Below the pieces are notes generated by a model, which made no database searches, had not been told where the DNA came from, and worked only from the letters and a program-made list of their open reading frames with translations. 64,000 nt of DNA, taken from NCBI RefSeq assembly GCF_009674665.1, contig NZ_WKJD01000016.1:372001-436000 (forward strand), given 5' to 3'. The position numbers and the translations under genes were made by a program. Shown here one piece after another: positions 1 through 64,000 of this stretch; the first letter of the stretch is position 1; each line of letters opens with the position of its first letter. Source of the DNA: Agromyces kandeliae (GTDB lineage: Bacteria; Actinomycetota; Actinomycetes; Actinomycetales; Microbacteriaceae).

Positions 1-255
1 GCAGGCCACCACCACCCCGTCCTCCGTGCCGTCGGCCAGGATCGCTCCGACCCGATCGAGCCACGGCTCGCGGTCGGCGTCGTCGAGCGGCACGCCCGAC
101 CGCATCTTCGCGACGTTCGCGGGCGGGTGGAGGTCGTCGGCATCGACGAAGGACACCCCGAGGCGCTCCGCGAGGAGCCTCCCCACGGTCGACTTCCCCG
201 AGGCGGAGACGCCCATCACCACGACGGGGCCGGGCAGCCTGCCGACGGCCGTCAT
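1..255 (-). CDS. gntK: Gluconokinase, N-terminal part (cut by window edge)
   Basis: The first 85 codons are present; the gene continues beyond the left edge. The product phosphorylates D-gluconate to 6-phosphogluconate in the cytoplasm, feeding the pentose phosphate pathway. The P-loop GVSASGKST lies near residue 15, followed by the family pattern DADDLHPPANVAKM and then PLDDADREPWL, which is diagnostic for GntK-type gluconokinases rather than shikimate kinases. The ATG overlaps the TGA of the upstream DUF1353 gene by four bases (ATGA), so the two are probably translationally coupled. Confidence 0.93.
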   Translation of the reverse strand, partial: MTAVGRLPGPVVVMGVSASGKSTVGRLLAERLGVSFVDADDLHPPANVAKMRSGVPLDDADREPWLDRVGAILADGTEDGVVVAC

Positions 256-1007
256 GCCCGCCCCGCGCGATCGTCCGGCGGCAGCACCGTCGGCCGGACG
301 ACCGACTGCACGTCGCCGCCGGCGATGAGCTCGACGGTCGCCTCGACGAGGCGGAAGACGCCGACCGCGAGCAGGTGCACCAGGAGCACCGGGCCGAGCA
401 GCGCGAGCGGGTAGGTGAGGGCGATCACGAGCCGGGCGAGCCCGCCCCACGCGAGCGCGGCGAACGCGGGCGCGGCGGCGAGCAGCAGCCACACCGGGTG
501 CGCGACCACGGCGAGCACGATGGCGGCCACAACGGCCGCGACGCCGAGCGCGACCTGGGCGAGCAGGAGCCACCCGCGCCATCCGGCGTACGTGCGCTCG
601 CGGTCCGCGGACACCCACGCCCACATGAGCCGGGCGCGAAGGACCGGCACGCCCTGCTCGCGCAGCGCGCGATGGAAGACGTCGTCGTCCTCGCGTCGCT
701 GCACGAGCGCGGCCGCGTCGTCGTCGAGCGCCGCCGCGGCGATCGACTGCGCGTCGTGCAGCACGGCAGGTGCGGACTGGCGGCCGTAGCTCGCGATGAG
801 CCCCCACAGCGGCGTGGGCACCGAGGCGAGGTCGGTGATGCCGACGGGGGGAGGCCCTTCGCCCGCCGCCGGCGCGCGGTACCGGCGACCGCTCGGGTCG
901 TCGACGTACACGAGCGGGGCGCGCAGCGCGAACCGGTACCCGTCGGCCGGGCGTTGGGCGAGCGGCAGCTCGTCGAGCGGTGCGCCGTCCTCGCGCAGGA
1001 AGGGCAT
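252..1007 (-). CDS. DUF1353 domain membrane protein
   Basis: A 251-aa protein. Residues 1-130 resemble DUF1353: the block ITDLASVP, then a Y-R motif followed by AP-VLHD (about residues 56-85), a pattern known mainly from phage and small bacterial proteins of unknown function. Residues about 145-225 form two or three hydrophobic helices, so this is a DUF1353 domain carried on a membrane anchor. AGGAG sits 6 nt before the ATG. It overlaps gluconokinase by four bases, which implies an operon, but a link to gluconate metabolism is not evident. The biochemical role is unknown. Confidence 0.8.
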   Translation of the reverse strand: MPFLREDGAPLDELPLAQRPADGYRFALRAPLVYVDDPSGRRYRAPAAGEGPPPVGITDLASVPTPLWGLIASYGRQSAPAVLHDAQSIAAAALDDDAAALVQRREDDDVFHRALREQGVPVLRARLMWAWVSADRERTYAGWRGWLLLAQVALGVAAVVAAIVLAVVAHPVWLLLAAAPAFAALAWGGLARLVIALTYPLALLGPVLLVHLLAVGVFRLVEATVELIAGGDVQSVVRPTVLPPDDRAGRA

Positions 1008-1055
1008 TCGGGTCTCCTCGCCTCGGTGCGTTGCACCATCCTGCCGCGTCGGCCG

Positions 1056-1976
1056 TCAGCCGAGCAGCACCGACACGAGCAGCAGCACGGGCACCGAGCC
1101 GACGGTCGTCACGAACACCGTGTCGCGGGCGACCACCTCGGCGGTCTCGTAGCGCTGCGCGAAGTTGAAGACGTTCTGCGCGGTCGGCAGCGCCGCGAGC
1201 ACCGTGACCGCGTAGAGGTCGCGCCCCTCGAGCCCGAACGCGAACGCGCCGAGCGCCCACGCGATCGCCGGCATCGCGGCGAGCTTCAGCGTGGCGGCGA
1301 GCACCACGTCGCGCAGGCCCGTTCCGGGTTCGAGCAGGCGCGTGCCGTGCAGCGACAGTCCGTAGGCGATGAGCATGAGCGGCACCGCCGCCTGCCCGAT
1401 CAGGTGGATCGGATCCTGCACGATCGGCGGCAGCTCGATGCCCGACACCGAGACGAGCACGCCGAGGAGCGAGCCGATGATGATCGGGTTCGTCACGGTC
1501 GAGCGCAGGATGCCGCCGACCGACGTCCGGCCCTGCACGGTCGCGCCGAGCACCGCGAGCGCGATCGGCGCGAAGAGCAGCAGTTGCAGCAGGACGATCG
1601 GCGCCGAGTACGCGGCGTTGCCGAGCAGGTAGAGCGCGATCGGGATGCCGATGTTGTTGCCGTTGACGTACCCGCTCGCGAGCGCCCCGATCGTCGTGCG
1701 GGCGACGCCCCGCCGGAGCAGCAGGAGCGACACGATCGAGAAGACGAGCATGACCGAGACCGCGGCGATCGCCGAGACCGGGAGCAGCGCCGAGAACAGT
1801 GCCTTCACGTCGGCCGTCGAGAGCACGGAGAACAGCAGGAACGGCGAGAGCACGCTGAAGTTCAGCCGTGCGAGCACCGGGCGCGCGTTCGGCCCGAGCA
1901 CGCCGGTGCGGCCGGCGACCCAGCCGACCACGACGGCGAGGCCGATGACCGCGAACCCGGTGAGGATGTCGATCAC
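1056..1976 (-). CDS. AEC family transporter (auxin efflux carrier type)
   Basis: A 306-aa integral membrane protein with about ten hydrophobic helices in two five-helix halves. It matches the AEC/BART superfamily: an N-terminal helix ending at GRTGVLG, the NGNNIGIP block in helix 4-5, and PTAQNVFNFA in the second half. Members export or exchange small organic anions such as malate; the substrate cannot be read from the sequence. I chose the GTG at 1976 because it begins directly with the first membrane helix; a longer in-frame reading would add about 60 residues of low-complexity, non-family sequence. It is probably transcribed alone, downstream of the aldo/keto reductase. Confidence 0.88.
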   Translation of the reverse strand: MIDILTGFAVIGLAVVVGWVAGRTGVLGPNARPVLARLNFSVLSPFLLFSVLSTADVKALFSALLPVSAIAAVSVMLVFSIVSLLLLRRGVARTTIGALASGYVNGNNIGIPIALYLLGNAAYSAPIVLLQLLLFAPIALAVLGATVQGRTSVGGILRSTVTNPIIIGSLLGVLVSVSGIELPPIVQDPIHLIGQAAVPLMLIAYGLSLHGTRLLEPGTGLRDVVLAATLKLAAMPAIAWALGAFAFGLEGRDLYAVTVLAALPTAQNVFNFAQRYETAEVVARDTVFVTTVGSVPVLLLVSVLLG

Positions 1977-2049
1977 GCCGCGCCGCCCGGGAGCCGGGCG
2001 GGGAATCCCGCGGGGATCGACGCCGATCCGCCGCGGGGGTCCCGGCGTG

Positions 2050-3039
2050 TCACCAGCGGTGGTGCACCGAGGCGCGGATGTCGCGGTCGTAGAGGTCGCG
2101 CACGGCCGCGCCGAACGGCTCCGGGAGCTCGAGCGAGCCGGCGGCCGCGTTCGCACGCGCCTGCTCCGGGTTGCGCGCCCCGGGGATCACCGTCGAGACG
2201 CCGTCCTGCGCGGCGACCCAGGCGAGCGCGACCTGGGCCGGCGTGGCATCCGGCGCCGCCTCGCGTGCGAGCGCCGAGAACTCGGAGGCCGCGCGCACGC
2301 CGGTCGCGTAGTCGACGCCCGAGAAGGTCTCGCCGACGTCGAACGACTCGCCGTGACGGTTGTACGAGCGGTGGTCGTTCGCCGCGAACTCGGTCTCGAG
2401 CGTGTACCGACCGGAGAGCAGCCCGCTCGCGAGCGGCACGCGCGCGATGATGCCGACGCCGTACTGCCTCGCGACGGGCAGGACCTCCTCGACCGGCTTC
2501 AGCCGGAAGGCGTTGAGGATGATCTGCACGGTCGCCACGTTCGGCCGCGCGATCGCGGCGAGCGCCTCGTCGACCTTCTCGACGCTCACCCCGTACGCGG
2601 CGATCGCGCCCTCGGCGACCAGGGTGTCGAGCGCGTCGTACACGGCGTCGTCGGAGTAGACGGAGGTCGGCGGGCAGTGCAGCTGGACGAGGTCGAGCGT
2701 CTCGACGCCCAGGTTGCGGCGCGACCGGTCGGTCCAGGCGCGGAAGTTGTCCAGGACGTAGTTGCCGTGCTCCTGGGGCATCCGTCGCCCCATCTTCGTC
2801 GCGACGGTGACGCCGGCACCGGGGTTCGCGGCGAGCCAGCGCCCGATGAGCGTCTCGGAGCGGCCGTCGCCGTAGACGTCGGCGGTGTCGAACACCGTGA
2901 CGCCGGCCTCGTGCGAGGCGTCGAGCACCGCGAGCGCGTCGGCCTCCTCGACCTCGCCCCAGTCGGCGCCGAGCTGCCAGGTGCCGAGTCCGATGACCGA
3001 GACGGTGCGGCCGGTGCGGCCGAGGGTTCGGGTCTGCAT
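2050..3039 (-). CDS. Aldo/keto reductase
   Basis: A 329-aa NADPH-dependent oxidoreductase with a TIM-barrel fold. The catalytic tetrad is visible: Asp in FDTADVYG (about residue 52), Tyr of the same block, Lys in ATKMG (about 82) and His in LVQLHCP (about 118). The C-terminal cofactor loop VIPGARNPEQ matches the AKR11/YdhF-type subgroup. The start ATG is preceded by GGAGGAG at 7-12 nt. It reduces small aldehydes or ketones; the physiological substrate is unknown. It is divergent from the BCCT transporter gene. Confidence 0.93.
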   Translation of the reverse strand: MQTRTLGRTGRTVSVIGLGTWQLGADWGEVEEADALAVLDASHEAGVTVFDTADVYGDGRSETLIGRWLAANPGAGVTVATKMGRRMPQEHGNYVLDNFRAWTDRSRRNLGVETLDLVQLHCPPTSVYSDDAVYDALDTLVAEGAIAAYGVSVEKVDEALAAIARPNVATVQIILNAFRLKPVEEVLPVARQYGVGIIARVPLASGLLSGRYTLETEFAANDHRSYNRHGESFDVGETFSGVDYATGVRAASEFSALAREAAPDATPAQVALAWVAAQDGVSTVIPGARNPEQARANAAAGSLELPEPFGAAVRDLYDRDIRASVHHRW

Positions 3040-3087
3040 GCGTGCTCCTCCTCGACGGATGTCCCCGACCGAGCCTAGCCCGGGGCG

Positions 3088-3093
3088 TATCGT
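3088..3093 (+). promoter_or_regulatory. -10 box (TATCGT) of a leaderless promoter
   Basis: TATCGT ends 7 nt before the ATG of the BCCT transporter, and no Shine-Dalgarno sequence lies between them. This spacing implies an mRNA that begins at or next to the start codon. A clear -35 box is not visible. Confidence 0.55.
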
Positions 3094-3100
3094 GGCGGGC

Positions 3101-5056
3101 ATGGACGGGACGCCGCGGACCCAGCCCAGCGACCACGACGGCCGGCGACGGCCCCGACTCCCCAAGACGTCGATCGAGAGGTGGGTGTTCTGGCCTGCGG
3201 CGGGGGTGGTGCTCGCGTTCAGCGGGTTCGCGCTCCTCGCCCCGAACCTCGCCGAGACGTTCTTCGGCGCCGTGCAGGCGTCCATCGTCAACGCGTTCAA
3301 CTGGTACTACGTGCTCATCGCGGCGTTCTTCGTCGCCTTCAGCCTCTTCGTGGGCTTCAGCCGATACGGCGACATCCGCCTGGGCGAGGACGACGACAAG
3401 CCCGAGTTCTCGCTCGGAGCGTGGTTCTCGCTCCTGTTCGCCGCGGGCATGGGCATCGGGCTCGTGTTCTACGGGGCGAGCGAGCCGCTCAGCCACTTCG
3501 TCGCGCCGCGGCCGGGCGTCGCCGGCACGCCCGAGCAGCTCGCGTCGTCGGCGCTCAGCCAGACCTACCTGCACTGGGGCATCCACGCGTGGTCGATCTA
3601 CGTCGTCGTCGGGCTCGGACTGGCCTACGCCATCCACCGGCGCAAGCGGCCGATCTCGATCCGCTGGACGCTCGAGCCGCTGCTGGGCAAGCGCGTGCGC
3701 GGCGCCTGGGGCAACGTGATCGACGTCGTCGCGCTCGCGGGCACGCTGTTCGGCGTCGCCACGTCGCTCGGGCTCGGCGTGCTGCAGATCAGCGCCGGCC
3801 TCGATGCCGCCGGGATCGCCGAGCCGACCGAGACCACGCAGGTCGTCATCATCATGGTGATCACGGTGTTCGTGCTCGCCTCGGTGCTCTCGGGCGTCAC
3901 GCGCGGCATGAAGTGGCTCTCCTCCACGAACCTCGTGCTCGCGGGCATCCTCGTGCTCTACCTGCTCGTGTTCGGCCAGACGGAGTTCCTGCTGCGCGAG
4001 TTCGTGCAGTCGATCGGCACGTACATCCAGAACTTCATCGGCCTCTCGTTCAACGTCAGCGCCTTCCAGGGCGCAGCCGGCGAGGCCTGGCAGGCGTCGT
4101 GGACCTCGTTCTACTGGGGCTGGTGGATCTCGTGGGCGCCGTTCGTGGGCATCTTCATCGCCCGCATCTCGCGCGGTCGGACGGTGCGCGAGTTCGTCGC
4201 GGGCGTGATCATCGTGCCGACCCTCATCGGCATCCTCTGGTTCAGCGTGCTCGGCGGCTCGGCGCTCTACCTCGAGCTCACCGAACCGGGCAGCCTCGTC
4301 GGCGCCGACGGCGCGGTCGACATCGAGGGCACGCTGTTCGCCCTGCTCGGCTACTTCCCCGGCTCGACGGTGCTCACCTTCGGCGTCATCCTGCTGATCA
4401 CGATCTTCTTCGTGACCTCGTCCGATTCCGGGGCGCTCGTCATGGGCATGATCGCGACCGGCGGCCAGATCAACCCGCGGAAGTGGGTGCGCACGTTCTT
4501 CACGCTGATCACCGCCCTGCTGTCGATCTCGCTGCTGCTCGCCGGCGGGCTGCGCGCCCTGCAGACGGCGGCGATCATCATCGCGCTCCCGTTCAGCGTG
4601 GTGATGCTCATGATCTGCTGGTCCACGATCATCGCGTTCAGTCGCGAGCGTCGCGCGTACGAGCTCGCGCGGCGCGCGCAGTTCGTCGACCAGATCGGCG
4701 AGTACTACGGGCTCGAGGTCGAGGCGCCGCTCGAGGAGGGCGCGATCGGCCGGGGGCCGAGGTGGGTGCGGCAGCTCCAACGGCGTCTCGGCATCAGGCA
4801 GGACCTGCCGACGATGCCGATCCAGAAGGTGCCGGGGGTCGAGCCGCCGCTGCACCCCGTCCTGACGCACATCGACGGCGAACTCGTGCCGCGGCACGCG
4901 TCGCAGCGCGCGATGGACACGCTCAACGCCGAGTCGACCGGAGTCCCGACCGAGGACGTGGACGGCATCGTGGACCACGACCCGCGAGCGCGCGGCGACG
5001 TCGAGGCCGTCCCGGACCGGACCACCGACGACGACGGGCGCGATCCGCTGCACTGA
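3101..5056 (+). CDS. BCCT family betaine/carnitine/choline transporter
   Basis: A 651-aa secondary transporter with twelve hydrophobic segments between about residues 30 and 530. Family signatures are clear: GMGIGLVFYGASEPL at about residue 115 and the tryptophan-rich WTSFYWGWWISWAPF at about residue 335, which forms the aromatic quaternary-ammonium site. BCCT proteins take up glycine betaine, choline or related osmolytes with Na+ or H+. The long hydrophilic C-terminal tail (about 110 residues) is in the range of osmosensing members such as BetP, but that is only suggestive. The start ATG at 3101 sits 7 nt after a TATCGT box, so the gene is probably leaderless. Confidence 0.95.
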   Translation: MDGTPRTQPSDHDGRRRPRLPKTSIERWVFWPAAGVVLAFSGFALLAPNLAETFFGAVQASIVNAFNWYYVLIAAFFVAFSLFVGFSRYGDIRLGEDDDKPEFSLGAWFSLLFAAGMGIGLVFYGASEPLSHFVAPRPGVAGTPEQLASSALSQTYLHWGIHAWSIYVVVGLGLAYAIHRRKRPISIRWTLEPLLGKRVRGAWGNVIDVVALAGTLFGVATSLGLGVLQISAGLDAAGIAEPTETTQVVIIMVITVFVLASVLSGVTRGMKWLSSTNLVLAGILVLYLLVFGQTEFLLREFVQSIGTYIQNFIGLSFNVSAFQGAAGEAWQASWTSFYWGWWISWAPFVGIFIARISRGRTVREFVAGVIIVPTLIGILWFSVLGGSALYLELTEPGSLVGADGAVDIEGTLFALLGYFPGSTVLTFGVILLITIFFVTSSDSGALVMGMIATGGQINPRKWVRTFFTLITALLSISLLLAGGLRALQTAAIIIALPFSVVMLMICWSTIIAFSRERRAYELARRAQFVDQIGEYYGLEVEAPLEEGAIGRGPRWVRQLQRRLGIRQDLPTMPIQKVPGVEPPLHPVLTHIDGELVPRHASQRAMDTLNAESTGVPTEDVDGIVDHDPRARGDVEAVPDRTTDDDGRDPLH

Positions 5057-5105
5057 TCGGGAGCCGACCGAGTCGGCGGCGGACCGTGGCTCGGCGGCCG
5101 TGCGA

Positions 5106-5969
5106 TCAGGCGATCGGCACGGCCGACCCGCTGACGACGACGCCGCCGGTGGCCGGGATGTCGACGACGAGCCCGCTCGGGCGCCCGACGTGCCGGCCCT
5201 GCGCGATGACGACGCGCGCCGGCGGCACGACCGTGCCGAGCTCGCGGAGGTAGCCGCCGACCGCGGCCGCGGCGGCCCCCGTGGCGGGGTCCTCGACGAT
5301 CCGCCCGACCGGGAAGATGTTGCGCGCCTCGAATCGGAGGCCGCCGTCGGCGGCGTCGGCGAGGCGGTGCAGCACGGTGATGGTCGCCGGCCAGCCGTGC
5401 TCGTCCATGAGCGCGCGAGCGCGCCCGGCGTCGAAGGTGAACGCATCGAACGCCCCGGCGTCGGCGACCACGAGGACGGGATGCCGATTGCCCGCGAATG
5501 CGATCCGAGGCGGATGGCGCTCGTCGAGCGCACCCGCGTCGAGGCCGACGAGCTCGAGCAGCTCGGCGAGGACCGCCGTCGGCATCGGCTCGACCCGGGG
5601 GTCGACGCTCGTGAAGGAGGCGACGATGCGTCCGTCGACCTCGGCGGTCTCGATGGCCACCTCGCCGACCGGGGTCGCGAACCGGATGCGACCCGGCCCC
5701 TCCCGCTCGGCGAGGGCGACCGCGGTCGCGACGGTCGCGTGGCCGCAGAACGGCACCTCGGCGACCGGCGAGAAGTAGCGGATGCCGCGGACCTCGCCGT
5801 CGCCGCCTGCCACGAACGCGGTCTCGGCGTAGCCGACCTCCCCGGCGACGGCGAGCATCGCGGCGTCGTCGAGCGCGGCGGCATCGAGCACGATCCCGGC
5901 GGGGTTGCCCCCGTCGGGGTCGGTCGTGAACGCGGCGTAGCGGAGGATCTCGGGCGTCGGGGCGGTCAT
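5106..5969 (-). CDS. PhzF family phenazine biosynthesis-like isomerase
   Basis: A 287-aa protein of the diaminopimelate-epimerase fold. The N-terminal block GGNPAGIVLD (about residues 20-30) and AETAFV with its conserved catalytic Glu (about 48) match PhzF/YHI9. The CGHATVATA block (about 75) and the second-half repeat DPATGAAAAAVGGYL (about 235) are also present. Most homologues act outside phenazine pathways, with unknown isomerase substrates. No phenazine genes are nearby. A long hairpin lies upstream, between this gene and the VOC gene. Confidence 0.92.
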   Translation of the reverse strand: MTAPTPEILRYAAFTTDPDGGNPAGIVLDAAALDDAAMLAVAGEVGYAETAFVAGGDGEVRGIRYFSPVAEVPFCGHATVATAVALAEREGPGRIRFATPVGEVAIETAEVDGRIVASFTSVDPRVEPMPTAVLAELLELVGLDAGALDERHPPRIAFAGNRHPVLVVADAGAFDAFTFDAGRARALMDEHGWPATITVLHRLADAADGGLRFEARNIFPVGRIVEDPATGAAAAAVGGYLRELGTVVPPARVVIAQGRHVGRPSGLVVDIPATGGVVVSGSAVPIA

Positions 5970-6044
5970 GCTTCCATGCTCGCGCCCCGGCCACCTCCCC
6001 GTCTCGGTCCGATTCGGCACCGGTGGCCTGCCCGCCCCGCCCCC

Positions 6045-6098
6045 GAGATGACGCGAACTGCTCGACGGTGGCGCCCGTCGAGCAGTTCGCGTCATCTC
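6045..6098. repeat. Perfect 24-bp stem hairpin
   Basis: Arms 6045-6068 and 6075-6098 are exact reverse complements, separated by a 6-nt loop. It lies between two minus-strand genes (downstream of the VOC gene, upstream of phzF-like). It could be a terminator for the VOC gene, but the stem is much longer than usual and no T-run follows. It resembles in form two other long hairpins in the window (33889-33953 and 60223-60281). Confidence 0.8.
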
Positions 6099-6549
6099 AC
6101 TCGCCGCCGTCGAGGGCCTGCTCGTCGCCGAATCGGCCGCGGGCGTCGACCGGGATGAGCGGCCGATCGGCGCGCGCCCGGATCTGCTGCACGGCCCAGG
6201 TGTTGCCGTCGGGGTCGGCGAACCCGAAGAACGTGCCGCCGTCGCGCGGGTCGATGACCTGGATCGGGCTCGCCTCGACGCCGCGGGCGACGAGTTCGGC
6301 ACGGGCCGCCTCGGCGTCGGCGACCACGAGCTGCACGCCCTTCAGCGAGCCCGGCGCCATCGCGTTCTGCGCCGGCAGCGTGCCGATCACGATCGAGCAG
6401 CCGGAGCCCGTCGGCGTGAGCTGCGCGAACCGGTGCTCGCCGGCGTGCGTGTCGTGGTCGAGCTCGAACCCGACCCGGTCGCGGTAGAACTCGATCGCAC
6501 GATCGATGTCGGCGACGGGGACGACGACGACCTCGAGGGTCCAGTCCAT
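6097..6549 (-). CDS. VOC family protein (glyoxalase/bleomycin-resistance fold)
   Basis: A 150-aa single VOC domain with the expected paired beta-alpha-beta-beta-beta pattern: VPVADIDRAIEFYRD at the start and FADPDGNTWAVQQI at about residue 115. Family members bind divalent metal and act in glutathione or mycothiol conjugation, dioxygenation or resistance by sequestration. GAGGAG lies 7 nt before the ATG. It follows the ArsR-SRPBCC pair on the same strand with a gap of 45 nt, so it probably belongs to the same transcription unit. Confidence 0.9.
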   Translation of the reverse strand: MDWTLEVVVVPVADIDRAIEFYRDRVGFELDHDTHAGEHRFAQLTPTGSGCSIVIGTLPAQNAMAPGSLKGVQLVVADAEAARAELVARGVEASPIQVIDPRDGGTFFGFADPDGNTWAVQQIRARADRPLIPVDARGRFGDEQALDGGE

Positions 6550-6594
6550 GGTGACGCTCCTCTCCGATGTCGGCGGGTGGGCGGATGCCGCGGC

Positions 6595-7080
6595 TCAGCC
6601 CGCCAGCAGGGCGTCGAGCCGCTCGTAGCCCTCGATCACGCCCTTCGCCATGCCGTGCTCGACCATGGCGTCGCGGGCCTCGAGGCTCGGGTAGACGGCG
6701 TGGCCGCGGAGCCGCGTGCGGCCGTCGCCGAGGTCCTCGAAGGTCATCGACTCGATGCTGACGATGTCGGGCGCGCCCTCGAACTCGAAGGTCTGGACGG
6801 CGAACTCGTTCTCGCGGATGGAGTGGAACGTGCCGTTGAAGGCCCAGCGACCGCCGTCGGGGTCGACGTGCACGTAGCGGTAGCCGCCCTGCGGCCGGAA
6901 GTCCCAGCGCTCGATCTGCATGTCGTAGCCGTTCGGGCCGAGCCACTGCCGGACCTTGTCGGGGTCGCGGTGGGCGTCGAACACGGCGGCCACGGGCGCG
7001 TCGAAGACGCGCTCGATGTCGACGTAGGGCAGCCCCTCGGGGGCGTCGATCGTGACGGGATTGGTGGTCTCGGTGGTCAT
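6595..7080 (-). CDS. SRPBCC (AHSA1-like) protein
   Basis: A 161-aa START-fold protein of the AHSA1 subgroup: IERVFDAPVAAVFDAHRDP near residue 22, then WLGPNGYDM, and a long C-terminal helix ending MVEHGMAKGVIEGYERL. Such proteins in ArsR-linked pairs are common in actinobacteria and are assumed to bind hydrophobic ligands. Only 4 nt separate its ATG from the stop of the ArsR gene, so the pair is cotranscribed and probably autoregulated by the ArsR protein. Confidence 0.9.
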   Translation of the reverse strand: MTTETTNPVTIDAPEGLPYVDIERVFDAPVAAVFDAHRDPDKVRQWLGPNGYDMQIERWDFRPQGGYRYVHVDPDGGRWAFNGTFHSIRENEFAVQTFEFEGAPDIVSIESMTFEDLGDGRTRLRGHAVYPSLEARDAMVEHGMAKGVIEGYERLDALLAG

Positions 7081-7084
7081 GGTG

Positions 7085-7450
7085 TCAGTCCTGTTCGGCG
7101 GATGCCGCGGCGTCGGCGCCGTCGGCGGAGGCGAGCAGCGCGTCGAGACGACGGAATCGCTGCTCGTGGATGAGGCGGTAGCGGTCGATCCACTCCGTGA
7201 GCGTCTCGAGGGCGGCCGCGTCGAGGTGCACGGGGCGACGCTGCGCGTCGCGGCTCCGGGTGACGAGCCCTGCGGCCTCGAGCACCTGGATGTGCTTCGA
7301 CACCGCCTGGGTGGTGATGTCGAACGGTTCGGCGAGTTCGGTCACGGTCGCCGGCCCACGGCTGAGCCGGGCGACGATGCTGCGGCGCACCGGGTCGGCC
7401 AGCGCCATGAAGGCGCGGTCGAGCCGATCGTCGGCGGCTGCGGCATCCAT
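7085..7450 (-). CDS. ArsR family winged-helix repressor
   Basis: A 121-aa DNA-binding protein. The winged helix is clear: FMALADPVRRSIVARLSRG, then TVTELAEPF, and the recognition helix TTQAVSKHIQVLEAAGLV (about residues 46-63). There is no Cys/His metal site of the classical ArsR type; it belongs to the ArsR subgroup linked to SRPBCC/AHSA1 proteins. It is the first gene of the ArsR-SRPBCC-VOC unit. An inverted repeat directly upstream (7455-7484) is the likely autoregulatory operator. Confidence 0.93.
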   Translation of the reverse strand: MDAAAADDRLDRAFMALADPVRRSIVARLSRGPATVTELAEPFDITTQAVSKHIQVLEAAGLVTRSRDAQRRPVHLDAAALETLTEWIDRYRLIHEQRFRRLDALLASADGADAAASAEQD

Positions 7451-7454
7451 TATT

Positions 7455-7484
7455 CAACCAATCGCTTGATCAACTAGCTGGTTG
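7455..7484. promoter_or_regulatory. Candidate ArsR operator
   Basis: CAACCA (7455-7460) and TGGTTG (7479-7484) form the outer arms, with the 8-bp palindrome TTGATCAA (7466-7473) between them, in unusually AT-rich sequence. It lies just upstream of the ArsR start codon. A minus-strand TACATT box at 7487-7492 could be the -10, which would place the operator over the transcript start. Confidence 0.6.
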
Positions 7485-7598
7485 TTAATGTACGACGAGC
7501 CCGCCCGCCCCGTCAAGGGCTCTCGCAGATGTCACCCCTCGGGTGCAGGATCGGCGGTGCGGGCGATTCCGCCCGCCCACGACCCTGAAGGAGTCGCC

Positions 7599-8027
7599 AT
7601 GTCCGTCACGCTCAACCCGTACCTCAGCTTCCGCGACGAAGCGCGCGAGGCGATGGAGTTCTACCGGTCGGTGCTCGGAGGCGAACTCGAGCTCAGCACC
7701 TTCGCCGAATTCGGCCAGGGCGACGAGGCGGCCGAGGCCGACAAGATCATGCACGGCCGGCTCACGTCGGACCACCTGACGCTCATGGGCGCCGACACCC
7801 CGAACGAGATGCCCTACGAGGCCGGCACGAACTTCGCGGTCTCGCTCAGCGGCGGCCCGGACGACGAGGCGACGCTCCGCGGGTACTGGGAGGGGCTCGC
7901 CGAGGGCGGCAGCGTGGTCCTCCCGCTCGAGCAGTCGCCGTGGGGCGACGCGTTCGGCATGCTGACCGACCGGTTCGGCGTGCAGTGGATGGTGAACATC
8001 GGCCAGGCCACGCCGTCGGAGGGCTGA
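7599..8027 (+). CDS. VOC family protein (PhnB/YdhN-like)
   Basis: A 142-aa VOC protein of the subgroup that begins LNPYLSFRDEAREAMEFYRSVLGG and ends with FGVQWMVNIG. This group is often annotated as PhnB-like or 3-demethylubiquinone methyltransferase-like by similarity only; no methyltransferase motif is present. GAAGGAG lies about 6 nt before the ATG. It is divergent from the ArsR unit. A strong hairpin follows the stop codon. Confidence 0.92.
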   Translation: MSVTLNPYLSFRDEAREAMEFYRSVLGGELELSTFAEFGQGDEAAEADKIMHGRLTSDHLTLMGADTPNEMPYEAGTNFAVSLSGGPDDEATLRGYWEGLAEGGSVVLPLEQSPWGDAFGMLTDRFGVQWMVNIGQATPSEG

Positions 8028-8093
8028 ACGTCGGATCGCGACGTCGTCCGGGGTTCGCCCGAACCCTCGACGCGGGCCGGGCGGAGACGCCGA

Positions 8094-8124
8094 ACGCCGG
8101 GTCGGAACGTGTCCGACCCGGCGT
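8094..8124 (+). terminator. Intrinsic-type terminator hairpin
   Basis: A perfect 13-bp stem (8094-8106 with 8112-8124) with a 5-nt loop, 67 nt after the VOC stop. No T-run follows, which is usual in this GC range. Being bidirectional, it may also serve the convergent cold-shock gene. Confidence 0.7.
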
Positions 8125-8132
8125 CCGGGAGT

Positions 8133-8150
8133 GCGGGCGCCTGCGCCCGC
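8133..8150 (-). terminator. Terminator hairpin of the cold-shock gene
   Basis: GCGGGCGC (8133-8140) pairs with GCGCCCGC (8143-8150), 6 nt after the cold-shock stop on the minus strand. It is short but entirely G-C, and sits next to the hairpin at 8094-8124 in the convergent intergenic gap. Confidence 0.6.
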
Positions 8151-8156
8151 GAGCGA

Positions 8157-8360
8157 TCAGATCGCGCGGATGTTCTCCGCCTGCAGGCCCTTCTGGCCCT
8201 GCACGACGTCGAACTCGACGTTCTGGCCCTCTTCGAGCGAACGGTAGCCGTTGCCCGCGATGGCGCTGAAGTGCGCGAAGACGTCGGGGCTCCCGTCAGA
8301 GGGAGCGATGAAGCCGAACCCCTTCTCGGAGTTGAACCACTTGACGGTTCCGGTAGCCAT
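8157..8360 (-). CDS. Cold-shock domain protein
   Basis: A 67-aa single cold-shock domain that binds single-stranded RNA and DNA. RNP1 is KGFGFIAP (about residues 13-20) and RNP2 is VFAHFSAI (about residues 26-33). The C-terminus matches CspA-type proteins of Microbacteriaceae. AAGGA lies about 10 nt before the ATG. The transcript has a structured leader with a strong hairpin, as is common for csp mRNAs. Confidence 0.97.
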
Positions 8361-8681
8361 ACTGCTGTGTCCTTCGTTCGAACCGGGCCGAACGGTTCGG
8401 CCCGTCACGTTCGGCCGTTCGGCCGTCCGCAGGCCCGGCAACGCTTGACTGCCGGGCGGTGGTCCGAGGGGCCGGCCACGCGTCGCGTGCGCTGCCCTCG
8501 GTCTCGGGTCATGCCTGCGGAACGTGCCGCCTCCGGGCAATCAATCGTGATACGGGCGGTCGCCCGCGTATGGAGGAACCTTCAGCGTATCCCATCCGCC
8601 TGTGCGTCCGCAGGATGCCCCCGTCACATCCGTCATCTCGCGTGGGCGCCGGCCCACGTCCGCCGGCGGCCCGACCGCCGC
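8361..8681. other. Gene-free stretch: leader of the cold-shock gene and upstream DNA
   Basis: No coding region is supported here. On the minus strand the part nearest the cold-shock ATG would be its 5' leader. It contains a near-perfect palindrome at 8384-8404 (CGGGCCGAAC and its complement around one base), which would fold in the mRNA. A second, weaker hairpin lies at about 8550-8571. I could not assign a -35/-10 pair for the cold-shock gene. Confidence 0.6.
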
Positions 8682-8687
8682 TAGAGT
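8682..8687 (+). promoter_or_regulatory. -10 box (TAGAGT) of a leaderless promoter
   Basis: TAGAGT ends 6 nt before the GTG start of the TauE/SafE gene, with no Shine-Dalgarno sequence, so the transcript should start at the GTG. Confidence 0.55.
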
Positions 8688-8693
8688 GACCGG

Positions 8694-9509
8694 GTGCCGA
8701 ACCCAGCACCCGACCCCGACGCGGCACCGGCCGCGCCCGCCCTCTGGCGGCTCGCCGTCGTCGGCGTGCTCGGCGGGCTCCTCTCCGGACTCTTCGGCGT
8801 GGGCGGCGGCATCGTCATGGTCCCGCTCCTCATCCTCCTCGCCGGCATGGACCAGCGCCGCGCCTCGGCGACCTCGCTCGCCGCGATCGTCCCGACGGCC
8901 CTCGCCGGCTCCATCGCGTACCTCGTGAACGGCCAGGTCGACCTCATCGCCGCCGCGCTCGTCGCGACGGGCGGCATCGTCGGCGGCTGGATCGGCGCGA
9001 CCCTGCTCGCGAGGCTCCCCCTCGAGTGGCTGCGCTGGCTGTTCATCGCGATGCTCGTCGTCGTGGCGATCCGCCTCGCGTTCGGCTCACCCGACCGCGC
9101 CGCCGACCCCGTGCCGCTCGAGCCCGGCCCCGCGCTCGGCCTCGTCGCACTCGGCCTCGTCGTCGGCATCGCCTCCGGCCTGTTCGGCGTCGGCGGCGGG
9201 CTCATCATGGTGCCGGCGTTCATGACGGTCTTCGGCCTCGGCGACCTGATCGCACGCGGCACGTCGCTGGTCGCGATGATCCCGACCGCGGTGAGCGGGT
9301 CGGTGAAGAACGTGCGCGGCCGGCTCGTCGACGTGCGCATCGCGCTCATCGTGGGCGTCGCGGCGACCCTCGCGTCGCTGCCCGGCGTCGCGCTCGCGTT
9401 CCTCATCCCGCCTGCGGTCGGCGGATGGCTCTTCGCCGTGCTGCTCGTCGCGGCCGCGGTCCAACTGTCCGTGCGCGCGATCCGGGCCCGCCGGGCCGGC
9501 AGGGCGTGA
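8694..9509 (+). CDS. TauE/SafE family sulfite/organosulfur exporter-like permease
   Basis: A 271-aa membrane protein with about eight helices in two repeats. Each repeat carries the family glycine motif: SGLFGVGGGIVMVPLL (about residue 31) and SGLFGVGGGLIMVPAF (about residue 160). The family exports sulfite, sulfoacetate or other organosulfonates; the substrate is not readable. It begins at a GTG placed 6 nt after a TAGAGT box. The GNAT gene follows 22 nt later and may be cotranscribed. Confidence 0.93.
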   Translation: MPNPAPDPDAAPAAPALWRLAVVGVLGGLLSGLFGVGGGIVMVPLLILLAGMDQRRASATSLAAIVPTALAGSIAYLVNGQVDLIAAALVATGGIVGGWIGATLLARLPLEWLRWLFIAMLVVVAIRLAFGSPDRAADPVPLEPGPALGLVALGLVVGIASGLFGVGGGLIMVPAFMTVFGLGDLIARGTSLVAMIPTAVSGSVKNVRGRLVDVRIALIVGVAATLASLPGVALAFLIPPAVGGWLFAVLLVAAAVQLSVRAIRARRAGRA

Positions 9510-9531
9510 CCCCGTGGCGGAGGATCGACGC

Positions 9532-10062
9532 ATGAGCGGCGCATCCGGCCCCCGCCTCGACGCCGACGCGCGGCATCCGTCGCTGACCTTCCGGCGGGCC
9601 GAGGTCGGCGACCACGCCCGGGTGGTCTCGGTCATCGGTCCCTGGTGGGAGCGACCCGACGCCGACCGGCTCGCCCTGCTCCTGCCCCGGCTGTTCTTCC
9701 AGCACTTCGCCGACACGTCCACCGTCGTCGACGACGAGCACGGCGAGCTCGCCGGATTCCTGATCGGCTTCCGCTCGGCGAGCCGACCCGAGGTCGCCTA
9801 CATCCACTTCGTCGGCGTGCGCCCCGACCAGCGGCGCACCGGCCTCGCGCGCACCCTGTACGAGCGCTTCTTCGAGGCGATGCGGGCGAGCGGATGCCGC
9901 AGGGTCGAGGCGATCACCGGGCCGCCGAACGTGCGCTCCCAGGACTTCCACCGCGCGATGGGCTTCGAGGCGACGGGCGACGAGATCATCGACGGCGTGC
10001 GCGCGTGGCGGGACTACGACGGCCCGGGCGAGCATCGCGTCGCGTTCACGCGGCCGCTGTGA
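9532..10062 (+). CDS. GNAT family N-acetyltransferase
   Basis: A 176-aa acetyl-CoA-dependent transferase. The acetyl-CoA-binding motif A is HFVGVRPDQRRTGLARTLYERF (about residues 85-106; R/Q-x-x-G-x-A form), and the late strand and helix end FHRAMGFEATG. A GTG 18 nt upstream is in frame, but CGGAGG lies between it and the ATG at 9532 at good spacing, so I chose the ATG. The acceptor substrate is unknown. It is convergent with the sigma-factor gene, 30 nt away. Confidence 0.92.
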   Translation: MSGASGPRLDADARHPSLTFRRAEVGDHARVVSVIGPWWERPDADRLALLLPRLFFQHFADTSTVVDDEHGELAGFLIGFRSASRPEVAYIHFVGVRPDQRRTGLARTLYERFFEAMRASGCRRVEAITGPPNVRSQDFHRAMGFEATGDEIIDGVRAWRDYDGPGEHRVAFTRPL

Positions 10063-10092
10063 TGCGAGCGACGGCGCCGCCGGCGTCGGCGC

Positions 10093-11358
10093 TCAGCCCC
10101 GTGCCTTGCCCTCGAGGTAGCGGCGCTCGGTCGCGTTGAGCGCGGTGCGCGCCGCGATGCCGAACTCGGCGCGCGCCTCGTCCGGACGGTCGGCGAGCGC
10201 GAGCAGGTGCCCCCGGACGGCGTGCACGCGGAAGTGCCCGGCGAGCGCGGGCTCGAGGGCGACGGACTCGAGGTCGCGGAGGGCGCGGTCCGGACCGTGC
10301 ACCATCGCCACGGCCACGACCCGGCCGAGCTCGACCATGGGACCCGGGCCGACCACGCGCAGCAGGTCGTAGAGCGCGAGCACCTCGACCCAGTCCGTCT
10401 CGTCCGTCGACGGCGCCTCGGCGTGCACGGCCGCGATCGCGGCCTGGAGCTGGAACGGGCCCGGTTCGCCCGCGACGAGCGCGCGCTCGACCAGGCCGAC
10501 GCCCTCGTCGATGAGGTCGCGGCGCCAGAGCGTCCGATCCTGCTCGTCGAGCGGAACGAGCTCCGGAAGCTCCTCCGGCCCCGATCCGCGGAGTCGGGCC
10601 GGGCGGCGCGCCTCCGTGAGCAGCATCAGCGCGAGGAGGCCGTCGGTCTCGGCCGCCCATGACGCCTGGGGCGGCGTGGCGTCGCGCAGCATCCGCGTCA
10701 GCCGGACGGCCTCGGCGGAGAGGTCGGGGCGGGCGAGCACGTCGCCGGAGCTCGCGGTGTGGCCCTCGGTGAACATCAGGTGGAGCACCTGGCGGACGGC
10801 GGCGGTCCGCTCGGGGAGCTCGGCGTCCTCCGGCAGGCGGAACCGGGCGCCCGCCGCCCGGATGCGCTGCTTCGCCCGGGAGATGCGCTGGGCGACGGTG
10901 GTCTCCGGCACCAGCAGCCCGCGCGCGATCTCCGCCGTCGTGAGCCCGCCCACCGCGCGGAGCGTGAGGGCGAGTTGCGACGGCCGTGAGAGCGCCGGGT
11001 GACAGCAGAGCACCAGGAGCGCCAGCGAGTCGTCGCGTGCGGAGGCCGCGGCCCCGCCGTCCTGGTCGATCGGCTCGAGCACCGCGTCGCGCTCCTCGCG
11101 CGTGCGGCGCGCGATCTCGCTGCGGACGGCGTCCACGTGGCGGCGATGCGCCACTGCGACGAGCCAGGCGCGCGGATGCTCCGGCACGCCCTCGCTCGGC
11201 CACTGCGCGGCGGCGGCGATGAGCGCCTCCTGGAGCGCGTCCTCGCTCGAGTCGAAGTCGCCGATGCGCCGGACGAGCACTGCGAGCGCCGAGGGAGCCG
11301 CCGCGCGCAGCACCGGCTCGATGCCGCGCGCGGACTCCCCCGGCGCGTCGACGTTCAC
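10093..11358 (-). CDS. ECF sigma factor with C-terminal DUF6596/TPR extension (ECF42-like)
   Basis: A 421-aa sigma factor. Region 2 is at about residues 10-80 (VRRIGDFDSSEDALQEAL) and region 4 at about 115-175 (GGLTTAEIARGLLVPETTVAQRISRAKQRI). The remaining 240 residues form the helical, TPR-like extension typical of the ECF42 group, which partners with DGPF/YCII proteins. There is no anti-sigma gene; in that group the extension itself controls activity. Its GTG overlaps the TGA of the upstream YCII gene (GTGA), giving a tightly coupled two-gene operon. Confidence 0.93.
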   Translation of the reverse strand: MNVDAPGESARGIEPVLRAAAPSALAVLVRRIGDFDSSEDALQEALIAAAAQWPSEGVPEHPRAWLVAVAHRRHVDAVRSEIARRTREERDAVLEPIDQDGGAAASARDDSLALLVLCCHPALSRPSQLALTLRAVGGLTTAEIARGLLVPETTVAQRISRAKQRIRAAGARFRLPEDAELPERTAAVRQVLHLMFTEGHTASSGDVLARPDLSAEAVRLTRMLRDATPPQASWAAETDGLLALMLLTEARRPARLRGSGPEELPELVPLDEQDRTLWRRDLIDEGVGLVERALVAGEPGPFQLQAAIAAVHAEAPSTDETDWVEVLALYDLLRVVGPGPMVELGRVVAVAMVHGPDRALRDLESVALEPALAGHFRVHAVRGHLLALADRPDEARAEFGIAARTALNATERRYLEGKARG

Positions 11359-11732
11359 GCCACCGAGACGTCGGGCTCGGCGTCCTCGGCGAGGATCGGG
11401 TGCACGTGCACGCCGCCCCACGAGGCCTCGGGCAGCCGCGCGGCGATCTCGACGGCACGGTCGTACGACGCGACGTCGACGAGGTAGTAGCCGGAGAGGA
11501 ACTCCTTCGTCTCCGCGAGCGGCGCGTCGGTGGCGACGCCGTCGGTCGATCGCACGGCGCGTGCGGTCTCGCGACCGGCGAGCTGCTCCGCGTCGACGAG
11601 CTCCCCCGACGATCGCAGCTCCTGGACGAGGTCCACGTAGACCGCCATGGCCTCGACCTGCTGCTCGGGCGTGAACGCGTCCCACGCGGCGCCCCACTGC
11701 GGGTTGGACTGGATGAGGATGAGGTACTTCAC
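11355..11732 (-). CDS. YciI/DGPF family protein
   Basis: A 125-aa alpha-beta barrel protein of the YCII-related superfamily, beginning MKYLILIQSNP and ending with the strand VHVHPIL. Such proteins accompany ECF42-type sigma factors and are thought to be enzymes or sensors in the sigma regulon; the actual reaction is unknown. The start is a GTG with AAGGAG about 8 nt upstream. It overlaps the sigma gene by four bases. Confidence 0.92.
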   Translation of the reverse strand: MKYLILIQSNPQWGAAWDAFTPEQQVEAMAVYVDLVQELRSSGELVDAEQLAGRETARAVRSTDGVATDAPLAETKEFLSGYYLVDVASYDRAVEIAARLPEASWGGVHVHPILAEDAEPDVSVA

Positions 11733-11780
11733 GGTTCGCTCCTTGCCTGGTGTGCGGGGGCGAGGTTCGTCCCCATCAGT

Positions 11781-11810
11781 ATGTCGAGGCCGACGCCGCG
11801 TCCTCGACAT
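11781..11810 (-). promoter_or_regulatory. Candidate ECF42-type autoregulatory promoter
   Basis: On the minus strand TGTCGA (11809-11804) is followed after 16 nt by TCGAC (11787-11783), about 50 nt upstream of the YCII start. TGTCGA and CGA are the -35 and -10 elements I recall for ECF42 sigma factors. The two elements also form a perfect 9-bp inverted repeat (11781-11789 with 11802-11810), so the same promoter can be read on the plus strand towards csbD. Confidence 0.6.
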
Positions 11811-11957
11811 GCGTGCGGGGGATCGGCGCGGAACGCGTTCGGATCGCTAGCAGAGGCATCCGCACCTGACAAGGGCTGTGATCGGATGCGCGGCGCTCGT
11901 AACGTGGCCGTCGACGTCGCACCCGAACGCGACGCGACGATCGGAAGGGGGCCCCGA

Positions 11958-12131
11958 ATGGGTGAGTCCGACAAGATCGGCAACAAGGCCGAGGAGCTCA
12001 AGGGCAAGGCCAAGGAGGCCGCCGGCAAGGCGACCGACGACGAGCGCCTCGAAGCGGAGGGCCGCAGGGATCAGACCGCGGCCAACCTCAAGCAGGCCGG
12101 CGAGAACGTGAAGGACGCCTTCAACTCGTAA
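11958..12131 (+). CDS. CsbD family stress protein
   Basis: A 57-aa, highly charged protein, beginning MGESDKIGNKAEELKGKAKEA without the sequence gaps typical of globular proteins. It is rich in Lys, Glu and Ala and predicted helical or disordered, with no Cys or Trp. CsbD proteins are induced by general stress, often in large amounts; the mechanism is unknown. GGAAGGGG precedes the ATG. TGTGAT-N17-TAACGT (11877-11905) is a plausible promoter. A strong terminator follows. Confidence 0.92.
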   Translation: MGESDKIGNKAEELKGKAKEAAGKATDDERLEAEGRRDQTAANLKQAGENVKDAFNS

Positions 12132-12142
12132 CGGCCCACCAC

Positions 12143-12179
12143 TGATGGGGCGCGCATCGCGGGGGTGCGCGTCCCATCA
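12143..12179 (+). terminator. Terminator after csbD
   Basis: A 13-bp stem with one G-U pair plus a closing A-T pair (left arm 12143-12156, right arm 12166-12179) and a 9-nt loop, 11 nt after the CsbD stop. It is followed by a short AT-richer stretch. Confidence 0.75.
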
Positions 12180-12394
12180 TCATGTCCGGGCGCGGACGGG
12201 GCACGGTTCCGCCCGGCTTCCACGGCGGGGACTCTCCTCCGTTTCGATTCCGCCATCAGCGATATCGGCCGCCCGACGGATGTCGGTGGCATCCGATTGG
12301 ATGCAGACTTGACGACGCGACTCGGAATTCGACCCGAGCCCCGGCGACGCGGCATCCCGCGCTCGCACACCCCGTACGCACCTCGCGGAGAATC

Positions 12395-14128
12395 ATGCTC
12401 GGACGACTCCTCATCCGCTACCTGAAGCCCTACCGGTGGCTCATCGCCGGCGTGCTGCTGTTCCAGTTCATGTCCGTGCTCGCGACGCTCTACCTGCCGA
12501 GCCTCAACGCCGACATCATCGACGAGGGCGTGTCCACGGGAGACACCGCCTACATCTGGTCGACCGGCACCTTCATGCTCGCGATCTCGCTCGGCCAGAT
12601 CGTCGCAGCCATCATCGCCACGTACTTCGCGGCCAAGGCCGCCATGCGGGTCGGGCGCGACATCCGCAACGACGTCTTCGACAAGGTGAGCGCGTTCAGC
12701 GAGCGCGAGGTGTCGAAGTACGGTCCGGGCTCGCTCATCACGCGCAACACGAACGACGTGCAGCAGGTGCAGATGCTGGCGATGACGGGCGCGACCATGC
12801 TCGTGAGCGCGCCCCTCATGGCCGTCGGCGGCATCATCATGGCGCTGCAGCAGGACGTCGGGCTCAGCTGGCTCATCTGGGTCTCGGTGCTGACGATCCT
12901 CGTGGTCGCGGGCCTCGTCATCAGCCGCATGGTCCCGCTGTTCCGCAGCTACCAGAAGCGCCTCGACGCCGTGAACCGGATCCTGCGCGAGCAGCTGACG
13001 GGCATCCGGGTCGTGCGCGCGTTCGTCCGCGAGCCCATCGAGCAGCAGCGCTTCGAGGGGGCCAACCACGACATCATGGACGTCGGCCGCCGCGTCGGCA
13101 CGCTGTTCATCACGCTGTTCCCGCTCTTCATGCTCGTGCTGAACCTCACCGTCATCGGCGTGATCTGGTTCGGGGCGGCCGAGGTCGACGCGGGCAGCGT
13201 GCAGGTCGGCACGCTCTTCGCGTTCATGCAGTACGTCGGCGTGATCCTCGGCGGGGTGCTCATGGCCGCCTTCACGACGATCATGATCCCGCGTGCCGCC
13301 GTCTCGGCCGAGCGCATCGGCGAGGTGCTCGCCACCGAGACCACGCTCCCCCGCCCCGAGCAGGCGATCGACGAGTTCCCGACGCCGGGCACGGTCGAGT
13401 TCCGCGACGTCGCGTTCGCCTACCCCGGCGCCGAGCACGCCGTGGTCGAGGGCGTCTCGTTCCGGGCCGAGCGCGGCGAGACCGTGGCGATCGTCGGATC
13501 CACCGGGGCGGGCAAGACCACGCTCGTCTCGCTCGTGCCCCGACTCTTCGACGTCACCGGCGGCGCAGTGCTCGTCAACGGGACCGACGTGCGCGAGGCC
13601 GACCTCGAGGCGCTCTGGAAGACGATCGGCCTCGTGCCGCAGCGCCCGTTCCTGTTCGCCGGGACCGTGGCCTCCAACCTGCGGTTCGGGCGCGAGGAGG
13701 CCACCGACGACGAGCTCTGGCACGCCCTCGAGATCGCCCAGGGCCGTGACTTCGTCGCCGCGATGGAGGGCGGGCTCGACGCCCGCATCTCGCAGGGCGG
13801 CACGAACGTCTCGGGCGGGCAGCGGCAGCGGCTCGCGATCGCGCGCGCGATCGTGCACCGCCCCGAGATCCTCGTGTTCGACGACTCGTTCTCGGCGCTC
13901 GACCTGACGACCGACGCGAGGCTCAGGCAGGCGCTCTGGCGCGAACTGCCGGAGGTCACGAAGGTCGTCGTCGCCCAGCGCGTGTCGACCATCACCGACG
14001 CCGACCGCATCGTCGTGCTCGAGGACGGCCGCGTGGTCGGGCTCGGCCGGCACGACGAACTCGTCGAGACGTGCCAGACCTACCGCGAGATCGTCGAATC
14101 CCAGCTCGGAGTGGAGACCCAGGCATGA
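12395..14128 (+). CDS. ABC exporter half-transporter, first subunit
   Basis: A 577-aa fused transmembrane plus ATPase half-transporter. Six helices lie in residues about 15-300, followed by the nucleotide-binding domain: Walker A GSTGAGKT (about 369), signature VSGGQRQR (about 472) and Walker B ILVFDDSFSALD. The residue after the Walker B aspartate is Asp, not the catalytic Glu, so this site is probably degenerate and the partner subunit holds the active one, as in heterodimeric exporters such as TM287/288 and BmrCD. The ATG has GGAG about 6 nt upstream. It overlaps the next gene by ATGA. Confidence 0.94.
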   Translation: MLGRLLIRYLKPYRWLIAGVLLFQFMSVLATLYLPSLNADIIDEGVSTGDTAYIWSTGTFMLAISLGQIVAAIIATYFAAKAAMRVGRDIRNDVFDKVSAFSEREVSKYGPGSLITRNTNDVQQVQMLAMTGATMLVSAPLMAVGGIIMALQQDVGLSWLIWVSVLTILVVAGLVISRMVPLFRSYQKRLDAVNRILREQLTGIRVVRAFVREPIEQQRFEGANHDIMDVGRRVGTLFITLFPLFMLVLNLTVIGVIWFGAAEVDAGSVQVGTLFAFMQYVGVILGGVLMAAFTTIMIPRAAVSAERIGEVLATETTLPRPEQAIDEFPTPGTVEFRDVAFAYPGAEHAVVEGVSFRAERGETVAIVGSTGAGKTTLVSLVPRLFDVTGGAVLVNGTDVREADLEALWKTIGLVPQRPFLFAGTVASNLRFGREEATDDELWHALEIAQGRDFVAAMEGGLDARISQGGTNVSGGQRQRLAIARAIVHRPEILVFDDSFSALDLTTDARLRQALWRELPEVTKVVVAQRVSTITDADRIVVLEDGRVVGLGRHDELVETCQTYREIVESQLGVETQA

Positions 14129-16269
14129 GCCGCGACACCAGCACCCCCAAGCGCCGCGGCGGCCGGGGCCGCGCCGAGGCGGCGGCGCAGGCGGCGCAGC
14201 AGCCGACCCTCGAGCAGCTCGAGGAGCAGCAGCTCGCCGAGGAGGCGCGGATCAACTCGGGATCGTGGGACTCCGTCGCGCCGGGCAAGGCGCAGGACTT
14301 CGGCCGCAGCTTCCGTCGGATGCTCGGGCTCCTGGCTCCGTGGAAGTGGTCGTTCGCGTTCGTCTCGCTGCTCGGCGCCATCGGCGTCGTGCTCACGGTG
14401 ATCGCGCCCAGGGTGCTCGGCGAGGCCACGAACGTCATCTTCGAGGGCTGGATCTCGCTGCAGCTGCCCGCGGGCGTCACCCAGCAGCAGGTCGTCGAGC
14501 AGCTGCGGGCGACCGGCCAGGACGACCTCGCCAACATCGTCGGCGCGGCCACCCTGACGCCCGGCGAGGGCATCGACTTCGTGCGGCTCAGCCAGCTCGT
14601 GATCATCGTGCTGCTGCTCTACGTGGTGGCGTCGATCCTGTCCTGGGTCCAGGGCTACGTGATCAACGTGATCATGGTCCGCGCGATGTACGGACTGCGC
14701 GAGCAGGTCGAGTCGAAGGTCCACCGCCTCCCGCTGAGCTACTTCGACCGCACGCAGCGCGGCGAGCTCATCTCGCGGGTGACCAACGACATCGACAACA
14801 TCACCCAGACGATGCAGCAGTCGCTCTCGAGCGCGCTGACGAGCGTCCTCACCGTCATCGGCGTGCTCGTGATGATGTTCTCCATCTCATGGCAGCTCTC
14901 GCTCGTCGCGCTCGTCGCGCTGCCGCTCATGGCCGTCATCTTCGGCATCATCGGGCCGAAGTCGCAGGCCGCGTTCGGCATCCAGTGGCGCAAGGTCGGG
15001 CGCCTGAACGCGCGCGTCGAGGAGTCGTTCTCGGGCCACGCGCTCGTGAAGGTGTTCGGCCGCGAGCAGGACGCGAGCGAGAAGTTCCGCGCGGAGAACG
15101 AGGAGCTCTACGAGGCCGCCTTCAAGGCGCAGTTCCTCGCCGGCGTCATCATGCCGGGCATGATGTTCGTCGGGAACCTGACCTACGTCGGCATCGCGGT
15201 CCTCGGCGGGCTCATGGTCGCCGGCGGCCAGCTCCGCCTCGGCGACGTGCAGGCGTTCATCCAGTACTCGCAGCAGTTCACGCAGCCGCTCTCGCAGCTC
15301 GGGGGGATGGCCGCCGTCGTGCAGTCCGGAACCGCCTCGGCCGAGCGCGTGTTCGAGCTCCTCGACGCCGACGAGGAGGAGGCCGACGCCGCCGATGCGC
15401 CGGCAGCCGTCGACGGTCGCGGCGTCATCGAGTTCGACCACGTCTCGTTCTCGTACACGCCCGACCGACCGCTCATCCGCGACCTGTCCTTCCGCGTCGA
15501 ACCCGGGCAGACCGTGGCGATCGTGGGCCCGACCGGAGCCGGCAAGACGACCCTCGTGAACCTCGTCATGCGGTTCTACGAGCTCGACGGCGGCCGCATC
15601 CTCATCGACGGCCAGGACATCTCCGAGCTCACCCGCCACGACGTCCGCGCCCGCACCGGGATGGTGCTGCAGGACCCCTGGCTGTTCGGGGGCACGATCC
15701 GCGAGAACATCCGGTACGGCCGACAGACGGCGAGCGACGGCGAGATCGCGGCCGCGGCGCGGGCGACCTACGTCGACCGGTTCGTGCACTCGCTGCCCGA
15801 CGGGTACGACACCGTGCTCGACGAGGACGCGTCGAACGTGTCGGCCGGTGAGAAGCAGCTCATCACCATCGCTCGCGCGTTCGTGGCGCAGCCGAGCGTG
15901 CTCATCCTCGACGAGGCGACGAGCTCGGTCGACACCCGGACCGAGCTGCTCCTGCAGCACGCCATGGCGGCGCTGCGCGAGGGCCGCACGTCGTTCGTCA
16001 TCGCGCACCGGCTCTCGACGATCCGCGACGCCGACCTCATCCTCGTGATGGAGCACGGCGACATCGTCGAGCAGGGCACGCACGACGAGCTCATCGCGGC
16101 CGAGGGCGCCTACTACCGCCTGTACAACTCGCAGTTCGAGCAGGCGGCGTACGACGTCGACGCGGAGCTCGCGATGGAGGCCGAGGCGGCGGTGGGCACC
16201 CCCGGCGAGTCGGTGCTCGGGTTCGACGACGGCGCCGAGGAGGCCTCAGCGGACGCCCCCGTGAACTGA
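14125..16269 (+). CDS. ABC exporter half-transporter, second subunit
   Basis: A 714-aa partner of the preceding gene. A charged Gln/Glu/Ala-rich N-terminal tail of about 65 residues precedes six helices. The large extracellular loop between helices 1 and 2 (about 50 residues, residues 105-155) is unusual. The nucleotide-binding domain has Walker A GPTGAGKT (about 470), a signature with Ser-Ala-Gly (NVSAGEKQL) and a canonical Walker B ILDEATSSVD with catalytic Glu. A 4-bp overlap with the first subunit indicates coupled synthesis. These pairs export drugs, lipids or peptides; the substrate here is unknown. Confidence 0.94.
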   Translation: MSRDTSTPKRRGGRGRAEAAAQAAQQPTLEQLEEQQLAEEARINSGSWDSVAPGKAQDFGRSFRRMLGLLAPWKWSFAFVSLLGAIGVVLTVIAPRVLGEATNVIFEGWISLQLPAGVTQQQVVEQLRATGQDDLANIVGAATLTPGEGIDFVRLSQLVIIVLLLYVVASILSWVQGYVINVIMVRAMYGLREQVESKVHRLPLSYFDRTQRGELISRVTNDIDNITQTMQQSLSSALTSVLTVIGVLVMMFSISWQLSLVALVALPLMAVIFGIIGPKSQAAFGIQWRKVGRLNARVEESFSGHALVKVFGREQDASEKFRAENEELYEAAFKAQFLAGVIMPGMMFVGNLTYVGIAVLGGLMVAGGQLRLGDVQAFIQYSQQFTQPLSQLGGMAAVVQSGTASAERVFELLDADEEEADAADAPAAVDGRGVIEFDHVSFSYTPDRPLIRDLSFRVEPGQTVAIVGPTGAGKTTLVNLVMRFYELDGGRILIDGQDISELTRHDVRARTGMVLQDPWLFGGTIRENIRYGRQTASDGEIAAAARATYVDRFVHSLPDGYDTVLDEDASNVSAGEKQLITIARAFVAQPSVLILDEATSSVDTRTELLLQHAMAALREGRTSFVIAHRLSTIRDADLILVMEHGDIVEQGTHDELIAAEGAYYRLYNSQFEQAAYDVDAELAMEAEAAVGTPGESVLGFDDGAEEASADAPVN

Positions 16270-16284
16270 GCGACGCACCCGGGG

Positions 16285-16290
16285 TAGCCT
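16285..16290 (+). promoter_or_regulatory. -10 box (TAGCCT) near the MFS start
   Basis: TAGCCT ends 9 nt before the GTG of the MFS gene. No ribosome binding site is seen, so a leaderless or nearly leaderless transcript is likely, separate from the ABC operon that ends 30 nt upstream of the GTG. Confidence 0.45.
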
Positions 16291-16299
16291 CGTAGGGCC

Positions 16300-17652
16300 G
16301 TGACGATCCCCACCCCGCTCCCCATCGCCCCGACGTGGCGCCTGTGGCTGGTGTGGGGCGTCGGCGTCGCCGCGTACATCGTCTCGGTCACGAACCGCTC
16401 GTCGCTGTCCGCCGTGGGCGTCGACGCGGCAGTGCGCTTCGACGCCGACGCCTCGACGCTGTCGATGTTCGCCGTCATCCAGCTGGCGGTCTACGGCGGC
16501 ATGCAGATCCCCGTCGGCCTGCTGCTCGACCGGTTCGGCGCCCGGCCGATGATCACGCTCGGCATGGCGCTCATGGCCGTCGGCCAGCTCGTGCTCGCCT
16601 TCGCACCCGACGTCGGCTGGGCGATCTTCGCGCGGATGCTGCTCGGAGCGGGCGACGCGGCGGTCTTCCCGAGCGTGCTGCGCGTGATCGCCGTGTGGTT
16701 CCCCGAACGGCAGGCGCCGCTCATGGTCCAGCTCACCGGCCTCATCGGCCAGTCCGGGCAGATCCTCGCCGTGCTCCCGCTCGCAGCCCTGCTGCACGCG
16801 ACGAGCTGGTCGATCGCGTTCGGCTCGCTGGCCGGGCTCGGCGCCCTGTTCACGGTGCTCACGTTCGCCGTCATCCGGAATCGTCCGCCGGGGCGGGTGG
16901 AGGACGTCTCGGTCGACACGGTCACCGGCGCCATCCACGTCGTCCGGTCCTCCGCCGACCTGCGCACGGGCTTCCGCCAGTCGTGGGCGCACCCGGGCAC
17001 GCGACTGGCGTTCTGGTCGCACTTCACGACGCCCTTCTCGGGCACCGCGTTCGTGCTGCTCTGGGGCTTCCCGTTCCTCACGGTCGGCGAGGGGCTGTCG
17101 ACGGCGACGGCGTCGCTGCTCTTCACGGTCTACGTCGTGTTCGGCATCCTGGTCGGGCCGGTCATCGGCGCGCTCTCGTCGCGACATCCGACCCGACGAT
17201 CGCGCCTGCTCGTGCTGCCGGTGATCGGCATCCAGGCACTGGCCTGGCTGGTCGTCATCCTCTGGCCCGGACCGGCACCGCTCTGGCTGCTGTTCGTGCT
17301 CGCCTTCGCGATGAGCACCGGCGGCCCGGGGTCGATGATCGGCTTCGACCACGCGCGCACGTTCAACCCGAGCCATCGGCTGAGCACCGCGACCGGCATC
17401 ACCAACGTCGGCGGCTTCCTCGCCGCCCTGCTCGCGATCCTGCTCATCGGCATCGCGATGGACGCGCAGGGCGCAGGCACGCCCGACACCTACACGCTCG
17501 AGGCGTTCCGCATCGCCTTCCTCACGCAGGTGCCGCTGTGGCTGCTCGGGTCGCTCTTCATCGTCATCGAGCGGCACCGCACGCGCGTGCACATCGGCCT
17601 CGACGAACCGCGGTCGCGACGTCGCGACCGCGGCACCGACCACCTGCCCTGA
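16300..17652 (+). CDS. MFS transporter
   Basis: A 450-aa permease with twelve predicted helices. The loop 2-3 MFS signature is GLLLDRFGARPMIT (about residue 72), and the helix-4 region GAGDAAVFPSVLRVIAVWFP resembles the anion:cation symporter/hexuronate group. A central hydrophilic loop (about residues 195-235) separates the two six-helix halves. The substrate is unknown. It is not obviously linked to the ABC pair upstream or to the kinase downstream. Confidence 0.92.
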   Translation: MTIPTPLPIAPTWRLWLVWGVGVAAYIVSVTNRSSLSAVGVDAAVRFDADASTLSMFAVIQLAVYGGMQIPVGLLLDRFGARPMITLGMALMAVGQLVLAFAPDVGWAIFARMLLGAGDAAVFPSVLRVIAVWFPERQAPLMVQLTGLIGQSGQILAVLPLAALLHATSWSIAFGSLAGLGALFTVLTFAVIRNRPPGRVEDVSVDTVTGAIHVVRSSADLRTGFRQSWAHPGTRLAFWSHFTTPFSGTAFVLLWGFPFLTVGEGLSTATASLLFTVYVVFGILVGPVIGALSSRHPTRRSRLLVLPVIGIQALAWLVVILWPGPAPLWLLFVLAFAMSTGGPGSMIGFDHARTFNPSHRLSTATGITNVGGFLAALLAILLIGIAMDAQGAGTPDTYTLEAFRIAFLTQVPLWLLGSLFIVIERHRTRVHIGLDEPRSRRRDRGTDHLP

Positions 17653-17755
17653 GCCGGCGGCGCGCGACCGGCGAGCGGCCGGCGATCGGCGGATGGCGCG
17701 CCCCGTCCGGGGGCCACGCCCCGTGTGGCACCTCGACGGCGCGGACTCGCGGCAA

Positions 17756-17761
17756 TATCGT
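17756..17761 (+). promoter_or_regulatory. -10 box (TATCGT) of a leaderless promoter
   Basis: TATCGT ends 6 nt before the ATG of the maltokinase-like gene. The same hexamer and nearly the same spacing are used for the BCCT gene at 3101. Confidence 0.5.
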
Positions 17762-17767
17762 TCAGGC

Positions 17768-19219
17768 ATGGACAGCGCGCTGGCCGCGATCGCCGCATGG
17801 ATGCCCGACCAGCGTTGGTTCGGCGGGAAGGGCCACGCCCCGGCCCTCCGGCTGGTCGGCGCGTGGGAGCTCCCCGTCGACGAGCCCGGCGTCCGCGCGA
17901 TGACGATGCTCGTCATGGACGACGCCCCCGACCCGCCCGTGCTCTACCAGGTCCCCGTGGTCGAGCGCGCGACGCCCGGACCCGCCGACGACGCACACCT
18001 CATCGGCGTGCTCGACGACGGCACGCGCCTGTACGACGGCCCGCACGACCCCGCCTTCTCCGATGCGCTCCTCGAGCTGATCCGGGGCGGCGGGCGGGCG
18101 GTCGCCCACGGGGCGACGGCGATGGGGCACCCGGTCGCGCGACCGTCCGACGGTCGAGGTCCCGAGGCGGATGCCGCGTCGCCGGCGCGCCGGGTCCCGG
18201 CGAGCGTGCTCGGCGGCGAGCAGTCGAACACGTCGATCGTCTTCCGGCCCGAGGGCGCCCCACCGGTGATCTGCAAGGTGTTCCGGCAGCTGCACCACGG
18301 CGACAACCCCGACGTCACCCTGCAGACCGCACTCGGCGTCGCCGGGTCTCCGCACATCCCGCCCGTCGTCGGCGACGTGCTCGGCGAGTGGGACGACGTC
18401 GGCCGCGCCGACGGTCGCGCGCGCGGACACCTGGCCTTCGCGCAGGAGTTCCTCCCCGGCGTGGAGGACGCGTGGCGCGTGGCCCTCCTCGCGGCGGCAT
18501 CCGCTCGGGACTTCTCCGAGGAGGCGCACGCGCTCGGCGCGGCCGTGTCCGAGGTGCACGCGTCGCTCGGTGCGAGCTTCGGGCGGGAACCCGCGTCGCC
18601 CGACCTCATCGCCGCCGTCGCGGCGGCGTGGCGCCGGCGGCTCGCGATCGCGGTCGCGGAGGTCCCGGCGCTCGAGCCGCACGAGGCGGCGATCGCCGCG
18701 GTCTACGCGCGTGCCGAGGCCGGCGCGTGGCCCGACCTGCAGCGCGTGCACGGGGACCTCCACCTCGGCCAGGTGATCCTCGCGCCCGACCGGGGCTGGT
18801 TCCTGCTCGACTTCGAGGGCGAGCCGATGCGGCCGATGTCCGAGCGGCGACGGTCCGACCTGCCCGTGCGCGACGTGGCGGGCATGCTCCGCTCGTTCGA
18901 CTACGTCGCCGGGGCCACCGAGCTCGTGCAACCGGAGCGGGCGGACGACGCACGCGCGTGGGCGGCATCCGCTCGGCAGGCCTTCATCGACGGCTACGTC
19001 GGGGCATCCGGCATGGACCTCAGCGCCTACCGGGACCTGCTCGCGGCGTTCGAGCTCGACAAGGCCGTGTACGAGGCGATCTACGAGACCCGCAACCGCC
19101 CGGACTGGGCGCCGATCCCGCTGCGCGCGATCACGCACCTGCTCGAGTCCGGCCCGCTGCAGGCGTCGGCCGACGCGACGGATGCCGCGGCACCGCCGGC
19201 GGGCGATCCGATCGGGTGA
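17768..19219 (+). CDS. Maltokinase-like aminoglycoside-phosphotransferase-fold kinase
   Basis: A 483-aa sugar kinase. The N-terminal cap begins WMPDQRWFGGKGH, as in actinobacterial maltokinases (Mak/Pep2). The kinase core has HGDLHLGQV (about residue 333, catalytic loop) and LLDFEGEPMRPM (about residue 349, metal-binding DFEGEP). Mak makes maltose 1-phosphate for the GlgE pathway, but neither glgE nor treS is adjacent. A closely related cap-containing kinase phosphorylates glucosamine, so that substrate is an alternative. The ATG lies 6 nt after a TATCGT box, so it is probably leaderless. Confidence 0.85.
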   Translation: MDSALAAIAAWMPDQRWFGGKGHAPALRLVGAWELPVDEPGVRAMTMLVMDDAPDPPVLYQVPVVERATPGPADDAHLIGVLDDGTRLYDGPHDPAFSDALLELIRGGGRAVAHGATAMGHPVARPSDGRGPEADAASPARRVPASVLGGEQSNTSIVFRPEGAPPVICKVFRQLHHGDNPDVTLQTALGVAGSPHIPPVVGDVLGEWDDVGRADGRARGHLAFAQEFLPGVEDAWRVALLAAASARDFSEEAHALGAAVSEVHASLGASFGREPASPDLIAAVAAAWRRRLAIAVAEVPALEPHEAAIAAVYARAEAGAWPDLQRVHGDLHLGQVILAPDRGWFLLDFEGEPMRPMSERRRSDLPVRDVAGMLRSFDYVAGATELVQPERADDARAWAASARQAFIDGYVGASGMDLSAYRDLLAAFELDKAVYEAIYETRNRPDWAPIPLRAITHLLESGPLQASADATDAAAPPAGDPIG

Positions 19220-19243
19220 CGCGGTGCCGCCCGTGCGGCGGGC

Positions 19244-19696
19244 TCAGCGGATGCCGCGGGCCCAGAGCAGCAGCGGCGTGCGGTCGGCGTACTCGCGGTA
19301 CTCCTCGCCGAACCGGTCGAGGAGCCGATGCTGCTCGAGGTGCGCCTTGACGACGAGGACGACCGCGAGGAGCACCCACACGACGACGAGTTCGATGCGC
19401 GCTCGCCAGATCACCCAGCCGGCGGCCGCGATGAGCAGCCCGACGTAGATCGGGTTCCGGGTCAGCCGGAAGACCCCGCCGGTCTTCAGCGTCGCACCCT
19501 CGCGCGGCGCGACCCAGGGCACGAGGTCGCGGCCGAGCGCGGCCACGCCGGCGCCCGAGAGCACGAGCCCGGTGATCATGAGCAGCACGGCGAGCACGGT
19601 CGCCTGCTGCCCGGCCCAGAGCGGATCGCCGGGGAGCAGCAGGAGCGCGAGCAGCACGAACTGCGCGACGACGAGCCAGTTCGCGCGATCCCTCAC
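19244..19696 (-). CDS. Isoprenylcysteine methyltransferase-like (ICMT/PEMT) membrane protein
   Basis: A 150-aa protein with four or five hydrophobic helices. The C-terminal half carries the ICMT-type SAM-binding pattern: GVFRLTRNPIYVG (about residue 74) and EQHRLLDRFGEEYREY (about residue 120). Bacterial members methylate unknown lipid or small-molecule substrates. The start is a GTG. It is the last gene on the minus strand after AidB, with a gap of 24 nt, and could be cotranscribed with it. Confidence 0.88.
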   Translation of the reverse strand: MRDRANWLVVAQFVLLALLLLPGDPLWAGQQATVLAVLLMITGLVLSGAGVAALGRDLVPWVAPREGATLKTGGVFRLTRNPIYVGLLIAAAGWVIWRARIELVVVWVLLAVVLVVKAHLEQHRLLDRFGEEYREYADRTPLLLWARGIR

Positions 19697-19720
19697 CCGT
19701 CCATCCTCTCGCGTCGCGGG

Positions 19721-21430
19721 TCAGGCGCGTGCGAGGATCGCGGCGACGTCGACGCCGGGCGGCAGCGCGCCGTACATCGATCCGCCGTCGCCCTCGAGCC
19801 GCGACCGCACGAACGCGTCGGCCACCGGGCCGGGCGAGTGCCGCAGCAGCAGCGACGCCTGCAGCACGAGCGCGAGTCGCTCGGTGAGCTCCCGCGCGCG
19901 GAATGCCGCGGCCGAGGCATCCGCCCCGCTCAGCTCGCCCACCACTGCGCGGACCTCGGCGAGGGCCAGGTCGAACGCGGGGTGCTCGCCGGCCGCCTCT
20001 CCGACGACGTCGAAGTAGGCCATGAACGCCTCGGGCTCGCGCGCGAGCACGCGCAGCACGTCGAGCGCGATGACATTGCCCGAGCCCTCCCAGATCGCCA
20101 GCAGCGGTTGCTCGCGGTAGCGCCGGGCGAGCGGGAAGGACTCGGTGTACCCGTTGCCGCCGAGGCACTCGAGCGCCTCCGCGGCGTGGTCGGGCCCGCG
20201 CTTGCAGATCCAGAACTTGGCGACCGCGGTGGCGAGGCGTCGGAACGCCTGCTCGGACTCGCTCGCGTCGACGTCGTACGCGCGGGCCAGCCGCAGGGAG
20301 GTGAGCGTCGCCGCCTCGGACTCGAGCGCGAGGTCGGCCACGACCGCCGCCATCGCGGGCTGGTCGACGAGCAGCGCGCCGAACGCACGACGGTGCCGCG
20401 CGTGCCAGGCGGCTTCGGCCACAGACTGCCTCATGCCCGCGGCGGTGCCGATGACGCAGTCGAGGCGCGTGCGGGTCACCATCTGCACGATGGTCGCCAC
20501 CCCGCGACCCTCCTCGCCCACGAGCCAGCCGGTCGTGTCGTCGAGCTCGATCTCGCTCGACGCGTTCGACCGGTTGCCGAGCTTGTCCTTGAGCCGCTGG
20601 ATGCGGAAGACGTTGCGCGATCCGTCGGGGAGCACGCGGGGGACGAAGAAGCACGACAGTCCGGCCGGCGCCTGCGCGAGCACGAGGAACGCGTCGCTCA
20701 TGGGCGCGCTGCAGAACCACTTGTGCCCGGTCAGGCCGTACTCGGCACCCCATTCGGGGCGGATGCCTCCTCCGGGGCGCGGCACGGCCCGCGTCGTGTT
20801 CGCCCGGACGTCGGAGCCGCCCTGCTTCTCGGTCATCGCCATGCCGACGAGCGCGGAGGGCTCGGCCGCCGCAACGGAGCCGGCACCTCGGCCGTCGAGC
20901 CCCGGCTCGTACGCACGGCTCAGCAGCCGCGGCATCCACTCGGCCCGCAGTCCGTCGGCGGCGTGCTCGAGCGTCGCGACCGCGGCGTGCGTCATCGACA
21001 CCGGGCAGGCGTGGCCGGGTTCGACCTGGGCGAGGAGGAGGAACGCCGCGGCGCGGTCGGCGTTCGCCCCGGGGCGCGGGTCGGCCCACGCCGACGTGTG
21101 GGCCCCCGCGGCGAGCGCGGCCCGCATGATGCGGTGGTACGACTCGTCGTACTCGACCTCGTCGATGCGCGCGCCCCACCGGTCGTGCGTCACGAGCCGG
21201 GGCGGGTTCGTGTTCGCGAGCTCGGCGTCGCGCTGGAAGGCCGCCCCGCCGACCAGCCGGCCCAGCTCGTGCAGCGCGGAGGGCGCGGCATCCGCCTCGA
21301 CGCCCGCTCCCCCGGGGAACGCGGCCGTCCCCCAGCGCGCGACCGCCTCGACGAGGGGGACGTTCGCGGCGAACTCGTCGACGCCCTCACGGGGCGGAGC
21401 CTGGTTCAGGACCTCGTGCGTGATCATCAT
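19721..21430 (-). CDS. aidB: AidB-like acyl-CoA dehydrogenase
   Basis: A 569-aa flavoprotein. The N-terminus THEVLNQAPPREG...FAAN and the length (E. coli AidB has 541 residues) mark the AidB branch of the acyl-CoA dehydrogenases. FAD-binding blocks include MAMTEKQGGSDVRANTT (about residue 190), LTGHKWFCSAPMSDAFLVLA (about 220) and the C-terminal ECLGGNGYTESFPLARRYRE. AidB binds DNA and limits alkylation damage in E. coli; whether it does so here is unknown. Two adjacent ATGs (21430 and 21427) are possible; GGAGG is 3 and 6 nt upstream respectively, favouring the second slightly. The gene is divergent from the P-type ATPase. Confidence 0.92.
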   Translation of the reverse strand: MMITHEVLNQAPPREGVDEFAANVPLVEAVARWGTAAFPGGAGVEADAAPSALHELGRLVGGAAFQRDAELANTNPPRLVTHDRWGARIDEVEYDESYHRIMRAALAAGAHTSAWADPRPGANADRAAAFLLLAQVEPGHACPVSMTHAAVATLEHAADGLRAEWMPRLLSRAYEPGLDGRGAGSVAAAEPSALVGMAMTEKQGGSDVRANTTRAVPRPGGGIRPEWGAEYGLTGHKWFCSAPMSDAFLVLAQAPAGLSCFFVPRVLPDGSRNVFRIQRLKDKLGNRSNASSEIELDDTTGWLVGEEGRGVATIVQMVTRTRLDCVIGTAAGMRQSVAEAAWHARHRRAFGALLVDQPAMAAVVADLALESEAATLTSLRLARAYDVDASESEQAFRRLATAVAKFWICKRGPDHAAEALECLGGNGYTESFPLARRYREQPLLAIWEGSGNVIALDVLRVLAREPEAFMAYFDVVGEAAGEHPAFDLALAEVRAVVGELSGADASAAAFRARELTERLALVLQASLLLRHSPGPVADAFVRSRLEGDGGSMYGALPPGVDVAAILARA

Positions 21431-21509
21431 CGACCTCCGCCGTCCATTCTGCTGTGCCGCGTGGGAAGCGCCGCTAGGGTGTGGCCAGACGAGTTCCCGA
21501 GGGGGTCCG

Positions 21510-24287
21510 GTGAGCATCGATACGAAGCCGCAGTCGCCGCAGTCGCCGGCACCGGAGGAGTCCGGCACCGCCTGGTGGTCGCTCCAGCCCGACGAGGCGG
21601 TCGCCGAGGCGAGGAGCGACGGCTCGCGCGGACTGGCGGCGCCGGACGCGGCCGCCCGCCTCGCCGACGTCGGACCGAACGCGCTCGTGAGCGCGCCGCC
21701 GCCCAGCACGTGGCGCATCGCCCTCGGCCAGGTCGGCCAGCTCATGACGCTCATGCTGATCGCCGTCGCGGTCGTGTCGCTCCTCATCGGCCAGGTGTCG
21801 ACCGCGATCATCGTGGCGATCCTCGTGCTCTACAACGTGATCAGCGGGACCCGGCAGGAGCTCAAGGCCCGCCGCAGCGTCGACGCGCTCGCGAAGCTGC
21901 AGACCCCGCAGGCGCGCGTGCTGCGCGACGGCTCGATCGCGCTGGTGGCGGCGACCGATCTCGTGCCCGGCGACATCGTCGACCTGGAGGCCGGCGATCT
22001 CGTGCCCGCCGACGGGCGCATCCTGCGTGCGGCGAACCTCGAGACGCAGGAGGCGGCGCTCACCGGCGAGTCGCTGCCGATCCCGAAGAGCCCGACCGCG
22101 AACGACCCCGGCACGGCGCTCGCCGACCGCACCTCGATGGTGTTCCAGAACACCTCCGTGACCCGCGGCACCGCCCGCATCGTCGTCGCCGAGACGGGCA
22201 TGCGCACGCAGATGGGCCGCATCGCGTCGATGCTCACCGAGGTGGGCTCGGGCAAGTCGCCCCTGCAGCGCGAGCTCGACGGGCTGACGAAGGTGCTCGG
22301 GATCATCGCCTGGGGCGCGGTCCTCGTCATCATCGCGATCGGCGCGTTCCGCGGGCAGAGCGTGACCGAGCTGCTCTTCCTCGGCACGGCGGTCGCGATC
22401 TCCGCGATCCCGACGGGCCTGCCGGTGTTCGTGCAGGGGCTGCTCTCGTGGGGCGCGTCGAAGCTCGCCGAGCAGCGCGCGATCGTCGCCTCCCTCAACG
22501 ACGTCGAGACGCTCGGCGCGACGAGCGCGATCTGCTCCGACAAGACCGGCACGCTCACGATGAACGAGATGATGGTCCGCACCGCCTGGATGGGCGGCGA
22601 CCACTTCCGGGTCACCGGCGAGGGCTACTCCTTCGACGGGCGGATGCTCGGCGCCACCGACGAGCCCGTCGAGGCCGCCACGCTCGGACTCGCCATCAGC
22701 CTGCCGAACGACGCGACCGTGTCGGCCGACGGCACGGTGGTCGGCGACCCGACCGAGGCGGCGATGATCGTGCTCGGCGCGAAGCTCGGCATCGATGCGG
22801 ATGCCGCGCGGCGCGACTTCCCGCGCCTGGCCGAGGTGCCGTTCGACTCGGACTACAAGTTCATGGCGACGCTGCAGCGGATGCCCGTGCGCGGCGAGAC
22901 CCGCCTGGTCCTGCTCGTCAAGGGGGCGCCCGACGTCGTGCTCGGCCGCTGCACGACCATGCTCACGAGGGAGCGCGACCTGGCGCCCGTCGATGCCGCG
23001 GGCGCGACCGCCGAGCTCGAGGAGATGTCGGCCACGGGGCTGCGCACGCTGGCCGTCGCCGCGCGGTTCGTCGACGACGCCGACGAGGGACGCGTGGCGG
23101 CCGATCCGATGTCGTGGGTGGAGGAGCTCGCCCTCATCGGCCTGGTGGGCATCGTCGACCCGCTGCGCGCCGAGGCGAAGACGGCCGTCGAGGTCGCGGC
23201 GAGCGCCGGCATCGAGGTGCGGATGATCACGGGCGACCACGCGGTCACCGCGGGCGCGATCGGCGCCGAGCTCGGGCTCGGCGCGGGTGCGGTGAGCGGC
23301 GCCGACCTGAAGGCGATGAGCGACGAGGAGCTCACCCGGCGACTGCCGGACCTGCACGTCTTCGGACGCGTGACGCCCGACGACAAGCTCCGCCTGGTGC
23401 GCCTGCTGCAGGCGCAGGGCGAGATCGTGGCGATGACGGGTGACGCCGTGAACGACGCCGCGGCGATCAAGCAGGCCGACGTCGGCGTCGCGATGGGCTC
23501 CGGATCGGAGGTGACCAAGCAGGCGGCGAAGCTCGTGCTGACCGACGACAACTTCGCCACGCTCGTGCACGCGGTCGAGCTGGGTCGGATCGTGTACGCC
23601 AAGATCACGGCCTACCTGCGCTTCCAGATGACGCAGCTGATCAGCCTGATCCTGTTGTTCCTCGCGGCCAGCGCGTTCCAGATCGCGGACGGCGTGGCGC
23701 TCTTCCCGCAGCAGGTGCTGTTCCTGAACTTCTTCGTCACGCTGTTCGCGGTGCTCGGCATCGCGGCCGACGCGGCGCCGCCGGCGACGATGACGCAGCC
23801 GCCGCGGAACCCGAAGCTCGGCATCGTGAACCCGCACTCGGTCGCCGAGTGGCTCGGCTACGGAGCCGTGATCTTCCTCATCACGCTCGTGCCGCTCGTG
23901 TGGGGTCCGGACGAGCCGAGCGCCGACGCACCGAGCGCGTCGATGACCATGGCCTACGTCGTGGTCGGCCTGGCGACCGTGGTCAGCGCCCTGCTCATGC
24001 GCCGCTCGCCGGAGTCGGGCCTCGTGCCCCCGATCGCGGCCATCGCGAAGTTCCTGGTGTGGCCGGTCGTCATCATCGTGCTCTCGACCGAGCTCGGCTT
24101 CCTGCAGCAGTTGCTCGGCACCGTCTCGCTCACCGGCTGGCAGTGGCTCGAGTGCCTCGTGCTGCTCCTGTTCCTCATCGTCGCGGTCGAGGGCGACAAG
24201 TGGATCCGGCGGCTCCGCGCGACGGAGCGCGCGCGGATGGCGCACCAGGCGCAGGCGCAGGCGCCCACTCGGGCGACCGCGTCGTAG
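21510..24287 (+). CDS. P2-like P-type ATPase with non-canonical ion site
   Basis: A 925-aa ion pump. The actuator motif TGES is at 185-188, the phosphorylated Asp is D344 in SDKTGTLT, and the hinge motif is TGDAVNDAAA (GDGVND in most members). The overall layout matches Ca2+/Mg2+ P2 ATPases, with four helices before and six after the catalytic domains. The helix-4 motif is PTGLP (301-305), where Ca2+ pumps have PEGLP. Helix 5 (about 695-720) lacks the usual Asn/Glu and helix 6 (about 730-755) lacks the usual Asp. The transported ion is therefore unclear. The GTG start follows a G-rich ribosome site. Confidence 0.93.
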   Translation: MSIDTKPQSPQSPAPEESGTAWWSLQPDEAVAEARSDGSRGLAAPDAAARLADVGPNALVSAPPPSTWRIALGQVGQLMTLMLIAVAVVSLLIGQVSTAIIVAILVLYNVISGTRQELKARRSVDALAKLQTPQARVLRDGSIALVAATDLVPGDIVDLEAGDLVPADGRILRAANLETQEAALTGESLPIPKSPTANDPGTALADRTSMVFQNTSVTRGTARIVVAETGMRTQMGRIASMLTEVGSGKSPLQRELDGLTKVLGIIAWGAVLVIIAIGAFRGQSVTELLFLGTAVAISAIPTGLPVFVQGLLSWGASKLAEQRAIVASLNDVETLGATSAICSDKTGTLTMNEMMVRTAWMGGDHFRVTGEGYSFDGRMLGATDEPVEAATLGLAISLPNDATVSADGTVVGDPTEAAMIVLGAKLGIDADAARRDFPRLAEVPFDSDYKFMATLQRMPVRGETRLVLLVKGAPDVVLGRCTTMLTRERDLAPVDAAGATAELEEMSATGLRTLAVAARFVDDADEGRVAADPMSWVEELALIGLVGIVDPLRAEAKTAVEVAASAGIEVRMITGDHAVTAGAIGAELGLGAGAVSGADLKAMSDEELTRRLPDLHVFGRVTPDDKLRLVRLLQAQGEIVAMTGDAVNDAAAIKQADVGVAMGSGSEVTKQAAKLVLTDDNFATLVHAVELGRIVYAKITAYLRFQMTQLISLILLFLAASAFQIADGVALFPQQVLFLNFFVTLFAVLGIAADAAPPATMTQPPRNPKLGIVNPHSVAEWLGYGAVIFLITLVPLVWGPDEPSADAPSASMTMAYVVVGLATVVSALLMRRSPESGLVPPIAAIAKFLVWPVVIIVLSTELGFLQQLLGTVSLTGWQWLECLVLLLFLIVAVEGDKWIRRLRATERARMAHQAQAQAPTRATAS

Positions 24288-24290
24288 CGG

Positions 24291-27200
24291 CTACCCCTCG
24301 AGGAGGCCGCGCAGGTCGTCGGCGTCGAACCCCGCGCCGGAGACGCCGCCGTCGCCGTCGCCGTCGATGACGGATGCCACGAGCTCGCCCTTCCTGGCCT
24401 TGAGGTCCATGACCTTCTGCTCGATCGTGCCCGCCGCGACGAGGCGGTAGACCATGACCTGCTTGTCCTGCCCGATCCGGTGGGCGCGGTCGACCGCCTG
24501 CTCCTCGCTCGCGGGGTTCCACCACGGGTCCATGAGGAAGACGTAATCGGCCTCGGTCAGGTTCAGCCCGAACCCGCCCGCCTTCAGGCTGATGCAGAAG
24601 ACGGATGCCTCGCCCGCGCGGAAGCGCGCGACCTCCGCGTCGCGGCGGCGCGCGGGCGTCGACCCGTCGAGGTGCGCGTAGGGCACGCCCGCCGCGTCGA
24701 GCCGGGCGGCGACCCGGTCGAGGAACGACGTGAACTGGCTGAACACGAGCGCCCGATGCCCCTCGGCGAGCACGTCGTCGAGCTGCTCGAACAGGGCGTC
24801 GAGCTTCGCCGACGGGATGCCGGCGTGGCGTTCGGCGTCGACGAGGCTCGCGTCGAGCGCGAGGAGCCGGAGCAGCGTGAGCGACCGGTAGACGATGAAC
24901 CGCTGCCGGTCGAGGTCGTCGCCGAGTCCGAGCAGCTTCTGGCGCTCGCGCTGCAGCACGACGTCGTAGAGCCGGCGGTGCTCCGGAGCGAGGTCGACCT
25001 CGAGCACCTGCTCCTGCTTCGCGGGCAGCTCGGGGGCGACGGCCTCCTTGGTGCGGCGCAGCACGAGCGGGCGGATGCGGCGCCGCAGCCGGTCGAGGCG
25101 CTCGCGGTTGCCGTCCTCCTCGATCGGCCGGCGGTAGCGCTCGTCGAACGCGCGCCGCGAGGGGAAGAGGCCCGGCGCCACGATCCGCAGCACCGCCCAC
25201 AGCTCGCCGAGGTGGTTCTCGAGGGGCGTGCCGGTCACCGCGATCCGGAACGGCGCACGGATGCCGCGGGCGGCCTCGTGCACGCGCGTCGCGGCGTTCT
25301 TCACGAACTGCGCCTCGTCGAGGACGAGCCCTCCCCACTCGACGTCGGCGAACTCCTCGGCATCGAGCCGGAGCACGGCGTACGTCGTGACGACCAGGTC
25401 GGCGCCCGCCGCGATCTCGGCGAGCGTGCGGCGGCGCTTCGCGGTAGTGGCGGTGACGGATGCCACGCGCAGGCCGGGCGTGAACCGGGCGGCCTCGCGG
25501 ACCCAGTTGGAGGCCACCGAGGTGGGCGCGACCACGAGGAAGGGACGCGCGGCGCCGGGGTCGGTGCCGGGGGCCGCAGTCGCCGCGGCATCCGTCGCCC
25601 CCTGCTCGAGCGCATGCTGCACGAGTGCGAGGCACTGCACGGTCTTGCCGAGGCCCATGTCGTCGGCGAGCACGCCGCCGAGCCGGTTCGCGTGGAGGAA
25701 CGCGAGCCACCGGAACCCGTCGAGCTGGTAGGGCCGGAGCGGCAGCGCGAGACCGGACGGGGGCGGGAGCTCGGGCACCGCACCGTGCTCGAGCCCCGCG
25801 ACCGTGGCCCGCCAGGCGAGCGCCGGCTCCGCGACGTCCGCGAGGTCTTCGAAGTCTGCCCAGAGGCTCGTGCGGCTGCGGTGGATGCGCACGCCCGTCT
25901 CCCACTCGTCGAGCGTGCCCGCCTCCGCGATGAGGTCGCGGAGCTCGTCGAAGACGGGCAGGTCGAGCGACAGGGTGGACTTGTCGACGAGCAGCAGCCG
26001 CGTGCGGCCCGTGGCGAGCGCACGGAACAGCGGCATGAACGGCACCTTCCGGCCGCCGACCGTCACCACGACGCCGAGGTCGAACCAGTCGCGCTTCCGG
26101 CTCTCGACGAGCGAGACCGCGAGCTCGGGCCGCTCGGTCGCCTCGCGGTAGTCGGGGCGCTCACCGCGGACGTCGATGCGGAACGGGCTCGGGCTCCGTT
26201 CGGCGAGCGACGCGAGTCGCGGCATCCGCTCGATCGAGAACTGGGCCGTGTCGATGCCGCGAAGCAGGACCGCCTCGAACGGCACCCAGCCGAGCTCGTC
26301 GGCGATGCGCGCCACGAGGTCGTCGTCGAACTCGGGGTCGGGCTCGGCCGACGGGTCGACCTCGCTCGTCCGACCGTCGGCGTGCTCCCACCGCCACGCG
26401 AGGCGCAGCACGTCGTCGGGCTCGTAGCGGGCGTCGAGCACGAGCGTCGCCGGCGGCTCCGGCGGGAGCTCGAACGTCGCGTCACGGCTCGTGACGGCGA
26501 CCGCGCGGGCGAGCGGGTGCACGTGCGCCGTGAGGAACTCGGGCACCTCGGCCGCGGGGACGCGGATCGTCTCGGGTGCGGTGAGGAGCGCGAGCTCGGC
26601 GGGGCCGAGCCCGGACGGGACCGCCGCGAGCTCGATCCGGCCCGCGTCGAGGTCGAAGCGGTAGAGGCCGTGTCCGGCGATCGGGCGGATGCCGCCTCCG
26701 CTCGTGCCATCGGCGCCGCCGAGGGATCGCGCCTCGCCGTCGAGCACGAGCGTCGGCTCGAGCACGAGGTCGCCGTCGGCGCGACTCGCGTCGAGCGCGA
26801 GCGCCCCGACGCCGCGCACCACGACCTCGGGCGTCGCCTCGGATCCGACGAGCGCGATGCCGAGCCGAGTCGCCTCGGCCAGCAGGGCCCACAGCATCGG
26901 GCTCTCGAACTCGTCGACGGTGATCCACTCCGACCCGTAGACGTGGACCGACGGGGTCGTGCCCTTGAGCAGCGCGAACTGCGCGAACCAGCGCGACTGC
27001 GTGGGATCGACGCCCGCGGCGGATGCCTGGTAGGCGATGTTCTGCCAGGTGAGGCCGCCCTTCACCCACGCGCCGCGGGCGCCCTGCACGACCGGCCGGA
27101 CGGCGAGTCGGTCGACCCCGGAGGCCCGCCGGGCGGGCTCGTCGCGCGGGCCGCGCCACTCGCCGCTGCGTCGCTCGACGCGACGCCGCAACTCGAACTG

Positions 27201-27350
27201 GAGCCCGAGCGGTCGGAGGCCGCCCGTGCCGCCGGTGCCCGCGGCATCCGTCGTCGCGTCCTCGGCTGCCGCGGCGACACCGCCCTCCGCGTCGAGGCCC
27301 GCGAGCGCAGCGCGCCAGTCGGGCGTACGGTCGGCGGGCATGTCGTCCAT
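24291..27350 (-). CDS. SNF2-family DNA translocase/helicase
   Basis: A 1019-aa Swi2/Snf2 ATPase. Walker A is DDMGLGKTVQ (about residue 563), motif II is LDEAQF (DEAQ), motif III is TGTPLENHLGELW, and the C-terminal RecA lobe has SLKAGGFGLNLTEADYVFLMDPWWNP and AHRIGQ. The 500-residue N-terminal part resembles that of actinobacterial SNF2 proteins, which usually start with a SWIM zinc finger; I see no CxC-CxH pattern here. It may remodel or translocate on DNA in repair, but there is no linked nuclease or methylase. Two ATGs (27350 and 27341) are possible and neither has a clear ribosome site. It ends head-on with the ATPase gene, 3 nt apart. Confidence 0.93.
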   Translation of the reverse strand: MDDMPADRTPDWRAALAGLDAEGGVAAAAEDATTDAAGTGGTGGLRPLGLQFELRRRVERRSGEWRGPRDEPARRASGVDRLAVRPVVQGARGAWVKGGLTWQNIAYQASAAGVDPTQSRWFAQFALLKGTTPSVHVYGSEWITVDEFESPMLWALLAEATRLGIALVGSEATPEVVVRGVGALALDASRADGDLVLEPTLVLDGEARSLGGADGTSGGGIRPIAGHGLYRFDLDAGRIELAAVPSGLGPAELALLTAPETIRVPAAEVPEFLTAHVHPLARAVAVTSRDATFELPPEPPATLVLDARYEPDDVLRLAWRWEHADGRTSEVDPSAEPDPEFDDDLVARIADELGWVPFEAVLLRGIDTAQFSIERMPRLASLAERSPSPFRIDVRGERPDYREATERPELAVSLVESRKRDWFDLGVVVTVGGRKVPFMPLFRALATGRTRLLLVDKSTLSLDLPVFDELRDLIAEAGTLDEWETGVRIHRSRTSLWADFEDLADVAEPALAWRATVAGLEHGAVPELPPPSGLALPLRPYQLDGFRWLAFLHANRLGGVLADDMGLGKTVQCLALVQHALEQGATDAAATAAPGTDPGAARPFLVVAPTSVASNWVREAARFTPGLRVASVTATTAKRRRTLAEIAAGADLVVTTYAVLRLDAEEFADVEWGGLVLDEAQFVKNAATRVHEAARGIRAPFRIAVTGTPLENHLGELWAVLRIVAPGLFPSRRAFDERYRRPIEEDGNRERLDRLRRRIRPLVLRRTKEAVAPELPAKQEQVLEVDLAPEHRRLYDVVLQRERQKLLGLGDDLDRQRFIVYRSLTLLRLLALDASLVDAERHAGIPSAKLDALFEQLDDVLAEGHRALVFSQFTSFLDRVAARLDAAGVPYAHLDGSTPARRRDAEVARFRAGEASVFCISLKAGGFGLNLTEADYVFLMDPWWNPASEEQAVDRAHRIGQDKQVMVYRLVAAGTIEQKVMDLKARKGELVASVIDGDGDGGVSGAGFDADDLRGLLEG

Positions 27351-27377
27351 GCTCGCACGCGCGTCCGACAGCTCGGC

Positions 27378-27383
27378 TAGCGT
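27378..27383 (+). promoter_or_regulatory. -10 box (TAGCGT) of a leaderless promoter
   Basis: TAGCGT ends 6 nt before the ATG of the MOSC gene, in the 39-nt gap to the divergent SNF2 gene. No ribosome binding site is present. Confidence 0.55.
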
Positions 27384-27389
27384 GGCGGG

Positions 27390-28226
27390 ATGCAGGTGAC
27401 CCGGCTCCGCGTGTACCCGGTCAAGTCGTTCGCGGGCCGGGACGTGACGTCGGCGGTGGTGCGGCCGTGGGGGCTCGAGAGCGACCGACGGTGGGGCGTC
27501 GTCGAGCCGGACGGCACGCCGGTCACCGCGCGCGAGAGGAATGCGCTGCTCGGACTCACGGCCGAGCCGCTCGCCGACGGCGGGCTCCTGCTCGCCGCGC
27601 CCGGCGATGCGGAACCGCTGCGCGTCGATCCACCGTACGGCGCCGCACCGATCCCCGTCGGGCACTCCCGGCAGCGCGAGGCGCTGCCGGCGGGCGACGA
27701 GGCCGATGCCTGGCTGACCGAGCGCATGCGGATGCCGCTCCGGCTCGTCTGGCAGCCCGACCCGTCGCAGCGCGCCGTGAACCCCGCGCACGGCGGCCGG
27801 CCCGGCGATGGGCTGACGCTCGCCGACGCGGGACCCCTGCTCCTCGCGAGCGAGGCCTCGCTCGCCCAGCTGAACGCCTGGACGCCCGACGACGTGCCGC
27901 CGCTCGACGTCGTGAGGTTCCGTCCCAACGTCGTCGTCGACGGCGACGCGCCGTTCGCGGAGGACGCGTGGACGCAGGTGCGCATCGGCGGCGTCCGCTT
28001 CCACTTCGGCGAGGTCTGCGACCGCTGCGTCATGACGACGATCGACCCCGAGACCCTCGCCCGCGGGAAGGAGCCGATCCGCACGCTCGCGAGGCACCGG
28101 AAGTGGGACGGCGCGACGTGGTTCGGCATCCGGCTCGTCCCGGAGCTCGACCGCGACGCCCACGGCGGATCGGCCCGCATGCCGCGGCTCGCGATCGGCG
28201 ACGACGTCGAGGTCGCGGTCGGATGA
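27390..28226 (+). CDS. MOSC domain protein
   Basis: A 278-aa protein with the N-terminal beta-barrel domain (VTRLRVYPVKSFAGRDV at the start) and a C-terminal MOSC domain. The conserved catalytic cysteine region is EVCDRCVMTTIDPET at about residue 209, with FRPNVVVDGDAPF shortly before it. MOSC proteins act on molybdenum cofactor sulfur chemistry or reduce N-hydroxylated compounds (mARC type, YcbX). The leaderless promoter and divergent neighbour suggest it is expressed alone. Confidence 0.93.
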   Translation: MQVTRLRVYPVKSFAGRDVTSAVVRPWGLESDRRWGVVEPDGTPVTARERNALLGLTAEPLADGGLLLAAPGDAEPLRVDPPYGAAPIPVGHSRQREALPAGDEADAWLTERMRMPLRLVWQPDPSQRAVNPAHGGRPGDGLTLADAGPLLLASEASLAQLNAWTPDDVPPLDVVRFRPNVVVDGDAPFAEDAWTQVRIGGVRFHFGEVCDRCVMTTIDPETLARGKEPIRTLARHRKWDGATWFGIRLVPELDRDAHGGSARMPRLAIGDDVEVAVG

Positions 28227-28245
28227 CCGGCCGCGCCCGGCTGCG

Positions 28246-28965
28246 TCAGTGCGGTCGGGCCGGCGTGTCGCCCGTGAGCGCCGCCCGGTTGGCCGCGTAG
28301 TCGCGGCGGCCGATGAACCGCCAGGCCAGCCTCGCCGGCGCGGGCATGTGCTCGTGGAGCCACTCGTCTCCGCCGTCGGGCTGCGCGGCGAGGATCGCCC
28401 CGAGCTGCTGCCAGGTCTTGCCCTTCGGCGTGGCCCTGCGGCCGTGGACGCCCGCGGCGTCCACCTCCTTCTGCGTCAGCACGGTCTCCATGACCGGCAC
28501 GATGTTCGCCTCCTCGTCGGGAAGGTGGACGGCGAGCGCGCCGTTCACGCCGTCGAGCGCGGCGAGCACGGCCGCGGCATCCGTCGCGCGCCCGCTCGCA
28601 CGCCACGCCGGCAGGGCGGCGTCGAGCTCGCGGAGGTGCACGAGCATCTCGGCGTGCTGCTCCTTCATCCGCTCGACGTGGCCCGCGCAGGCGGGCGCAC
28701 GTTCGTCGAGTGCGTCCCACAGGTGCTCGTCCTCGAACTCGTGGTGCGCGTGGAGGCTTCCCGAGATGAGCGCGAGGTGGTCGCCGACGACGTCGGCATG
28801 CGCGCCATCCGCCTCGGCCACGCGCCGGACGAGCTCGGGTCCCTCGGCGAACTCGGCGCGGAACATGCGATGGATCTCGATCATCCCGCGGGCGTCGCAC
28901 GACCTCGCGGCGGTGGCGCCGGGCTCCGGCGGGTCGCCGCTCGGCGGCAGTGCGGTCGCGGCCAT
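28246..28965 (-). CDS. Hemerythrin domain protein
   Basis: A 239-aa protein. A four-helix hemerythrin-type bundle lies at about residues 28-165, with histidines and acidic residues in the expected order: IHRMFR, DHLALISGSLHAHHEFEDEHLW, HVERMKEQHAEM and HLPDEEANIVPVM. It should bind a non-heme di-iron centre, sensing oxygen, NO or redox state. The C-terminal 70 residues (from about TWQQLGAIL to the end) are typical of the actinobacterial variant. GGGGGA precedes the ATG. It is convergent with the MOSC gene. Confidence 0.92.
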   Translation of the reverse strand: MAATALPPSGDPPEPGATAARSCDARGMIEIHRMFRAEFAEGPELVRRVAEADGAHADVVGDHLALISGSLHAHHEFEDEHLWDALDERAPACAGHVERMKEQHAEMLVHLRELDAALPAWRASGRATDAAAVLAALDGVNGALAVHLPDEEANIVPVMETVLTQKEVDAAGVHGRRATPKGKTWQQLGAILAAQPDGGDEWLHEHMPAPARLAWRFIGRRDYAANRAALTGDTPARPH

Positions 28966-29078
28966 GTGATCCCCCGATCGTCGGCGACGGATGCTGCTGC
29001 GCGCGACGCTACGACCCGCCGCGCCGGAGGGCAAGCCCCTATGCGCCGCGCGTCTTGGTCTTGTCGACATGGCGTCGG

Positions 29079-29084
29079 TAAACT
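29079..29084 (+). promoter_or_regulatory. -10 box (TAAACT) of the leader ORF and hydrolase gene
   Basis: TAAACT ends 7 nt before the ATG of a 24-codon ORF, and TTGGTC (29055-29060) is 18 nt upstream of it as a -35. This is one of the better promoter matches in the window. Confidence 0.6.
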
Positions 29085-29091
29085 TCTCCCC

Positions 29092-29166
29092 ATGCCCGCC
29101 CCCATTCTCCGCCACCGGACACTGCCTCCCGCCGTCGTGGACGCGCAGGGAGCTCGGAGCGCATGA
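29092..29166 (+). CDS. Putative 24-aa leader peptide coupled to the hydrolase gene
   Basis: A short ORF starts 7 nt after a TAAACT promoter box and ends with a TGA that overlaps the ATG of the next gene by four bases (ATGA). The predicted peptide begins MPAPILRHRTLPP and has no known homologue to my knowledge. The position suggests a leaderless upstream ORF whose translation carries ribosomes to the hydrolase start, which has no good ribosome site of its own. It may be purely regulatory, and translation is unproven. Confidence 0.45.
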   Translation: MPAPILRHRTLPPAVVDAQGARSA

Positions 29167-30170
29167 GCGCCGCGATCCCCGCGACCCCGGCCGACGCTCC
29201 GCCGCGCCGTGCCGGGTGGGGCCTCTGGGTCGTCCGCATCGTCGCCATCGCCGCCCTCCTCGTCGTCGGCTGGGCCGGCCTGACCGCCTGGGGCGCCATC
29301 GTCCACGGCCACCCGGCCTACGGCGTCCTGCTCGTCGCGACCGCGATCGGCGCGGTGACCGCGCTCGCCCTGACGATCCGACGGACGGCTCGGTCGGGCC
29401 GGTCGAGCCGGCCGACCCGATCGGTCGTGTGGCGGCGGGTGGGCCGCGTCGCGCTCGTCGCGCTCGCGGTGGCCTGGATCGGCGTGATCGGCTGGCTCCG
29501 CCCGTATCCGGCGGTCGAGCCGGCGCTCACGGCGATGGTGTCCGACGAGCTCGTCGACGTCACCGAGACGCCGACCGGGATCACGCTGGCGCCGACCGCC
29601 GGCGGCGACGGCACCGGCGTCTTCTTCCAGCCGGGGGCGCTCGTGGACGCCCGCGCCTACGCCGCGGTGCTGCGCCCCCTCGCGGAGGCCGGGCACACCG
29701 TGGTCATCGCGAAGCAGCCGCTCGGCATCGCGTTCCTGGCTGTTCCGGCGTTCGACGAGGCCCGGTCGGCGCATCCCGCGATCGAGCGGTGGGTGCTCGG
29801 CGGGCACTCCCTCGGCGGCACCGTCGCCGCGATGCAGGCCGACGACGCGGACGACGACGTCGACGCACCCGCAGCAGGGCTGCTGCTCTTCGCCTCCTAT
29901 CCGGCCGGCGACGTCTCGGAGAGCCTGACCGTCCCGGTGGAGTCGATCTCCGGCTCGCGAGACGGACTGGCCACGCCGTCGAAGATCGAGGCCTCCCGCA
30001 CGGACCTGCCCACCGGGACCGGGTTCACCGAGATCGCCGGCGCCTCGCATGCGCAGTTCGGCGACTACGGGCCGCAGGCCGGCGACGGCACCCCCGAGCT
30101 GACCGACGACGAGGCCCGAGCCCTGATCTCGGAGGCGAGCCTCGCCTTCGTCTCGGGGACCGCCGACTGA
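29163..30170 (+). CDS. Membrane-anchored alpha/beta hydrolase
   Basis: A 335-aa protein with three hydrophobic N-terminal segments (about residues 20-45, 50-70 and 95-112), then an alpha/beta-hydrolase domain facing outside. The nucleophile elbow is GHSLGG (about residue 219), a DLH-like arrangement with ESISGSRDGLATP for the acid and GASHAQFGDYG for the catalytic His. The substrate is unknown. Translation is probably coupled to the preceding 24-codon ORF through the ATGA overlap. Confidence 0.88.
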   Translation: MSAAIPATPADAPPRRAGWGLWVVRIVAIAALLVVGWAGLTAWGAIVHGHPAYGVLLVATAIGAVTALALTIRRTARSGRSSRPTRSVVWRRVGRVALVALAVAWIGVIGWLRPYPAVEPALTAMVSDELVDVTETPTGITLAPTAGGDGTGVFFQPGALVDARAYAAVLRPLAEAGHTVVIAKQPLGIAFLAVPAFDEARSAHPAIERWVLGGHSLGGTVAAMQADDADDDVDAPAAGLLLFASYPAGDVSESLTVPVESISGSRDGLATPSKIEASRTDLPTGTGFTEIAGASHAQFGDYGPQAGDGTPELTDDEARALISEASLAFVSGTAD

Positions 30171-30275
30171 GGCGATCGGCGCAGCGCTCGGCGCCCGGAA
30201 TGGCGAATCCTCACCATGCTTCCGCGCCGTCGTGGTGGCACCGTGGCCGTGCGACCCGAAGGTGAGGAGCACATC

Positions 30276-30689
30276 ATGGACACCGACAGCACGGACGTCG
30301 TCCGCCGATTCCTCGAGGCGTGGAGCAGCCAGGACCTCGACACCGCGGCCGGCCTCGTGACCGAGGACTTCGTCAACAACTCGTCGACGAGTCAGGGACG
30401 CCAAGGCGTCATCGAGGAGGGGCGTTTCTGGTTCGGGGCATTCCCCGACGCACGGGTCTCGATCGAGGACCTCATCGCCGACGGCGACAAGGTCGTCGCT
30501 CGCACCCACGCGACCGCGACGCACCTGGGCGAGTTCCTCGGTTCCGCGCCGACCGGGCGGACCATCGAGCTCGACGAGATCGACATCTTCCGCGTCGAGG
30601 GCGGCTCGATCGCCGAATCCTGGTCGGTCCCCGACCTGTTCGGCCTCATGAACCAGATCGGCGCGTTCGAGCACGCGGGCGTGGACTGA
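30276..30689 (+). CDS. SnoaL-like ester cyclase/NTF2-fold protein
   Basis: A 137-aa protein of the SnoaL-like polyketide-cyclase/NTF2 fold, starting DVVRRFLEAWSSQDLDTAAGLV and containing FPDARVSIEDLIADGDKVVAR, then the strand RTIELDEIDIFRVEGG and ESWSVPDLFGLMNQIG. These proteins are often annotated as ester cyclases, but few have a known reaction. GGTGAGGAG lies 5-7 nt before the ATG. It is convergent with the LuxR-type gene. Confidence 0.9.
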   Translation: MDTDSTDVVRRFLEAWSSQDLDTAAGLVTEDFVNNSSTSQGRQGVIEEGRFWFGAFPDARVSIEDLIADGDKVVARTHATATHLGEFLGSAPTGRTIELDEIDIFRVEGGSIAESWSVPDLFGLMNQIGAFEHAGVD

Positions 30690-30700
30690 CCCTCCACCGG

Positions 30701-32350
30701 TCAGCCGGACCGGAGCAGGTGCGCATGCACCGCGGCCTCGGTCCGGCTGCGCACGCCCAGCTTGGCCAGCACGTTGCTCACGTGATGGCCGGCCGTGACC
30801 GGGCTGATGTAGAGCCGCTCGGCGATCTCGGCATTGCTCAGCCCCTCGGCCACGAGGAGGAGCACCTCCCGCTCGCGCTTGGTCAGCGTGCCGACCCGCT
30901 TCGGCCCGACGCGCCCGCGCCCGCCGAGCGATCGGGAGAGCGCATCCGCCTCGTCCGCCTCGGCGACGAGACCCGCGCGGTCGAGCACTGCCGCGGCCGC
31001 CCGGGCTTCGGCGGCCGAGGATCCCGTGTCCCCTGACGCGGACAGCGCCTCCGCGAGCAGGACCCGTGCCCGGGCCGCGTCCAGCGGCATGCCGAGGCGG
31101 TCGTACCGTTCGGCGGCGGACCGGAACCCCTTCCCCGCGGCCTCGGCGTCCCCGCGGGCGAGACGCAGGCGCGCCGCCGCGACGTCGGCGAGCGCACGGT
31201 GCGCGTCGTCGCCGGAGGCCGCGGACAGCCGTGAGATCCGCTGCACCGACGTCTCCGCGCCGGCGAGGTCGTGCCGGTCGACCTGGATCGGCACGAGCAT
31301 GGCGAGGACGGGGATCGCGGCCATCGAGTCCGGTCCGATCTTCGCGAGGCGGCGGTGCAGCACCGACGAGGCCGCGCCGGTCTCGCCCCGGGCGAGGTGG
31401 ATGCCGGCGACGGCCCGCACCGCCTCCGGCCGGGCCTCGATGCCCGTGACCAGCCGCTCCGCCTCCTCGAGTCGCCCCTGCGCGACCCGCAACTCGGCGA
31501 GCCGCGCGGCGGGCTCGACGCAACGCGAGGCGTGCCCGCCGGCCGCCAGCCGGTCGATCGTCCAGGTCAGCCAGCGCTCCGCGCCCGCGGTGTCGCCGCG
31601 CGCCGCCAGGATTCCCGCGCAGCACGACCCGCAGAAGCCGAGCAGCGTCGGATGGGGTCGCAGGTCGAGGAATCGCTCCGCGACGCCGCCCCACTGCTCC
31701 AAGCGACGTCCGTCGAGGGTCTCCTCGCACGCGGCGACCATGTCGCAGCACGTCTCGGCGAACACCTCCGGCTGCTCCGCCTCGCCCGCGGACGCCGCCG
31801 CCATCGCCTCGTCGAGCCGGGCGATGCCGGCGTCCGAGCGCCCGGACCGGACGAGGCCGAGTCCCGACCTCCCGAGCGCCCGGATCTCGAGCGCCGCGTC
31901 GGCCGTGTCGCGGGCGACGGCGAGCGCCGCGTCGGCGAGCGCCGCGATCCGGACGGGGTCGGTCTCGAGCGTGCTGCGGGCGAGCGCGAACCATCCCCGC
32001 GCCGTCGGGTCGCCGCCGGCGGCGAGTCGCTCGGCGCGGCCGAGCCATCCCCGGGCGATGGCCTCACGACCGGGCGTCGACGCGTGCTCGATCGCGAGCC
32101 AGGTCGCGATGCGGGCGGCATCGGCATCCCTCCCCGCCCGGCGGTGGGCCGTGTAGGCGCGGGTGCGGAGCGCGATCGCCTCGGCGGTCTCGCCGATCCA
32201 CCACATGGTCCGGCCGAGGCCGTCGAGCGCCTCCGCGCTCGGCCGAACGGCGACCACCTCGGTGAACGCGATCCGCGCGTCGCCCCAGCGCGCCTCCGCC
32301 AGCGCCGACGCGGCGTCGTCCATGCGCCGGTCGACCTCGTCGCCGTCCAC
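30701..32350 (-). CDS. LuxR-type transcriptional regulator with TPR-like region
   Basis: A 549-aa regulator. The C-terminal 65 residues form a LuxR/FixJ helix-turn-helix ([43 protein letters not shown] has the standard pattern at about 487-530). The first 470 residues are Ala-rich helical repeats like tetratricopeptide sensor regions. No P-loop (as in LAL/MalT regulators) is visible, so it appears to be the ATPase-less type. I chose the GTG at 32350 because AGGAGG lies 9 nt upstream; an ATG at 32323 is the alternative. The ligand is unknown. Confidence 0.88.
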
Positions 32351-32527
32351 GGCTGCCGGCCTCCTCACCTCGGACCGGCGGCATCGCGTCCTCCGGGCTC
32401 CGAGAGCGGGTCGGCCACTCGGTCGTCGGTCGAGGATGCCGCTGCTGCGGACGCTACGACGTCCCGCGTCGCTCGGCAAGGTCGGGCGACCCTCGGCGCG
32501 GTCGGGCGGCCGGCATCGCGGCTCCGG

Positions 32528-32890
32528 TCAGCGCGCGACGATCCCGTCGGCGTGCGCCGCGACCCACTCGACGAGCGGGAGCATCCGGTCCATCAGCTCG
32601 CGACCGAGGTCGGTGAGCGAGTACTCGACGCGGGGCGGCACCTCGGGGTAGCTGGTGCGTGCGACGAGCTCGTCGGCCTCGAGCGTTCGAAGCGTCGAGG
32701 CGAGCATCTTCTCGCTGATGCCCTCGACCTCGCGGCGCAGTTCTCCCCAGCGGAGCGTGCCATCGGTGAGGGCGAGCAGCACGAGCACGCCCCACTTGCT
32801 CATGATGTGGTCGAGCACGACACGGGTCGGGCAACCCTCCATGAAGACCTCGCCGGAGGTCTCCCGGATCTGCGCAAGACTTACCACCAT
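32528..32890 (-). CDS. qorR: HxlR-type winged-helix regulator (QorR-like)
   Basis: A 120-aa HxlR/DUF24 protein. The signature CPTRVVLDHIMSKWGVLVL starts at Cys20, the redox-sensing cysteine position in QorR and HypR. The recognition helix is ISEKMLASTLRTLEADELV, and the wing ends PPRVEYSLTDLG. It is divergent from a QorB-type quinone reductase, the same arrangement as ytfH/ytfG in E. coli and qorR/qor2 in Corynebacterium. TAAGGT ends 6 nt before its ATG, so it is probably leaderless, and its operator overlaps that box. Confidence 0.92.
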   Translation of the reverse strand: MVVSLAQIRETSGEVFMEGCPTRVVLDHIMSKWGVLVLLALTDGTLRWGELRREVEGISEKMLASTLRTLEADELVARTSYPEVPPRVEYSLTDLGRELMDRMLPLVEWVAAHADGIVAR

Positions 32891-32918
32891 GTGGGTACCT
32901 TACTTGAAAGTGGGTACC
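32891..32918. promoter_or_regulatory. Nested operator between qorR-like and qorB-like genes
   Basis: GGTACC occurs at 32894-32899 and 32913-32918 and flanks ACTTGAAAGT (32902-32911), an ACTT/AAGT dyad of the kind bound by HxlR proteins. The nonamer GTGGGTACC also occurs as a direct repeat (32891 and 32910). The element covers the TAAGGT -10 box of the HxlR gene, so binding should repress it. Confidence 0.7.
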
Positions 32919-32999
32919 ACCGGAAGGGAAGGTATGCGGCATTCGGTCGGTTGGCCTCGGTGAACCGACGCCGTCGGAACCGATCGAACGGAGTTCCCC

Positions 33000-33872
33000 A
33001 TGACCATCCTCGTCACCGCCGCCTCCGGCCACCTCGGCCGCCTCGTCGTCGAGGCGCTGCTCGAGCGCGGCGCCGCCCCCGCCGACGTGATCGCCGCATC
33101 GCGCGACACGTCGAGGATCGCGGACCTCGCCGCCCGAGGCATCCGCACCGTCGAGCTCGACTACGCCCGCCCCGAGACCATCGCGCCCGCGCTCGAGGGC
33201 GTCGACGCGCTGCTGCTCGTCTCGGGCACCGCCTTCGGCGAGCGCGTCGACCAGCACCGCAACGTCATCGAGGCCGCGAAGGCGGCCGGCGTCGCCAAGC
33301 TCGCCTACACGAGCGGGCCGAACGCCGACACGAGCGACCTCGTGCTCATTCCCGAGCACCGCGGCACCGAGGAGGTCATCGCCGAGGTCGGCGTCCCGGC
33401 CGTGATCCTGCGCAACAACTGGTACACCGAGAACTATGCGCAGGATGTCGCGGTCGCCGCCTCCACCGGCGTGATCGCCGCCGCGACCGGCACCGGTCGG
33501 GTCGCATCGGCACCGCGGCGCGACTACGCCGAGGCCGCGGCGGTCGTCCTCCTCGAGGAGGGGCACGTCGGCGAGGTGTACGAGCTCGGCGGTGACGAGC
33601 CCTGGACGTTCGCGGAGCTCGCGGCCGCGGCGTCAGCCGTGCTCGACCGCGAGGTCGCGTTCGTCGACCAGGCGCCGGAGGAGCGCATCGCCTCGCTCAT
33701 CGCGGTGGGCCTCGACGAGGGCACGGCAGGCTTCGTCGCGGCGATCGACGAGGGCATCGCGCGCGGCGACCTCGCCGAGTCGGACGGGACGCTCTCGCGA
33801 CTCATCGGACGACCCACGACGCCGCTCGTCGACGCCCTCCGCGACGTCGTCGAGACGCAGCGCGCCGCCTGA
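33000..33872 (+). CDS. qorB: NAD(P)H:quinone oxidoreductase, QorB-like
   Basis: A 290-aa atypical short-chain dehydrogenase. The dinucleotide loop is TAASGHLGRLVVEAL (residues 6-20, the NmrA/QorB form), followed by AYTSGPNADTS and EHRGTEEVIAEVGVPAVILRNNWYTENY, all characteristic of QorB (YtfG). It reduces quinones with NADPH and protects against quinone and thiol stress. Control by the divergent HxlR gene is likely from the shared operator. Confidence 0.93.
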   Translation: MTILVTAASGHLGRLVVEALLERGAAPADVIAASRDTSRIADLAARGIRTVELDYARPETIAPALEGVDALLLVSGTAFGERVDQHRNVIEAAKAAGVAKLAYTSGPNADTSDLVLIPEHRGTEEVIAEVGVPAVILRNNWYTENYAQDVAVAASTGVIAAATGTGRVASAPRRDYAEAAAVVLLEEGHVGEVYELGGDEPWTFAELAAAASAVLDREVAFVDQAPEERIASLIAVGLDEGTAGFVAAIDEGIARGDLAESDGTLSRLIGRPTTPLVDALRDVVETQRAA

Positions 33873-33888
33873 GCGCATTCGGCGATCG

Positions 33889-33953
33889 ACGGCGAGGTCG
33901 CACGAATCGCCGCCCGAGACCACCCGGGTGGATGATTCGTGCGACTTCGCCGT
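33889..33953. repeat. Long hairpin with inner palindrome
   Basis: Arms 33889-33908 and 33934-33953 pair at 19 of 20 positions. The loop holds a further perfect palindrome, CCACCCGGGTGG (33920-33931). It lies 17 nt after the QorB stop and may act as its terminator. The right arm shares the decamer GTGCGACTTC with the hairpin at 60223-60281. Confidence 0.75.
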
Positions 33954-34046
33954 TTCCGGGCGACGGATGCTGCGACATCCGACTGCCCGATTCGTGAGGC
34001 TTCGTCAAGACCCTTCCATGCTCTTCCCCCTGTCCGGGGGACGTGT

Positions 34047-34080
34047 TAGCGTCCGTCTCACTTGCCCGGGAATCCCGGGC
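34047..34080 (+). promoter_or_regulatory. Putative promoter and leader palindrome of the M6 protease gene
   Basis: TAGCGT (34047-34052) is a plausible -10. Downstream, GCCCGGGA-A-TCCCGGGC (34064-34080) is a perfect palindrome in the leader, 12 nt before the ribosome site AAGGAGAG. The palindrome could be an operator or an mRNA hairpin; I cannot tell which. Confidence 0.45.
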
Positions 34081-34102
34081 GATTTCCCTGTAAGGAGAGC
34101 AC

Positions 34103-36418
34103 GTGAAGCAACGCACGCGCGGATGGCTCGCTGTGACCGCAGCGAGCGCGACGATGGTCGCCGGAGCCGCCTTCGGACCGGCCGCGATCGCCGCCCCCGC
34201 GACCGATTCCCCTACCGACTCGACCGCAGCCGCCGAGGCGCGACCCGACAACCGCCCCGGCCCGCTGACCCAACGACAGGACGAGCGCCGCAAGGCGGCG
34301 CAGGAGCTGATCCTGTCCGGCCAGGCGGCGCCCGGCGACGACGGCGTCGTCCAGCTTGCGGAAGACAAGTACTACCAGGCAGCCGTCAGCGGCTCGGGTC
34401 GCCTGTTCACGATCCTCGCCGAGTTCGGCGACCAGGGCAGCGGCAAGCTCGGCACGACGCCCGGCCCGCTGCACAACGAGATCGCCGAGCCCGACCGCAC
34501 GGTCAACAACAGCACGCACTGGCGCGCCGACTTCGACACCGCCTACTACGAGGACCTCTTCTTCGGCCCTGAGGACTCCATGGCCGACTTCTACTCGAAG
34601 CAGTCCTCGGGGAACTACACCGTCGAGGGCGAGGTGAGCGACTGGGTGCAGGTGCCCGGCAACGCCTCGACCTACGGCGACAACAGCGTCGAGGACGACG
34701 GCGGCGCGTGGCAGTTCATCGCCGACTCCGCCGACGCGTGGTACGCCTCCCGCATCGCCGACGGCGCGACCCCCGACGAGGTCGAGGCCGAGCTCGCCTC
34801 GTTCGACGTCTGGGACCGCTACGACTTCGACGACGACGGGAACTTCGACGAGCCCGACGGCTACCTCGACCACTTCCAGGCCGTGCACGCCGGCGAGGGC
34901 GAGGACGCGGGCGGCGGCGCCCAGGGCGACGACGCGATCTGGTCGCACCGCTGGTACGTCAACTCGACCGACTTCGGCCAGACCGGTCCGATGGTCGGCG
35001 ACACGCAGGTGAAGTTCGGCGGTACCCGGATCGGCGACTCCGGCATCTGGATCGGCGACTACACGGTCGAGCCCGAGAACGGCGGCCTCGGCGTCTTCGC
35101 GCACGAGTACGCCCACGACCTCGGCCTGCCCGACTTCTACGACACCGCGGGCGGCGAGAACTCGACGTCGTTCTGGACCCTCATGTCCAGCGGCTCGTGG
35201 CTCGGCGAGGGCGGCGACGACATCGGCACCACGCCGAACTACATGGGTCCGTGGGAGAAGCTCCAGCTCGGCTGGCTCGACTACGCGGTCGTCGACCAGG
35301 GCGCCGGCGACGCGGGCGAGTTCACGCTCAGCCCCGCGGCCCGCCAGGTCGCCGACCAGGAGCAGGCGCTCGTCATCGACGTCCCCGACGCGGGCATCAC
35401 GAGCGAGTACACCGCACCGAACTCCGGTTCGCACGCCTGGTGGACCGGCAGCGCCGACGACCTCAACACGACGCTGACGCGCACGCTCGACCTGGCCGGC
35501 GTGCGCTCGGCCACCGTGACGGCCAAGGCCTGGTACGACATCGAGGCCGGCTACGACTACCTCTACGCGGAGTACTCGGTCGACGGCGGCGCGAACTGGA
35601 CCCAGGTCGGCAGGCCCCTCGACGGCTCGTCGAACGGTCGTTGGTCGAACCTCCGGTACAGCGTGCCCGGCGGCAGCGAGGTGCAGTTCCGGTTCCGGTA
35701 CCAGACCGACGGCGGCGTGCACTACGCCGGCGCGTTCCTCGACGACATCGTGATCAAGAGCGGCGGCACCACGCTGCTCACCGACGACGTCGAGTCCGGC
35801 GAGAACGGCTGGACCGCCGCGGGCGACGGCTTCACGATCAGCACCGGCACCGAGACGAGCGAGGGCGACCGCTACTACCTCGTCGAGAACCGCACGTACG
35901 TCGACTACGACGCCACGCTCGAGCACGGCCCGTACCAGTTCGACAAGGGCCTCACGGCGCCCGACCACGTCGAGCACTTCCCGTTCCAGGACGGCATGCT
36001 CGTGTGGGCGATCGACGAGGCGTACGGCGACAACAACACCATCGAGCACCAGGGGCACGGCCTCGCGCTCCCGGTGGACGCGAACCCGGTCAAGTTCGCC
36101 TACGAGGACGGCACCGGGCCGAGCAACCGGCGCCAGCCGTTCGACGCCACCTTCGGCCTGCAGGCGATCGACGCGGTCACCCTGCACAAGGAGGTCCTCG
36201 TCGGCAAGGGCAGGAGCCAGTCGGTCGACTACATCGGCGCGGTGGGCTCCGACGGGACGACGCAGCAGACGGCCACCTTCACGGACGCCGACGCGAACGC
36301 GTTCTTCCACTCGTCGAACCCGCTCGGCGGCGTGATCGTCGCCGGGCACGGCGTCGAGGTCACCGTGACCTCGCAGGTCACGGGCGGCACGATGACGATC
36401 CACGTCGTCAACCCGTGA
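34103..36418 (+). CDS. Secreted immune inhibitor A-type M6 metalloprotease
   Basis: A 771-aa exported protease. A Sec signal peptide covers residues 1 to about 30 (Lys/Arg start, hydrophobic core, cleavage near IAAPA). The zinc motif is HEYAHDLGLPD at 334-344 (HExxHxxGxxD), with the downstream Met-turn SFWTLMSSGSW. The C-terminal 400 residues form beta-rich domains as in Bacillus InhA, including a MAM/jelly-roll-like part (about 480-560). No LPXTG or membrane anchor is present, so it should be released. AAGGAGAG precedes the GTG. It degrades extracellular proteins; the target is unknown. Confidence 0.94.
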   Translation: MKQRTRGWLAVTAASATMVAGAAFGPAAIAAPATDSPTDSTAAAEARPDNRPGPLTQRQDERRKAAQELILSGQAAPGDDGVVQLAEDKYYQAAVSGSGRLFTILAEFGDQGSGKLGTTPGPLHNEIAEPDRTVNNSTHWRADFDTAYYEDLFFGPEDSMADFYSKQSSGNYTVEGEVSDWVQVPGNASTYGDNSVEDDGGAWQFIADSADAWYASRIADGATPDEVEAELASFDVWDRYDFDDDGNFDEPDGYLDHFQAVHAGEGEDAGGGAQGDDAIWSHRWYVNSTDFGQTGPMVGDTQVKFGGTRIGDSGIWIGDYTVEPENGGLGVFAHEYAHDLGLPDFYDTAGGENSTSFWTLMSSGSWLGEGGDDIGTTPNYMGPWEKLQLGWLDYAVVDQGAGDAGEFTLSPAARQVADQEQALVIDVPDAGITSEYTAPNSGSHAWWTGSADDLNTTLTRTLDLAGVRSATVTAKAWYDIEAGYDYLYAEYSVDGGANWTQVGRPLDGSSNGRWSNLRYSVPGGSEVQFRFRYQTDGGVHYAGAFLDDIVIKSGGTTLLTDDVESGENGWTAAGDGFTISTGTETSEGDRYYLVENRTYVDYDATLEHGPYQFDKGLTAPDHVEHFPFQDGMLVWAIDEAYGDNNTIEHQGHGLALPVDANPVKFAYEDGTGPSNRRQPFDATFGLQAIDAVTLHKEVLVGKGRSQSVDYIGAVGSDGTTQQTATFTDADANAFFHSSNPLGGVIVAGHGVEVTVTSQVTGGTMTIHVVNP

Positions 36419-36452
36419 GCTGACGCACACGTCGTCCCCAGCGGATGACACG

Positions 36453-36487
36453 CGAGGGCCCGTCTCCATCACGGAGGCGGGCCCTCG
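36453..36487 (+). terminator. Terminator between the protease and DUF389 genes
   Basis: A 15-bp stem with one G-U pair (36453-36467 with 36473-36487) and a 5-nt loop, 34 nt after the protease stop. A TACGCT box (36491-36496) that may start the next transcript follows immediately. Confidence 0.8.
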
Positions 36488-36539
36488 TCGTACGCTCTGC
36501 TCAGCGCCCCGGAAGCGGGCGCCGATCGAGGAGCGAGCC

Positions 36540-37595
36540 ATGTCCCAGCCCCTGCCGGCGCAGCCGTCGCCGGAGCACGGACCCGTCTACCCGCCTCCGC
36601 CCTCCGATGCGCTCAACCGCATCGAGGACATGCGCGAATCGGTGTTCCTCGACGGGCCGAAGCGCCGTCGCAAGATCCAGCGCTTCTGGATCCTGCTCTC
36701 GCTCTCGTCCGTGATCGCCGCGGCGGGCGTCGTGGGCGACTCGACGGCGACCGTCATCGGCGCCATGATCGTCGCCCCGATGATGCTCCCGATCCAGGGC
36801 ACGATGCTCGCGACCGTGCTCGGCGACCGGCGCAACCTGACGCTGTCGCTGCTCATGATGATCGGCGGCGCGGCGGCCGCGATCGCGATCGGCTACGCGG
36901 TCGGACTGCTGGCGGCGAGCCCGATCACCGAGCAGACGAACTCGCAGGTCGCGGCCCGCGCCACGCCGGGCCTCATCGACCTGCTCGCCGCGCTCGCGAC
37001 GGGAGCGGTCGGCTCGATCGCGCTCGTCCGCAAGGACATCTCCGACACGCTGCCCGGCGTCGCGATCGCGATCTCGCTCGTCCCGCCGCTCGTCGTGGTC
37101 GGCATCGCGGCCGAGTCCGGCGACCTCGGCAGCTCGATCGGCTCCCTCATCCTGTTCATCGCGAACGTCGCGGCGATCCTCGGCACCGGCGTGGTGATCA
37201 TGGCGATCTACCGCGTGCAGCGATGGGGACGCATCGGGCACCAGACCCCGCCCCCGGGGACGAAGGCCGTGAACCGCAAGCGGTCGAACATCGCGATCGC
37301 CGGGATGCTGGTTCTCGTCGCGATCCCGCTGAGCGCGTCGACCTGGATCACGACGACCCTGAACACGCAGCAGGCGACGATCACGCAGGCGGCGAGGGCG
37401 TGGGCCCTGACGAGCAACCTCGACGTGATCTCGGTCGACTACGTCTCGGCGCTGTCGTACCTCGTGCGCATCACCGGCGGCGAGCAGGCACCGGAGGTCG
37501 CGGACCTCACCGATCGGCTGACCGCGGCCGGCGTCGACCCGTCGACCGTCGACGTCGAGTGGATCCCGTCCGTGCGGGTGAACGCGGGCGACTGA
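36540..37595 (+). CDS. DUF389 membrane protein
   Basis: A 351-aa membrane protein with six or so helices. It carries the DUF389 core: FWILLSLSSVIAAAGVVGDSTATVIGAMIVAPMMLPI at about residues 48-85 fits the family pattern (S-AT-IGAMI-APMM-PI), and a second half containing LPGVAIAISLVPPL. A soluble C-terminal domain of about 80 residues follows the last helix. The function is unknown; some members have been reported as ion or metabolite carriers, which I cannot confirm here. CGAGGAG lies about 7 nt before the ATG. Confidence 0.9.
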   Translation: MSQPLPAQPSPEHGPVYPPPPSDALNRIEDMRESVFLDGPKRRRKIQRFWILLSLSSVIAAAGVVGDSTATVIGAMIVAPMMLPIQGTMLATVLGDRRNLTLSLLMMIGGAAAAIAIGYAVGLLAASPITEQTNSQVAARATPGLIDLLAALATGAVGSIALVRKDISDTLPGVAIAISLVPPLVVVGIAAESGDLGSSIGSLILFIANVAAILGTGVVIMAIYRVQRWGRIGHQTPPPGTKAVNRKRSNIAIAGMLVLVAIPLSASTWITTTLNTQQATITQAARAWALTSNLDVISVDYVSALSYLVRITGGEQAPEVADLTDRLTAAGVDPSTVDVEWIPSVRVNAGD

Positions 37596-37602
37596 TCCGG
37601 CA

Positions 37603-37806
37603 TCAGTGCGCGCTGCGCGCACGGCCGAACTGCAGTCGGGCGAGCAGGCCCGCGCCGGGGGTGCCGCGGCGAGGCGCGGCGACGCGCTCCGAGCGCGCGA
37701 GCGCTCGACGCTCGGCGGCGACGCTGCGGCGCTCCGCGACGAGCTCGGCCGTGCGCTGGTCGTGCTCGGTCATCTGCTGTGCGAGGAAGCCGTGTGCGAG
37801 GTCCAT
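37603..37806 (-). CDS. Small basic protein of unknown function
   Basis: A 67-aa ORF starting MDLAHGFLAQQMTEHDQR, then a strongly charged helical stretch rich in Arg, Ala and Glu (about residues 18-45), and a basic tail. GAAGGGA lies 8-9 nt before the ATG, and the ORF fits the gap between DUF389 (convergent) and the sulfatase operon. I do not recognise a family. A small inverted repeat, AGGTGG-N4-CCACCT, lies just upstream of the ribosome site. It could be a real stress-type small protein or chance coding; homologues would decide. Confidence 0.5.
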   Translation of the reverse strand: MDLAHGFLAQQMTEHDQRTAELVAERRSVAAERRALARSERVAAPRRGTPGAGLLARLQFGRARSAH

Positions 37807-37919
37807 GATCCCGATCCCTTCGTGAGGTGGCTGACCACCTGCACTCAGGTTCCTCGCTGAGGTGGGCCCCGCGTATCGGGCGGGTGTCCTATCTTGGGCC
37901 GCCGCAGCGCCCCGGGCGG

Positions 37920-37937
37920 GCCTGAGGTACCTCAGGC
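37920..37937. repeat. 18-bp perfect palindrome over the sulfatase stop codon
   Basis: GCCTGAGGTACCTCAGGC is exactly self-complementary and covers the last codon and stop of the second sulfatase gene. It might contribute to transcription termination of the six-gene operon or be a protein site; it could also be chance. Confidence 0.5.
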
Positions 37938-39398
37938 GCTCGCTCGCACCACCGGACCGGCGGGCTCCACGAGGCCGGCAGGCCGCGGCTGGCTCGGGTG
38001 CGGAGCATCCCCCAGCCGCGACTGCTCGAGCCACATCGCCCGCTCGAGCTCTTCGCGGACCTCGCGGTAGGCCGGGTCGTTGGCGACGTTCCGCAGTTCC
38101 TCGGGGTCGCGCTCGAGGTCGTAGAGCTCCCACTCCGGCGGGTAGGTGAACGGCCCGGTGCCGGGCAGGCCGAGCCCGTCGTTGTAGTAGTAGATGAGCT
38201 TGTAGCGGTGCGTTCGGTAGCCGTAGTGGGCCGGCGCCTTGTGGAACGCGTCGTCGTGCTCCCAGTACCGGTAGTACATGCCGTCCGCCGGCGGCGACAG
38301 GGGCGACCCGACGAGGTCGGGCCAGAAGCTGCGACCCTGCATGCGCGGATGGGCGGGCACCCCCGCGGCATCCAGCAGCGACTGCGCGAAGTCGACGTTC
38401 GTGACGATGCCGTCGAAGACGCGGTCGCCCTCGAGCGCGCGCGGGTAGCTGAGCAGCATCGGCATGCGCAACGACTCCTCGTACATGAACCGCTTGTCGA
38501 ACCAGCCGTGCTCGCCGAGGAAGAAGCCCTGGTCGGAGGCGTACATGAGCAGGGTGTCGTCGAACTCGCCGCGCGCGCGCAGCCGGTCGATGACCCGGCC
38601 CACGTTGTCGTCGACGGATGCCACGCACGCGAGGTAGTCCTCCATGAAGCGCTGGTACTTCCACAGCGCGAGCTCCTCGTAGCCGAGCCCCTCGGGCGGC
38701 GAGACCTTGAGGTCCTCCTCGTTCAGGTTCTCGGCGAGGCGCATGAGCGCCCGCCTGGTCGACGACGACCGGGTGTCGTAGTCGTCCCAGAACGTCGACG
38801 GCACGGGGACCGCATCGCGGAACCGCTCGAGGTCCTCGGGCTTCGGCTCCCACGGCCGGTGCGGCGCCTTGTGGTAGATCAGCACGCACCACGGGTCGTC
38901 GCCCTCGAGGGAGTCGAGCCAGTCGAACGCGAGGTCGGTGATCCGGTCGGTCGCGTAGCCCTCGACGATGCGCTCGCCCTCGGCCGACAGGAACAGCGGG
39001 TCCCAGTACTCCCCCTGTCCGTCGTGGCCGACGAGGATGTCCCAGTAGTCGAAGCCCTCGGGCGTCGAGCCCGCGTGTTCGCCCATGTGCCACTTGCCGA
39101 TCATCGCGGTACGGTAGCCGGCGGCCTTCAGCTGCGAGACGAACGTCGGCTGGCTCGCGTCGATCGGCGTGACGAGCGTCGAGACCCCGTTGACGTGGCT
39201 GTACGTGCCCGTCAGGATGGACGCCCGGCTCGGCGAGCACAGCGCGTTCGTCGCGAAGCAGTGGTCGAAGCGCCATCCGTTCGCCGCGATCTCGTCGATG
39301 CGCGGCGTCGCGTTGAGCACCGAGCCGTACGCGCCGATGGCCTGCGATCCGTGGTCGTCGGTGAGGATCATGACGATGTTCGGGCGGCGGGCGGTCAT
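37932..39398 (-). CDS. Cytoplasmic type I sulfatase (second of pair)
   Basis: A 488-aa sulfatase of the alkaline-phosphatase superfamily. The formylglycine precursor is Cys54 in LCSPSRASILTG (CxPSR), and the metal ligands begin with Asp14-Asp15 in ILTDDH and continue with YASDQGFFLGEHGW (about residue 310). The C-terminal block ELYDLERDPEELRNVAND is typical of the family. No signal peptide is present, so it acts in the cytoplasm on imported sulfate esters. The ATG shares one base with the TGA of the first sulfatase (TGATG), so the two are coupled. Formylglycine maturation needs an enzyme not found in this window. Confidence 0.94.
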   Translation of the reverse strand: MTARRPNIVMILTDDHGSQAIGAYGSVLNATPRIDEIAANGWRFDHCFATNALCSPSRASILTGTYSHVNGVSTLVTPIDASQPTFVSQLKAAGYRTAMIGKWHMGEHAGSTPEGFDYWDILVGHDGQGEYWDPLFLSAEGERIVEGYATDRITDLAFDWLDSLEGDDPWCVLIYHKAPHRPWEPKPEDLERFRDAVPVPSTFWDDYDTRSSSTRRALMRLAENLNEEDLKVSPPEGLGYEELALWKYQRFMEDYLACVASVDDNVGRVIDRLRARGEFDDTLLMYASDQGFFLGEHGWFDKRFMYEESLRMPMLLSYPRALEGDRVFDGIVTNVDFAQSLLDAAGVPAHPRMQGRSFWPDLVGSPLSPPADGMYYRYWEHDDAFHKAPAHYGYRTHRYKLIYYYNDGLGLPGTGPFTYPPEWELYDLERDPEELRNVANDPAYREVREELERAMWLEQSRLGDAPHPSQPRPAGLVEPAGPVVRASA

Positions 39399-40969
39399 CA
39401 GGCGGACCGCCGTTCGGGGTCGGCCACGGGCACGGGGGCGACGGATGCCACGGGCGCCGCGGCATCCGCTCGCTCGACGGCCTGGTACGTCGTCTCGTCG
39501 AGGCCCGACTGGGTCGGGTCGTAGTCGACCTCGCCGACGTCGTACATCGTCGTCATCCAGTGGTAGAAGTTGTCGCCACGGTCGCGCAGCAGCCCGTAGA
39601 GGCGCTGCATCATCGTGTTCCGGACCTCCCGCATCTCGGGGTGCTCGTAGACGTTGAGGAGCTCGTCGGGGTCCCGTTCGAGGTCGTACAGCTCGTTCAC
39701 CGAGTCGGGGTTCACGACCAGCTTGTACCGGTCGTTGCGGAGCATCCGCTGCGGGTACGGGAAGTGGTGACCGTGGAACTCGCAGACGATGTCGTCGGCC
39801 CACTCCGGCTGCTCGCCGGCGGCGAGCGGCACCAGGCTGCGGGAGTCGACCGCGGGGGACGGGTCCAGCCCTGCGAGTTCGAGGATCGTCGCCGTGCAGT
39901 CGAGCAGGCTCACGAACTCGGAGCGGACCTGACCGGCCGGACCGCCGGGGATCCGCAGCAGGCCGGGCGTGCGGTAGATGTCCTCGTACATCGCCGGCCC
40001 CTTGTCGTGCAGCCGGTGCGCGCCCGTGAACTCGCCGTGGTCGCACGTGAAGAAGACGGCCGTGTCGTCGACGAGCCCGAGGCGCTCGAGCGCGGCCATG
40101 ACCCGCCCGATCTGCTGGTCGATCAGGGCGACGTAACCCCAGTAGACCGCGATGAGCTTGCGCGTCACCTCGATCGGCATGGTGTCGAAGGTCCAGTGCG
40201 CGCTGTAGTTGCGCTGCACCGGCGGCTTGCCCTCGAAGGTCTCGGCGATCGACTTGGGCAGCTCGATGTCGGCCGGGTCGAACATGTCGAAGTACTCGTT
40301 CGGCACGATGTACGGCAGGTGCGGCCCGAAGAAGTTCAGCTCGAGGAAGAACGGGGTGCCGACGCGGTCGGCGTCGGCGGCGTACCGCTCGAGCAGTTCG
40401 ATCGTGCGCGTCGCGAGGTAGTACTCGAAGGTGGCCTCCACCGGCTGGTGGAGCCGGGCAGCCAGCAGGTTGCCCGGCCCACCGTTCGGCAGGGTGCCGC
40501 GGATGCGATCGCTGATCGCGTACGGCGGCAGGTCGTGCTCGGCCAGGTAGCCGAGGTAGTCCTCGTTCTCCACGGGGTTGTGCCATCCGGGAAGGTCGGG
40601 GCCGTCGAAGCCGAAGTCGGCGGCGTCCTTCTCGGTGCCGGCGTGCCACTTGCCGACGAGTCCCGTGTTGTAGCCCTTCTCGCGCAGCGCCTCCACGAAG
40701 GTGAAGCTGCCCTCGGCGAGGTCCTCCAGGTAGCCCACGTTCCGCTCGTGGTTGGCGAGCACGCGGTGGCGGAAGGGGGCCTGGCCGGTCAGCAGGCTCG
40801 CGCGGGCCGGCGTGCAGATCGCGGTCGGCGTGTACCAGCGGTCGAAGCGCGTGCCCGTGCGGGCCAGCTCGTCGAGCACCGGCGTCGCGGCCATCGCGTT
40901 GCCGTACGCCCCGAGCGTGTCCGCCCGGTGCTGGTCGGTCATGAGGAAGAGGATGTTGCTCGGCTTCAT
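39398..40969 (-). CDS. Cytoplasmic type I sulfatase (first of pair)
   Basis: A 523-aa sulfatase. The active-site sequence is Cys52 in AICTPARASLLTG (CxPAR), with Asp12 and Gln13 at the first metal site (LMTDQHR) and FTCDHGEFTGAHRLHDKG at about residue 310. It is diverged from its neighbour, so the two probably act on different positions or esters. There is no signal peptide. It starts 7 nt after the substrate-binding protein stop and continues directly into the second sulfatase. The Ala/Pro/Val-rich last 30 residues are not part of the core fold. Confidence 0.94.
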   Translation of the reverse strand: MKPSNILFLMTDQHRADTLGAYGNAMAATPVLDELARTGTRFDRWYTPTAICTPARASLLTGQAPFRHRVLANHERNVGYLEDLAEGSFTFVEALREKGYNTGLVGKWHAGTEKDAADFGFDGPDLPGWHNPVENEDYLGYLAEHDLPPYAISDRIRGTLPNGGPGNLLAARLHQPVEATFEYYLATRTIELLERYAADADRVGTPFFLELNFFGPHLPYIVPNEYFDMFDPADIELPKSIAETFEGKPPVQRNYSAHWTFDTMPIEVTRKLIAVYWGYVALIDQQIGRVMAALERLGLVDDTAVFFTCDHGEFTGAHRLHDKGPAMYEDIYRTPGLLRIPGGPAGQVRSEFVSLLDCTATILELAGLDPSPAVDSRSLVPLAAGEQPEWADDIVCEFHGHHFPYPQRMLRNDRYKLVVNPDSVNELYDLERDPDELLNVYEHPEMREVRNTMMQRLYGLLRDRGDNFYHWMTTMYDVGEVDYDPTQSGLDETTYQAVERADAAAPVASVAPVPVADPERRSA

Positions 40970-40976
40970 GGCTGGA

Positions 40977-41999
40977 CTACTCGCCTGCCTGGAGGAACAG
41001 GTCGCCGGTGTAGAACGACGACGGCTCCGCGACCTCGGTCAGCTTGCCCGCTGCGACGAAGTAGTCCTGCATGCCGTTCAGCCACGAGTCGACCGTGCCG
41101 TCCTCGGTGAGGGTGTCGAGCTCCTCGAGCGAGAGCACCTTGTTGTTCGCGGCGTCTGCGGCGACGGCCTCGGCGTCGAGCGCGTTGTAGGCGGCGGTCA
41201 GCTCGACGGCCTCGTCGGGGTTCTCGTAGCGGAACGTGATCGCGTCGCGCAGTGCCTTCAGCACCCGGTCGACTTTCTCGGGCTCGTTCTCGACGACGTC
41301 GTTGCCGGCCACGAACGCGGTCGGGAAGGCGACGGTCTCCTCGAAGTCGGAGTTCTGCGCGATCTCGACGAGGTCGGGCACCTGCTCCTTCACGGTCGCG
41401 AGGGCCGGGTACCAGAAGCCGGCGCCCTGGACCTGGCCGGACGCCAGCGCCGACACGATCGCCGACGGCTCCATGGGCACGAGCTCGATGTCGTCCTTGG
41501 TCATCCCGGCGTCCTCGAGGGCGAGCGTCAGGATCATGTCGCCCGAGGTGCCCTCGGGGACCGCGACGGTCTTGCCGCGGAGGTCCTCCATCGAGTCGTT
41601 GCCCGGCTGGCCGACGACGCGGTCGGACTGGCCGAGGGTGTTCATCGCGATGATCTGCGCCTCGCCGCTCGCCGGCAGCCAGAAGGCGCCCGGGCCGATG
41701 TAGCCGAAGTCGAGGTCGCCCGTGCCGAGCGCCTGGATCTGCAGTGGGCCGTTGGTGAACGACGGGGTCTCGACGTCGAGCCCGTACTTCGCCCAGTACC
41801 CCTGGTCCTCGGCGATGGCGAGCAGGCTGGTGCCGTTGAAGTCGGGGATGTACCCGAAGTTCACCTCGATGACGTCGTCGTACTCGCTCTGCGCGGCGGC
41901 CGAGTCGCTCGATCCGCCGTCCGAGGCGCATCCGGTCGCGAGGAGGGCGACGGCGGCGCCGACGGCGGCCGTGCCGAGGAGCTTCCTGGAAAATCGCAT
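40977..41999 (-). CDS. SsuA/NMT1-type substrate-binding lipoprotein
   Basis: A 340-aa lipoprotein with the lipobox LLATGC (Cys24), so it is anchored outside the membrane. The mature part matches the SsuA/TauA/ThiY group: NFGYIPDFNGTSLLAIAEDQGYW at the start has the pattern of that fold, then GTGDLDFGYIGPGAFW and LRGKTVAVPEGTSGDMIL. This group binds sulfonates, nitrate or thiamine precursors. Next to two sulfatases, a sulfated or sulfonated compound is the likely ligand. It lies 67 nt downstream of the ATPase gene, inside the operon. Confidence 0.93.
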   Translation of the reverse strand: MRFSRKLLGTAAVGAAVALLATGCASDGGSSDSAAAQSEYDDVIEVNFGYIPDFNGTSLLAIAEDQGYWAKYGLDVETPSFTNGPLQIQALGTGDLDFGYIGPGAFWLPASGEAQIIAMNTLGQSDRVVGQPGNDSMEDLRGKTVAVPEGTSGDMILTLALEDAGMTKDDIELVPMEPSAIVSALASGQVQGAGFWYPALATVKEQVPDLVEIAQNSDFEETVAFPTAFVAGNDVVENEPEKVDRVLKALRDAITFRYENPDEAVELTAAYNALDAEAVAADAANNKVLSLEELDTLTEDGTVDSWLNGMQDYFVAAGKLTEVAEPSSFYTGDLFLQAGE

Positions 42000-42066
42000 G
42001 GCTGTGCTTCCCTTCAGTGGGTGTGGGGGTGATTCCGGTGCTGGATGGGTGGGGGCGGGCGCCGCG

Positions 42067-42885
42067 TCAGTGCGACGTGGCCCCGGCGGCGACGCCGGGT
42101 TCCTGGTGGTACACCGCGTGCCAGACGCGGTTGCGCAGTTCCCCGAACTCGGGGCTCAGGCGCACGTCCTCCGTGCGGGGGTACGGGAGGTCCACGTCGA
42201 TGACGTCGTAGATCCGGCCGGGCCGGGCGGCCATGACGACCACCCGGTTGGCGAGGAACACGGCCTCGTCGACGTCGTGCGTGATGAACATGACCGTCCG
42301 CTTCTCGCGGCTCCACGTGTCGAGCAGCTGCTCCTGCAGCTTCACGCGCGTGAGGGCGTCGAGTGCGCCGAACGGCTCGTCCATCAGCAGGATCGAGGGA
42401 TTGACGGCGTAGGCGCGGGCGATGGCGCACCGCTGCTTCATGCCGCCGGAGAGCATCTTGGGCAGGGCGTCGGCGAACTGCTGGAGTCCGACCATCTCGA
42501 TGAAGTGCTCGGCCCGTTCGCGGCGCTGCGCCTTCGGCACGCCGTTCACCTTGAGCCCGAACTCGACGTTCTTCCGCACGGACAGCCACGGGAAGAGCGC
42601 GTACTGCTGGAAGATCACCCCGCGCTCCGGACCGGGCCCCGACACGGCTCGCCCGTCGACGAGCGCCTCTCCCGAAGTGGGCGTCTCGAGCCCGGCGAGC
42701 ACGTTCATCAGGGTGGACTTGCCGCATCCGGACGGCCCCACGACGGTGACGAACTCGTTGTCGGCGATGTCGATCGAGACGCGATCGAGGGCGGTGAACT
42801 CCTCGCCCTTGAGCGGGAAGGTCTTCGTGACCTCGCGGACGGAGATCTTCGCGTCGGTGGCCGTCGCGGGGTTCGTGGTGGTCAT
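42067..42885 (-). CDS. ABC importer ATPase (SsuB/TauB/NrtD-type)
   Basis: A 272-aa ATPase. Walker A is GPSGCGKS (50-57), the Q-loop is [12 protein letters not shown], the signature LSGGMKQR is at about 147, and Walker B is [15 protein letters not shown]. The FPWLSV and FGALD blocks are typical of the sulfonate/taurine/nitrate subgroup. I chose the ATG at 42885, which overlaps the permease stop (ATGA) and has AGGAA about 6 nt upstream; an ATG at 42900 would add five residues. Confidence 0.94.
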
Positions 42886-43781
42886 CGTCGTTCCTGCCAT
42901 CCGGTCAGCTTGGTTTCGGCGAAGAGGAGCAGGCGGTCCATGACCAGGCCGAGGATGCCGATCAGGACGATGCCCACGAAGATGGTCGCCAGGTCGTAGT
43001 AGATCTGCGCCTCCTGCATCCGGCGCCCGAGGCCGGCCTGCGCGGCCAGCAGCTCGGCGGCCACGAGCGTGGCCCACGCGGAGCCGAGGCCGACGCGCAT
43101 GCCCACGAGGATGAACGGCGTCGACGCCGGGACGACGACGCGGGCGAAGATCGTGCCGTCCTTCGCGCCGAGGACGCGCGCCGCGTTGATCAGCGTCCTG
43201 TCGACGCTCACGACGCCTTGGTACGTCGAGATCACGCAGGCGAGGAACGCGGCGAGGAAGATGACGACGATCTTCGGGATCTCGCCGATGCCGAGCAGCA
43301 CGAGCACGAGCGGCAGCAGCGCGAGCGGCGGGATGGTGCGGAAGAACTGGATCCACGGCTCGAACAGCCCGCGGGCCACGGTGTACCAGCCCATCAGGAA
43401 GCCGACCGGGATGGCTGCGGCCGAGCCGAGCAGGAAGCCGGCGAGCACGCGGCCGAGACTCGCGAGGATGTCCTCCTGCAGGATGCCCGCGTTCCACAGC
43501 TGGACCGCCTTCTCGACCACCTCGGGCGGGGTCGGCAGCTGGAAGCCGTTCAGGGCGAGGAGCCACCAGATCGCGATGCCGCCGATGATCGAGACGGCGT
43601 TCAGGATCAGGAGCTTGGTGCGCGTGCCCATCCCGCCAGAGCGGCGTCGGCGCGGGCGGCCGCCGTCGTCGTCGACCGCGGTGATGGCGCTCGTGCGCAT
43701 GCCGTCGACCACGACCGCGGTGTCCTCGGTGCCGGTGACCGGCTGTTGCGATTGCTGTTCCATCGTGCTCATCCGCGCCAT
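42882..43781 (-). CDS. ABC importer permease (SsuC/TauC-type)
   Basis: A 299-aa permease with six helices after a hydrophilic N-terminal stretch of about 60 residues. The cytoplasmic coupling loop has the importer EAA motif [19 protein letters not shown] (about residue 245). It belongs to the binding-protein-dependent group serving sulfonates, nitrate and taurine. The start at 43781 has GAGG 7 nt upstream; two nearer ATGs (43772 and 43763) are possible. It lies 31 nt downstream of the ROK gene and overlaps the ATPase gene. Confidence 0.92.
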
Positions 43782-43812
43782 GGCGCGACCTCGTCTCGTG
43801 TGGGGGTGGCGT

Positions 43813-45045
43813 TCACCGTGCGCTCCTTTGCTGCTGAACGGGTTCGGCGGATGCCCCGGCGTCGGGGTACCCGGCGAGGAGTGGGGACTGGTGGAAGATC
43901 GCGGCGATCGCGCCGAGGGCGCCATCGCTGTCGCGGAGCTGGGCCGCGCGCACGATGTGCGGCTGGTCCGAGGGGATCGAGTACAGCTCGTAGCGGAGCG
44001 TCGCGGCGGCCTGCTCGACGAGTACGGGCGCGATGCGGACGATCTCGCCGCCGATCACGACCTCACGCGGGTTGAGGGTCATCGCCGCCGCCCCGAGCAC
44101 ACGGCCGACCGTCGATCCGACCTCGCGGAGGACCGCGTCGACGGCGGGGTCGCCCTTGGCGACGGCCGCGGCGAGGTCGGCGAGGTTCTCGACGTCGGCA
44201 CCGGCCTCGCTGCAGGCTCGGAGGATGGCGGGGACCGAGGCGATGGTCTCGAGGCATCCGCGCTTGCCGCACCGGCACGCCGCGCCCGAGGGGTTCGCCG
44301 TCACGTGGCCGAGCTCGCCGGCGAAGCCGCGCGACCCGGTGACGAGTCGGCCCGACACGACGAGCCCACCGCCGACGCCGTCGGACAGGCGCAGGTAGAT
44401 GAGGTTGTCGACCGCGTCGGGGCGGCTGATCGCCTCGGCGAGCGCGGCGAGCCGGGTGTTGTTGTCGACCACGACCGGGGCGCCGAAGCGCTCGGCGAAG
44501 GCCCGGTCGACGCCGTCGGGTGCGAGCTGGTTCTTCCAGCTGACGGCGGGCGTGCCGGCGCGGGCGCCCGTGTAGGGACCGGGGACGCCGATGCCGATCG
44601 ACTGCAGCGCACCGAAGTGCACGCCGGTGTCGCGGCTCAGCCGGTCGATGAGGTCGAACGCGATCTCGAGCCGCTCGGCCCAGGGCGGGTCGTCGTCGTA
44701 GCGCTCCACGCCCTGCGCGATGATCTCGTGCGACGCGTCGGCGACCGCGACGTGCACGCGGCGGTGCCCGAAGTCGACGCCGAGGAACTGGCCCGAGTCG
44801 GGGTCGAGGGCGAGTCGCTCGGCGGGGCGGCCGCTGCCGGCGCGGGTCGCGGCATCCGTGTCGGCGACGATGATCGCGCCCCGTTGGAGGAGGTTCGCGG
44901 TGATCTCGGAGAGCGTCGTGCGGCTGAGGCCCACGCGCTTGGCGAGCTCGCCGCGGCTGAGTGCGCCGTGGGCCCTGAGGGCCGCCAGCACCCGCTCCTC
45001 GTGGGTCCGCCTCACGAGGGCGTGGACTCCGGTCGTCGTCGACAT
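43813..45045 (-). CDS. ROK family transcriptional regulator
   Basis: A 410-aa NagC/XylR-type regulator. Residues about 10-70 form a MarR-like helix-turn-helix ([20 protein letters not shown]), and the rest is a ROK sugar-kinase fold with the sugar-binding GELGH and the zinc motif [10 protein letters not shown] at about residues 277-288. The fold suggests a sugar or sugar-phosphate ligand. It is the first gene of the importer-sulfatase operon and divergent from the GH43-like gene. The start at 45045 lies 7 nt after a -10-like GAGTGT whose -35 TTGACG carries the operator, so the gene is probably leaderless. Confidence 0.94.
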
Positions 45046-45052
45046 GCCAGCA

Positions 45053-45081
45053 ACACTCTCAACGCCGAATTTTTCCGTCAA
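45053..45081 (-). promoter_or_regulatory. Promoter of the ROK-importer-sulfatase operon
   Basis: On the minus strand TTGACG (45081-45076) is followed after 17 nt by GAGTGT (45058-45053), which ends 7 nt before the ATG. The -35 lies inside the operator arm 45069-45082. The -10 is weak, so an activator or derepression is plausible. Confidence 0.6.
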
Positions 45082-45082
45082 C
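45069..45082. promoter_or_regulatory. ROK operator arm 1
   Basis: ATTTTTCCGTCAAC, exactly the reverse complement of the second arm at 45166-45179. Each arm overlaps the -35 box of one divergent promoter, the expected position for a ROK repressor site. Confidence 0.75.
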
Positions 45083-45165
45083 AGCCCGACAGAAAAACTT
45101 CTCGGATCTGTCAGAGCACCGTCAGAAACGGACGATCGGCTCCCGGACGTTCTTTCCGACGGTCC

Positions 45166-45179
45166 GTTGACGGAAAAAT
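45166..45179. promoter_or_regulatory. ROK operator arm 2
   Basis: GTTGACGGAAAAAT, the exact reverse complement of the arm at 45069-45082; the arms lie 83 bp apart. Degenerate partial copies lie between them (for example around 45121-45130 and 45151-45162), so cooperative binding or looping is possible. Confidence 0.75.
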
Positions 45180-45195
45180 CCCGCCTCCGTAGCGT
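45167..45195 (+). promoter_or_regulatory. Promoter of the GH43-like gene
   Basis: TTGACG (45167-45172), a 17-nt spacer and TAGCGT (45190-45195) form a near-consensus housekeeping promoter. The -35 lies within operator arm 2. Transcription would start near 45202, leaving a leader of about 70 nt with GGGAG just before the ATG. Confidence 0.75.
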
Positions 45196-45271
45196 CCCTC
45201 AGCACGGGTCGGCCCTACGGCCCGACGGGCCGTCGCCCACGATGCGCCCATGTCTCAACGAGGGAGATTCG

Positions 45272-46606
45272 ATGATGAACAACTCCGAGATCGGAGCGCG
45301 CCTGGGACGACGGGCGTTCCTGGCCGGGGTCACCGGCGCGGTCGCAGCGGCGACCCTGCCGATGACCGCAGCACAGGCGACTCCAGCGGCGAACGCGTCG
45401 GGCGACGCCTTCCCGTCGAACTGGCCGGATCCGGAGCCCTACGGCATCGCCGACACGCGAGTGGACCTCTGGCTGCGGGAGGACAACTCGTTCATCCTGC
45501 CGCTCGAGCACCGCCCACGAGACCCGGCGAACCGACATGTCTGGATGCGCGACACGTACGTCAACTGCTTCGTGGTCGACGGCAGGCCGTTGTACGTCGC
45601 GACCGGCACGACGCGCGTGCCCGGACTCGATCGAGCGGCACCGTGGAATGACGGCATCTTCGTGTGGACGGCCCCGTCGCTTCGCGGACCGTGGCGACTG
45701 GCCGACACGACCGCCATCCGGCCCGGCGCCGAGCGTGGCAAGGTATGGTCGCCCGAGTTCGTCGACGAGAACCGCCCAGGGCGCACGGTCGTCGCCCCGT
45801 GGCAGGAGTACTGGTACGACGCACGGTTCGGCAAGCGGGGCCAGGTCTGGGCGCCGGAGCTCCACTACTTCAAGGACACCTGGTACATCGTCGCGTGCAT
45901 GGGCGATCACTCGCAGAAGGTCGGCTCATTCATGCTCGTGAGCGAGGGCGGCATCGAAGGCCCGTACCGCGTGGTCGAGGGCAACCTCGAGAAGCCGTTC
46001 GGCGACCCCTTCGTCGGCGGGCCGGCGTTCATCGCGCCCGGCGCGTACCACCACATCGACGGCAGCATGTACACCGAGGGCGACGATGCGTGGCTCGTGC
46101 TGCACAACGACGAGTATGCGAAGTTCCGCGATGACATGGAGGACATCGTCCCCTCGACCGGCCTCTCGGAGTTCCAGCAGACGCCCTACTCGCCCGAGCC
46201 GTACCTCGAGGGCGCCTACGTGTTCAAATACGGCGGGAAGTACTACCTCATGCACGCCGCATGGGACCGCACGTCCGTCGCGGCGGACGGCAGCGCCCGG
46301 TATGCGTACGACCCGCCGGCGCCGGGGAGAACCCAGTACCAGTACGACGCCGTCGTCGCCGTGGCGGATTCGTTCGAGGGCCCCTACTCAGCTCGGTGGA
46401 ACGCAGGGGTCGGGGCCGGACACAACAACCTCTTCACGGACCACGGCGGCAAGCCCTGGGCGACCTTCTTCCGCAACCCGAACGCGGGATACTGGTCTGA
46501 TCCGTCACGGATCGACGATTCGGCCGTCCCCGGCGTGGTGCGGATGGAGTGGACGGGACCCGAAGGGAACCGCCTCTACGTGCAGCGCCGGCCCGGCCAG
46601 GACTGA
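45272..46606 (+). CDS. Tat-exported GH43-like glycoside hydrolase
   Basis: A 444-aa secreted enzyme. A twin-arginine signal lies at residues 11-35 (GRRAFLAG, cleavage near AQATPA). The rest looks like a five-bladed beta-propeller glycosidase of the GH43/GH117 type. Candidate catalytic acids are the Asp in RDTYV (about 94), the Glu in WAPELHY (about 196) and Glu313 in YLEGAYVFKYGGKYYLM, all in the family positions. The substrate is unknown; the sulfatase-ROK-importer operon opposite suggests a sulfated glycan or glycoside. An in-frame ATG one codon later (45275) is also possible. Confidence 0.85.
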   Translation: MMNNSEIGARLGRRAFLAGVTGAVAAATLPMTAAQATPAANASGDAFPSNWPDPEPYGIADTRVDLWLREDNSFILPLEHRPRDPANRHVWMRDTYVNCFVVDGRPLYVATGTTRVPGLDRAAPWNDGIFVWTAPSLRGPWRLADTTAIRPGAERGKVWSPEFVDENRPGRTVVAPWQEYWYDARFGKRGQVWAPELHYFKDTWYIVACMGDHSQKVGSFMLVSEGGIEGPYRVVEGNLEKPFGDPFVGGPAFIAPGAYHHIDGSMYTEGDDAWLVLHNDEYAKFRDDMEDIVPSTGLSEFQQTPYSPEPYLEGAYVFKYGGKYYLMHAAWDRTSVAADGSARYAYDPPAPGRTQYQYDAVVAVADSFEGPYSARWNAGVGAGHNNLFTDHGGKPWATFFRNPNAGYWSDPSRIDDSAVPGVVRMEWTGPEGNRLYVQRRPGQD

Positions 46607-46618
46607 GGCGTCGAACGC

Positions 46619-46649
46619 GTGCCGGAGCGCGTATCGCGCGCTCCGGCAC
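46619..46649 (+). terminator. Terminator after the GH43-like gene
   Basis: A perfect 13-bp stem (46619-46631 with 46637-46649) with a 5-nt loop, 13 nt after the stop codon. Confidence 0.85.
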
Positions 46650-46665
46650 GTGCACCTCCGCAGTT

Positions 46666-46683
46666 CTCTGACTAGAGTCAGAG
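46666..46683. promoter_or_regulatory. MarR-type operator and promoter at the MarR-GNAT start
   Basis: CTCTGAC-TAGA-GTCAGAG is a perfect 7-bp dyad ending 2 nt before the ATG. The TAGAGT box (46673-46678) inside it ends 7 nt before the start codon, so the operator covers the -10 of a leaderless promoter and should allow autorepression. Confidence 0.75.
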
Positions 46684-46685
46684 AT

Positions 46686-47573
46686 ATGGACGACATCGCC
46701 AGGGTGCGGCAGTTCAACCGCACGGTCACCGAGCGGATCGGCGCGCTCGACGACGGGTACCTCTCGCGCGGCCGGCCGCTCGGCCAGTCGCGACTGCTGT
46801 GGGAGATCGGCGCCGCGGGCGACCGCGGTGCCCAGCTCCGCGATCTGCGCGAGCGGCTCGAGCTCGACAGCGGGTACCTCAGCCGGCAGCTCCGCGCGCT
46901 CGAGGCCGACGACCTCGTGCGCGTCGAGGCCTCCCCCGGCGACTCGCGGGTCCGCGTCGCGCGGCTCACGCCCGCCGGAGTCGCCGAGCGCGCCGAGCTC
47001 GACCGGTCGTCCGACGCGCTCGTCGGCGGCATCCTCGACCCGCTCACCGAGCGGCAGCGCGAACGGCTGCTCGCCGCGATGGACGAGGTCGGCCGTCTCA
47101 TGACCGCCTCGGCCGTCGAGGTCCGGTGCGTCGACCCGGCCGATCCGTCGGCCCGCACGAGCGTCGCCGCGTACTTCGCCGAGCTCGCCTCGCGCTTCGA
47201 CATCGGCTTCGACCCGGCGCGCACTCGGCCCACGCCCGACGACGAGTTCCGCGAGCCGAACGGCACGTTCCTCGTCGCGTTCCTGCACGGCGAGCCGGTC
47301 GGCTGCGTGGGCCTCAAGCTGCACGGCGACGAACCCGCGGAGGTCAAGCGGCTCTGGGTCGCGTCGAGCACGCGCGGTCTCGGCTTGGGGGCGCGGCTGC
47401 TTCGCGAAGTCGAGGCAGCGGCGGTCGCGCTCGGGGTGGGCGTCGTCCGGCTCGACACGAACCGCACCCTCACCGAGGCGATCGCGATGTACCGCTCGCA
47501 CGGCTACGTCGAGATCCCCGACTTCAACGGCGAGCCGTACGCGGACTTCTGGTTCGAGAAGCGCCTCGGGTAG
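46686..47573 (+). CDS. MarR-GNAT fusion protein
   Basis: A 295-aa fusion. Residues 1 to about 140 are a MarR winged helix (RLLWEIGAAGDRGAQLRDLRERLELDSGYLSRQLRALEADDLV carries the recognition helix). Residues about 150-295 are a GNAT acetyltransferase with motif A VKRLWVASSTRGLGLGARLL (acetyl-CoA site) and the end MYRSHGYVEIPDFNGEP. Such fusions are a known family in which a regulator senses or modifies a small molecule. The dyad just upstream suggests autoregulation. The acetyl acceptor is unknown. Confidence 0.93.
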   Translation: MDDIARVRQFNRTVTERIGALDDGYLSRGRPLGQSRLLWEIGAAGDRGAQLRDLRERLELDSGYLSRQLRALEADDLVRVEASPGDSRVRVARLTPAGVAERAELDRSSDALVGGILDPLTERQRERLLAAMDEVGRLMTASAVEVRCVDPADPSARTSVAAYFAELASRFDIGFDPARTRPTPDDEFREPNGTFLVAFLHGEPVGCVGLKLHGDEPAEVKRLWVASSTRGLGLGARLLREVEAAAVALGVGVVRLDTNRTLTEAIAMYRSHGYVEIPDFNGEPYADFWFEKRLG

Positions 47574-47605
47574 TCGCCGCGACCGGATCGCGAGAGGATC
47601 GCGGC

Positions 47606-48787
47606 ATGGGCGCGGACACCGTGCAGCACCTGGCCGAGGCGATGGAGCGGATGCCGCTCGTCGACCACCACGTGCACGGCATGCTCCCCGACCCCTCGGA
47701 GGCCGACCTGCTCGCGGCCTTGACGCAGGCCGAACCGCCTCCGAAGAGCGCTCACGTGTTCGACAGTGCACAGGGGTTCGCGCTGCGCCGGCACTGCGCG
47801 CCGCTCCTGGGGCTGCCGCCCTTCGCGAGCCCCGATGACTACCTCGCCGCCCGGCGCACGCTCGGCTCGGACGAGGTCGCCCGCCGACTCCTCCGCGCCT
47901 CCGGCATCGCCGCGTACCTCGTCGACGACGGCCACCGCCCCGACCTGCTGATGGCGGACGAGCGGATGGCGCGACTGGCCGGCGCTCCCACGCACCGCGT
48001 CGCTCGGCTCGAGACCATCGCCGAGGCCGTGCTCGCGCAGAGCGCGTCGGGCGCCGAGTTCGCCGAGCGGCTGGAACCCGCGCTGGAAGCGGCCGCCGCC
48101 GATGCGGTCGGCTTCAAGACCGTCGCCGCGCATCGGTGCGGGCTCGACCTCGATCCGTCGAAGCCGACCGCGATCGAGCTGCGCTCCGCGGCCGACGCGT
48201 GGTTCGCCGAGACCGCCGGCCACGCAGCATCCGCCCACCCCGCGGCATCCGCCCGCCCGCGCCTCACCGACCCGACGATCATCCGCCACCTCGTCTGGTG
48301 GACGCTCGAGCGCGGGGCGGTGCTGCAGGTGCACGCGGGCTTCGGCGACGCCGACCTGGTGCTCGAGCGGGCGAACCCGGCGCGCATGCAGGCGCTCGTC
48401 GCGGCGACGGCGGGCACCGGCGGGCGCATCGCCTTCCTGCACTGCTACCCGTACGTGCGCGAGGCGGGCTGGCTCGCCCACGTGTTCCCGCACGTCTTCC
48501 TCGACGTCGGGCTCGCGGTCGGCTTCCTCGGCGCGAACGCCGACTCGGTCGTCCGCGACGCGCTCGACCTCGCGCCGTTCTCGCGCGTGCTGTTCTCGAC
48601 CGACGCGTGGGGCGTTCCCGAGCGCGTGCTGCTCGGTGCACGGCTGTGGCGGGATGCCGCGGCACGCGTGCTCGGCGGACACGTCGAGGACCACGGCTGG
48701 CCGATCGACGAGGCGATCCGCGTCGCGGAGGGCATCGCGTGGCGGAACGCCGAGGCGGTCTACGTTCGGGCGTTCGTCGAGGCGTGA
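47606..48787 (+). CDS. Amidohydrolase family protein (FluG-like)
   Basis: A 393-aa TIM-barrel amidohydrolase. The metal ligands start with LVDHHVHG (about residues 19-26), continue with QVHAGFGDAD (about residue 235) and close with FSTDAWGVPE (about residue 332). It resembles the hydrolase domain of FluG-type proteins, which elsewhere is fused to or linked with glutamine synthetase; no such gene is near. GAGAGGA precedes the ATG. It lies 32 nt after the MarR-GNAT gene, so the two may form an operon. Confidence 0.88.
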   Translation: MGADTVQHLAEAMERMPLVDHHVHGMLPDPSEADLLAALTQAEPPPKSAHVFDSAQGFALRRHCAPLLGLPPFASPDDYLAARRTLGSDEVARRLLRASGIAAYLVDDGHRPDLLMADERMARLAGAPTHRVARLETIAEAVLAQSASGAEFAERLEPALEAAAADAVGFKTVAAHRCGLDLDPSKPTAIELRSAADAWFAETAGHAASAHPAASARPRLTDPTIIRHLVWWTLERGAVLQVHAGFGDADLVLERANPARMQALVAATAGTGGRIAFLHCYPYVREAGWLAHVFPHVFLDVGLAVGFLGANADSVVRDALDLAPFSRVLFSTDAWGVPERVLLGARLWRDAAARVLGGHVEDHGWPIDEAIRVAEGIAWRNAEAVYVRAFVEA

Positions 48788-48823
48788 CCCGCTCGGGGAC
48801 GTCCGGTCGCGGCGGGCGCGCGC

Positions 48824-48829
48824 TACATT
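48824..48829 (+). promoter_or_regulatory. -10 box (TACATT) for the CocE-type gene
   Basis: TACATT lies 57 nt before the ATG, leaving a leader with GAGGAG just upstream of the start. Confidence 0.4.
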
Positions 48830-48885
48830 GACAGCGCGGGGGCGGCGCCGGCCCGGCCCCGGACGGGCGACCGTGAGGAGGCGGG

Positions 48886-50559
48886 ATGACCGCGACGCGC
48901 TGGCGGATCACGCGAGCCCTCGATCGGCGACTCTGGCGGGGCGTCGAGCTCGGCCCGCACGACATCACCGTGCAGCGCGACCTGCGGACGCCCATGGACG
49001 ACGGGGTCGAGCTGCTCGGCGACCTCTATCGTCCGCTGGACGTCGACGGCCGCATGCCGACCGTCGTGATCCGCGGACCCTACGGGCGGCGCGGCGGGAT
49101 CGGCACGATCGCGCGCGTCCTCGCGTACTCGGGATTCCCCGTCCTGTTCCAGAGCTGCCGAGGGACGTGGGGCTCGGGCGGCGAGTTCAGTCCGTGGGTC
49201 GACGAACAGCGCGACGGCATCGCGACCTACCGCTGGGTGCGGCGCCAGCCGTGGTTCACCGGTCGTCTCGCGACCGCCGGGGAGAGCTACATGGCCTTCG
49301 CCGAGTGGGCGGCCGCGGGGGCGCTGCAGCGCGAGCATCCGGAGGACGCGCCGGAGGCGCTCGTCGTCGAGGTCGCGCTGACCGACTTCGGCTCGGTCGC
49401 GTGGGAGAACGGGGCGTTCGCGCTGAACACCGCGCTGGGCTGGAGCCGCGGAATGGACCGCCTGCGGCGAGGCGGCGCGGCGATGCTGGGGATGCTCCTG
49501 CCGGACCGGTCGCTCGCGAAGGCCCTCGACGTCCTGCCGCTCGGCGCGGGGGACACCGCCGCCGCCGGCCATCCCATCGAGTGGTACCAGCAGTGGCTCC
49601 GGCACGAGGACCTCGCCGACGAGTACTGGACGCGGCAATCGCACGCGGCGTCCGTCGCCGACGTGACTGCTCCGGTGCTCATGGCCACCGGGTGGTACGA
49701 CCTCTTCCTGCCCTGGCACCTGCGCTCGTACCGGCGCCTCGTCGAAGCGGGGAACCCCCCGCGACTGACCATCGGAGCCTGGAGCCACCGATCGCCGGAA
49801 CGCGCCTCGGAGGCGCACCCCGACACCGTCGCCTTCCTCCGCGAGGTGTTCCTCGGCGAGGCGTGGGACCGAACGGCGCCGGTGCACGCGTACCAGACGG
49901 GGGCCGAGCGCTGGCTCGACCTGCCCGAGTGGCCCCCGCCGACCCACGCCCAGGTCTGGCACCTGGGCGTGGACCGAGGGATGGCACCGGATGCCGCGGC
50001 GCCCGGCATCTCGTCGTACACGTACGATCCGCAGCATCCGACGCCCGCGGTCGGCGGTCCGATGCGGCAGCGCGGTGCCGAGCCGATCGACAATGCCGAG
50101 CACGAGCACCGGCCGGATGTCGCCACCTACCGATCCGACCCGCTCGGCGCGCCGCTCGACGTCGCGGGCGAGCCCGTCGCGAGCGTGCGCGTCCGATCGA
50201 GCGCGCCCAGCTTCGACGTGTTCGTCCGGATCACCGACGTGCACCCGGACGGACGCTCGATGACCGTGTGCGACGGCATCCGGCGCATCGGCTCGGTCGG
50301 CACGGTCTCGACCGACCCCGGCCCGGACGGCGACGGGTTCCGCGAGGTGGCGGTGACGCTGTGGCCGACGTTCCATCGGTTCGCCGTCGGACACCGACTC
50401 GGCGTCCAGGTCAGCTCGGGCGCGCACCCGCGCTTCGCGCGGAACCCCGGAACCGGGGAACGCGCTGTCGACGCCGCCGAGACGGTGGTCGCCCACCAGG
50501 AGGTCGCCCACGGCGGGTCGACCGGGACCCGCATCACGCTGCCGGTGTGGTCGCCCTGA
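48886..50559 (+). CDS. CocE/NonD family alpha/beta hydrolase (S15-like)
   Basis: A 557-aa hydrolase. The N-terminal part shows TPMDDGVELLGDLYRP, RGPYGRRGGIGT and QSCRGTWGSGGEF, typical of X-Pro dipeptidyl-peptidase/cocaine-esterase relatives. The nucleophile region is TAGESYMAFAEWAAAG (Ser about 127), then ATGWYDLF for the acid and GAWSHRSPE for the His. The C-terminal third is the beta jelly-roll domain. The elbow is G-E-S-Y-M where most relatives have G-x-S-Y-x-G, a small departure. No signal peptide is seen; the substrate is unknown. Confidence 0.9.
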   Translation: MTATRWRITRALDRRLWRGVELGPHDITVQRDLRTPMDDGVELLGDLYRPLDVDGRMPTVVIRGPYGRRGGIGTIARVLAYSGFPVLFQSCRGTWGSGGEFSPWVDEQRDGIATYRWVRRQPWFTGRLATAGESYMAFAEWAAAGALQREHPEDAPEALVVEVALTDFGSVAWENGAFALNTALGWSRGMDRLRRGGAAMLGMLLPDRSLAKALDVLPLGAGDTAAAGHPIEWYQQWLRHEDLADEYWTRQSHAASVADVTAPVLMATGWYDLFLPWHLRSYRRLVEAGNPPRLTIGAWSHRSPERASEAHPDTVAFLREVFLGEAWDRTAPVHAYQTGAERWLDLPEWPPPTHAQVWHLGVDRGMAPDAAAPGISSYTYDPQHPTPAVGGPMRQRGAEPIDNAEHEHRPDVATYRSDPLGAPLDVAGEPVASVRVRSSAPSFDVFVRITDVHPDGRSMTVCDGIRRIGSVGTVSTDPGPDGDGFREVAVTLWPTFHRFAVGHRLGVQVSSGAHPRFARNPGTGERAVDAAETVVAHQEVAHGGSTGTRITLPVWSP

Positions 50560-50590
50560 CGACCCGAGTCGGGTCCAGCCGCGCGGCGAC

Positions 50591-51994
50591 TCACGTTTCC
50601 TGCACGTCGGCACGGCCCGGGATCAGCAGCGCGGCGAGCACCCCGAGCCCCGCGAGCACGACGAGCACCGCGAACGCCCCACCGTAGTCGGCGTCGTCCG
50701 GCCCCGCGCCGCCCACGGCGAGCGCCGCCGCGACCCCCGCCGCGCCGAGTGCGCCGCCGACCTGCCGCGCCACGACGTTGACCGCGGTCGTGACGCCGAC
50801 CTCGTCGTCGGGCACCTGGTCGACGAGCACGTTCACCATGCCCGCCGAGGCGACCGCGATGCCCACGCCGAGCAGCACGGTCCCGACCAGCAGCGCCGCG
50901 AAGTCGCGCGTCGCGGCGAAGATCACGAGCCCGCCGGCGGCGGCGGTCACGGCGCCGAGCAGCACCGGCGCGCGCGCGCCGATGCGGCGGCGGAGCACCC
51001 CGGAGAGGGGCCCGACCGCGAGCATCGCGAGGGATGCCGGGAGCAGCAGCAGCGCGGCATCCGTCACCGTCCGTCCGAGCCCGCGTCCGGTCTCGGCGGG
51101 GGCCTCCGCGAAGGCGGGCAGCAGCACGAAGCTGCCGAGCAGGGTGGCGCCGAGCAGCATCGCGGTCAGGTGCGTCGACCAGACGCCGCGTCGCCGGAGC
51201 GTCCGGGGATCGACGAGCGGATCCGGGCTGCGGTGCTCGCGGACGAGCCACGCCGCGATCAGGCCGGCGCCGAGCGCGAGGCATCCGGCCATGGCGAGCG
51301 CGGGCAGCGGCCACTGCGGCGCCTCGGTGAGCGCGACGAGCAGCGCCGCGAGCCCGAGCGACAGCCGCAGCGCGGAGCGCACGTCGAGGTGCACGTCGGG
51401 GTGGGTCGGGATGTGCGGGAGCGACGCCGCGATGACCAGTTCGGCCGCGGCGAGGAACGCGAGCGGCACCCACGAGAGCGCCCGGACGCCGACGTGGTCG
51501 ACGAGCAGCCCGGCGATCACGACGCCGAACCCCGTGCCGGTCGCGAACGTCGCGGTGACCAGGCCGACGGCGGCGGCGCGACGACGCTCGGGCACGAGGT
51601 GCGGCACGCACGCGATCGCGAGCGGGAACGCCCCGCCCGCGAGTCCCTGGACGGCGCGCCCGGCGATGAGCCAGCCGAGGTCGGGAGCGAGTGCCGCCAT
51701 GACAAGGCCGATCGCGACGACCGGCAGCAGCATCAGCAGCATCCGCCTCGCACCGAACGCGTCGCCGAGTCGGCCGAGGACCGGCGTCGAGGCGACCGCG
51801 ACGATGAGCGTCGCGGTGAGCGCCCAGCTCGACTCGGCGACCGTGGCGGAATACGACTCGGCCGTGAGCGCGAGCGTCGGCGCGCTCATCGCCTGCGGCA
51901 GCACGGCTCCGAACGTCGCGAGCACGAGCCCGGCGATCGCGGCCGCGCCGCGCACGCCGACCCGCGCCGGCGCGGACGGCGTGGGCGGGTTCAC
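50591..51994 (-). CDS. MFS drug-efflux-type transporter (DHA2-like)
   Basis: A 467-aa permease with about 13-14 helices. Signatures are VLGRLGDAFGARRMLLML (loop 2-3, about residue 62) and the long C-terminal half with GVGIAVASAGMVNVLVDQVPDDEVGVTTAVNVVARQVGGALG fitting the DHA2 pattern. The start is a GTG 7 nt after TACCGT on the minus strand, so it is probably leaderless. Substrates are typically drugs or dyes; none can be named. Confidence 0.9.
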   Translation of the reverse strand: MNPPTPSAPARVGVRGAAAIAGLVLATFGAVLPQAMSAPTLALTAESYSATVAESSWALTATLIVAVASTPVLGRLGDAFGARRMLLMLLPVVAIGLVMAALAPDLGWLIAGRAVQGLAGGAFPLAIACVPHLVPERRRAAAVGLVTATFATGTGFGVVIAGLLVDHVGVRALSWVPLAFLAAAELVIAASLPHIPTHPDVHLDVRSALRLSLGLAALLVALTEAPQWPLPALAMAGCLALGAGLIAAWLVREHRSPDPLVDPRTLRRRGVWSTHLTAMLLGATLLGSFVLLPAFAEAPAETGRGLGRTVTDAALLLLPASLAMLAVGPLSGVLRRRIGARAPVLLGAVTAAAGGLVIFAATRDFAALLVGTVLLGVGIAVASAGMVNVLVDQVPDDEVGVTTAVNVVARQVGGALGAAGVAAALAVGGAGPDDADYGGAFAVLVVLAGLGVLAALLIPGRADVQET

Positions 51995-52001
51995 GCGATC
52001 C

Positions 52002-52007
52002 ACGGTA
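52002..52007 (-). promoter_or_regulatory. -10 box (TACCGT) of a leaderless promoter
   Basis: On the minus strand TACCGT ends 7 nt before the GTG of the MFS gene, with no ribosome binding site between. Confidence 0.4.
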
Positions 52008-52052
52008 CTTCGGTACCGACCCGCCGAACGCGACGACCGCCCGCTCCCGTCT

Positions 52053-53264
52053 CTACGGGCCGCCACCTCCGCCGTCGAAACCACCGCCGTCGAATCCGCC
52101 GATGCCACCGCCGTCGAAGCCGCCGATGCCTCCGCCGTCGAACCCGTCGCCGGCGGCGCCGCCGTAGATCGCGCCCCGCCCCCACCCCCTGGTCTCGCTG
52201 AAGTAGCCGCCGTCAGTGTTCAGGCCGCGCTGCTCGAGGAGCGGAACGCCGAACCGCCCGTCGTCGCGGCCGCCGACGGCGATCGGCTGGAGGAGGGCCG
52301 CGGCGGCCACTCGGAGGCACGAGGCGAGCCGCTCCGGAGTGACCGACTCCGATGAGGCGTACCAGTCGGACTCGGCATCGCGCAGCGCGAACGTCGCGGC
52401 CGCCCGTGCGATGAGCTCGTCCTGGCCGAAGAGCACGGCCCACGGGAGCATCGACCGGGCGACGGAGACGTCACGGAGGTCGGCGCTCGCGATCCGCTCT
52501 CGGAGGTCGTTCGCCCGCTCCCGCAGTGCGAGTCCGGTCGCGTTGAGGGGGATCCAGCGCGGAAGCACGGCACGTACGACGAGCGCGACCGCACCGATCG
52601 CGAGCGCGATCCAGGCGATCGAGTCATCCGTCCCCCTCCCGACGAACTGGGCGACGAAGCCGAGCACGACGCCGGTCACACCGGCGACGGAAGCCGTGCG
52701 GAATCGGCCGACTGGCCGCGGCTCGCGGTAGCGCCCGGCCGTGTCGAGGAACCGTCGGCGGGTGACCCAGGCCAGCTCGCCGTTCTGCGCGACGACGCGG
52801 TCGACGGGGACGGTGGCGCCGTGCGCGATCACCGAAGCCGTGCCCGTGGTCCCCGGCCCGAAGACGGCGAGCAGGAGATCGGGCGACGCATCGCGCGGAA
52901 CTCCGGCCCTCACCGAAGGCCGGTCGGACGCGTACACGAGACGGATGCCACGAGCCGAATCCAGCCCGTCCTCGCTCGCGTCGCCGGGGCGACGATCCTC
53001 GATCGTGATCGCGCCATCGAGCGCGAGCTCGACCACGGCTGCCGGCAGCCAACGGTTGGATGCGGAGCCGGAGACGTACGCGACCGGAAGCAGTCCGACC
53101 GTCTCGGGATCGACGAGCGACGGGTCCGCCGCGTCGCGCGGCTTCTGCAGCCAGGCGACCACGAGCGAACCGACCGCGGTCGCCGCGACGACTGACGTCA
53201 GGAGGGCGACGATCGGCAGCACCGCGAGGCCCAGCCCGCTCCCACCCGACGCAGCGAGGTCCAT
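52053..53264 (-). CDS. DUF2207-like membrane protein with Gly-rich tail
   Basis: A 403-aa protein. One hydrophobic helix lies near the N-terminus (about residues 15-37) and two around 200-240. The central part, with VAYVSGSASNRWLPAAVVELALDGAITIED at about residues 57-86, resembles the C-terminal half of DUF2207 (YciQ) proteins; the usual N-terminal beta domain is absent. The last 30 residues repeat FDGGGIGG three times in variant form. The function is unknown. GGGAG lies 7 nt before the ATG. Confidence 0.75.
   Translation of the reverse strand: MDLAASGGSGLGLAVLPIVALLTSVVAATAVGSLVVAWLQKPRDAADPSLVDPETVGLLPVAYVSGSASNRWLPAAVVELALDGAITIEDRRPGDASEDGLDSARGIRLVYASDRPSVRAGVPRDASPDLLLAVFGPGTTGTASVIAHGATVPVDRVVAQNGELAWVTRRRFLDTAGRYREPRPVGRFRTASVAGVTGVVLGFVAQFVGRGTDDSIAWIALAIGAVALVVRAVLPRWIPLNATGLALRERANDLRERIASADLRDVSVARSMLPWAVLFGQDELIARAAATFALRDAESDWYASSESVTPERLASCLRVAAAALLQPIAVGGRDDGRFGVPLLEQRGLNTDGGYFSETRGWGRGAIYGGAAGDGFDGGGIGGFDGGGIGGFDGGGFDGGGGGP
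52069..52142. repeat. Coding tandem repeat (Gly-rich tail)
   Basis: Units of 12 and 24 bp built from CCGCCGTCGAA and CCGCCGATGCC encode the Gly/Phe/Asp tail of the DUF2207-like protein. The copies differ at third positions, so selection seems to act on the protein. Confidence 0.8.
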
Positions 53265-53427
53265 GTCGATGCTCCCGCCTCGGCGCGACCGTGCGTGCCG
53301 CTGACTCGCACGGTACTCCGATCGCCGACCGGGGACCACGAGCGAAGCGCCGGTCCCCTCGGCCCTGGTGTGCGGCGGCGCGGGACCGAGGTCCCCCCGC
53401 GGCATCCGTCGCACACTAGGCTGACGC

Positions 53428-53454
53428 GCACCGTGCACCGTGCACCGTGCACCG
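53428..53454 (+). repeat. Heptanucleotide tandem repeat in the DUF1254 leader
   Basis: GCACCGT is repeated 3.9 times between a TAGGCT box (53417-53422) and the ribosome site of the DUF1254 gene. It lies in the presumed 5' leader; seven is not a multiple of three, but it is outside the coding region. Confidence 0.8.
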
Positions 53455-53471
53455 ATCCGGGGGGAACCGAG

Positions 53472-54410
53472 ATGGCCGAGCTCGTCAACGTCGACAACTT
53501 CGCACGCGCCGAGACGAACCGCATGTTCGCGGCGTTCGCCGCGCAATCGGGCGGCACCGGGCGCTGGATGCACAGTCGCACGCCCACGCCGCTCGACAAC
53601 CAGCCGGTCGTCCGGCAGAACCGCGACACCCTCTACAGCATGGCCGTGATCGACGTGACCGACGGCGCGACGGTCACGATCCCCGACCCCGGCGACCGCT
53701 ACCTGTCGCTCATGATCGTGGACCAGGACCACTACATCCCCACCATCCTCCATGAGCCCGGCGAGCACCGGCTGACCGCCGACGACTTCGACACGCAGTG
53801 GGTCGTGCTCGTGCCCCGGATCTTCGTCAACCCGGACGACCCGGACGACGTCGCCGCCGTCAACGCGCTCCAGGACGGGCTCGTCCTCGACGCGACGACC
53901 GGCGGGCCGTTCCCGATGCCCGAGTACGACGAGGCGTCGCTCACCGAGACGCGGAACGCCCTCCTTGCCCTCGGCCGAGGCGTGCGGGGCTTCACCACGG
54001 CGTTCGGCCGTCGCGACGAGGTGGATCCCGTGCACCACCTGATCGGCACGGCGGTCGGGTGGGGCGGATTGCCGAAGTCGGAGGTGTTCTACCTCAACGT
54101 CGAACCGAAGCTGCCGCTCGGCGCCTATCGGCTCGAGCTCGGCGACGTGCCGGTGGACGCGTTCTGGTCGATCACCGTGTACAACCCGACGGGCTTCATG
54201 GAGGCCACCGACGGCCTGGTGAGCGTCAACAGCACGACCGCGACCCGCAACGACGACGGCACGACGACGGTGAACTTCGGGGGCCCCGACGACGGCCGAC
54301 CGAACCGCCTCGGCCTGATGGAGGGCTGGAACTACGCCGTGCGGATGTACCGGCCCCGGGCCGAGGTCCTCGACGGGTCGTGGACGTTCCCAGGGGTGCA
54401 GCCGGCCTGA
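53472..54410 (+). CDS. DUF1254 family protein
   Basis: A 312-aa protein with the DUF1254/DUF1214 layout: PLDNQPVVRQNRDTLYSMAVIDV near residue 40, RYLSLMIVDQDHYIPTILH, and the C-terminal FWSITVYNPTGFMEATDGLVSVNS. It has no signal peptide. Members are beta-rich proteins of unknown function, often secreted in other bacteria. GGGGGGAA precedes the ATG. It is convergent with the flavoprotein gene. Confidence 0.9.
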   Translation: MAELVNVDNFARAETNRMFAAFAAQSGGTGRWMHSRTPTPLDNQPVVRQNRDTLYSMAVIDVTDGATVTIPDPGDRYLSLMIVDQDHYIPTILHEPGEHRLTADDFDTQWVVLVPRIFVNPDDPDDVAAVNALQDGLVLDATTGGPFPMPEYDEASLTETRNALLALGRGVRGFTTAFGRRDEVDPVHHLIGTAVGWGGLPKSEVFYLNVEPKLPLGAYRLELGDVPVDAFWSITVYNPTGFMEATDGLVSVNSTTATRNDDGTTTVNFGGPDDGRPNRLGLMEGWNYAVRMYRPRAEVLDGSWTFPGVQPA

Positions 54411-54416
54411 AGCCGG

Positions 54417-55799
54417 TCAGCGGCCCGCGACGAGGTCCGCGACCCTCGCGATCGGCGAGGTGGTCGCGCGACCGCGCAGTTCAGCGCGATCGGCGGCGTG
54501 GTACGCCGTGTAGATGGCCTGCACGGCGAGCCAGCGCAGCGGTTCGACCTCCCAGCGCTTCGCGCGGTGGTTCACCCACGGCAGGCGCGTGAGCTCGGTG
54601 TCGCGGCCGAGCACGAGGTCGCGGAGCGTGCGGCCGGCGAGGTTCGTCGCGGTCACGCCCGTGCCGACGTAGCCGCCGGCCCAGCCGAGCCCGGTCGCGG
54701 GGTCGAGACCGACGGTCGCCGCCCAGTCGCGCGGCACGCCGAGCACCCCCGCCCAGGCGTGCTCGATCGCGGCGCCCGCAGCGGCCGGGAAGTACCGGCG
54801 CAGCAGCTCGGTGAGGCTCTCGATGGTGCGCGGCTGGGTGGCGCCGTCGACGTCGACGCGCGAGCCGTAGCGATAGGGCACGCCGCGACCGCCGAACGCG
54901 ATGCGGTCGTCGGCGGTGCGCTGGGCGTACATGTAGACGTGGGCGAAGTCGCCGAGCGTCTCGCGACCGTTCCAGCCGATCTCGTCCCAGGCGGATGCCG
55001 CGAGCGGCTCGGTCACGATCATCGACGAGTTCATCGGGAGCCAGGTGCGGTGCTCGCCGGCCAGGTTCGGCGTGAAGCCCTCGGTCGCGCGCAGCACGTG
55101 CCGGGCGCGGACGGTGCCGTGCTCGGTGCGCGCCTCGCCGGGCGCGATCTCGGTGACGCGCGTGCCCTCGTGGATGGCGACGCCGAGCCGCTCGACGGTG
55201 GCCGCGAGCCCGAGCGCCAGCTTCGCCGGGTGCACGCGCGCGCAGTGCGGATGCCACAGCCCGCCGAGCACGCCCGCCACGTTCACGCGGGCCGCGGTCT
55301 CGCGGGCGTCGAGCTCCTCGACATCCGTCGCCGGCCACTGGCGCTCGGCCGCCGCGGCGGCGCGCAGGCGCGCGAGCTGTGCGGGCGCGGTCGCGATCTC
55401 GAGCTCGCCGCCCTTGTGGATGCCGGCGTCGATGCCCTCGGCGCCGGTGACTCGGATGACCTCGTCGACGGTCTCGTTCAGCGCGCGCTGCTGCGCGATC
55501 GCGGCGTCGCGGCCGTGGCTCTTCGCATACTGCTCGCGTCCGCCGGTCACGGAGTTGGTGAGCCACCCGCCGTTGCGCCCCGATGCGCCGAATCCAGCGA
55601 AGCGCTGCTCGAGCACCGTGATCCGAAGGTCGGGCTGGTCGCGCTTCAGGTAGTAGGCGGCCCAGAGCCCGGTGTAGCCGCCGCCGACGATCGCGACGTC
55701 GACGTCGAGGTCGCCCGCGAGCGTGGGTCGCTCGGCCGGCACGCCGACCTGCTGCATCCAGAACGAGACCCCGCCGTTGGTGACTCCGTCGCCCGCCAC
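54417..55799 (-). CDS. FAD-dependent amine oxidase-like oxidoreductase (DAO family)
   Basis: A 460-aa flavoprotein of the D-amino-acid-oxidase/PuuB type. The Rossmann motif is VAIVGGGYTGLWAAYYL (about residues 36-52), followed by GASGRNGGWLTNS, and the late blocks GVLGVPRDWAATVGLD and GYVGTGVTATNLAGRTLRDL. PuuB-like enzymes oxidise gamma-glutamylated or free amines. The start is uncertain: the GTG at 55799 has GGAGG close upstream; a TTG at 55820 is in frame. It is divergent from a TetR regulator that shares its operator region. Confidence 0.88.
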   Translation of the reverse strand: MAGDGVTNGGVSFWMQQVGVPAERPTLAGDLDVDVAIVGGGYTGLWAAYYLKRDQPDLRITVLEQRFAGFGASGRNGGWLTNSVTGGREQYAKSHGRDAAIAQQRALNETVDEVIRVTGAEGIDAGIHKGGELEIATAPAQLARLRAAAAAERQWPATDVEELDARETAARVNVAGVLGGLWHPHCARVHPAKLALGLAATVERLGVAIHEGTRVTEIAPGEARTEHGTVRARHVLRATEGFTPNLAGEHRTWLPMNSSMIVTEPLAASAWDEIGWNGRETLGDFAHVYMYAQRTADDRIAFGGRGVPYRYGSRVDVDGATQPRTIESLTELLRRYFPAAAGAAIEHAWAGVLGVPRDWAATVGLDPATGLGWAGGYVGTGVTATNLAGRTLRDLVLGRDTELTRLPWVNHRAKRWEVEPLRWLAVQAIYTAYHAADRAELRGRATTSPIARVADLVAGR

Positions 55800-55816
55800 A
55801 CGTCCTCCATCTTTTT

Positions 55817-55831
55817 TCAAACAGTGTTTGA
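55817..55831. promoter_or_regulatory. TetR-type operator between flavoprotein and tetR genes
   Basis: TCAAACA-G-TGTTTGA is a perfect 7-bp dyad. It overlaps the TTGACA -35 of the tetR promoter and lies just downstream of the flavoprotein transcript start, so one bound dimer could block both. Confidence 0.75.
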
Positions 55832-55855
55832 CAACACCTGCAGCGACGTTAGTGT
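55828..55855 (+). promoter_or_regulatory. Promoter of the tetR gene
   Basis: TTGACA (55828-55833), 16 nt, TAGTGT (55850-55855). The -35 is consensus and overlaps the operator dyad. Confidence 0.65.
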
Positions 55856-55875
55856 GGTGCCCGTCGGGATGTCAA
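55846..55875 (-). promoter_or_regulatory. Promoter of the flavoprotein gene
   Basis: On the minus strand TTGACA (55875-55870), 18 nt, TAACGT (55851-55846). It interleaves with the tetR promoter, and the operator lies at about +8 to +22 of this transcript. Confidence 0.65.
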
Positions 55876-55919
55876 CGAGCGGATGCCGCGGCATCCGCCC
55901 CGCCGGAAGGGAGCCGCCG

Positions 55920-56519
55920 TTGCCGGCCGAAGTCGACACCGCCGAACGCCTGGCCGACATCGCGCGCGCCACGGTCGCCGTCGCCCAGGAGCGCGGCACG
56001 CACGCGGTCACGCTGCGCGCGGTCGCCGAGCGACTCGGCCGTTCCACCGCGTTCATCACGCACTTCGTGCCGAGCCGCGCCGAGCTCATGGCGAACGCCC
56101 TCGAACTCGCCCGAGCCCGCTGGGACGACGAGCGTCGCGACGAACTCGGCGGCCTCGTCGGCGTCGAGCGGCTCGCCGCCCTCACGCGCTGGATGTGCAC
56201 CTCCTCCCCCGAGGAATCGGTGTTCCGCAGCCTCTGGATCGAGGTCATCGCCGACGTGCGCGCCGGCCACGACCGCGCCTACGACCTGCTCCGCACGGTG
56301 ACGGATGCCACCTACGAGAGCTTCCTCGACGGCGCGCGCGCCGCCGACCGCGCCGAGGCCGCACGGATCGCCGACATCCTCTACCTCTACTGCCGCGGCT
56401 ACGAGGTGAAGTCGGTCGAGGACCCGGAGGGCTGGCCCGACGAGCGCGTGCAGCACTCGCTCGAACTGCTGCTGCGGGTGCTCGTCTTCGACCGGGCGGA
56501 TGCCGCGGCATCCGCCTGA
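55920..56519 (+). CDS. TetR family regulator
   Basis: A 199-aa repressor. The helix-turn-helix is TLRAVAERLGRSTAFITHFV (about residues 34-53), followed by a helical ligand domain that looks BetI-like. I chose the TTG at 55920 because GGAAGGGAG precedes it at good distance and it begins just before the first helix; an ATG at 55869 would add 17 residues, lies near the predicted transcript start and is the alternative. It probably controls the divergent flavoprotein gene and itself. Confidence 0.88.
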   Translation: MPAEVDTAERLADIARATVAVAQERGTHAVTLRAVAERLGRSTAFITHFVPSRAELMANALELARARWDDERRDELGGLVGVERLAALTRWMCTSSPEESVFRSLWIEVIADVRAGHDRAYDLLRTVTDATYESFLDGARAADRAEAARIADILYLYCRGYEVKSVEDPEGWPDERVQHSLELLLRVLVFDRADAAASA

Positions 56520-56704
56520 CGCGCTCGACGTCATCGCGTCCGGCGGCGGGTGGGACCAGCCGTGCTCTGCTTGGCGCAGCCCCGAAGGGAAGGCCGCCTG
56601 AAACCCGGTGTTCCCGCTCTTGTCTCACGGCTCGGCCGGACGCGGGCCACACGCTACTCGCGCGCGGGCCGGCGCCGCGCGGGCCGAAGGTCCCGAGGAT
56701 CCCG

Positions 56705-58219
56705 TCAGTCCGCGCCGAGCGCGCGACGCGCGTGCCGGTACTTCTCCGCGAGGCGCGCCTGCTTGGCGAAGTCGAGACGGCGCAGCCGCCAGGGCGCGGT
56801 GTTGTCGTCGATGTCGGCGAGCTTGACGCGCAGTGCGACCGGATGGCGACGGATGCGCGCGTAGTACTCGTCGGGCGTGATCTCGGGCCGGCGGGTGAGG
56901 AGCTCGACGACGCCGACGACCTCGAGCAGCACGCCCGCCTCGAACAGCTCGCGCGAGGTGATCGGCGTGTCCTCGAGCACGTCGTGCAGCCACGCCGCCG
57001 CCGCGGCGATCGGGTCGGTGACCGGATCGAACCGCTCGGCGATGCGCCCCGGGTGGTCGATGTACGGCGTGCCGCTCTTGTCGAGCTGGCCGCGGTGCGC
57101 GGCGAACGCGATGCCCTTCGCGAGCGCGACCTGCGCGACGGCATCGAGCGTGGAGAGCGACTCGGGCGATCGCGGCGCCGCCGGGCGCGGCTCGCTCGGC
57201 TCGGACACGTCGGTGACGGATGCCGCGACGGGCGCTGGCCCGGCCCAGGTGCGCGCCGGGTCCGGCGCCTGCGCGAGCGCCGGGTCGGAGGGTGCGGGCT
57301 CAGAGGCGGCGGCTGGATCTGCGCCGTCATCGGCCGTGGCGATGCCGTCATCGATCACGGCCTCGGGGTATGCCGGCGCGTCGGCCGCGGCCGGGGCTTC
57401 GGAGTCGGAGTCGGCGTCGGCGTCGGCATCCGCATCCTCGCCCGCGTCGGCATCCGCGTCGGCTGCCGGCGCATCGGCCGGCGGCTTCGGAACCACCGGT
57501 TCGAACGTCGAGCGCCGCGGCCCCGGCGATTCGGTCCCCTCCGACGACTCGTCAGGTGCGGCGGACGACGGTCGTCCGGAATCGTCGCGATCACCCGGAG
57601 CCTCGGCCGGCATGGCGTCGTCGCCGGTGGCGGGTCCGTCCGCGGTGCCGCCGGCCGCGGCATCCGTCGTCGCATCGACCGCGCCGGGCGCGGCGATCGG
57701 CAGGATCGCCATCGGACGCGTCGCCTCGAGCGCGGCCTTCTTCGCCGCGGCCACCTCGGCGATCGGATCGCGGCCGTCGAGCGGCCGCACGAAGATGAGC
57801 GCCCCCTCGAGCTCGCGCAGCTCGTGCTCGCCGATCTCGAGGAGGGATCGCGTACCGCTCTTGCGCCGCTGCTCGAATGAGAGCTCGTCGACCTCGATGA
57901 AGTGCGAGCCGTCGCGCGAGCTGAAGTAGCGACGGCTCGACCCGTCGGTGATCGCGACGATCACGGCCTCGTAGTCGCCGCTGGGCTGCAGGGAACTCAG
58001 GAAGTACCGGCGCCGGTCGGGGTCCGCGTGCTCGTCGGACTCGAGCACGATCGTCGCCGCACGTCGGCGCGGCCGGCGCCCCGGGGTCGCGCTCGCGCGC
58101 ATGGCCCAGCGATCCCGCTCGAGCACGCCGATCTCGTCGGACGCGCTGCCGTCGCGCGAGCGGCGACCGCCGGGTTGCGCGTGGCCGGGGCCGTCGCCGG
58201 GCAGGCCGAAGTCGGGCAT
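56705..58219 (-). CDS. HD-domain (RelA/SpoT-type) protein with long acidic linker
   Basis: A 504-aa protein in three parts. Residues 1 to about 150 are an unrecognised domain containing RRYFLSSLQPSGDYEAVIV. Residues about 160-340 are a low-complexity linker with ADADADAGEDADADAD. Residues about 350-504 are an HD domain of the RelA/SpoT hydrolase type: HRGQLDKSGTPYIDHPGRIAERF and AAWLHDVLEDT supply the metal-binding His and HD. No synthetase domain follows, so it would be a small hydrolase, perhaps of (p)ppGpp. An in-frame TTG at 58246 has GGAG 7 nt upstream and may be the true start. Confidence 0.82.
   Translation of the reverse strand: MPDFGLPGDGPGHAQPGGRRSRDGSASDEIGVLERDRWAMRASATPGRRPRRRAATIVLESDEHADPDRRRYFLSSLQPSGDYEAVIVAITDGSSRRYFSSRDGSHFIEVDELSFEQRRKSGTRSLLEIGEHELRELEGALIFVRPLDGRDPIAEVAAAKKAALEATRPMAILPIAAPGAVDATTDAAAGGTADGPATGDDAMPAEAPGDRDDSGRPSSAAPDESSEGTESPGPRRSTFEPVVPKPPADAPAADADADAGEDADADADADSDSEAPAAADAPAYPEAVIDDGIATADDGADPAAASEPAPSDPALAQAPDPARTWAGPAPVAASVTDVSEPSEPRPAAPRSPESLSTLDAVAQVALAKGIAFAAHRGQLDKSGTPYIDHPGRIAERFDPVTDPIAAAAAWLHDVLEDTPITSRELFEAGVLLEVVGVVELLTRRPEITPDEYYARIRRHPVALRVKLADIDDNTAPWRLRRLDFAKQARLAEKYRHARRALGAD
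57400..57470. repeat. Coding Asp-Ala repeat
   Basis: Six-base units around GCGTCG and GGCATC on the plus strand encode alternating Asp and Ala in the linker of the HD-domain protein. The units are imperfect, so this is a coding low-complexity tract rather than a microsatellite. Confidence 0.75.
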
Positions 58220-58567
58220 GGGCTCGTCATCGGCGGGGGCTCTCAACGGGGTGCTCCGAGGGGATCGGGGGCGTCGTGTCGGCGGAACGGCTGGCGCTGC
58301 GGGGCGGTGTTCTGTGGCGGTCGGGTGCGCGGGCTCGCGCGTACGCCGATCGTACGGCCTCGACCGTGTCTCCGCTGCCCCTTGCGCGCGGTTCGGCCGA
58401 ACTCGACCGGGCGTGTCCGCGCGGCGCAGTCCCACTCGGTGCCGGGCCGCCTGGGCGGAGACGCACCAGCCGCCGGACACGGCAGCGGGGCGGATGCCGC
58501 GCATCCGCCCCGCTGTGCCGGTCGGCCCGACGAGCCCTCGCCCGCGCGCCGTGCCAGCGCCGCTGGA
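58220..58567. other. Gene-free stretch between the HD-domain and hsp20 genes
   Basis: No coding region is supported. The only clear structure is the hsp20 terminator hairpin (58480-58520). The part next to the HD-domain gene must hold its promoter, but I see no good -35/-10 pair there. Confidence 0.6.
58480..58520 (-). terminator. Terminator of hsp20
   Basis: A 13-bp or longer G-C-rich stem (58485-58497 with 58501-58513) with a 3-nt loop, extended by five more pairs past a two-base bulge. It lies 48 nt downstream of the hsp20 stop. Confidence 0.75.
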
Positions 58568-59008
58568 TCAGCTCCCGCTGGAGGTGACCTCCGGCGTCAC
58601 GACGTCGTCGGCCGCGGAGCGCACCTCGACCTTGCGCGGCTTCGCGCGCTCGGACACCGGGATGATCACGCTCAGCACGCCGTTGTCGTAGTGGGCGCTG
58701 ATGCCGGAGGTGTCGATGCCCTCGCCGAGGGTGAGCTGGCGCAGGAACGACCCGCTCGGCCGCTCGTGCACGAGCCACCGCACGTTCTCGTCGTTGCGCA
58801 GCGTGCGCTCGGCGCGGATGGTCATCAGCTGGCCGTCGACGTCGATGTCGATCGAGCCGGGGTCGACCCCGGGCAGGTCGGCGGACAGCACGTAGTGGTC
58901 GCCGTCGCGGTGCAGGTCGATCGGCATCATCCTCGGGCCTCGGCTCGAGTCGATCATGCTCGCCGCGAGACGGTCGAGGTCGCGGAACGGGTCCCAGCTC
59001 ATTGCCAT
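58568..59008 (-). CDS. Hsp20/alpha-crystallin small heat-shock protein
   Basis: A 146-aa chaperone that holds unfolding proteins. The alpha-crystallin domain runs from about residue 35 to 130: DLPGVDPGSIDIDVDGQLMTI and the end GVLSVIIPVSE (the IxI-like segment follows). The N-terminus SWDPFRDLDRLAASM is typical of actinobacterial Hsp20. GAGGAG lies 6-7 nt before the ATG at 59008; a longer reading is not supported. A CIRCE and a HAIR-like operator precede it, so both HrcA and HspR probably repress it. Confidence 0.96.
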   Translation of the reverse strand: MAMSWDPFRDLDRLAASMIDSSRGPRMMPIDLHRDGDHYVLSADLPGVDPGSIDIDVDGQLMTIRAERTLRNDENVRWLVHERPSGSFLRQLTLGEGIDTSGISAHYDNGVLSVIIPVSERAKPRKVEVRSAADDVVTPEVTSSGS

Positions 59009-59037
59009 GAGCGTCTCCTCTCGTGTGAGATCTGGAG

Positions 59038-59056
59038 TTGAGTCCCCTCGACTCAA
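59038..59056. promoter_or_regulatory. HAIR-like element (HspR site) upstream of hsp20
   Basis: TTGAGT-N7-ACTCAA (59038-59043 and 59051-59056) matches the core of the HspR operator (CTTGAGT-N7-ACTCAAG) with only the outermost base changed on each side. It lies over the presumed transcript start, between the promoter and the ribosome site; the arms also form a perfect hairpin (59036-59044 with 59050-59058). Confidence 0.75.
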
Positions 59057-59065
59057 CTTGCTCCG

Positions 59066-59095
59066 AGATTAGCACTCACCGCGCGAGAGTGCTAA
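59066..59095 (-). promoter_or_regulatory. hsp20 promoter
   Basis: On the minus strand TTAGCA (59095-59090), 18 nt, TAATCT (59071-59066). Both boxes overlap the CIRCE arms. Confidence 0.65.
59069..59095. promoter_or_regulatory. CIRCE element (HrcA operator)
   Basis: TTAGCACTC-N9-GAGTGCTAA, a perfect match to the CIRCE consensus, overlapping the hsp20 promoter. The cognate repressor HrcA is not encoded in this window. Confidence 0.95.
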
Positions 59096-59165
59096 GACTT
59101 TCGACCCGCCGTTCGCCGAGGGCGATCACGCCGGCCACCGGCCGCGCGGGCCGCGCGCGGCCCAC

Positions 59166-59223
59166 TCGCAGGATGAGCCGGCCTATGGGCCCTCATTCGA
59201 GGCCGTGACACGGCGCATCCCGC
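59166..59223. repeat. Dyad repeat copy 1
   Basis: A 58-bp element opening TCGCAGGATGAGCCG and closing CGGCGCATCCCGC; the ends pair at 11 of 13 positions, and the middle holds CCTCATTCGAGG, an inner hairpin. A second copy lies at 60967-61024 in the same orientation. Confidence 0.7.
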
Positions 59224-59280
59224 GTACGCGGGCAGGAACGACGCGCCCGTGCGCGAGGTACGGCGGATGTCGAGAACCCG

Positions 59281-59934
59281 TCAGGCGGCGGCGCCGAGGG
59301 TGGCCCAGTCGTCGGTGCCTGCGACGCGCAGGACCTCGTCGATCGCGTTCGCCGTCGACGCCGAGCGGAACTCCGGCGAGACATCCATCGTCTGGGCGTT
59401 CACGAAGGTCACGTCGGTGATGCCCACGAATCCGAAGATCGCACGCAGGTACGGCTCCTGGAAGTCGAAGGCGTGCAGCGGGCTCGCCTCCGAGTAGTCG
59501 CCGCCCCGCGACGTCACGACGACCATCTTCTTGCCGTGCACGAGGGGGAGCGCGCGGCCGAGCTCGTCGTAGCGGAACATGTACCCCGGCTGCACGATGC
59601 AGTCGATGTAGTACTTCAGCGCGTAGGGGATGCTGAGGTTCCACATCGGCGTGGAGATCACGTAGGCGTCGGCGTGCGTGAACCGATCGATCTCGCGTTC
59701 GATCTGCTTCCAGGACTCGGCGTGGGTCTTGTCGATGGGCTGGCCGACCATGAGCGTGTACTTCGCCTCGATGTTGTCGCCGGCGATCGCGGGCAGGTCT
59801 GCCTGGAAGAGCTCGACCTCCTCGACCTCCAGGCCGGTGATGCGCTCGCCGAGCGCGTCGAGGAGGGCGCTCGAGACTCGGAGGGTGTTGGATGCTTCGC
59901 TGCGCGGGCTGGCGATGATGTGGAGCAGCTTCAT
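59281..59934 (-). CDS. azoR: FMN-dependent NADH-azoreductase
   Basis: A 217-aa flavodoxin-like reductase. It starts MKLLHIIASPRSEASNT (phosphate-binding loop for FMN), has STPMWNLSIPYALKYYIDCI at about residue 95 and TSRGGDYSEASP at about 140, all AzoR signatures. It reduces quinones and azo compounds with NADH and gives protection against quinone stress. AAGAGG lies 7 nt before the ATG. It is flanked, together with ogt, by two copies of a dyad repeat. Confidence 0.95.
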   Translation of the reverse strand: MKLLHIIASPRSEASNTLRVSSALLDALGERITGLEVEEVELFQADLPAIAGDNIEAKYTLMVGQPIDKTHAESWKQIEREIDRFTHADAYVISTPMWNLSIPYALKYYIDCIVQPGYMFRYDELGRALPLVHGKKMVVVTSRGGDYSEASPLHAFDFQEPYLRAIFGFVGITDVTFVNAQTMDVSPEFRSASTANAIDEVLRVAGTDDWATLGAAA

Positions 59935-60334
59935 GACGTGCCTCTTCCGGTGGGTCCTGCACGGGCGTGGGGGAATTGCTCACCGCGCTCGGGCCTCAGC
60001 GGTGTGGTCACCGTATCGCCGCAGTGTTTCCGACGTGTCTCGATCAGGTTCCCTCTGATCGGCGCGATCCGGACGCCGCTCTCCGTCGCGTGACGCGGCG
60101 TCGGCGCGGCCGTCGCCTTCGGGCGGGGCGGATGGTGCGTTCGCACCGCGCGGTCGGGGTCGCGCTCGGCCCGAGCGGGCTCCGCACTCGGCGCTCACCG
60201 CACGCCATGCGCCCCCCATCCAAGTGCGACTTCTGCGTTCGAGTACGGAACCAACCCGCACTCCAATGCAGAAACCGCACTCCGACGAGGCCAGGTGACG
60301 AGGTGACGGATGGCTGCGCGGCACCCGCGGCGCG
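59935..60334. other. Gene-free stretch between azoR and ogt
   Basis: No protein-coding region is supported in this 400-nt gap. The azoR side should hold its promoter; I see only weak candidates. The ogt side carries a long imperfect hairpin at 60223-60281, which could terminate ogt transcription. Confidence 0.6.
60223..60281. repeat. Long imperfect hairpin
   Basis: Arms 60223-60248 and 60256-60281 pair at 21 of 26 positions with a 7-nt loop. It lies 54 nt downstream of the ogt stop. The left arm contains GTGCGACTTC, also present in the hairpin at 33889-33953. Confidence 0.75.
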
Positions 60335-60847
60335 TCAGAACAGCCGCCGCTGCGCGACGACCTCCGCGCCCTCGAGCTCGAGCAGGCGGCGCTTGCGGTC
60401 GAGCCCGCCGGCGTAGCCGGTGAGCGACCCGTCGGCGCCGACCACGCGATGGCACGGCACCAGGATGCTGATCGGGTTCCGCCCGACCGCGCCGCCCACG
60501 CGCCTGGCGAGGTTCCGGTCGCCGAGCCGGTCGGCGAGCTCGCCGTACGTCACGGTCTCGCCGAACGGGATCTCGCGGAGCATCCCCCACACCGCATGCT
60601 GGAACTCGTCGCCGGTCGGCGCGAGCGGCAGGTCGAAGCGGATGCGGCGTCCCGCGAGGTACTCGTCGAGCTCGACGCCGAGCCGGCTGAACAGCGGGTC
60701 GTCGGCGGCGTCGACGGCGACGCCGACCGACTCGGGGGCGGGCGGATGCCAGTGACCCGGGAAGTAGAGGCCCGCGAGCCCGCCGACGTCGGCGACCACG
60801 AGCAGGTCGCCGATCCCGGTCGTGAGCGTGGCGTGGCGGCGGGTCAT
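60335..60847 (-). CDS. ogt: Methylated-DNA-[protein]-cysteine S-methyltransferase
   Basis: A 170-aa suicide DNA-repair protein that removes methyl groups from O6-methylguanine onto its own cysteine. The active site is ILVPCHRVVGADGSLTGYAGG (PCHRV, Cys at about 134), preceded by the helix-turn-helix TVTYGELADRLGDRNLARRVGGAVGRNP and the arginine finger. The length matches Ogt, without the Ada regulatory domain. It lies between the azoR gap and the second dyad repeat. Confidence 0.96.
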   Translation of the reverse strand: MTRRHATLTTGIGDLLVVADVGGLAGLYFPGHWHPPAPESVGVAVDAADDPLFSRLGVELDEYLAGRRIRFDLPLAPTGDEFQHAVWGMLREIPFGETVTYGELADRLGDRNLARRVGGAVGRNPISILVPCHRVVGADGSLTGYAGGLDRKRRLLELEGAEVVAQRRLF

Positions 60848-60966
60848 GCGTCGATTCTCGCGCGTCGCCCGCCGGCTCGCGCGGAGATCGGTAGCGGGAA
60901 TCGGACATGACGGTCGCGGCGCGGGTGCCAGGACGCCGGCTCGAGCCGTCGGTGGCACCACCCGGT

Positions 60967-61024
60967 TCGCAGGATGGGCCGCGTCATGCACCTCGTCCGA
61001 GGCCCGTGAGGCGGCTCATCCTGC
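60967..61024. repeat. Dyad repeat copy 2
   Basis: TCGCAGGATGGGCCGC to CGGCTCATCCTGC; the ends pair at 13 of 14 positions, with CCTCGTCCGAGG in the middle. It is similar throughout to copy 1 at 59166-59223 and in the same orientation, 1.8 kb away. Confidence 0.7.
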
Positions 61025-61045
61025 ACACTCACCTTCGCTCGGCCG

Positions 61046-61885
61046 TCAGCCCCTCGCTCGCGGACCGTCGGCGCGAGCACCCCGAGCGGATGCCGCGGCA
61101 TCCGCCCGCTCCCCGATCGGCGTGTGGTCGGCAGACCGCAGCCATTCGTCGAACGTGATCGCCGCCCGGTCCGCGTCGGCGCCGCCGCGCAGCGCGCCCG
61201 ACGCCGACGCACGCCCGTACGGCCCCGGCAGCGGGAACTCGAGCACGGGCCGCCGGACGCCGTCGTGCGCGAACATGCGCCGCACCATCTCGGCGAGCCG
61301 TTCCTCGCGCGGACCGGCCAGGTCGCGGGCCCGTCCGACCGCCCCGGCCTCGGCGACCTCGACGAGTCGCACGCCGACCTCGCGCGCCGAGACCGGCCGG
61401 TAGTGCCCGACCGGGATCGGCGTGAGCATCCGTCCGAGCGACAGCCGCGCCGTCACCTGCTCGGCGAACTCGTGGAACTGCGTCGCCCGCAGGATCGTGT
61501 GCGGCACGTCGCCGGCCGCGACGAGGCGCTCCTGCGCGTGTTTGCCCGCGAAGTAGGAGGCGTCGGCGCCGTCGATGCCGACGATCGAGAGCGCGACGTG
61601 GTGTCCGACTCCGGCGTCGCGCTCGGCGCGCAGCAGGTTGCCGGTGACCGCGGTGAAGAAGGCGCGCGAGCGGCTCGCCGCGGTGGTCTGCACGCTCGTG
61701 ACGTCGATCACGGCGTCCACGCCATCGAGGGCGGCGGCGAGAGGCGAGCCCGACGGCCCGGTGCCCCGCTCGAGGTCGTGCCCGGTGCGGCGGGTCAGGG
61801 GCAGGATGTCGTGCCCGCGCGCCTCGGCGGCGGCGACGACGTGGCGTCCGACGACGCCGGTCGCTCCAGCGATCGCGATCCTCAT
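61046..61885 (-). CDS. NAD(P)-binding NmrA-like oxidoreductase
   Basis: A 279-aa atypical SDR. The dinucleotide loop is IAGATGVVGRHVVAAA (residues 5-20), then SIVGIDGADASYFAGKHAQERL and ILRATQFHEFAEQV, typical of NmrA/epimerase-like reductases found with ECF41 sigma factors. The last 25 residues are Ala/Arg-rich and may be disordered. It overlaps the upstream membrane-protein gene by four bases (ATGA) and is divergent, through that gene, from the SigJ-type sigma factor; it is the likely oxidoreductase partner. Confidence 0.9.
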   Translation of the reverse strand: MRIAIAGATGVVGRHVVAAAEARGHDILPLTRRTGHDLERGTGPSGSPLAAALDGVDAVIDVTSVQTTAASRSRAFFTAVTGNLLRAERDAGVGHHVALSIVGIDGADASYFAGKHAQERLVAAGDVPHTILRATQFHEFAEQVTARLSLGRMLTPIPVGHYRPVSAREVGVRLVEVAEAGAVGRARDLAGPREERLAEMVRRMFAHDGVRRPVLEFPLPGPYGRASASGALRGGADADRAAITFDEWLRSADHTPIGERADAAASARGARADGPRARG

Positions 61886-62436
61886 CGGGTCACCTCCGTC
61901 GCCTCGCCGGCGGAACGGGTCGGGGCGGATGCCGCGGGGTGCGCGTCGGCGGGATCCGACCTCCGGGCGCGGGGCGCGCCCGCCGCGGCAGCCGTCGATG
62001 TCGCGGCAGCCGTCGCGGTCGCGACATCCGCTCGCCCTCGATCGCGGCCCGGGATCAGCAGCATTACGCCGAGCGCGAGCGCGATGGTGAGCGACGTGAT
62101 GGCGGCGATGTCGTCGGCGGCGTCCTGGTGGCCGAGGTGCGTGACGTGGTAGCCGAGGTGCAGCGCGCCGAAGACCGTCCATGCGAGGCCGAGCGCGCGG
62201 AAGAGCGCGGGGCTTCGCCAGACGAGCCCGGCGACGCTTGCGACGCCGAGGCCGAGGTACAGGGCGCCGACGTCGCGGATCAGGTGTTCGTTGAAGGGCC
62301 CGTTGGTCGAGATCCAGGTGCCGAGCACGCCGGGGAAGGAGTCGTAGAACGAGCGGGGCGCGAAGCACGCCCAGCCGCCGACGAGGAACGCGATGGCCGC
62401 CGATGCTGCGAGCGCGGCCGTGTGGATTCTGCTCAT
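61882..62436 (-). CDS. Small membrane protein with four helices
   Basis: A 184-aa protein. Hydrophobic helices at about residues 5-27, 52-72, 80-98 and 110-130 are followed by an Ala/Arg-rich tail of about 50 residues. I do not recognise the family with certainty; the layout resembles DUF4267/DUF4345-type membrane proteins. It is the first gene of the unit that also holds the NmrA-like gene, and its promoter faces the sigma-factor gene. Confidence 0.75.
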   Translation of the reverse strand: MSRIHTAALAASAAIAFLVGGWACFAPRSFYDSFPGVLGTWISTNGPFNEHLIRDVGALYLGLGVASVAGLVWRSPALFRALGLAWTVFGALHLGYHVTHLGHQDAADDIAAITSLTIALALGVMLLIPGRDRGRADVATATAAATSTAAAAGAPRARRSDPADAHPAASAPTRSAGEATEVTR

Positions 62437-62445
62437 GCCAACCCT

Positions 62446-62470
62446 GACGAAACGGCGGCGCGATGTGTGA
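62446..62470 (-). promoter_or_regulatory. ECF41-type promoter, minus strand
   Basis: On the minus strand CCTCACA is followed after 16 nt by CGTC (62449-62446). ECF41 sigma factors, as I recall, use TGTCACA-N16-CGTC. It drives the membrane-protein and oxidoreductase genes. Confidence 0.65.
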
Positions 62471-62475
62471 GGCGG

Positions 62476-62501
62476 CTCACGATTCCGGGCGCCGTGTCGT
62501 C
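62476..62501 (+). promoter_or_regulatory. ECF41-type promoter, plus strand
   Basis: GCTCACG (62476-62482), 16 nt, CGTC (62498-62501), 22 nt before the sigma ATG. It has the same spacing as the divergent promoter, and the two -35 elements face each other in GTGAGGCGGCTCAC (62467-62480). Confidence 0.65.
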
Positions 62502-62523
62502 ATGCTGGTGACGGGGGAAGGGA

Positions 62524-63537
62524 ATGAGGATGACGGATGACCCGGGGCGGGCCGCCGACGACGGCACCGCCGAGCGCGCCCGCGACGACCTCGCCGACGT
62601 GGTCGATGAGCGCCGCCGCCTGCTCGCGCTCACGTACCGCATGCTCGGCACGACCGGCGAGGCCGAGGACGCCGTGCAGGAGACGTACGTGCGCTGGTAC
62701 CGGATGTCGGATGCCGAGCGCGCCGCGATCGCGAATCCGCAGGGCTGGCTCACCCGCGTCGCGGGGCGCGTGTGCCTCGACCTGCTCGGCACCGCGCGGG
62801 CACGCCGGGAGCGGTACGTCGGCCCGTGGCTGCCCGAACCCCTTCCCGCGGGCTTCTTCGCGGCCGGGACCGGCGCGGCCGCGACATCCGCTGCGACCGC
62901 CTCAGCCGGTGTCGGCGACGGATCGGTAACCGCACAGGCCGATGACGCGGCCGACCCGCTCGACCGGGTGACACTCGACGAAGCGGTGTCGAGCGCGCTG
63001 CTCGTCGTGCTCGAGGCGATGACGCCGCCCGAGCGGGTGTCGTTCGTGCTGCACGACGTGTTCGCGGTGCCCTTCCCCGAGATCGCGGAGATCGTCGGGC
63101 GCTCCCCCGCCGCGGTGCGGCAGCTCGCGACCTCGGCCCGTCGCCGCGTCGCAGCCGAACGCTCGCGCCAGGTCTCGCGTGCGGAGCACGACGCCGTCGT
63201 CGCCGCGTTCGCAGCGGCCGCGCAGGCCGGCGACCTCGCCGCGCTGACGCGCGTGCTCGACCCCGACGTGACGCTCCGTTCCGACGGCGGCGGTCTCGTC
63301 TCGGCGGCGCGCAAGCCCGTGCTCGGCGCCGAGAACGTCGCGCGGTTCCTGCTCGGCCTGCTCGCCAAGAACCCCGACGACCGGGTCGAGCCGACGGCGA
63401 CGACGGATGGCACGGGCTTCGCCGTGGTCCGGGGCGACGCCCTCATCGGCATCGTGAACCTCAACGTGGTCGCCGGTCACGTCGCCGACGTGTGGATCGT
63501 GATGAACCCGGAGAAGCTCGGGGCCTGGCGCGACTGA
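62524..63537 (+). CDS. sigJ: ECF41/SigJ-type RNA polymerase sigma factor
   Basis: A 337-aa sigma factor. Region 2 is at about residues 30-100 (LLALTYRMLGTTGEAEDAVQETYVRW) and region 4 at about 160-220 (MTPPERVSFVLHDVFAVPFPEIAEIVGRSPAAVRQLATSARRRV). A SnoaL-like C-terminal domain follows to the end, the fused regulatory domain of ECF41 that replaces an anti-sigma factor. A variable Ala-rich insert separates regions 2 and 4. It is likely to recognise its own promoter and that of the divergent membrane protein-oxidoreductase operon. Confidence 0.95.
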   Translation: MRMTDDPGRAADDGTAERARDDLADVVDERRRLLALTYRMLGTTGEAEDAVQETYVRWYRMSDAERAAIANPQGWLTRVAGRVCLDLLGTARARRERYVGPWLPEPLPAGFFAAGTGAAATSAATASAGVGDGSVTAQADDAADPLDRVTLDEAVSSALLVVLEAMTPPERVSFVLHDVFAVPFPEIAEIVGRSPAAVRQLATSARRRVAAERSRQVSRAEHDAVVAAFAAAAQAGDLAALTRVLDPDVTLRSDGGGLVSAARKPVLGAENVARFLLGLLAKNPDDRVEPTATTDGTGFAVVRGDALIGIVNLNVVAGHVADVWIVMNPEKLGAWRD

Positions 63538-63589
63538 GGCCGCCCTGCACCCCGTTGACGCCGCACCCCACCCGGACGATGCTGACGCC

Positions 63590-64000
63590 ATGACCGAACC
63601 CACCCTCGAGAACTGGCGCCGCGTCGACGACTACCTCGCGGCGACCCTGCTCGACGACGACCCCGACCTGGTCGCCGCGCGCCGCGACTCCCTCGCCGCG
63701 GGCCTCCCGGCGATCGAGGTCACGCCGCTCGCCGGCGCGTTCCTCACCCTGCTCGCCCGCATGTCGGGAGCCCGACGCGTGCTCGAGATCGGCACGCTCG
63801 GCGGCTACTCGACGATCCACCTGGCCCGAGGCATCCGCCCCCACGGCCTGGTGGTGACGCTCGAGCTCGAGCAGCGGCACGCGGCCGTGGCCCGCGCCAA
63901 CCTGACGCGTGCGGCGGTCTCGGACCGGGTCGAGATCATCGTCGGGCGCGCCGCCGACTCGCTGCCCCGCCTCGCCGAGCGCCTCGCCGAACCGGGCGAG
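63590..64000 (+). CDS. Class I SAM-dependent O-methyltransferase, N-terminal part (cut by window edge)
   Basis: 137 codons are present, open to the right edge. It is of the O-methyltransferase family 3 (catechol/caffeoyl-CoA type): VTPLAGAFLTLLARMSGARRVLEIGTLGGYSTIHLARGI contains motif I (EIGTLGGYS, about residue 66), and VTLELEQRHAAVARANL is motif II. The ATG at 63590 begins MTEPTLENWRRVDDYLAA, in line with family starts. The acceptor substrate is unknown. Confidence 0.9.
   Translation, partial: MTEPTLENWRRVDDYLAATLLDDDPDLVAARRDSLAAGLPAIEVTPLAGAFLTLLARMSGARRVLEIGTLGGYSTIHLARGIRPHGLVVTLELEQRHAAVARANLTRAAVSDRVEIIVGRAADSLPRLAERLAEPGE

Follow-up and report, generated by a model that had tools for sequence, protein, structure and literature searches.

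What would a bacterium do with two leaderless sulfatases, an importer of the sulfonate type, a sugar-sensing type of regulator and an exported glycosidase encoded side by side? The question is raised by a locus of Agromyces kandeliae within the window (the whole 64,000-nucleotide stretch of DNA that was analysed), in which genes for a ROK protein, an ABC permease and ATPase, an SsuA-family lipoprotein and the sulfatases S1 and S2 lie on the minus strand, divergent from a GH43-like gene with a Tat-type leader. A preliminary description of this DNA had placed seven genes here, six of them joined by overlaps or short gaps and the glycosidase facing them, and when the coordinates were re-derived the positions and the arrangement were the same (Table 1). 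The assignments are beyond chance, to judge from the profile scores of the sulfatases, the SsuA_fam protein, the ROK protein and the GH43-like protein.

Table 1. Genes and promoter elements of the A. kandeliae locus (positions in the window)
Feature	Position	Strand	Remarks
ROK	43813..45045	-	49-nt gap to permease
ABC permease	42882..43763	-	start uncertain, 43781 possible; 4-nt overlap with ATPase
ABC ATPase	42067..42885	-	67-nt gap to SBP
Binding protein (SBP; SsuA family)	40977..41999	-	7-nt gap to S1
S1 sulfatase	39398..40969	-	1-nt overlap with S2 (TGATG)
S2 sulfatase	37932..39398	-	last gene of the minus-strand set
GH43-like gene (GH43b)	45275..46606	+	start 45272 also possible; twin-arginine leader LGRRAFLAG
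Operator-like dyad over ROK promoter	45064..45100	-	TTTCTGTCGGGCTGTTGACGGAAA; matrix score 59.4, not independent because the matrix includes the site of A. binzhouensis (L038), a near relative
Second dyad copy over GH43 promoter	45148..45184	+	TTTCCGACGGTCCGTTGACGGAAA; matrix score 32.2
Putative GH43 promoter	45167..45195	+	TTGACG, 17 nt, TAGCGT; overlaps dyad; read by eye

Importer, sulfatases and exported glycosidase

The permease matched PF00528 (93 bits), with SaoP and TauC as its best NCBIfam models, both under cut-off, and it is an ABC permease of the BPD_transp_1 family and the Tau/Ssu/nitrate type. Its partner ATPase (PF00005, 115 bits; NCBIfam SaoA, 261 bits, under the cut-off of 360) is of the SaoA/NtrCD/TauB type. 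The sulfonate type proposed at the outset for the importer was borne out for the binding protein (SBP), which scored 206.2 bits against SsuA_fam (TIGR01728; cut-off 163.5), stayed below cut-off with the more specific SsuA (PRK11553) and TauA models, and in its predicted model (pLDDT 88.8) had TauA (6ssy) as top fold match. A lipobox-like ATGC suggests that it is probably a lipoprotein. Despite this likeness to SsuABC/TauABC importers, no sulfonate oxygenase was present among the seven genes of the locus.

Both sulfatases matched PF00884 at E-values of ~1e-50 (S1 at 170 bits, S2 at 174 bits and also SGSH_C at 155 bits) and carried the formylglycine-type motif CxPxR, as CTPAR in S1 and CSPSR in S2. 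The metal and catalytic residues, whose roles in sulfatases are well established, were also present in S1, D12, Q13, C52, R56, K107, H109, H217, D310, H311 and K323 being invariant in all 36 aligned sequences, while for S2 the motif and the Pfam match were found. The top PDB match of S1 was an exo-2S-iota-carrageenan sulfatase (6pt4, 178 bits) and that of S2 an N-acetylglucosamine-6-sulfatase (5g2v, which we take to be BT4656; 398 bits), S2 being related to exo-6-O-sulfatases. Both proteins enter the catalytic fold straight away at their N-termini (NILFLMTDQH in S1, NIVMILTDDH in S2) with no signal peptide, as had been claimed for them, and by sequence they would be cytoplasmic.

The GH43-like protein, GH43b, scored 62.3 bits against PF04616 (cut-off 32.2), and its predicted model (pLDDT 77.1) is a five-bladed propeller whose top VIA-align match was 3qz4 (Z 24.8, rmsd 3.4 over 280 residues, 18% identity). 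Arabinofuranosidases, xylosidases and exo-galactanases were mixed among the fold matches listed, at Z 24.8 to 22.1. D93, D262 and E312, to which the motif assigns the putative roles of base, pKa modulator and acid, were invariant in all 40 aligned sequences.

Relatives of the locus in actinobacteria

Loci of relatives were taken as the best 80 of 506 candidates, ranked by similarity to S1, a choice that biases the sample to conserved contexts; they span 29 named actinobacterial genera. Sequences for the alignments A1, A2 and A3 were hand-picked to thin near-duplicates (39 of 47, 48 of 76 and 35 of 67 usable locus sequences, respectively), and the counts for S2, GH43b, GH43a, the formylglycine-generating enzyme (FGE), GalT and GalK come from tblastn at >45% identity within the fetched stretch, which contig ends shorten in some cases. 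The preliminary description had made its reading hang on a conserved gene order, and the order ROK-permease-ATPase-SBP-S1, with ROK at the operon head, was retained in 76 of these best 80 of 506 loci. The pairwise distances of the five core proteins (57 loci) correlate, with r from 0.72 to 0.86. S2 was present in 28/80 loci, and a fusion of GH43a and GH43b in seven of the 80, with neither kind of GH43 found in the fetched stretch of 20. An FGE-type gene was found in 42/80, mostly directly after S1 or S2; that of Streptomyces L068, after S1, reached 620 bits against the solved FGE structures 2q17 and 6muj, the former presumably the S. coelicolor enzyme. A. kandeliae has its FGE-type gene (279 bits) elsewhere in the genome (G000:C20).

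Leaderless sulfatases look to be a general trait of these loci, judging from the spacing of their genes. The S1 match starts within 60 nt of the SBP stop in 68/76 relatives and S2 follows S1 within 60 nt in 27/28, the exceptions (eight and one) lying at 62 to 80 nt. Three Actinomadura loci (L048, L060 and L066) have S1, FGE and GalT in series, L066 also with GalK, GalT being present in 3/80 loci and GalK in 1/80; the GalT of L048 and L066 passed the cut-off of TIGR00209, and the GalK of L066 that of TIGR00131. In L067 a gene of the alpha-L-arabinofuranosidase type stands directly after S1 in place of GalT. The locus of A. binzhouensis (L038; contig 246 of G700) has a core that shares 94 to 98% identity with that of the window (99% over the best stretch of the ATPase) and adjoins the same MarR-GNAT gene (93%), with GH43a sitting where the window has GH43b; GH43b was not found in that genome.

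The system is rare. S1 was detected at E <= 1e-150 in one of 396 phylum-wide genomes, that of A. kandeliae itself, and at E <= 1e-60 in 13 of 299 family genomes, while GH43b at E <= 1e-30 was found in six of the 299 (own genome counted in both). Among 31 genomes of the genus, again with its own, the DUF389 gene flanking the locus occurred in 14 and the MarR-GNAT gene in 13. An empty insertion site did not emerge in G690, G693 and G702, in which both flanks lie on one contig but >600 kb apart. Neighbour clusters that by eye resemble LacI regulators or sugar permeases (14, 11 and 10 loci) vary in place and strand, and were treated as background.

The ROK protein and an operator-like dyad

The ROK gene product joins a winged HTH (HTH_24, 28.8 bits) to a ROK domain (Pfam ROK, 176 bits), and its translation contains CxCGxxGCxE and GELGH, motifs whose roles in the ROK family are well known. 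A role as a sugar kinase is excluded by the N-terminal HTH; at the usual catalytic Asp position of sugar kinases the protein presumably has Asn (DNNTR), in an alignment made by eye. A 24-bp dyad, TTTCYGTC-N8-GACGGAAA, overlaps both the ROK and the GH43 promoters. The matrix with which it was scored was built from the best-matching stretch 5' of ROK in 74 of the 78 loci with a ROK match, omitting L049 and L053 (diverged sites), L050 (masked Ns) and L057 (greater distance to the ROK match), and the window's two sites and all GH43 sites were kept out of it. These two sites were the only ones that a matrix scan of the 64-kb window produced, the top score in 100 Markov-simulated windows being -1.4, and they were also the only two in the whole genome at <=3 mismatches to a pattern written so as to fit both.

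The preliminary description had named separate regulation of the GH43-like gene as an observation that would count against it. What was found is a dyad common to the ROK and GH43 promoters, in relatives as well: it precedes 22 of 41 unfused GH43b genes and 15 of 22 genes of the arabinanase-like GH43a, compared with none of 564 control genes at equal score. The upstream 400 nt scored <5 for the other 19/41 and 7/22, the site of one of these seven GH43a genes (L054) lying slightly past 400 nt, and in Kribbella and Phycicoccus the GH43 upstream regions contained weak look-alikes only. The dyad was absent 5' of FGE (0/42) and of S2 (0/28) in the relatives' upstream regions, which fits read-through of transcripts that begin at the ROK promoter. 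We infer that the ROK protein binds the dyad as a putative operator, and the exported glycosidase would seem to belong to the operon's regulon.

A putative pathway, its rivals and known systems

The gene set, the conserved order, the leaderless sulfatases and the common dyad are established by computation, and the role that we think likely for the locus is the release, import and desulfation of a small sulfated sugar under the control of the ROK protein. Outside the cell, the exported enzyme of the GH43 type (GH43b here, GH43a or the fusion elsewhere) would cut a sulfated glycan or glycoside. The SBP, being of the SsuA/TauA type, would grip the resulting sulfated mono- or oligosaccharide via its sulfate, after which the permease and ATPase would bring it in intact. 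In the cytoplasm S1 would remove the sulfate, with S2, in some species, acting at a second position, both having first been activated by a formylglycine-generating enzyme; the freed sugar would pass to central metabolism and the sulfate to sulfur assimilation. Sitting on matching operators over the -35 regions, the ROK protein would keep both the exported enzyme and its own operon repressed, and would be released by a sugar arising while the pathway runs. The repression, its effector, the order of reactions and the class of substrate are as we infer them; the likeness of the sulfatases to carbohydrate sulfatases and of the SBP to TauA/SsuA speaks for the pathway as a whole. The substrate might, tentatively, be a galactose- or arabinose-type sulfate, with galactose suggested as the released sugar because the Leloir genes in the Actinomadura loci point there.

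Whether the design goes further we judge evenly balanced: the sulfate would be kept on the sugar until inside, serving as import handle and then as sulfur source with the sugar as carbon, a sulfonate-type importer would have been turned into a sulfated-sugar importer, and GH43a, GH43b or both would be swappable front ends on a constant core of import, desulfation and control that privatises sulfated glycans. If the pathway is true, one food source yields the cell both sugar and sulfur, a path is defined by which sulfated glycans supply sulfur and carbon, and an SsuA/TauA-type clade carries sulfated sugars, leading to the re-annotation of a group of actinobacterial 'sulfonate' importers. Through the FGE after S1 in Streptomyces L068, it would also be a likely natural setting for the well-studied actinobacterial formylglycine-generating enzymes.

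Among other explanations, the one that survives best, improbable as we find it, is sulfur scavenging of the Pseudomonas ats type, in which aryl or alkyl sulfate esters are imported under sulfur limitation, the sulfatases free sulfate, and the GH43 enzyme feeds carbon only. In the available parts of the account of Pseudomonas UW4 (PMC3596284), the cluster atsACBR-sftR-atsK-sftP has a sulfatase gene adjoining genes for an ATPase, a permease and an aliphatic-sulfonate-type binding protein, i.e., the same link of sulfatase to SsuABC-type importer as in the window, and the preliminary description, to which no system with exactly this set was known, overstated its novelty. The regulator in that cluster is, by the same parts, of the LysR type (SftR), whereas the window has a linked ROK protein, not LysR/CysB, and a dyad in common with exported glycosidases. 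S1 does match the NCBIfam arylsulfatase model PRK13759 (239 bits; cut-off 481 not reached). However, the arylsulfatase 1hdh, which we take to be that of P. aeruginosa, scored 64 bits with S1 and 111 bits with S2 against 178 and 398 bits for carbohydrate sulfatases, making the window's enzymes carbohydrate-type and not AtsA-type, and, unlike ats/sft, the relatives have FGE in the operon. The GalT/GalK genes of the Actinomadura loci also speak against this rival. In the ats/sft system import comes before desulfation, as is proposed here.

It is very unlikely that the sulfatases act extracellularly, via leaderless or piggy-back export, with the importer taking up free sulfonates or another ligand. 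The sulfated-glycan loci already characterised mostly export their sulfatases, and leaderless export would be compatible with the sequence, but S1 and S2 are without leaders, the relatives leave little or no room for them (68/76 and 27/28), and S1 lies tightly packed between SBP and S2 in the window, as it does between SBP and FGE in L048. Even less likely is an unsulfated substrate, with S1 and S2 cleaving a different ester from the range of the alkaline phosphatase superfamily (a phosphonate or phosphate monoester). Phosphonate monoester hydrolases do match S1 (4upk, 119 bits; 2w8s, 108 bits), but the top matches, at 178 and 398 bits, are to sulfatases, and the SBP is in a sulfonate family. 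Least likely of all is that the gene order reflects hitch-hiking in a cluster that moves by transfer, with the GH43 enzyme and the importer serving different substrates. Transfer is indeed suggested by the patchy occurrence and by S1 identities over many genera, the median being 83%, but the exported enzymes are tied to the operon by the common dyad, by the GH43a-GH43b fusion next to it and by the exchange of one GH43 type for the other in a single slot.

The release, import and desulfation reading has another partial precedent, which also counts against the novelty first claimed. The ats glycosulfatase clusters of Bifidobacterium breve UCC2003, likewise an actinobacterium, reportedly described by Egan et al. 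in 2016, are said to combine a ROK-type regulator and an intracellular glycosulfatase with uptake of GlcNAc-6-sulfate, a sulfated monosaccharide, and to differ in having another transporter, an anaerobic maturase instead of FGE, and no exported GH43. As for the sulfated-glycan PULs of Bacteroidota that have S1 sulfatases (e.g., BT4656, S1_11; available parts of PMC9067506), S2 is nearest to 5g2v among solved structures, whereas the window has leaderless sulfatases, a sulfonate-type ABC importer and, among the ten proteins scanned in the locus and on either side of it, no SusC/SusD pair and no exported sulfatase. A published account of this gene set was not found among the matches listed in the full-text literature, a coverage outside which most subscription journals fall, and the accessible parts of PMC3920027 and PMC5066984 hold nothing on the locus. 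The string SCO75 is absent from the main text of PMC4856308, whose available parts give the Streptomyces RokB site on PnovH as TTTGTTC-N11-GAACAAA. Like the operators of ROK regulons such as RokB and CsnR, the putative operator in the window has two arms and lies at a promoter; it is akin in size to the RokB site and differs in arm sequence and target genes.

Gene layout, conservation and exchange of the front end

The preliminary description had placed an operon for a ROK regulator, an importer and two sulfatases opposite a facing GH43-like gene, and this arrangement was borne out, with Pfam and NCBIfam agreeing on the families; the GH43-like protein alone had no matching NCBIfam model. Within the operon, genes overlap by 4 and 1 nt or lie 49, 67 and 7 nt apart. 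The SsuA-family binding protein (SBP) was the sole importer part above a specific NCBIfam cut-off among the matches listed (SsuA_fam, 206.2 vs. 163.5 bits), and the permease and ATPase are of a generic Tau/Ssu/nitrate type. The genome carrying the window is 3.78 Mb and close to Agromyces binzhouensis (98% identity in S1, the first of the two sulfatases); the third PF00884 match of this genome falls within a 1182-aa open frame, far longer than the usual sulfatase.

Features of the locus, its flanks and related loci (L, locus; G000:C12, contig of the window's own genome)
Feature	Location	Strand	Remark
Operon: ROK regulator, ABC permease, ABC ATPase, SsuA-family SBP, S1, S2	window 45045 down to 37932	minus	
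GH43-like gene (GH43b), twin-arginine leader	window 45275-46606	plus	229 nt from operon
M6 (immune inhibitor A type) metalloprotease with MAM and VEG domains	window 34103-36418		upstream of locus
MarR-GNAT fusion protein	window 46680-47573		GH43-side flank; flanks A. binzhouensis locus too
Third PF00884 match (L001)	G000:C12:26553-27791		
Two operator copies upstream of ROK	L104 and L106, about 5980-6250		one copy elsewhere
GH43b gene, then another sulfatase	L078:6794-9570		
GH43b gene, then another sulfatase	L102:437-3188		
Streptomyces operon FGE	L068:11561-12526		

One genome per species was scanned for relatives of S1, and the best 80 of 506 candidates, from 30 named Actinomycetota genera (counted from titles), were analysed. 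The proposed conservation of gene order held, with ROK-permease-ATPase-SBP-S1 intact in 76 of these 80 loci and 29 genera, the exceptions being L046, L059, L067 and L091. At more than 45% identity, the second sulfatase (S2) was present in 28 of the 80, a formylglycine-generating enzyme (FGE) type in 42, GH43b in 46, and a second, arabinanase-like enzyme (GH43a) in 22, while 20 had neither GH43 in the fetched stretch. Most frequent, with 21 loci (Streptomyces 20, Kitasatospora one), is a layout that shares the window's divergent GH43b and ROK genes but has FGE where the window has S2. Among the five proteins, compared in the 57 loci where all could be read, S1 varied least (median pairwise identity 83% vs. 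65% for ROK and 68% for SBP), and the five protein distance matrices were concordant (r 0.72 to 0.86). The distribution of the system is patchy: S1 was found at E <= 1e-60 in 13 of 299 sampled family genomes, own included, and at E <= 1e-150 in the own genome only, of 396 sampled phylum-wide. Transfer between lineages has likely occurred.

The A. binzhouensis locus (L038, the same contig as G700:C246) encodes six operon proteins 94 to 99% identical to those of the window and an adjoining MarR-GNAT protein 93% identical. The position between operon and MarR-GNAT gene is, however, occupied by GH43a, and GH43b gave no match in that genome at E <= 1e-10. GH43b is present in the window's own genome, where the only GH43a match is a weak one away from the locus (33%, E 7.5e-12). 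The front end has thus been swapped in place around a retained core.

The dyad upstream of ROK and GH43

Scanning of all 80 loci revealed the same two-arm element, a dyad, upstream of ROK in nearly every one. A position weight matrix built from 74 sites (46.6 bits; best dyad centre TTTCYGTC-N8-GACGGAAA) marked two places in the 64-kb window, the ROK promoter (59.4) and the GH43 promoter (32.2); the next scores, 1.9 and -8.4, were reverse readings of those two sites, and the highest score reached in 100 Markov-simulated windows was -1.4. With 3 mismatches allowed, a pattern drawn up to cover both sites found only these two in the whole genome, and a backward-pattern control found none. When the 400 nt before each gene in the 80 loci were searched at a matrix score of 5 or more, the dyad preceded 22 of 41 unfused GH43b and 15 of 22 GH43a genes, and none of the FGE (0/42), S2 (0/28), SBP, permease and ATPase (0/76 each) or other genes (0/564); the single S1 case in 80 was L046, where the genes before S1 are missing. 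In Streptomyces, the sites before GH43b form a variant that can still be recognised (TTCGTCCG..TGTTGACGTAAAT) and that scores low against the matrix.

The dyad common to the two promoters is evidence against separate regulation of the GH43-like gene, an alternative raised at the outset, and suggests a single regulon, served by two promoters, for the import operon and the exported enzyme. We hold with high confidence that the seven genes constitute one regulon and one pathway. To judge from the position of the dyad, ROK itself probably binds it, and the build resembles that of known ROK operators such as the RokB operator on PnovH, given in PMC4856308 as TTTGTTC-N11-GAACAAA. Since the dyad contains a TTGACG hexamer, followed before GH43 by TAGCGT 17 nt further on, a protein bound there would block the GH43 promoter. 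The end of the operator matrix lies 17 to 19 nt from the ROK match in 61 of 77 ROK-labelled sites, and in the window about 7 nt separate the end of the likely ROK -10 from the ATG (45046-45063); this regular distance and near -10 suggest that the ROK promoter is fixed in position and its transcript leaderless.

Relation to known systems

In Bacteroidota loci, sulfatases are exported and SusC/SusD are used, and glycosulfatase clusters of Bifidobacterium breve are reportedly under ROK control and import GlcNAc-6-sulfate. A Pseudomonas ats cluster, as outlined in PMC3596284, has a core of sulfatase and SsuABC-type importer, and the window locus works like that core; its linked LysR regulator and AtsA-type enzyme were sought in the window locus and are absent. 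The P. aeruginosa arylsulfatase gene atsA responds to sulfur starvation, according to PMC12581299. A limited literature search found no description of the exact gene combination of the window locus.

Enzymes and candidate substrate

The GH43b model (pLDDT 77.1, residues 1-60 poor) has the GH43 propeller fold (best Z 24.8, 3.4 A over 280 residues, 18% identity), from which the preferred sugar is not readable; candidate catalytic residues D93, D262 and E312 were identical in 40/40 sequences. The one GH43a copy examined (L111) was nearest endo-1,5-alpha-L-arabinanases (1uv4, 94 bits) and scored 117 bits against the AbnA model, under its cut-off of 480. Of the 80 loci, 7 encode both GH43 domains in a single reading frame next to ROK. 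In L078 and L102, a further GH43b-sulfatase pairing involves an enzyme just 31% identical to S1.

S1 retains C-x-P-x-R and the usual metal-binding and catalytic residues in 36/36 aligned sequences, and its nearest match, an iota-carrageenan exo-2-O-sulfatase, is too distant to fix its specificity. S2, with the motif CSPSR, is nearest the N-acetylglucosamine-6-sulfatase 5g2v, which we take to be BT4656. PMC9067506 assigns BT4656 to family S1_11, with activity on O6-sulfated monosaccharides. A sulfated sugar is probably imported intact and desulfated inside the cell.

In many loci only a short gap separates FGE from the S1 or S2 gene before it, and in Actinomadura darangshiensis (L048) SBP, S1, FGE and GalT successively overlap by 4 nt. 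The Leloir gene GalT also stands in line downstream in L060 and L066, and GalK in L066; NCBIfam cut-offs were passed by GalT of L048 and L066 and GalK of L066, and L060 GalT was identified through similarity to that of L048. In Kribbella turkmenica (L067), an alpha-L-arabinofuranosidase-type gene follows S1, with no importer gene in the 3 kb of contig before S1. From the GalT/GalK genes and this L067 gene we tentatively, and with low confidence, take the substrate to be a galactose- or arabinose-type sulfate. A solved actinobacterial FGE (2q17/6muj) is closely related to the Streptomyces operon FGE of L068 (620 bits).
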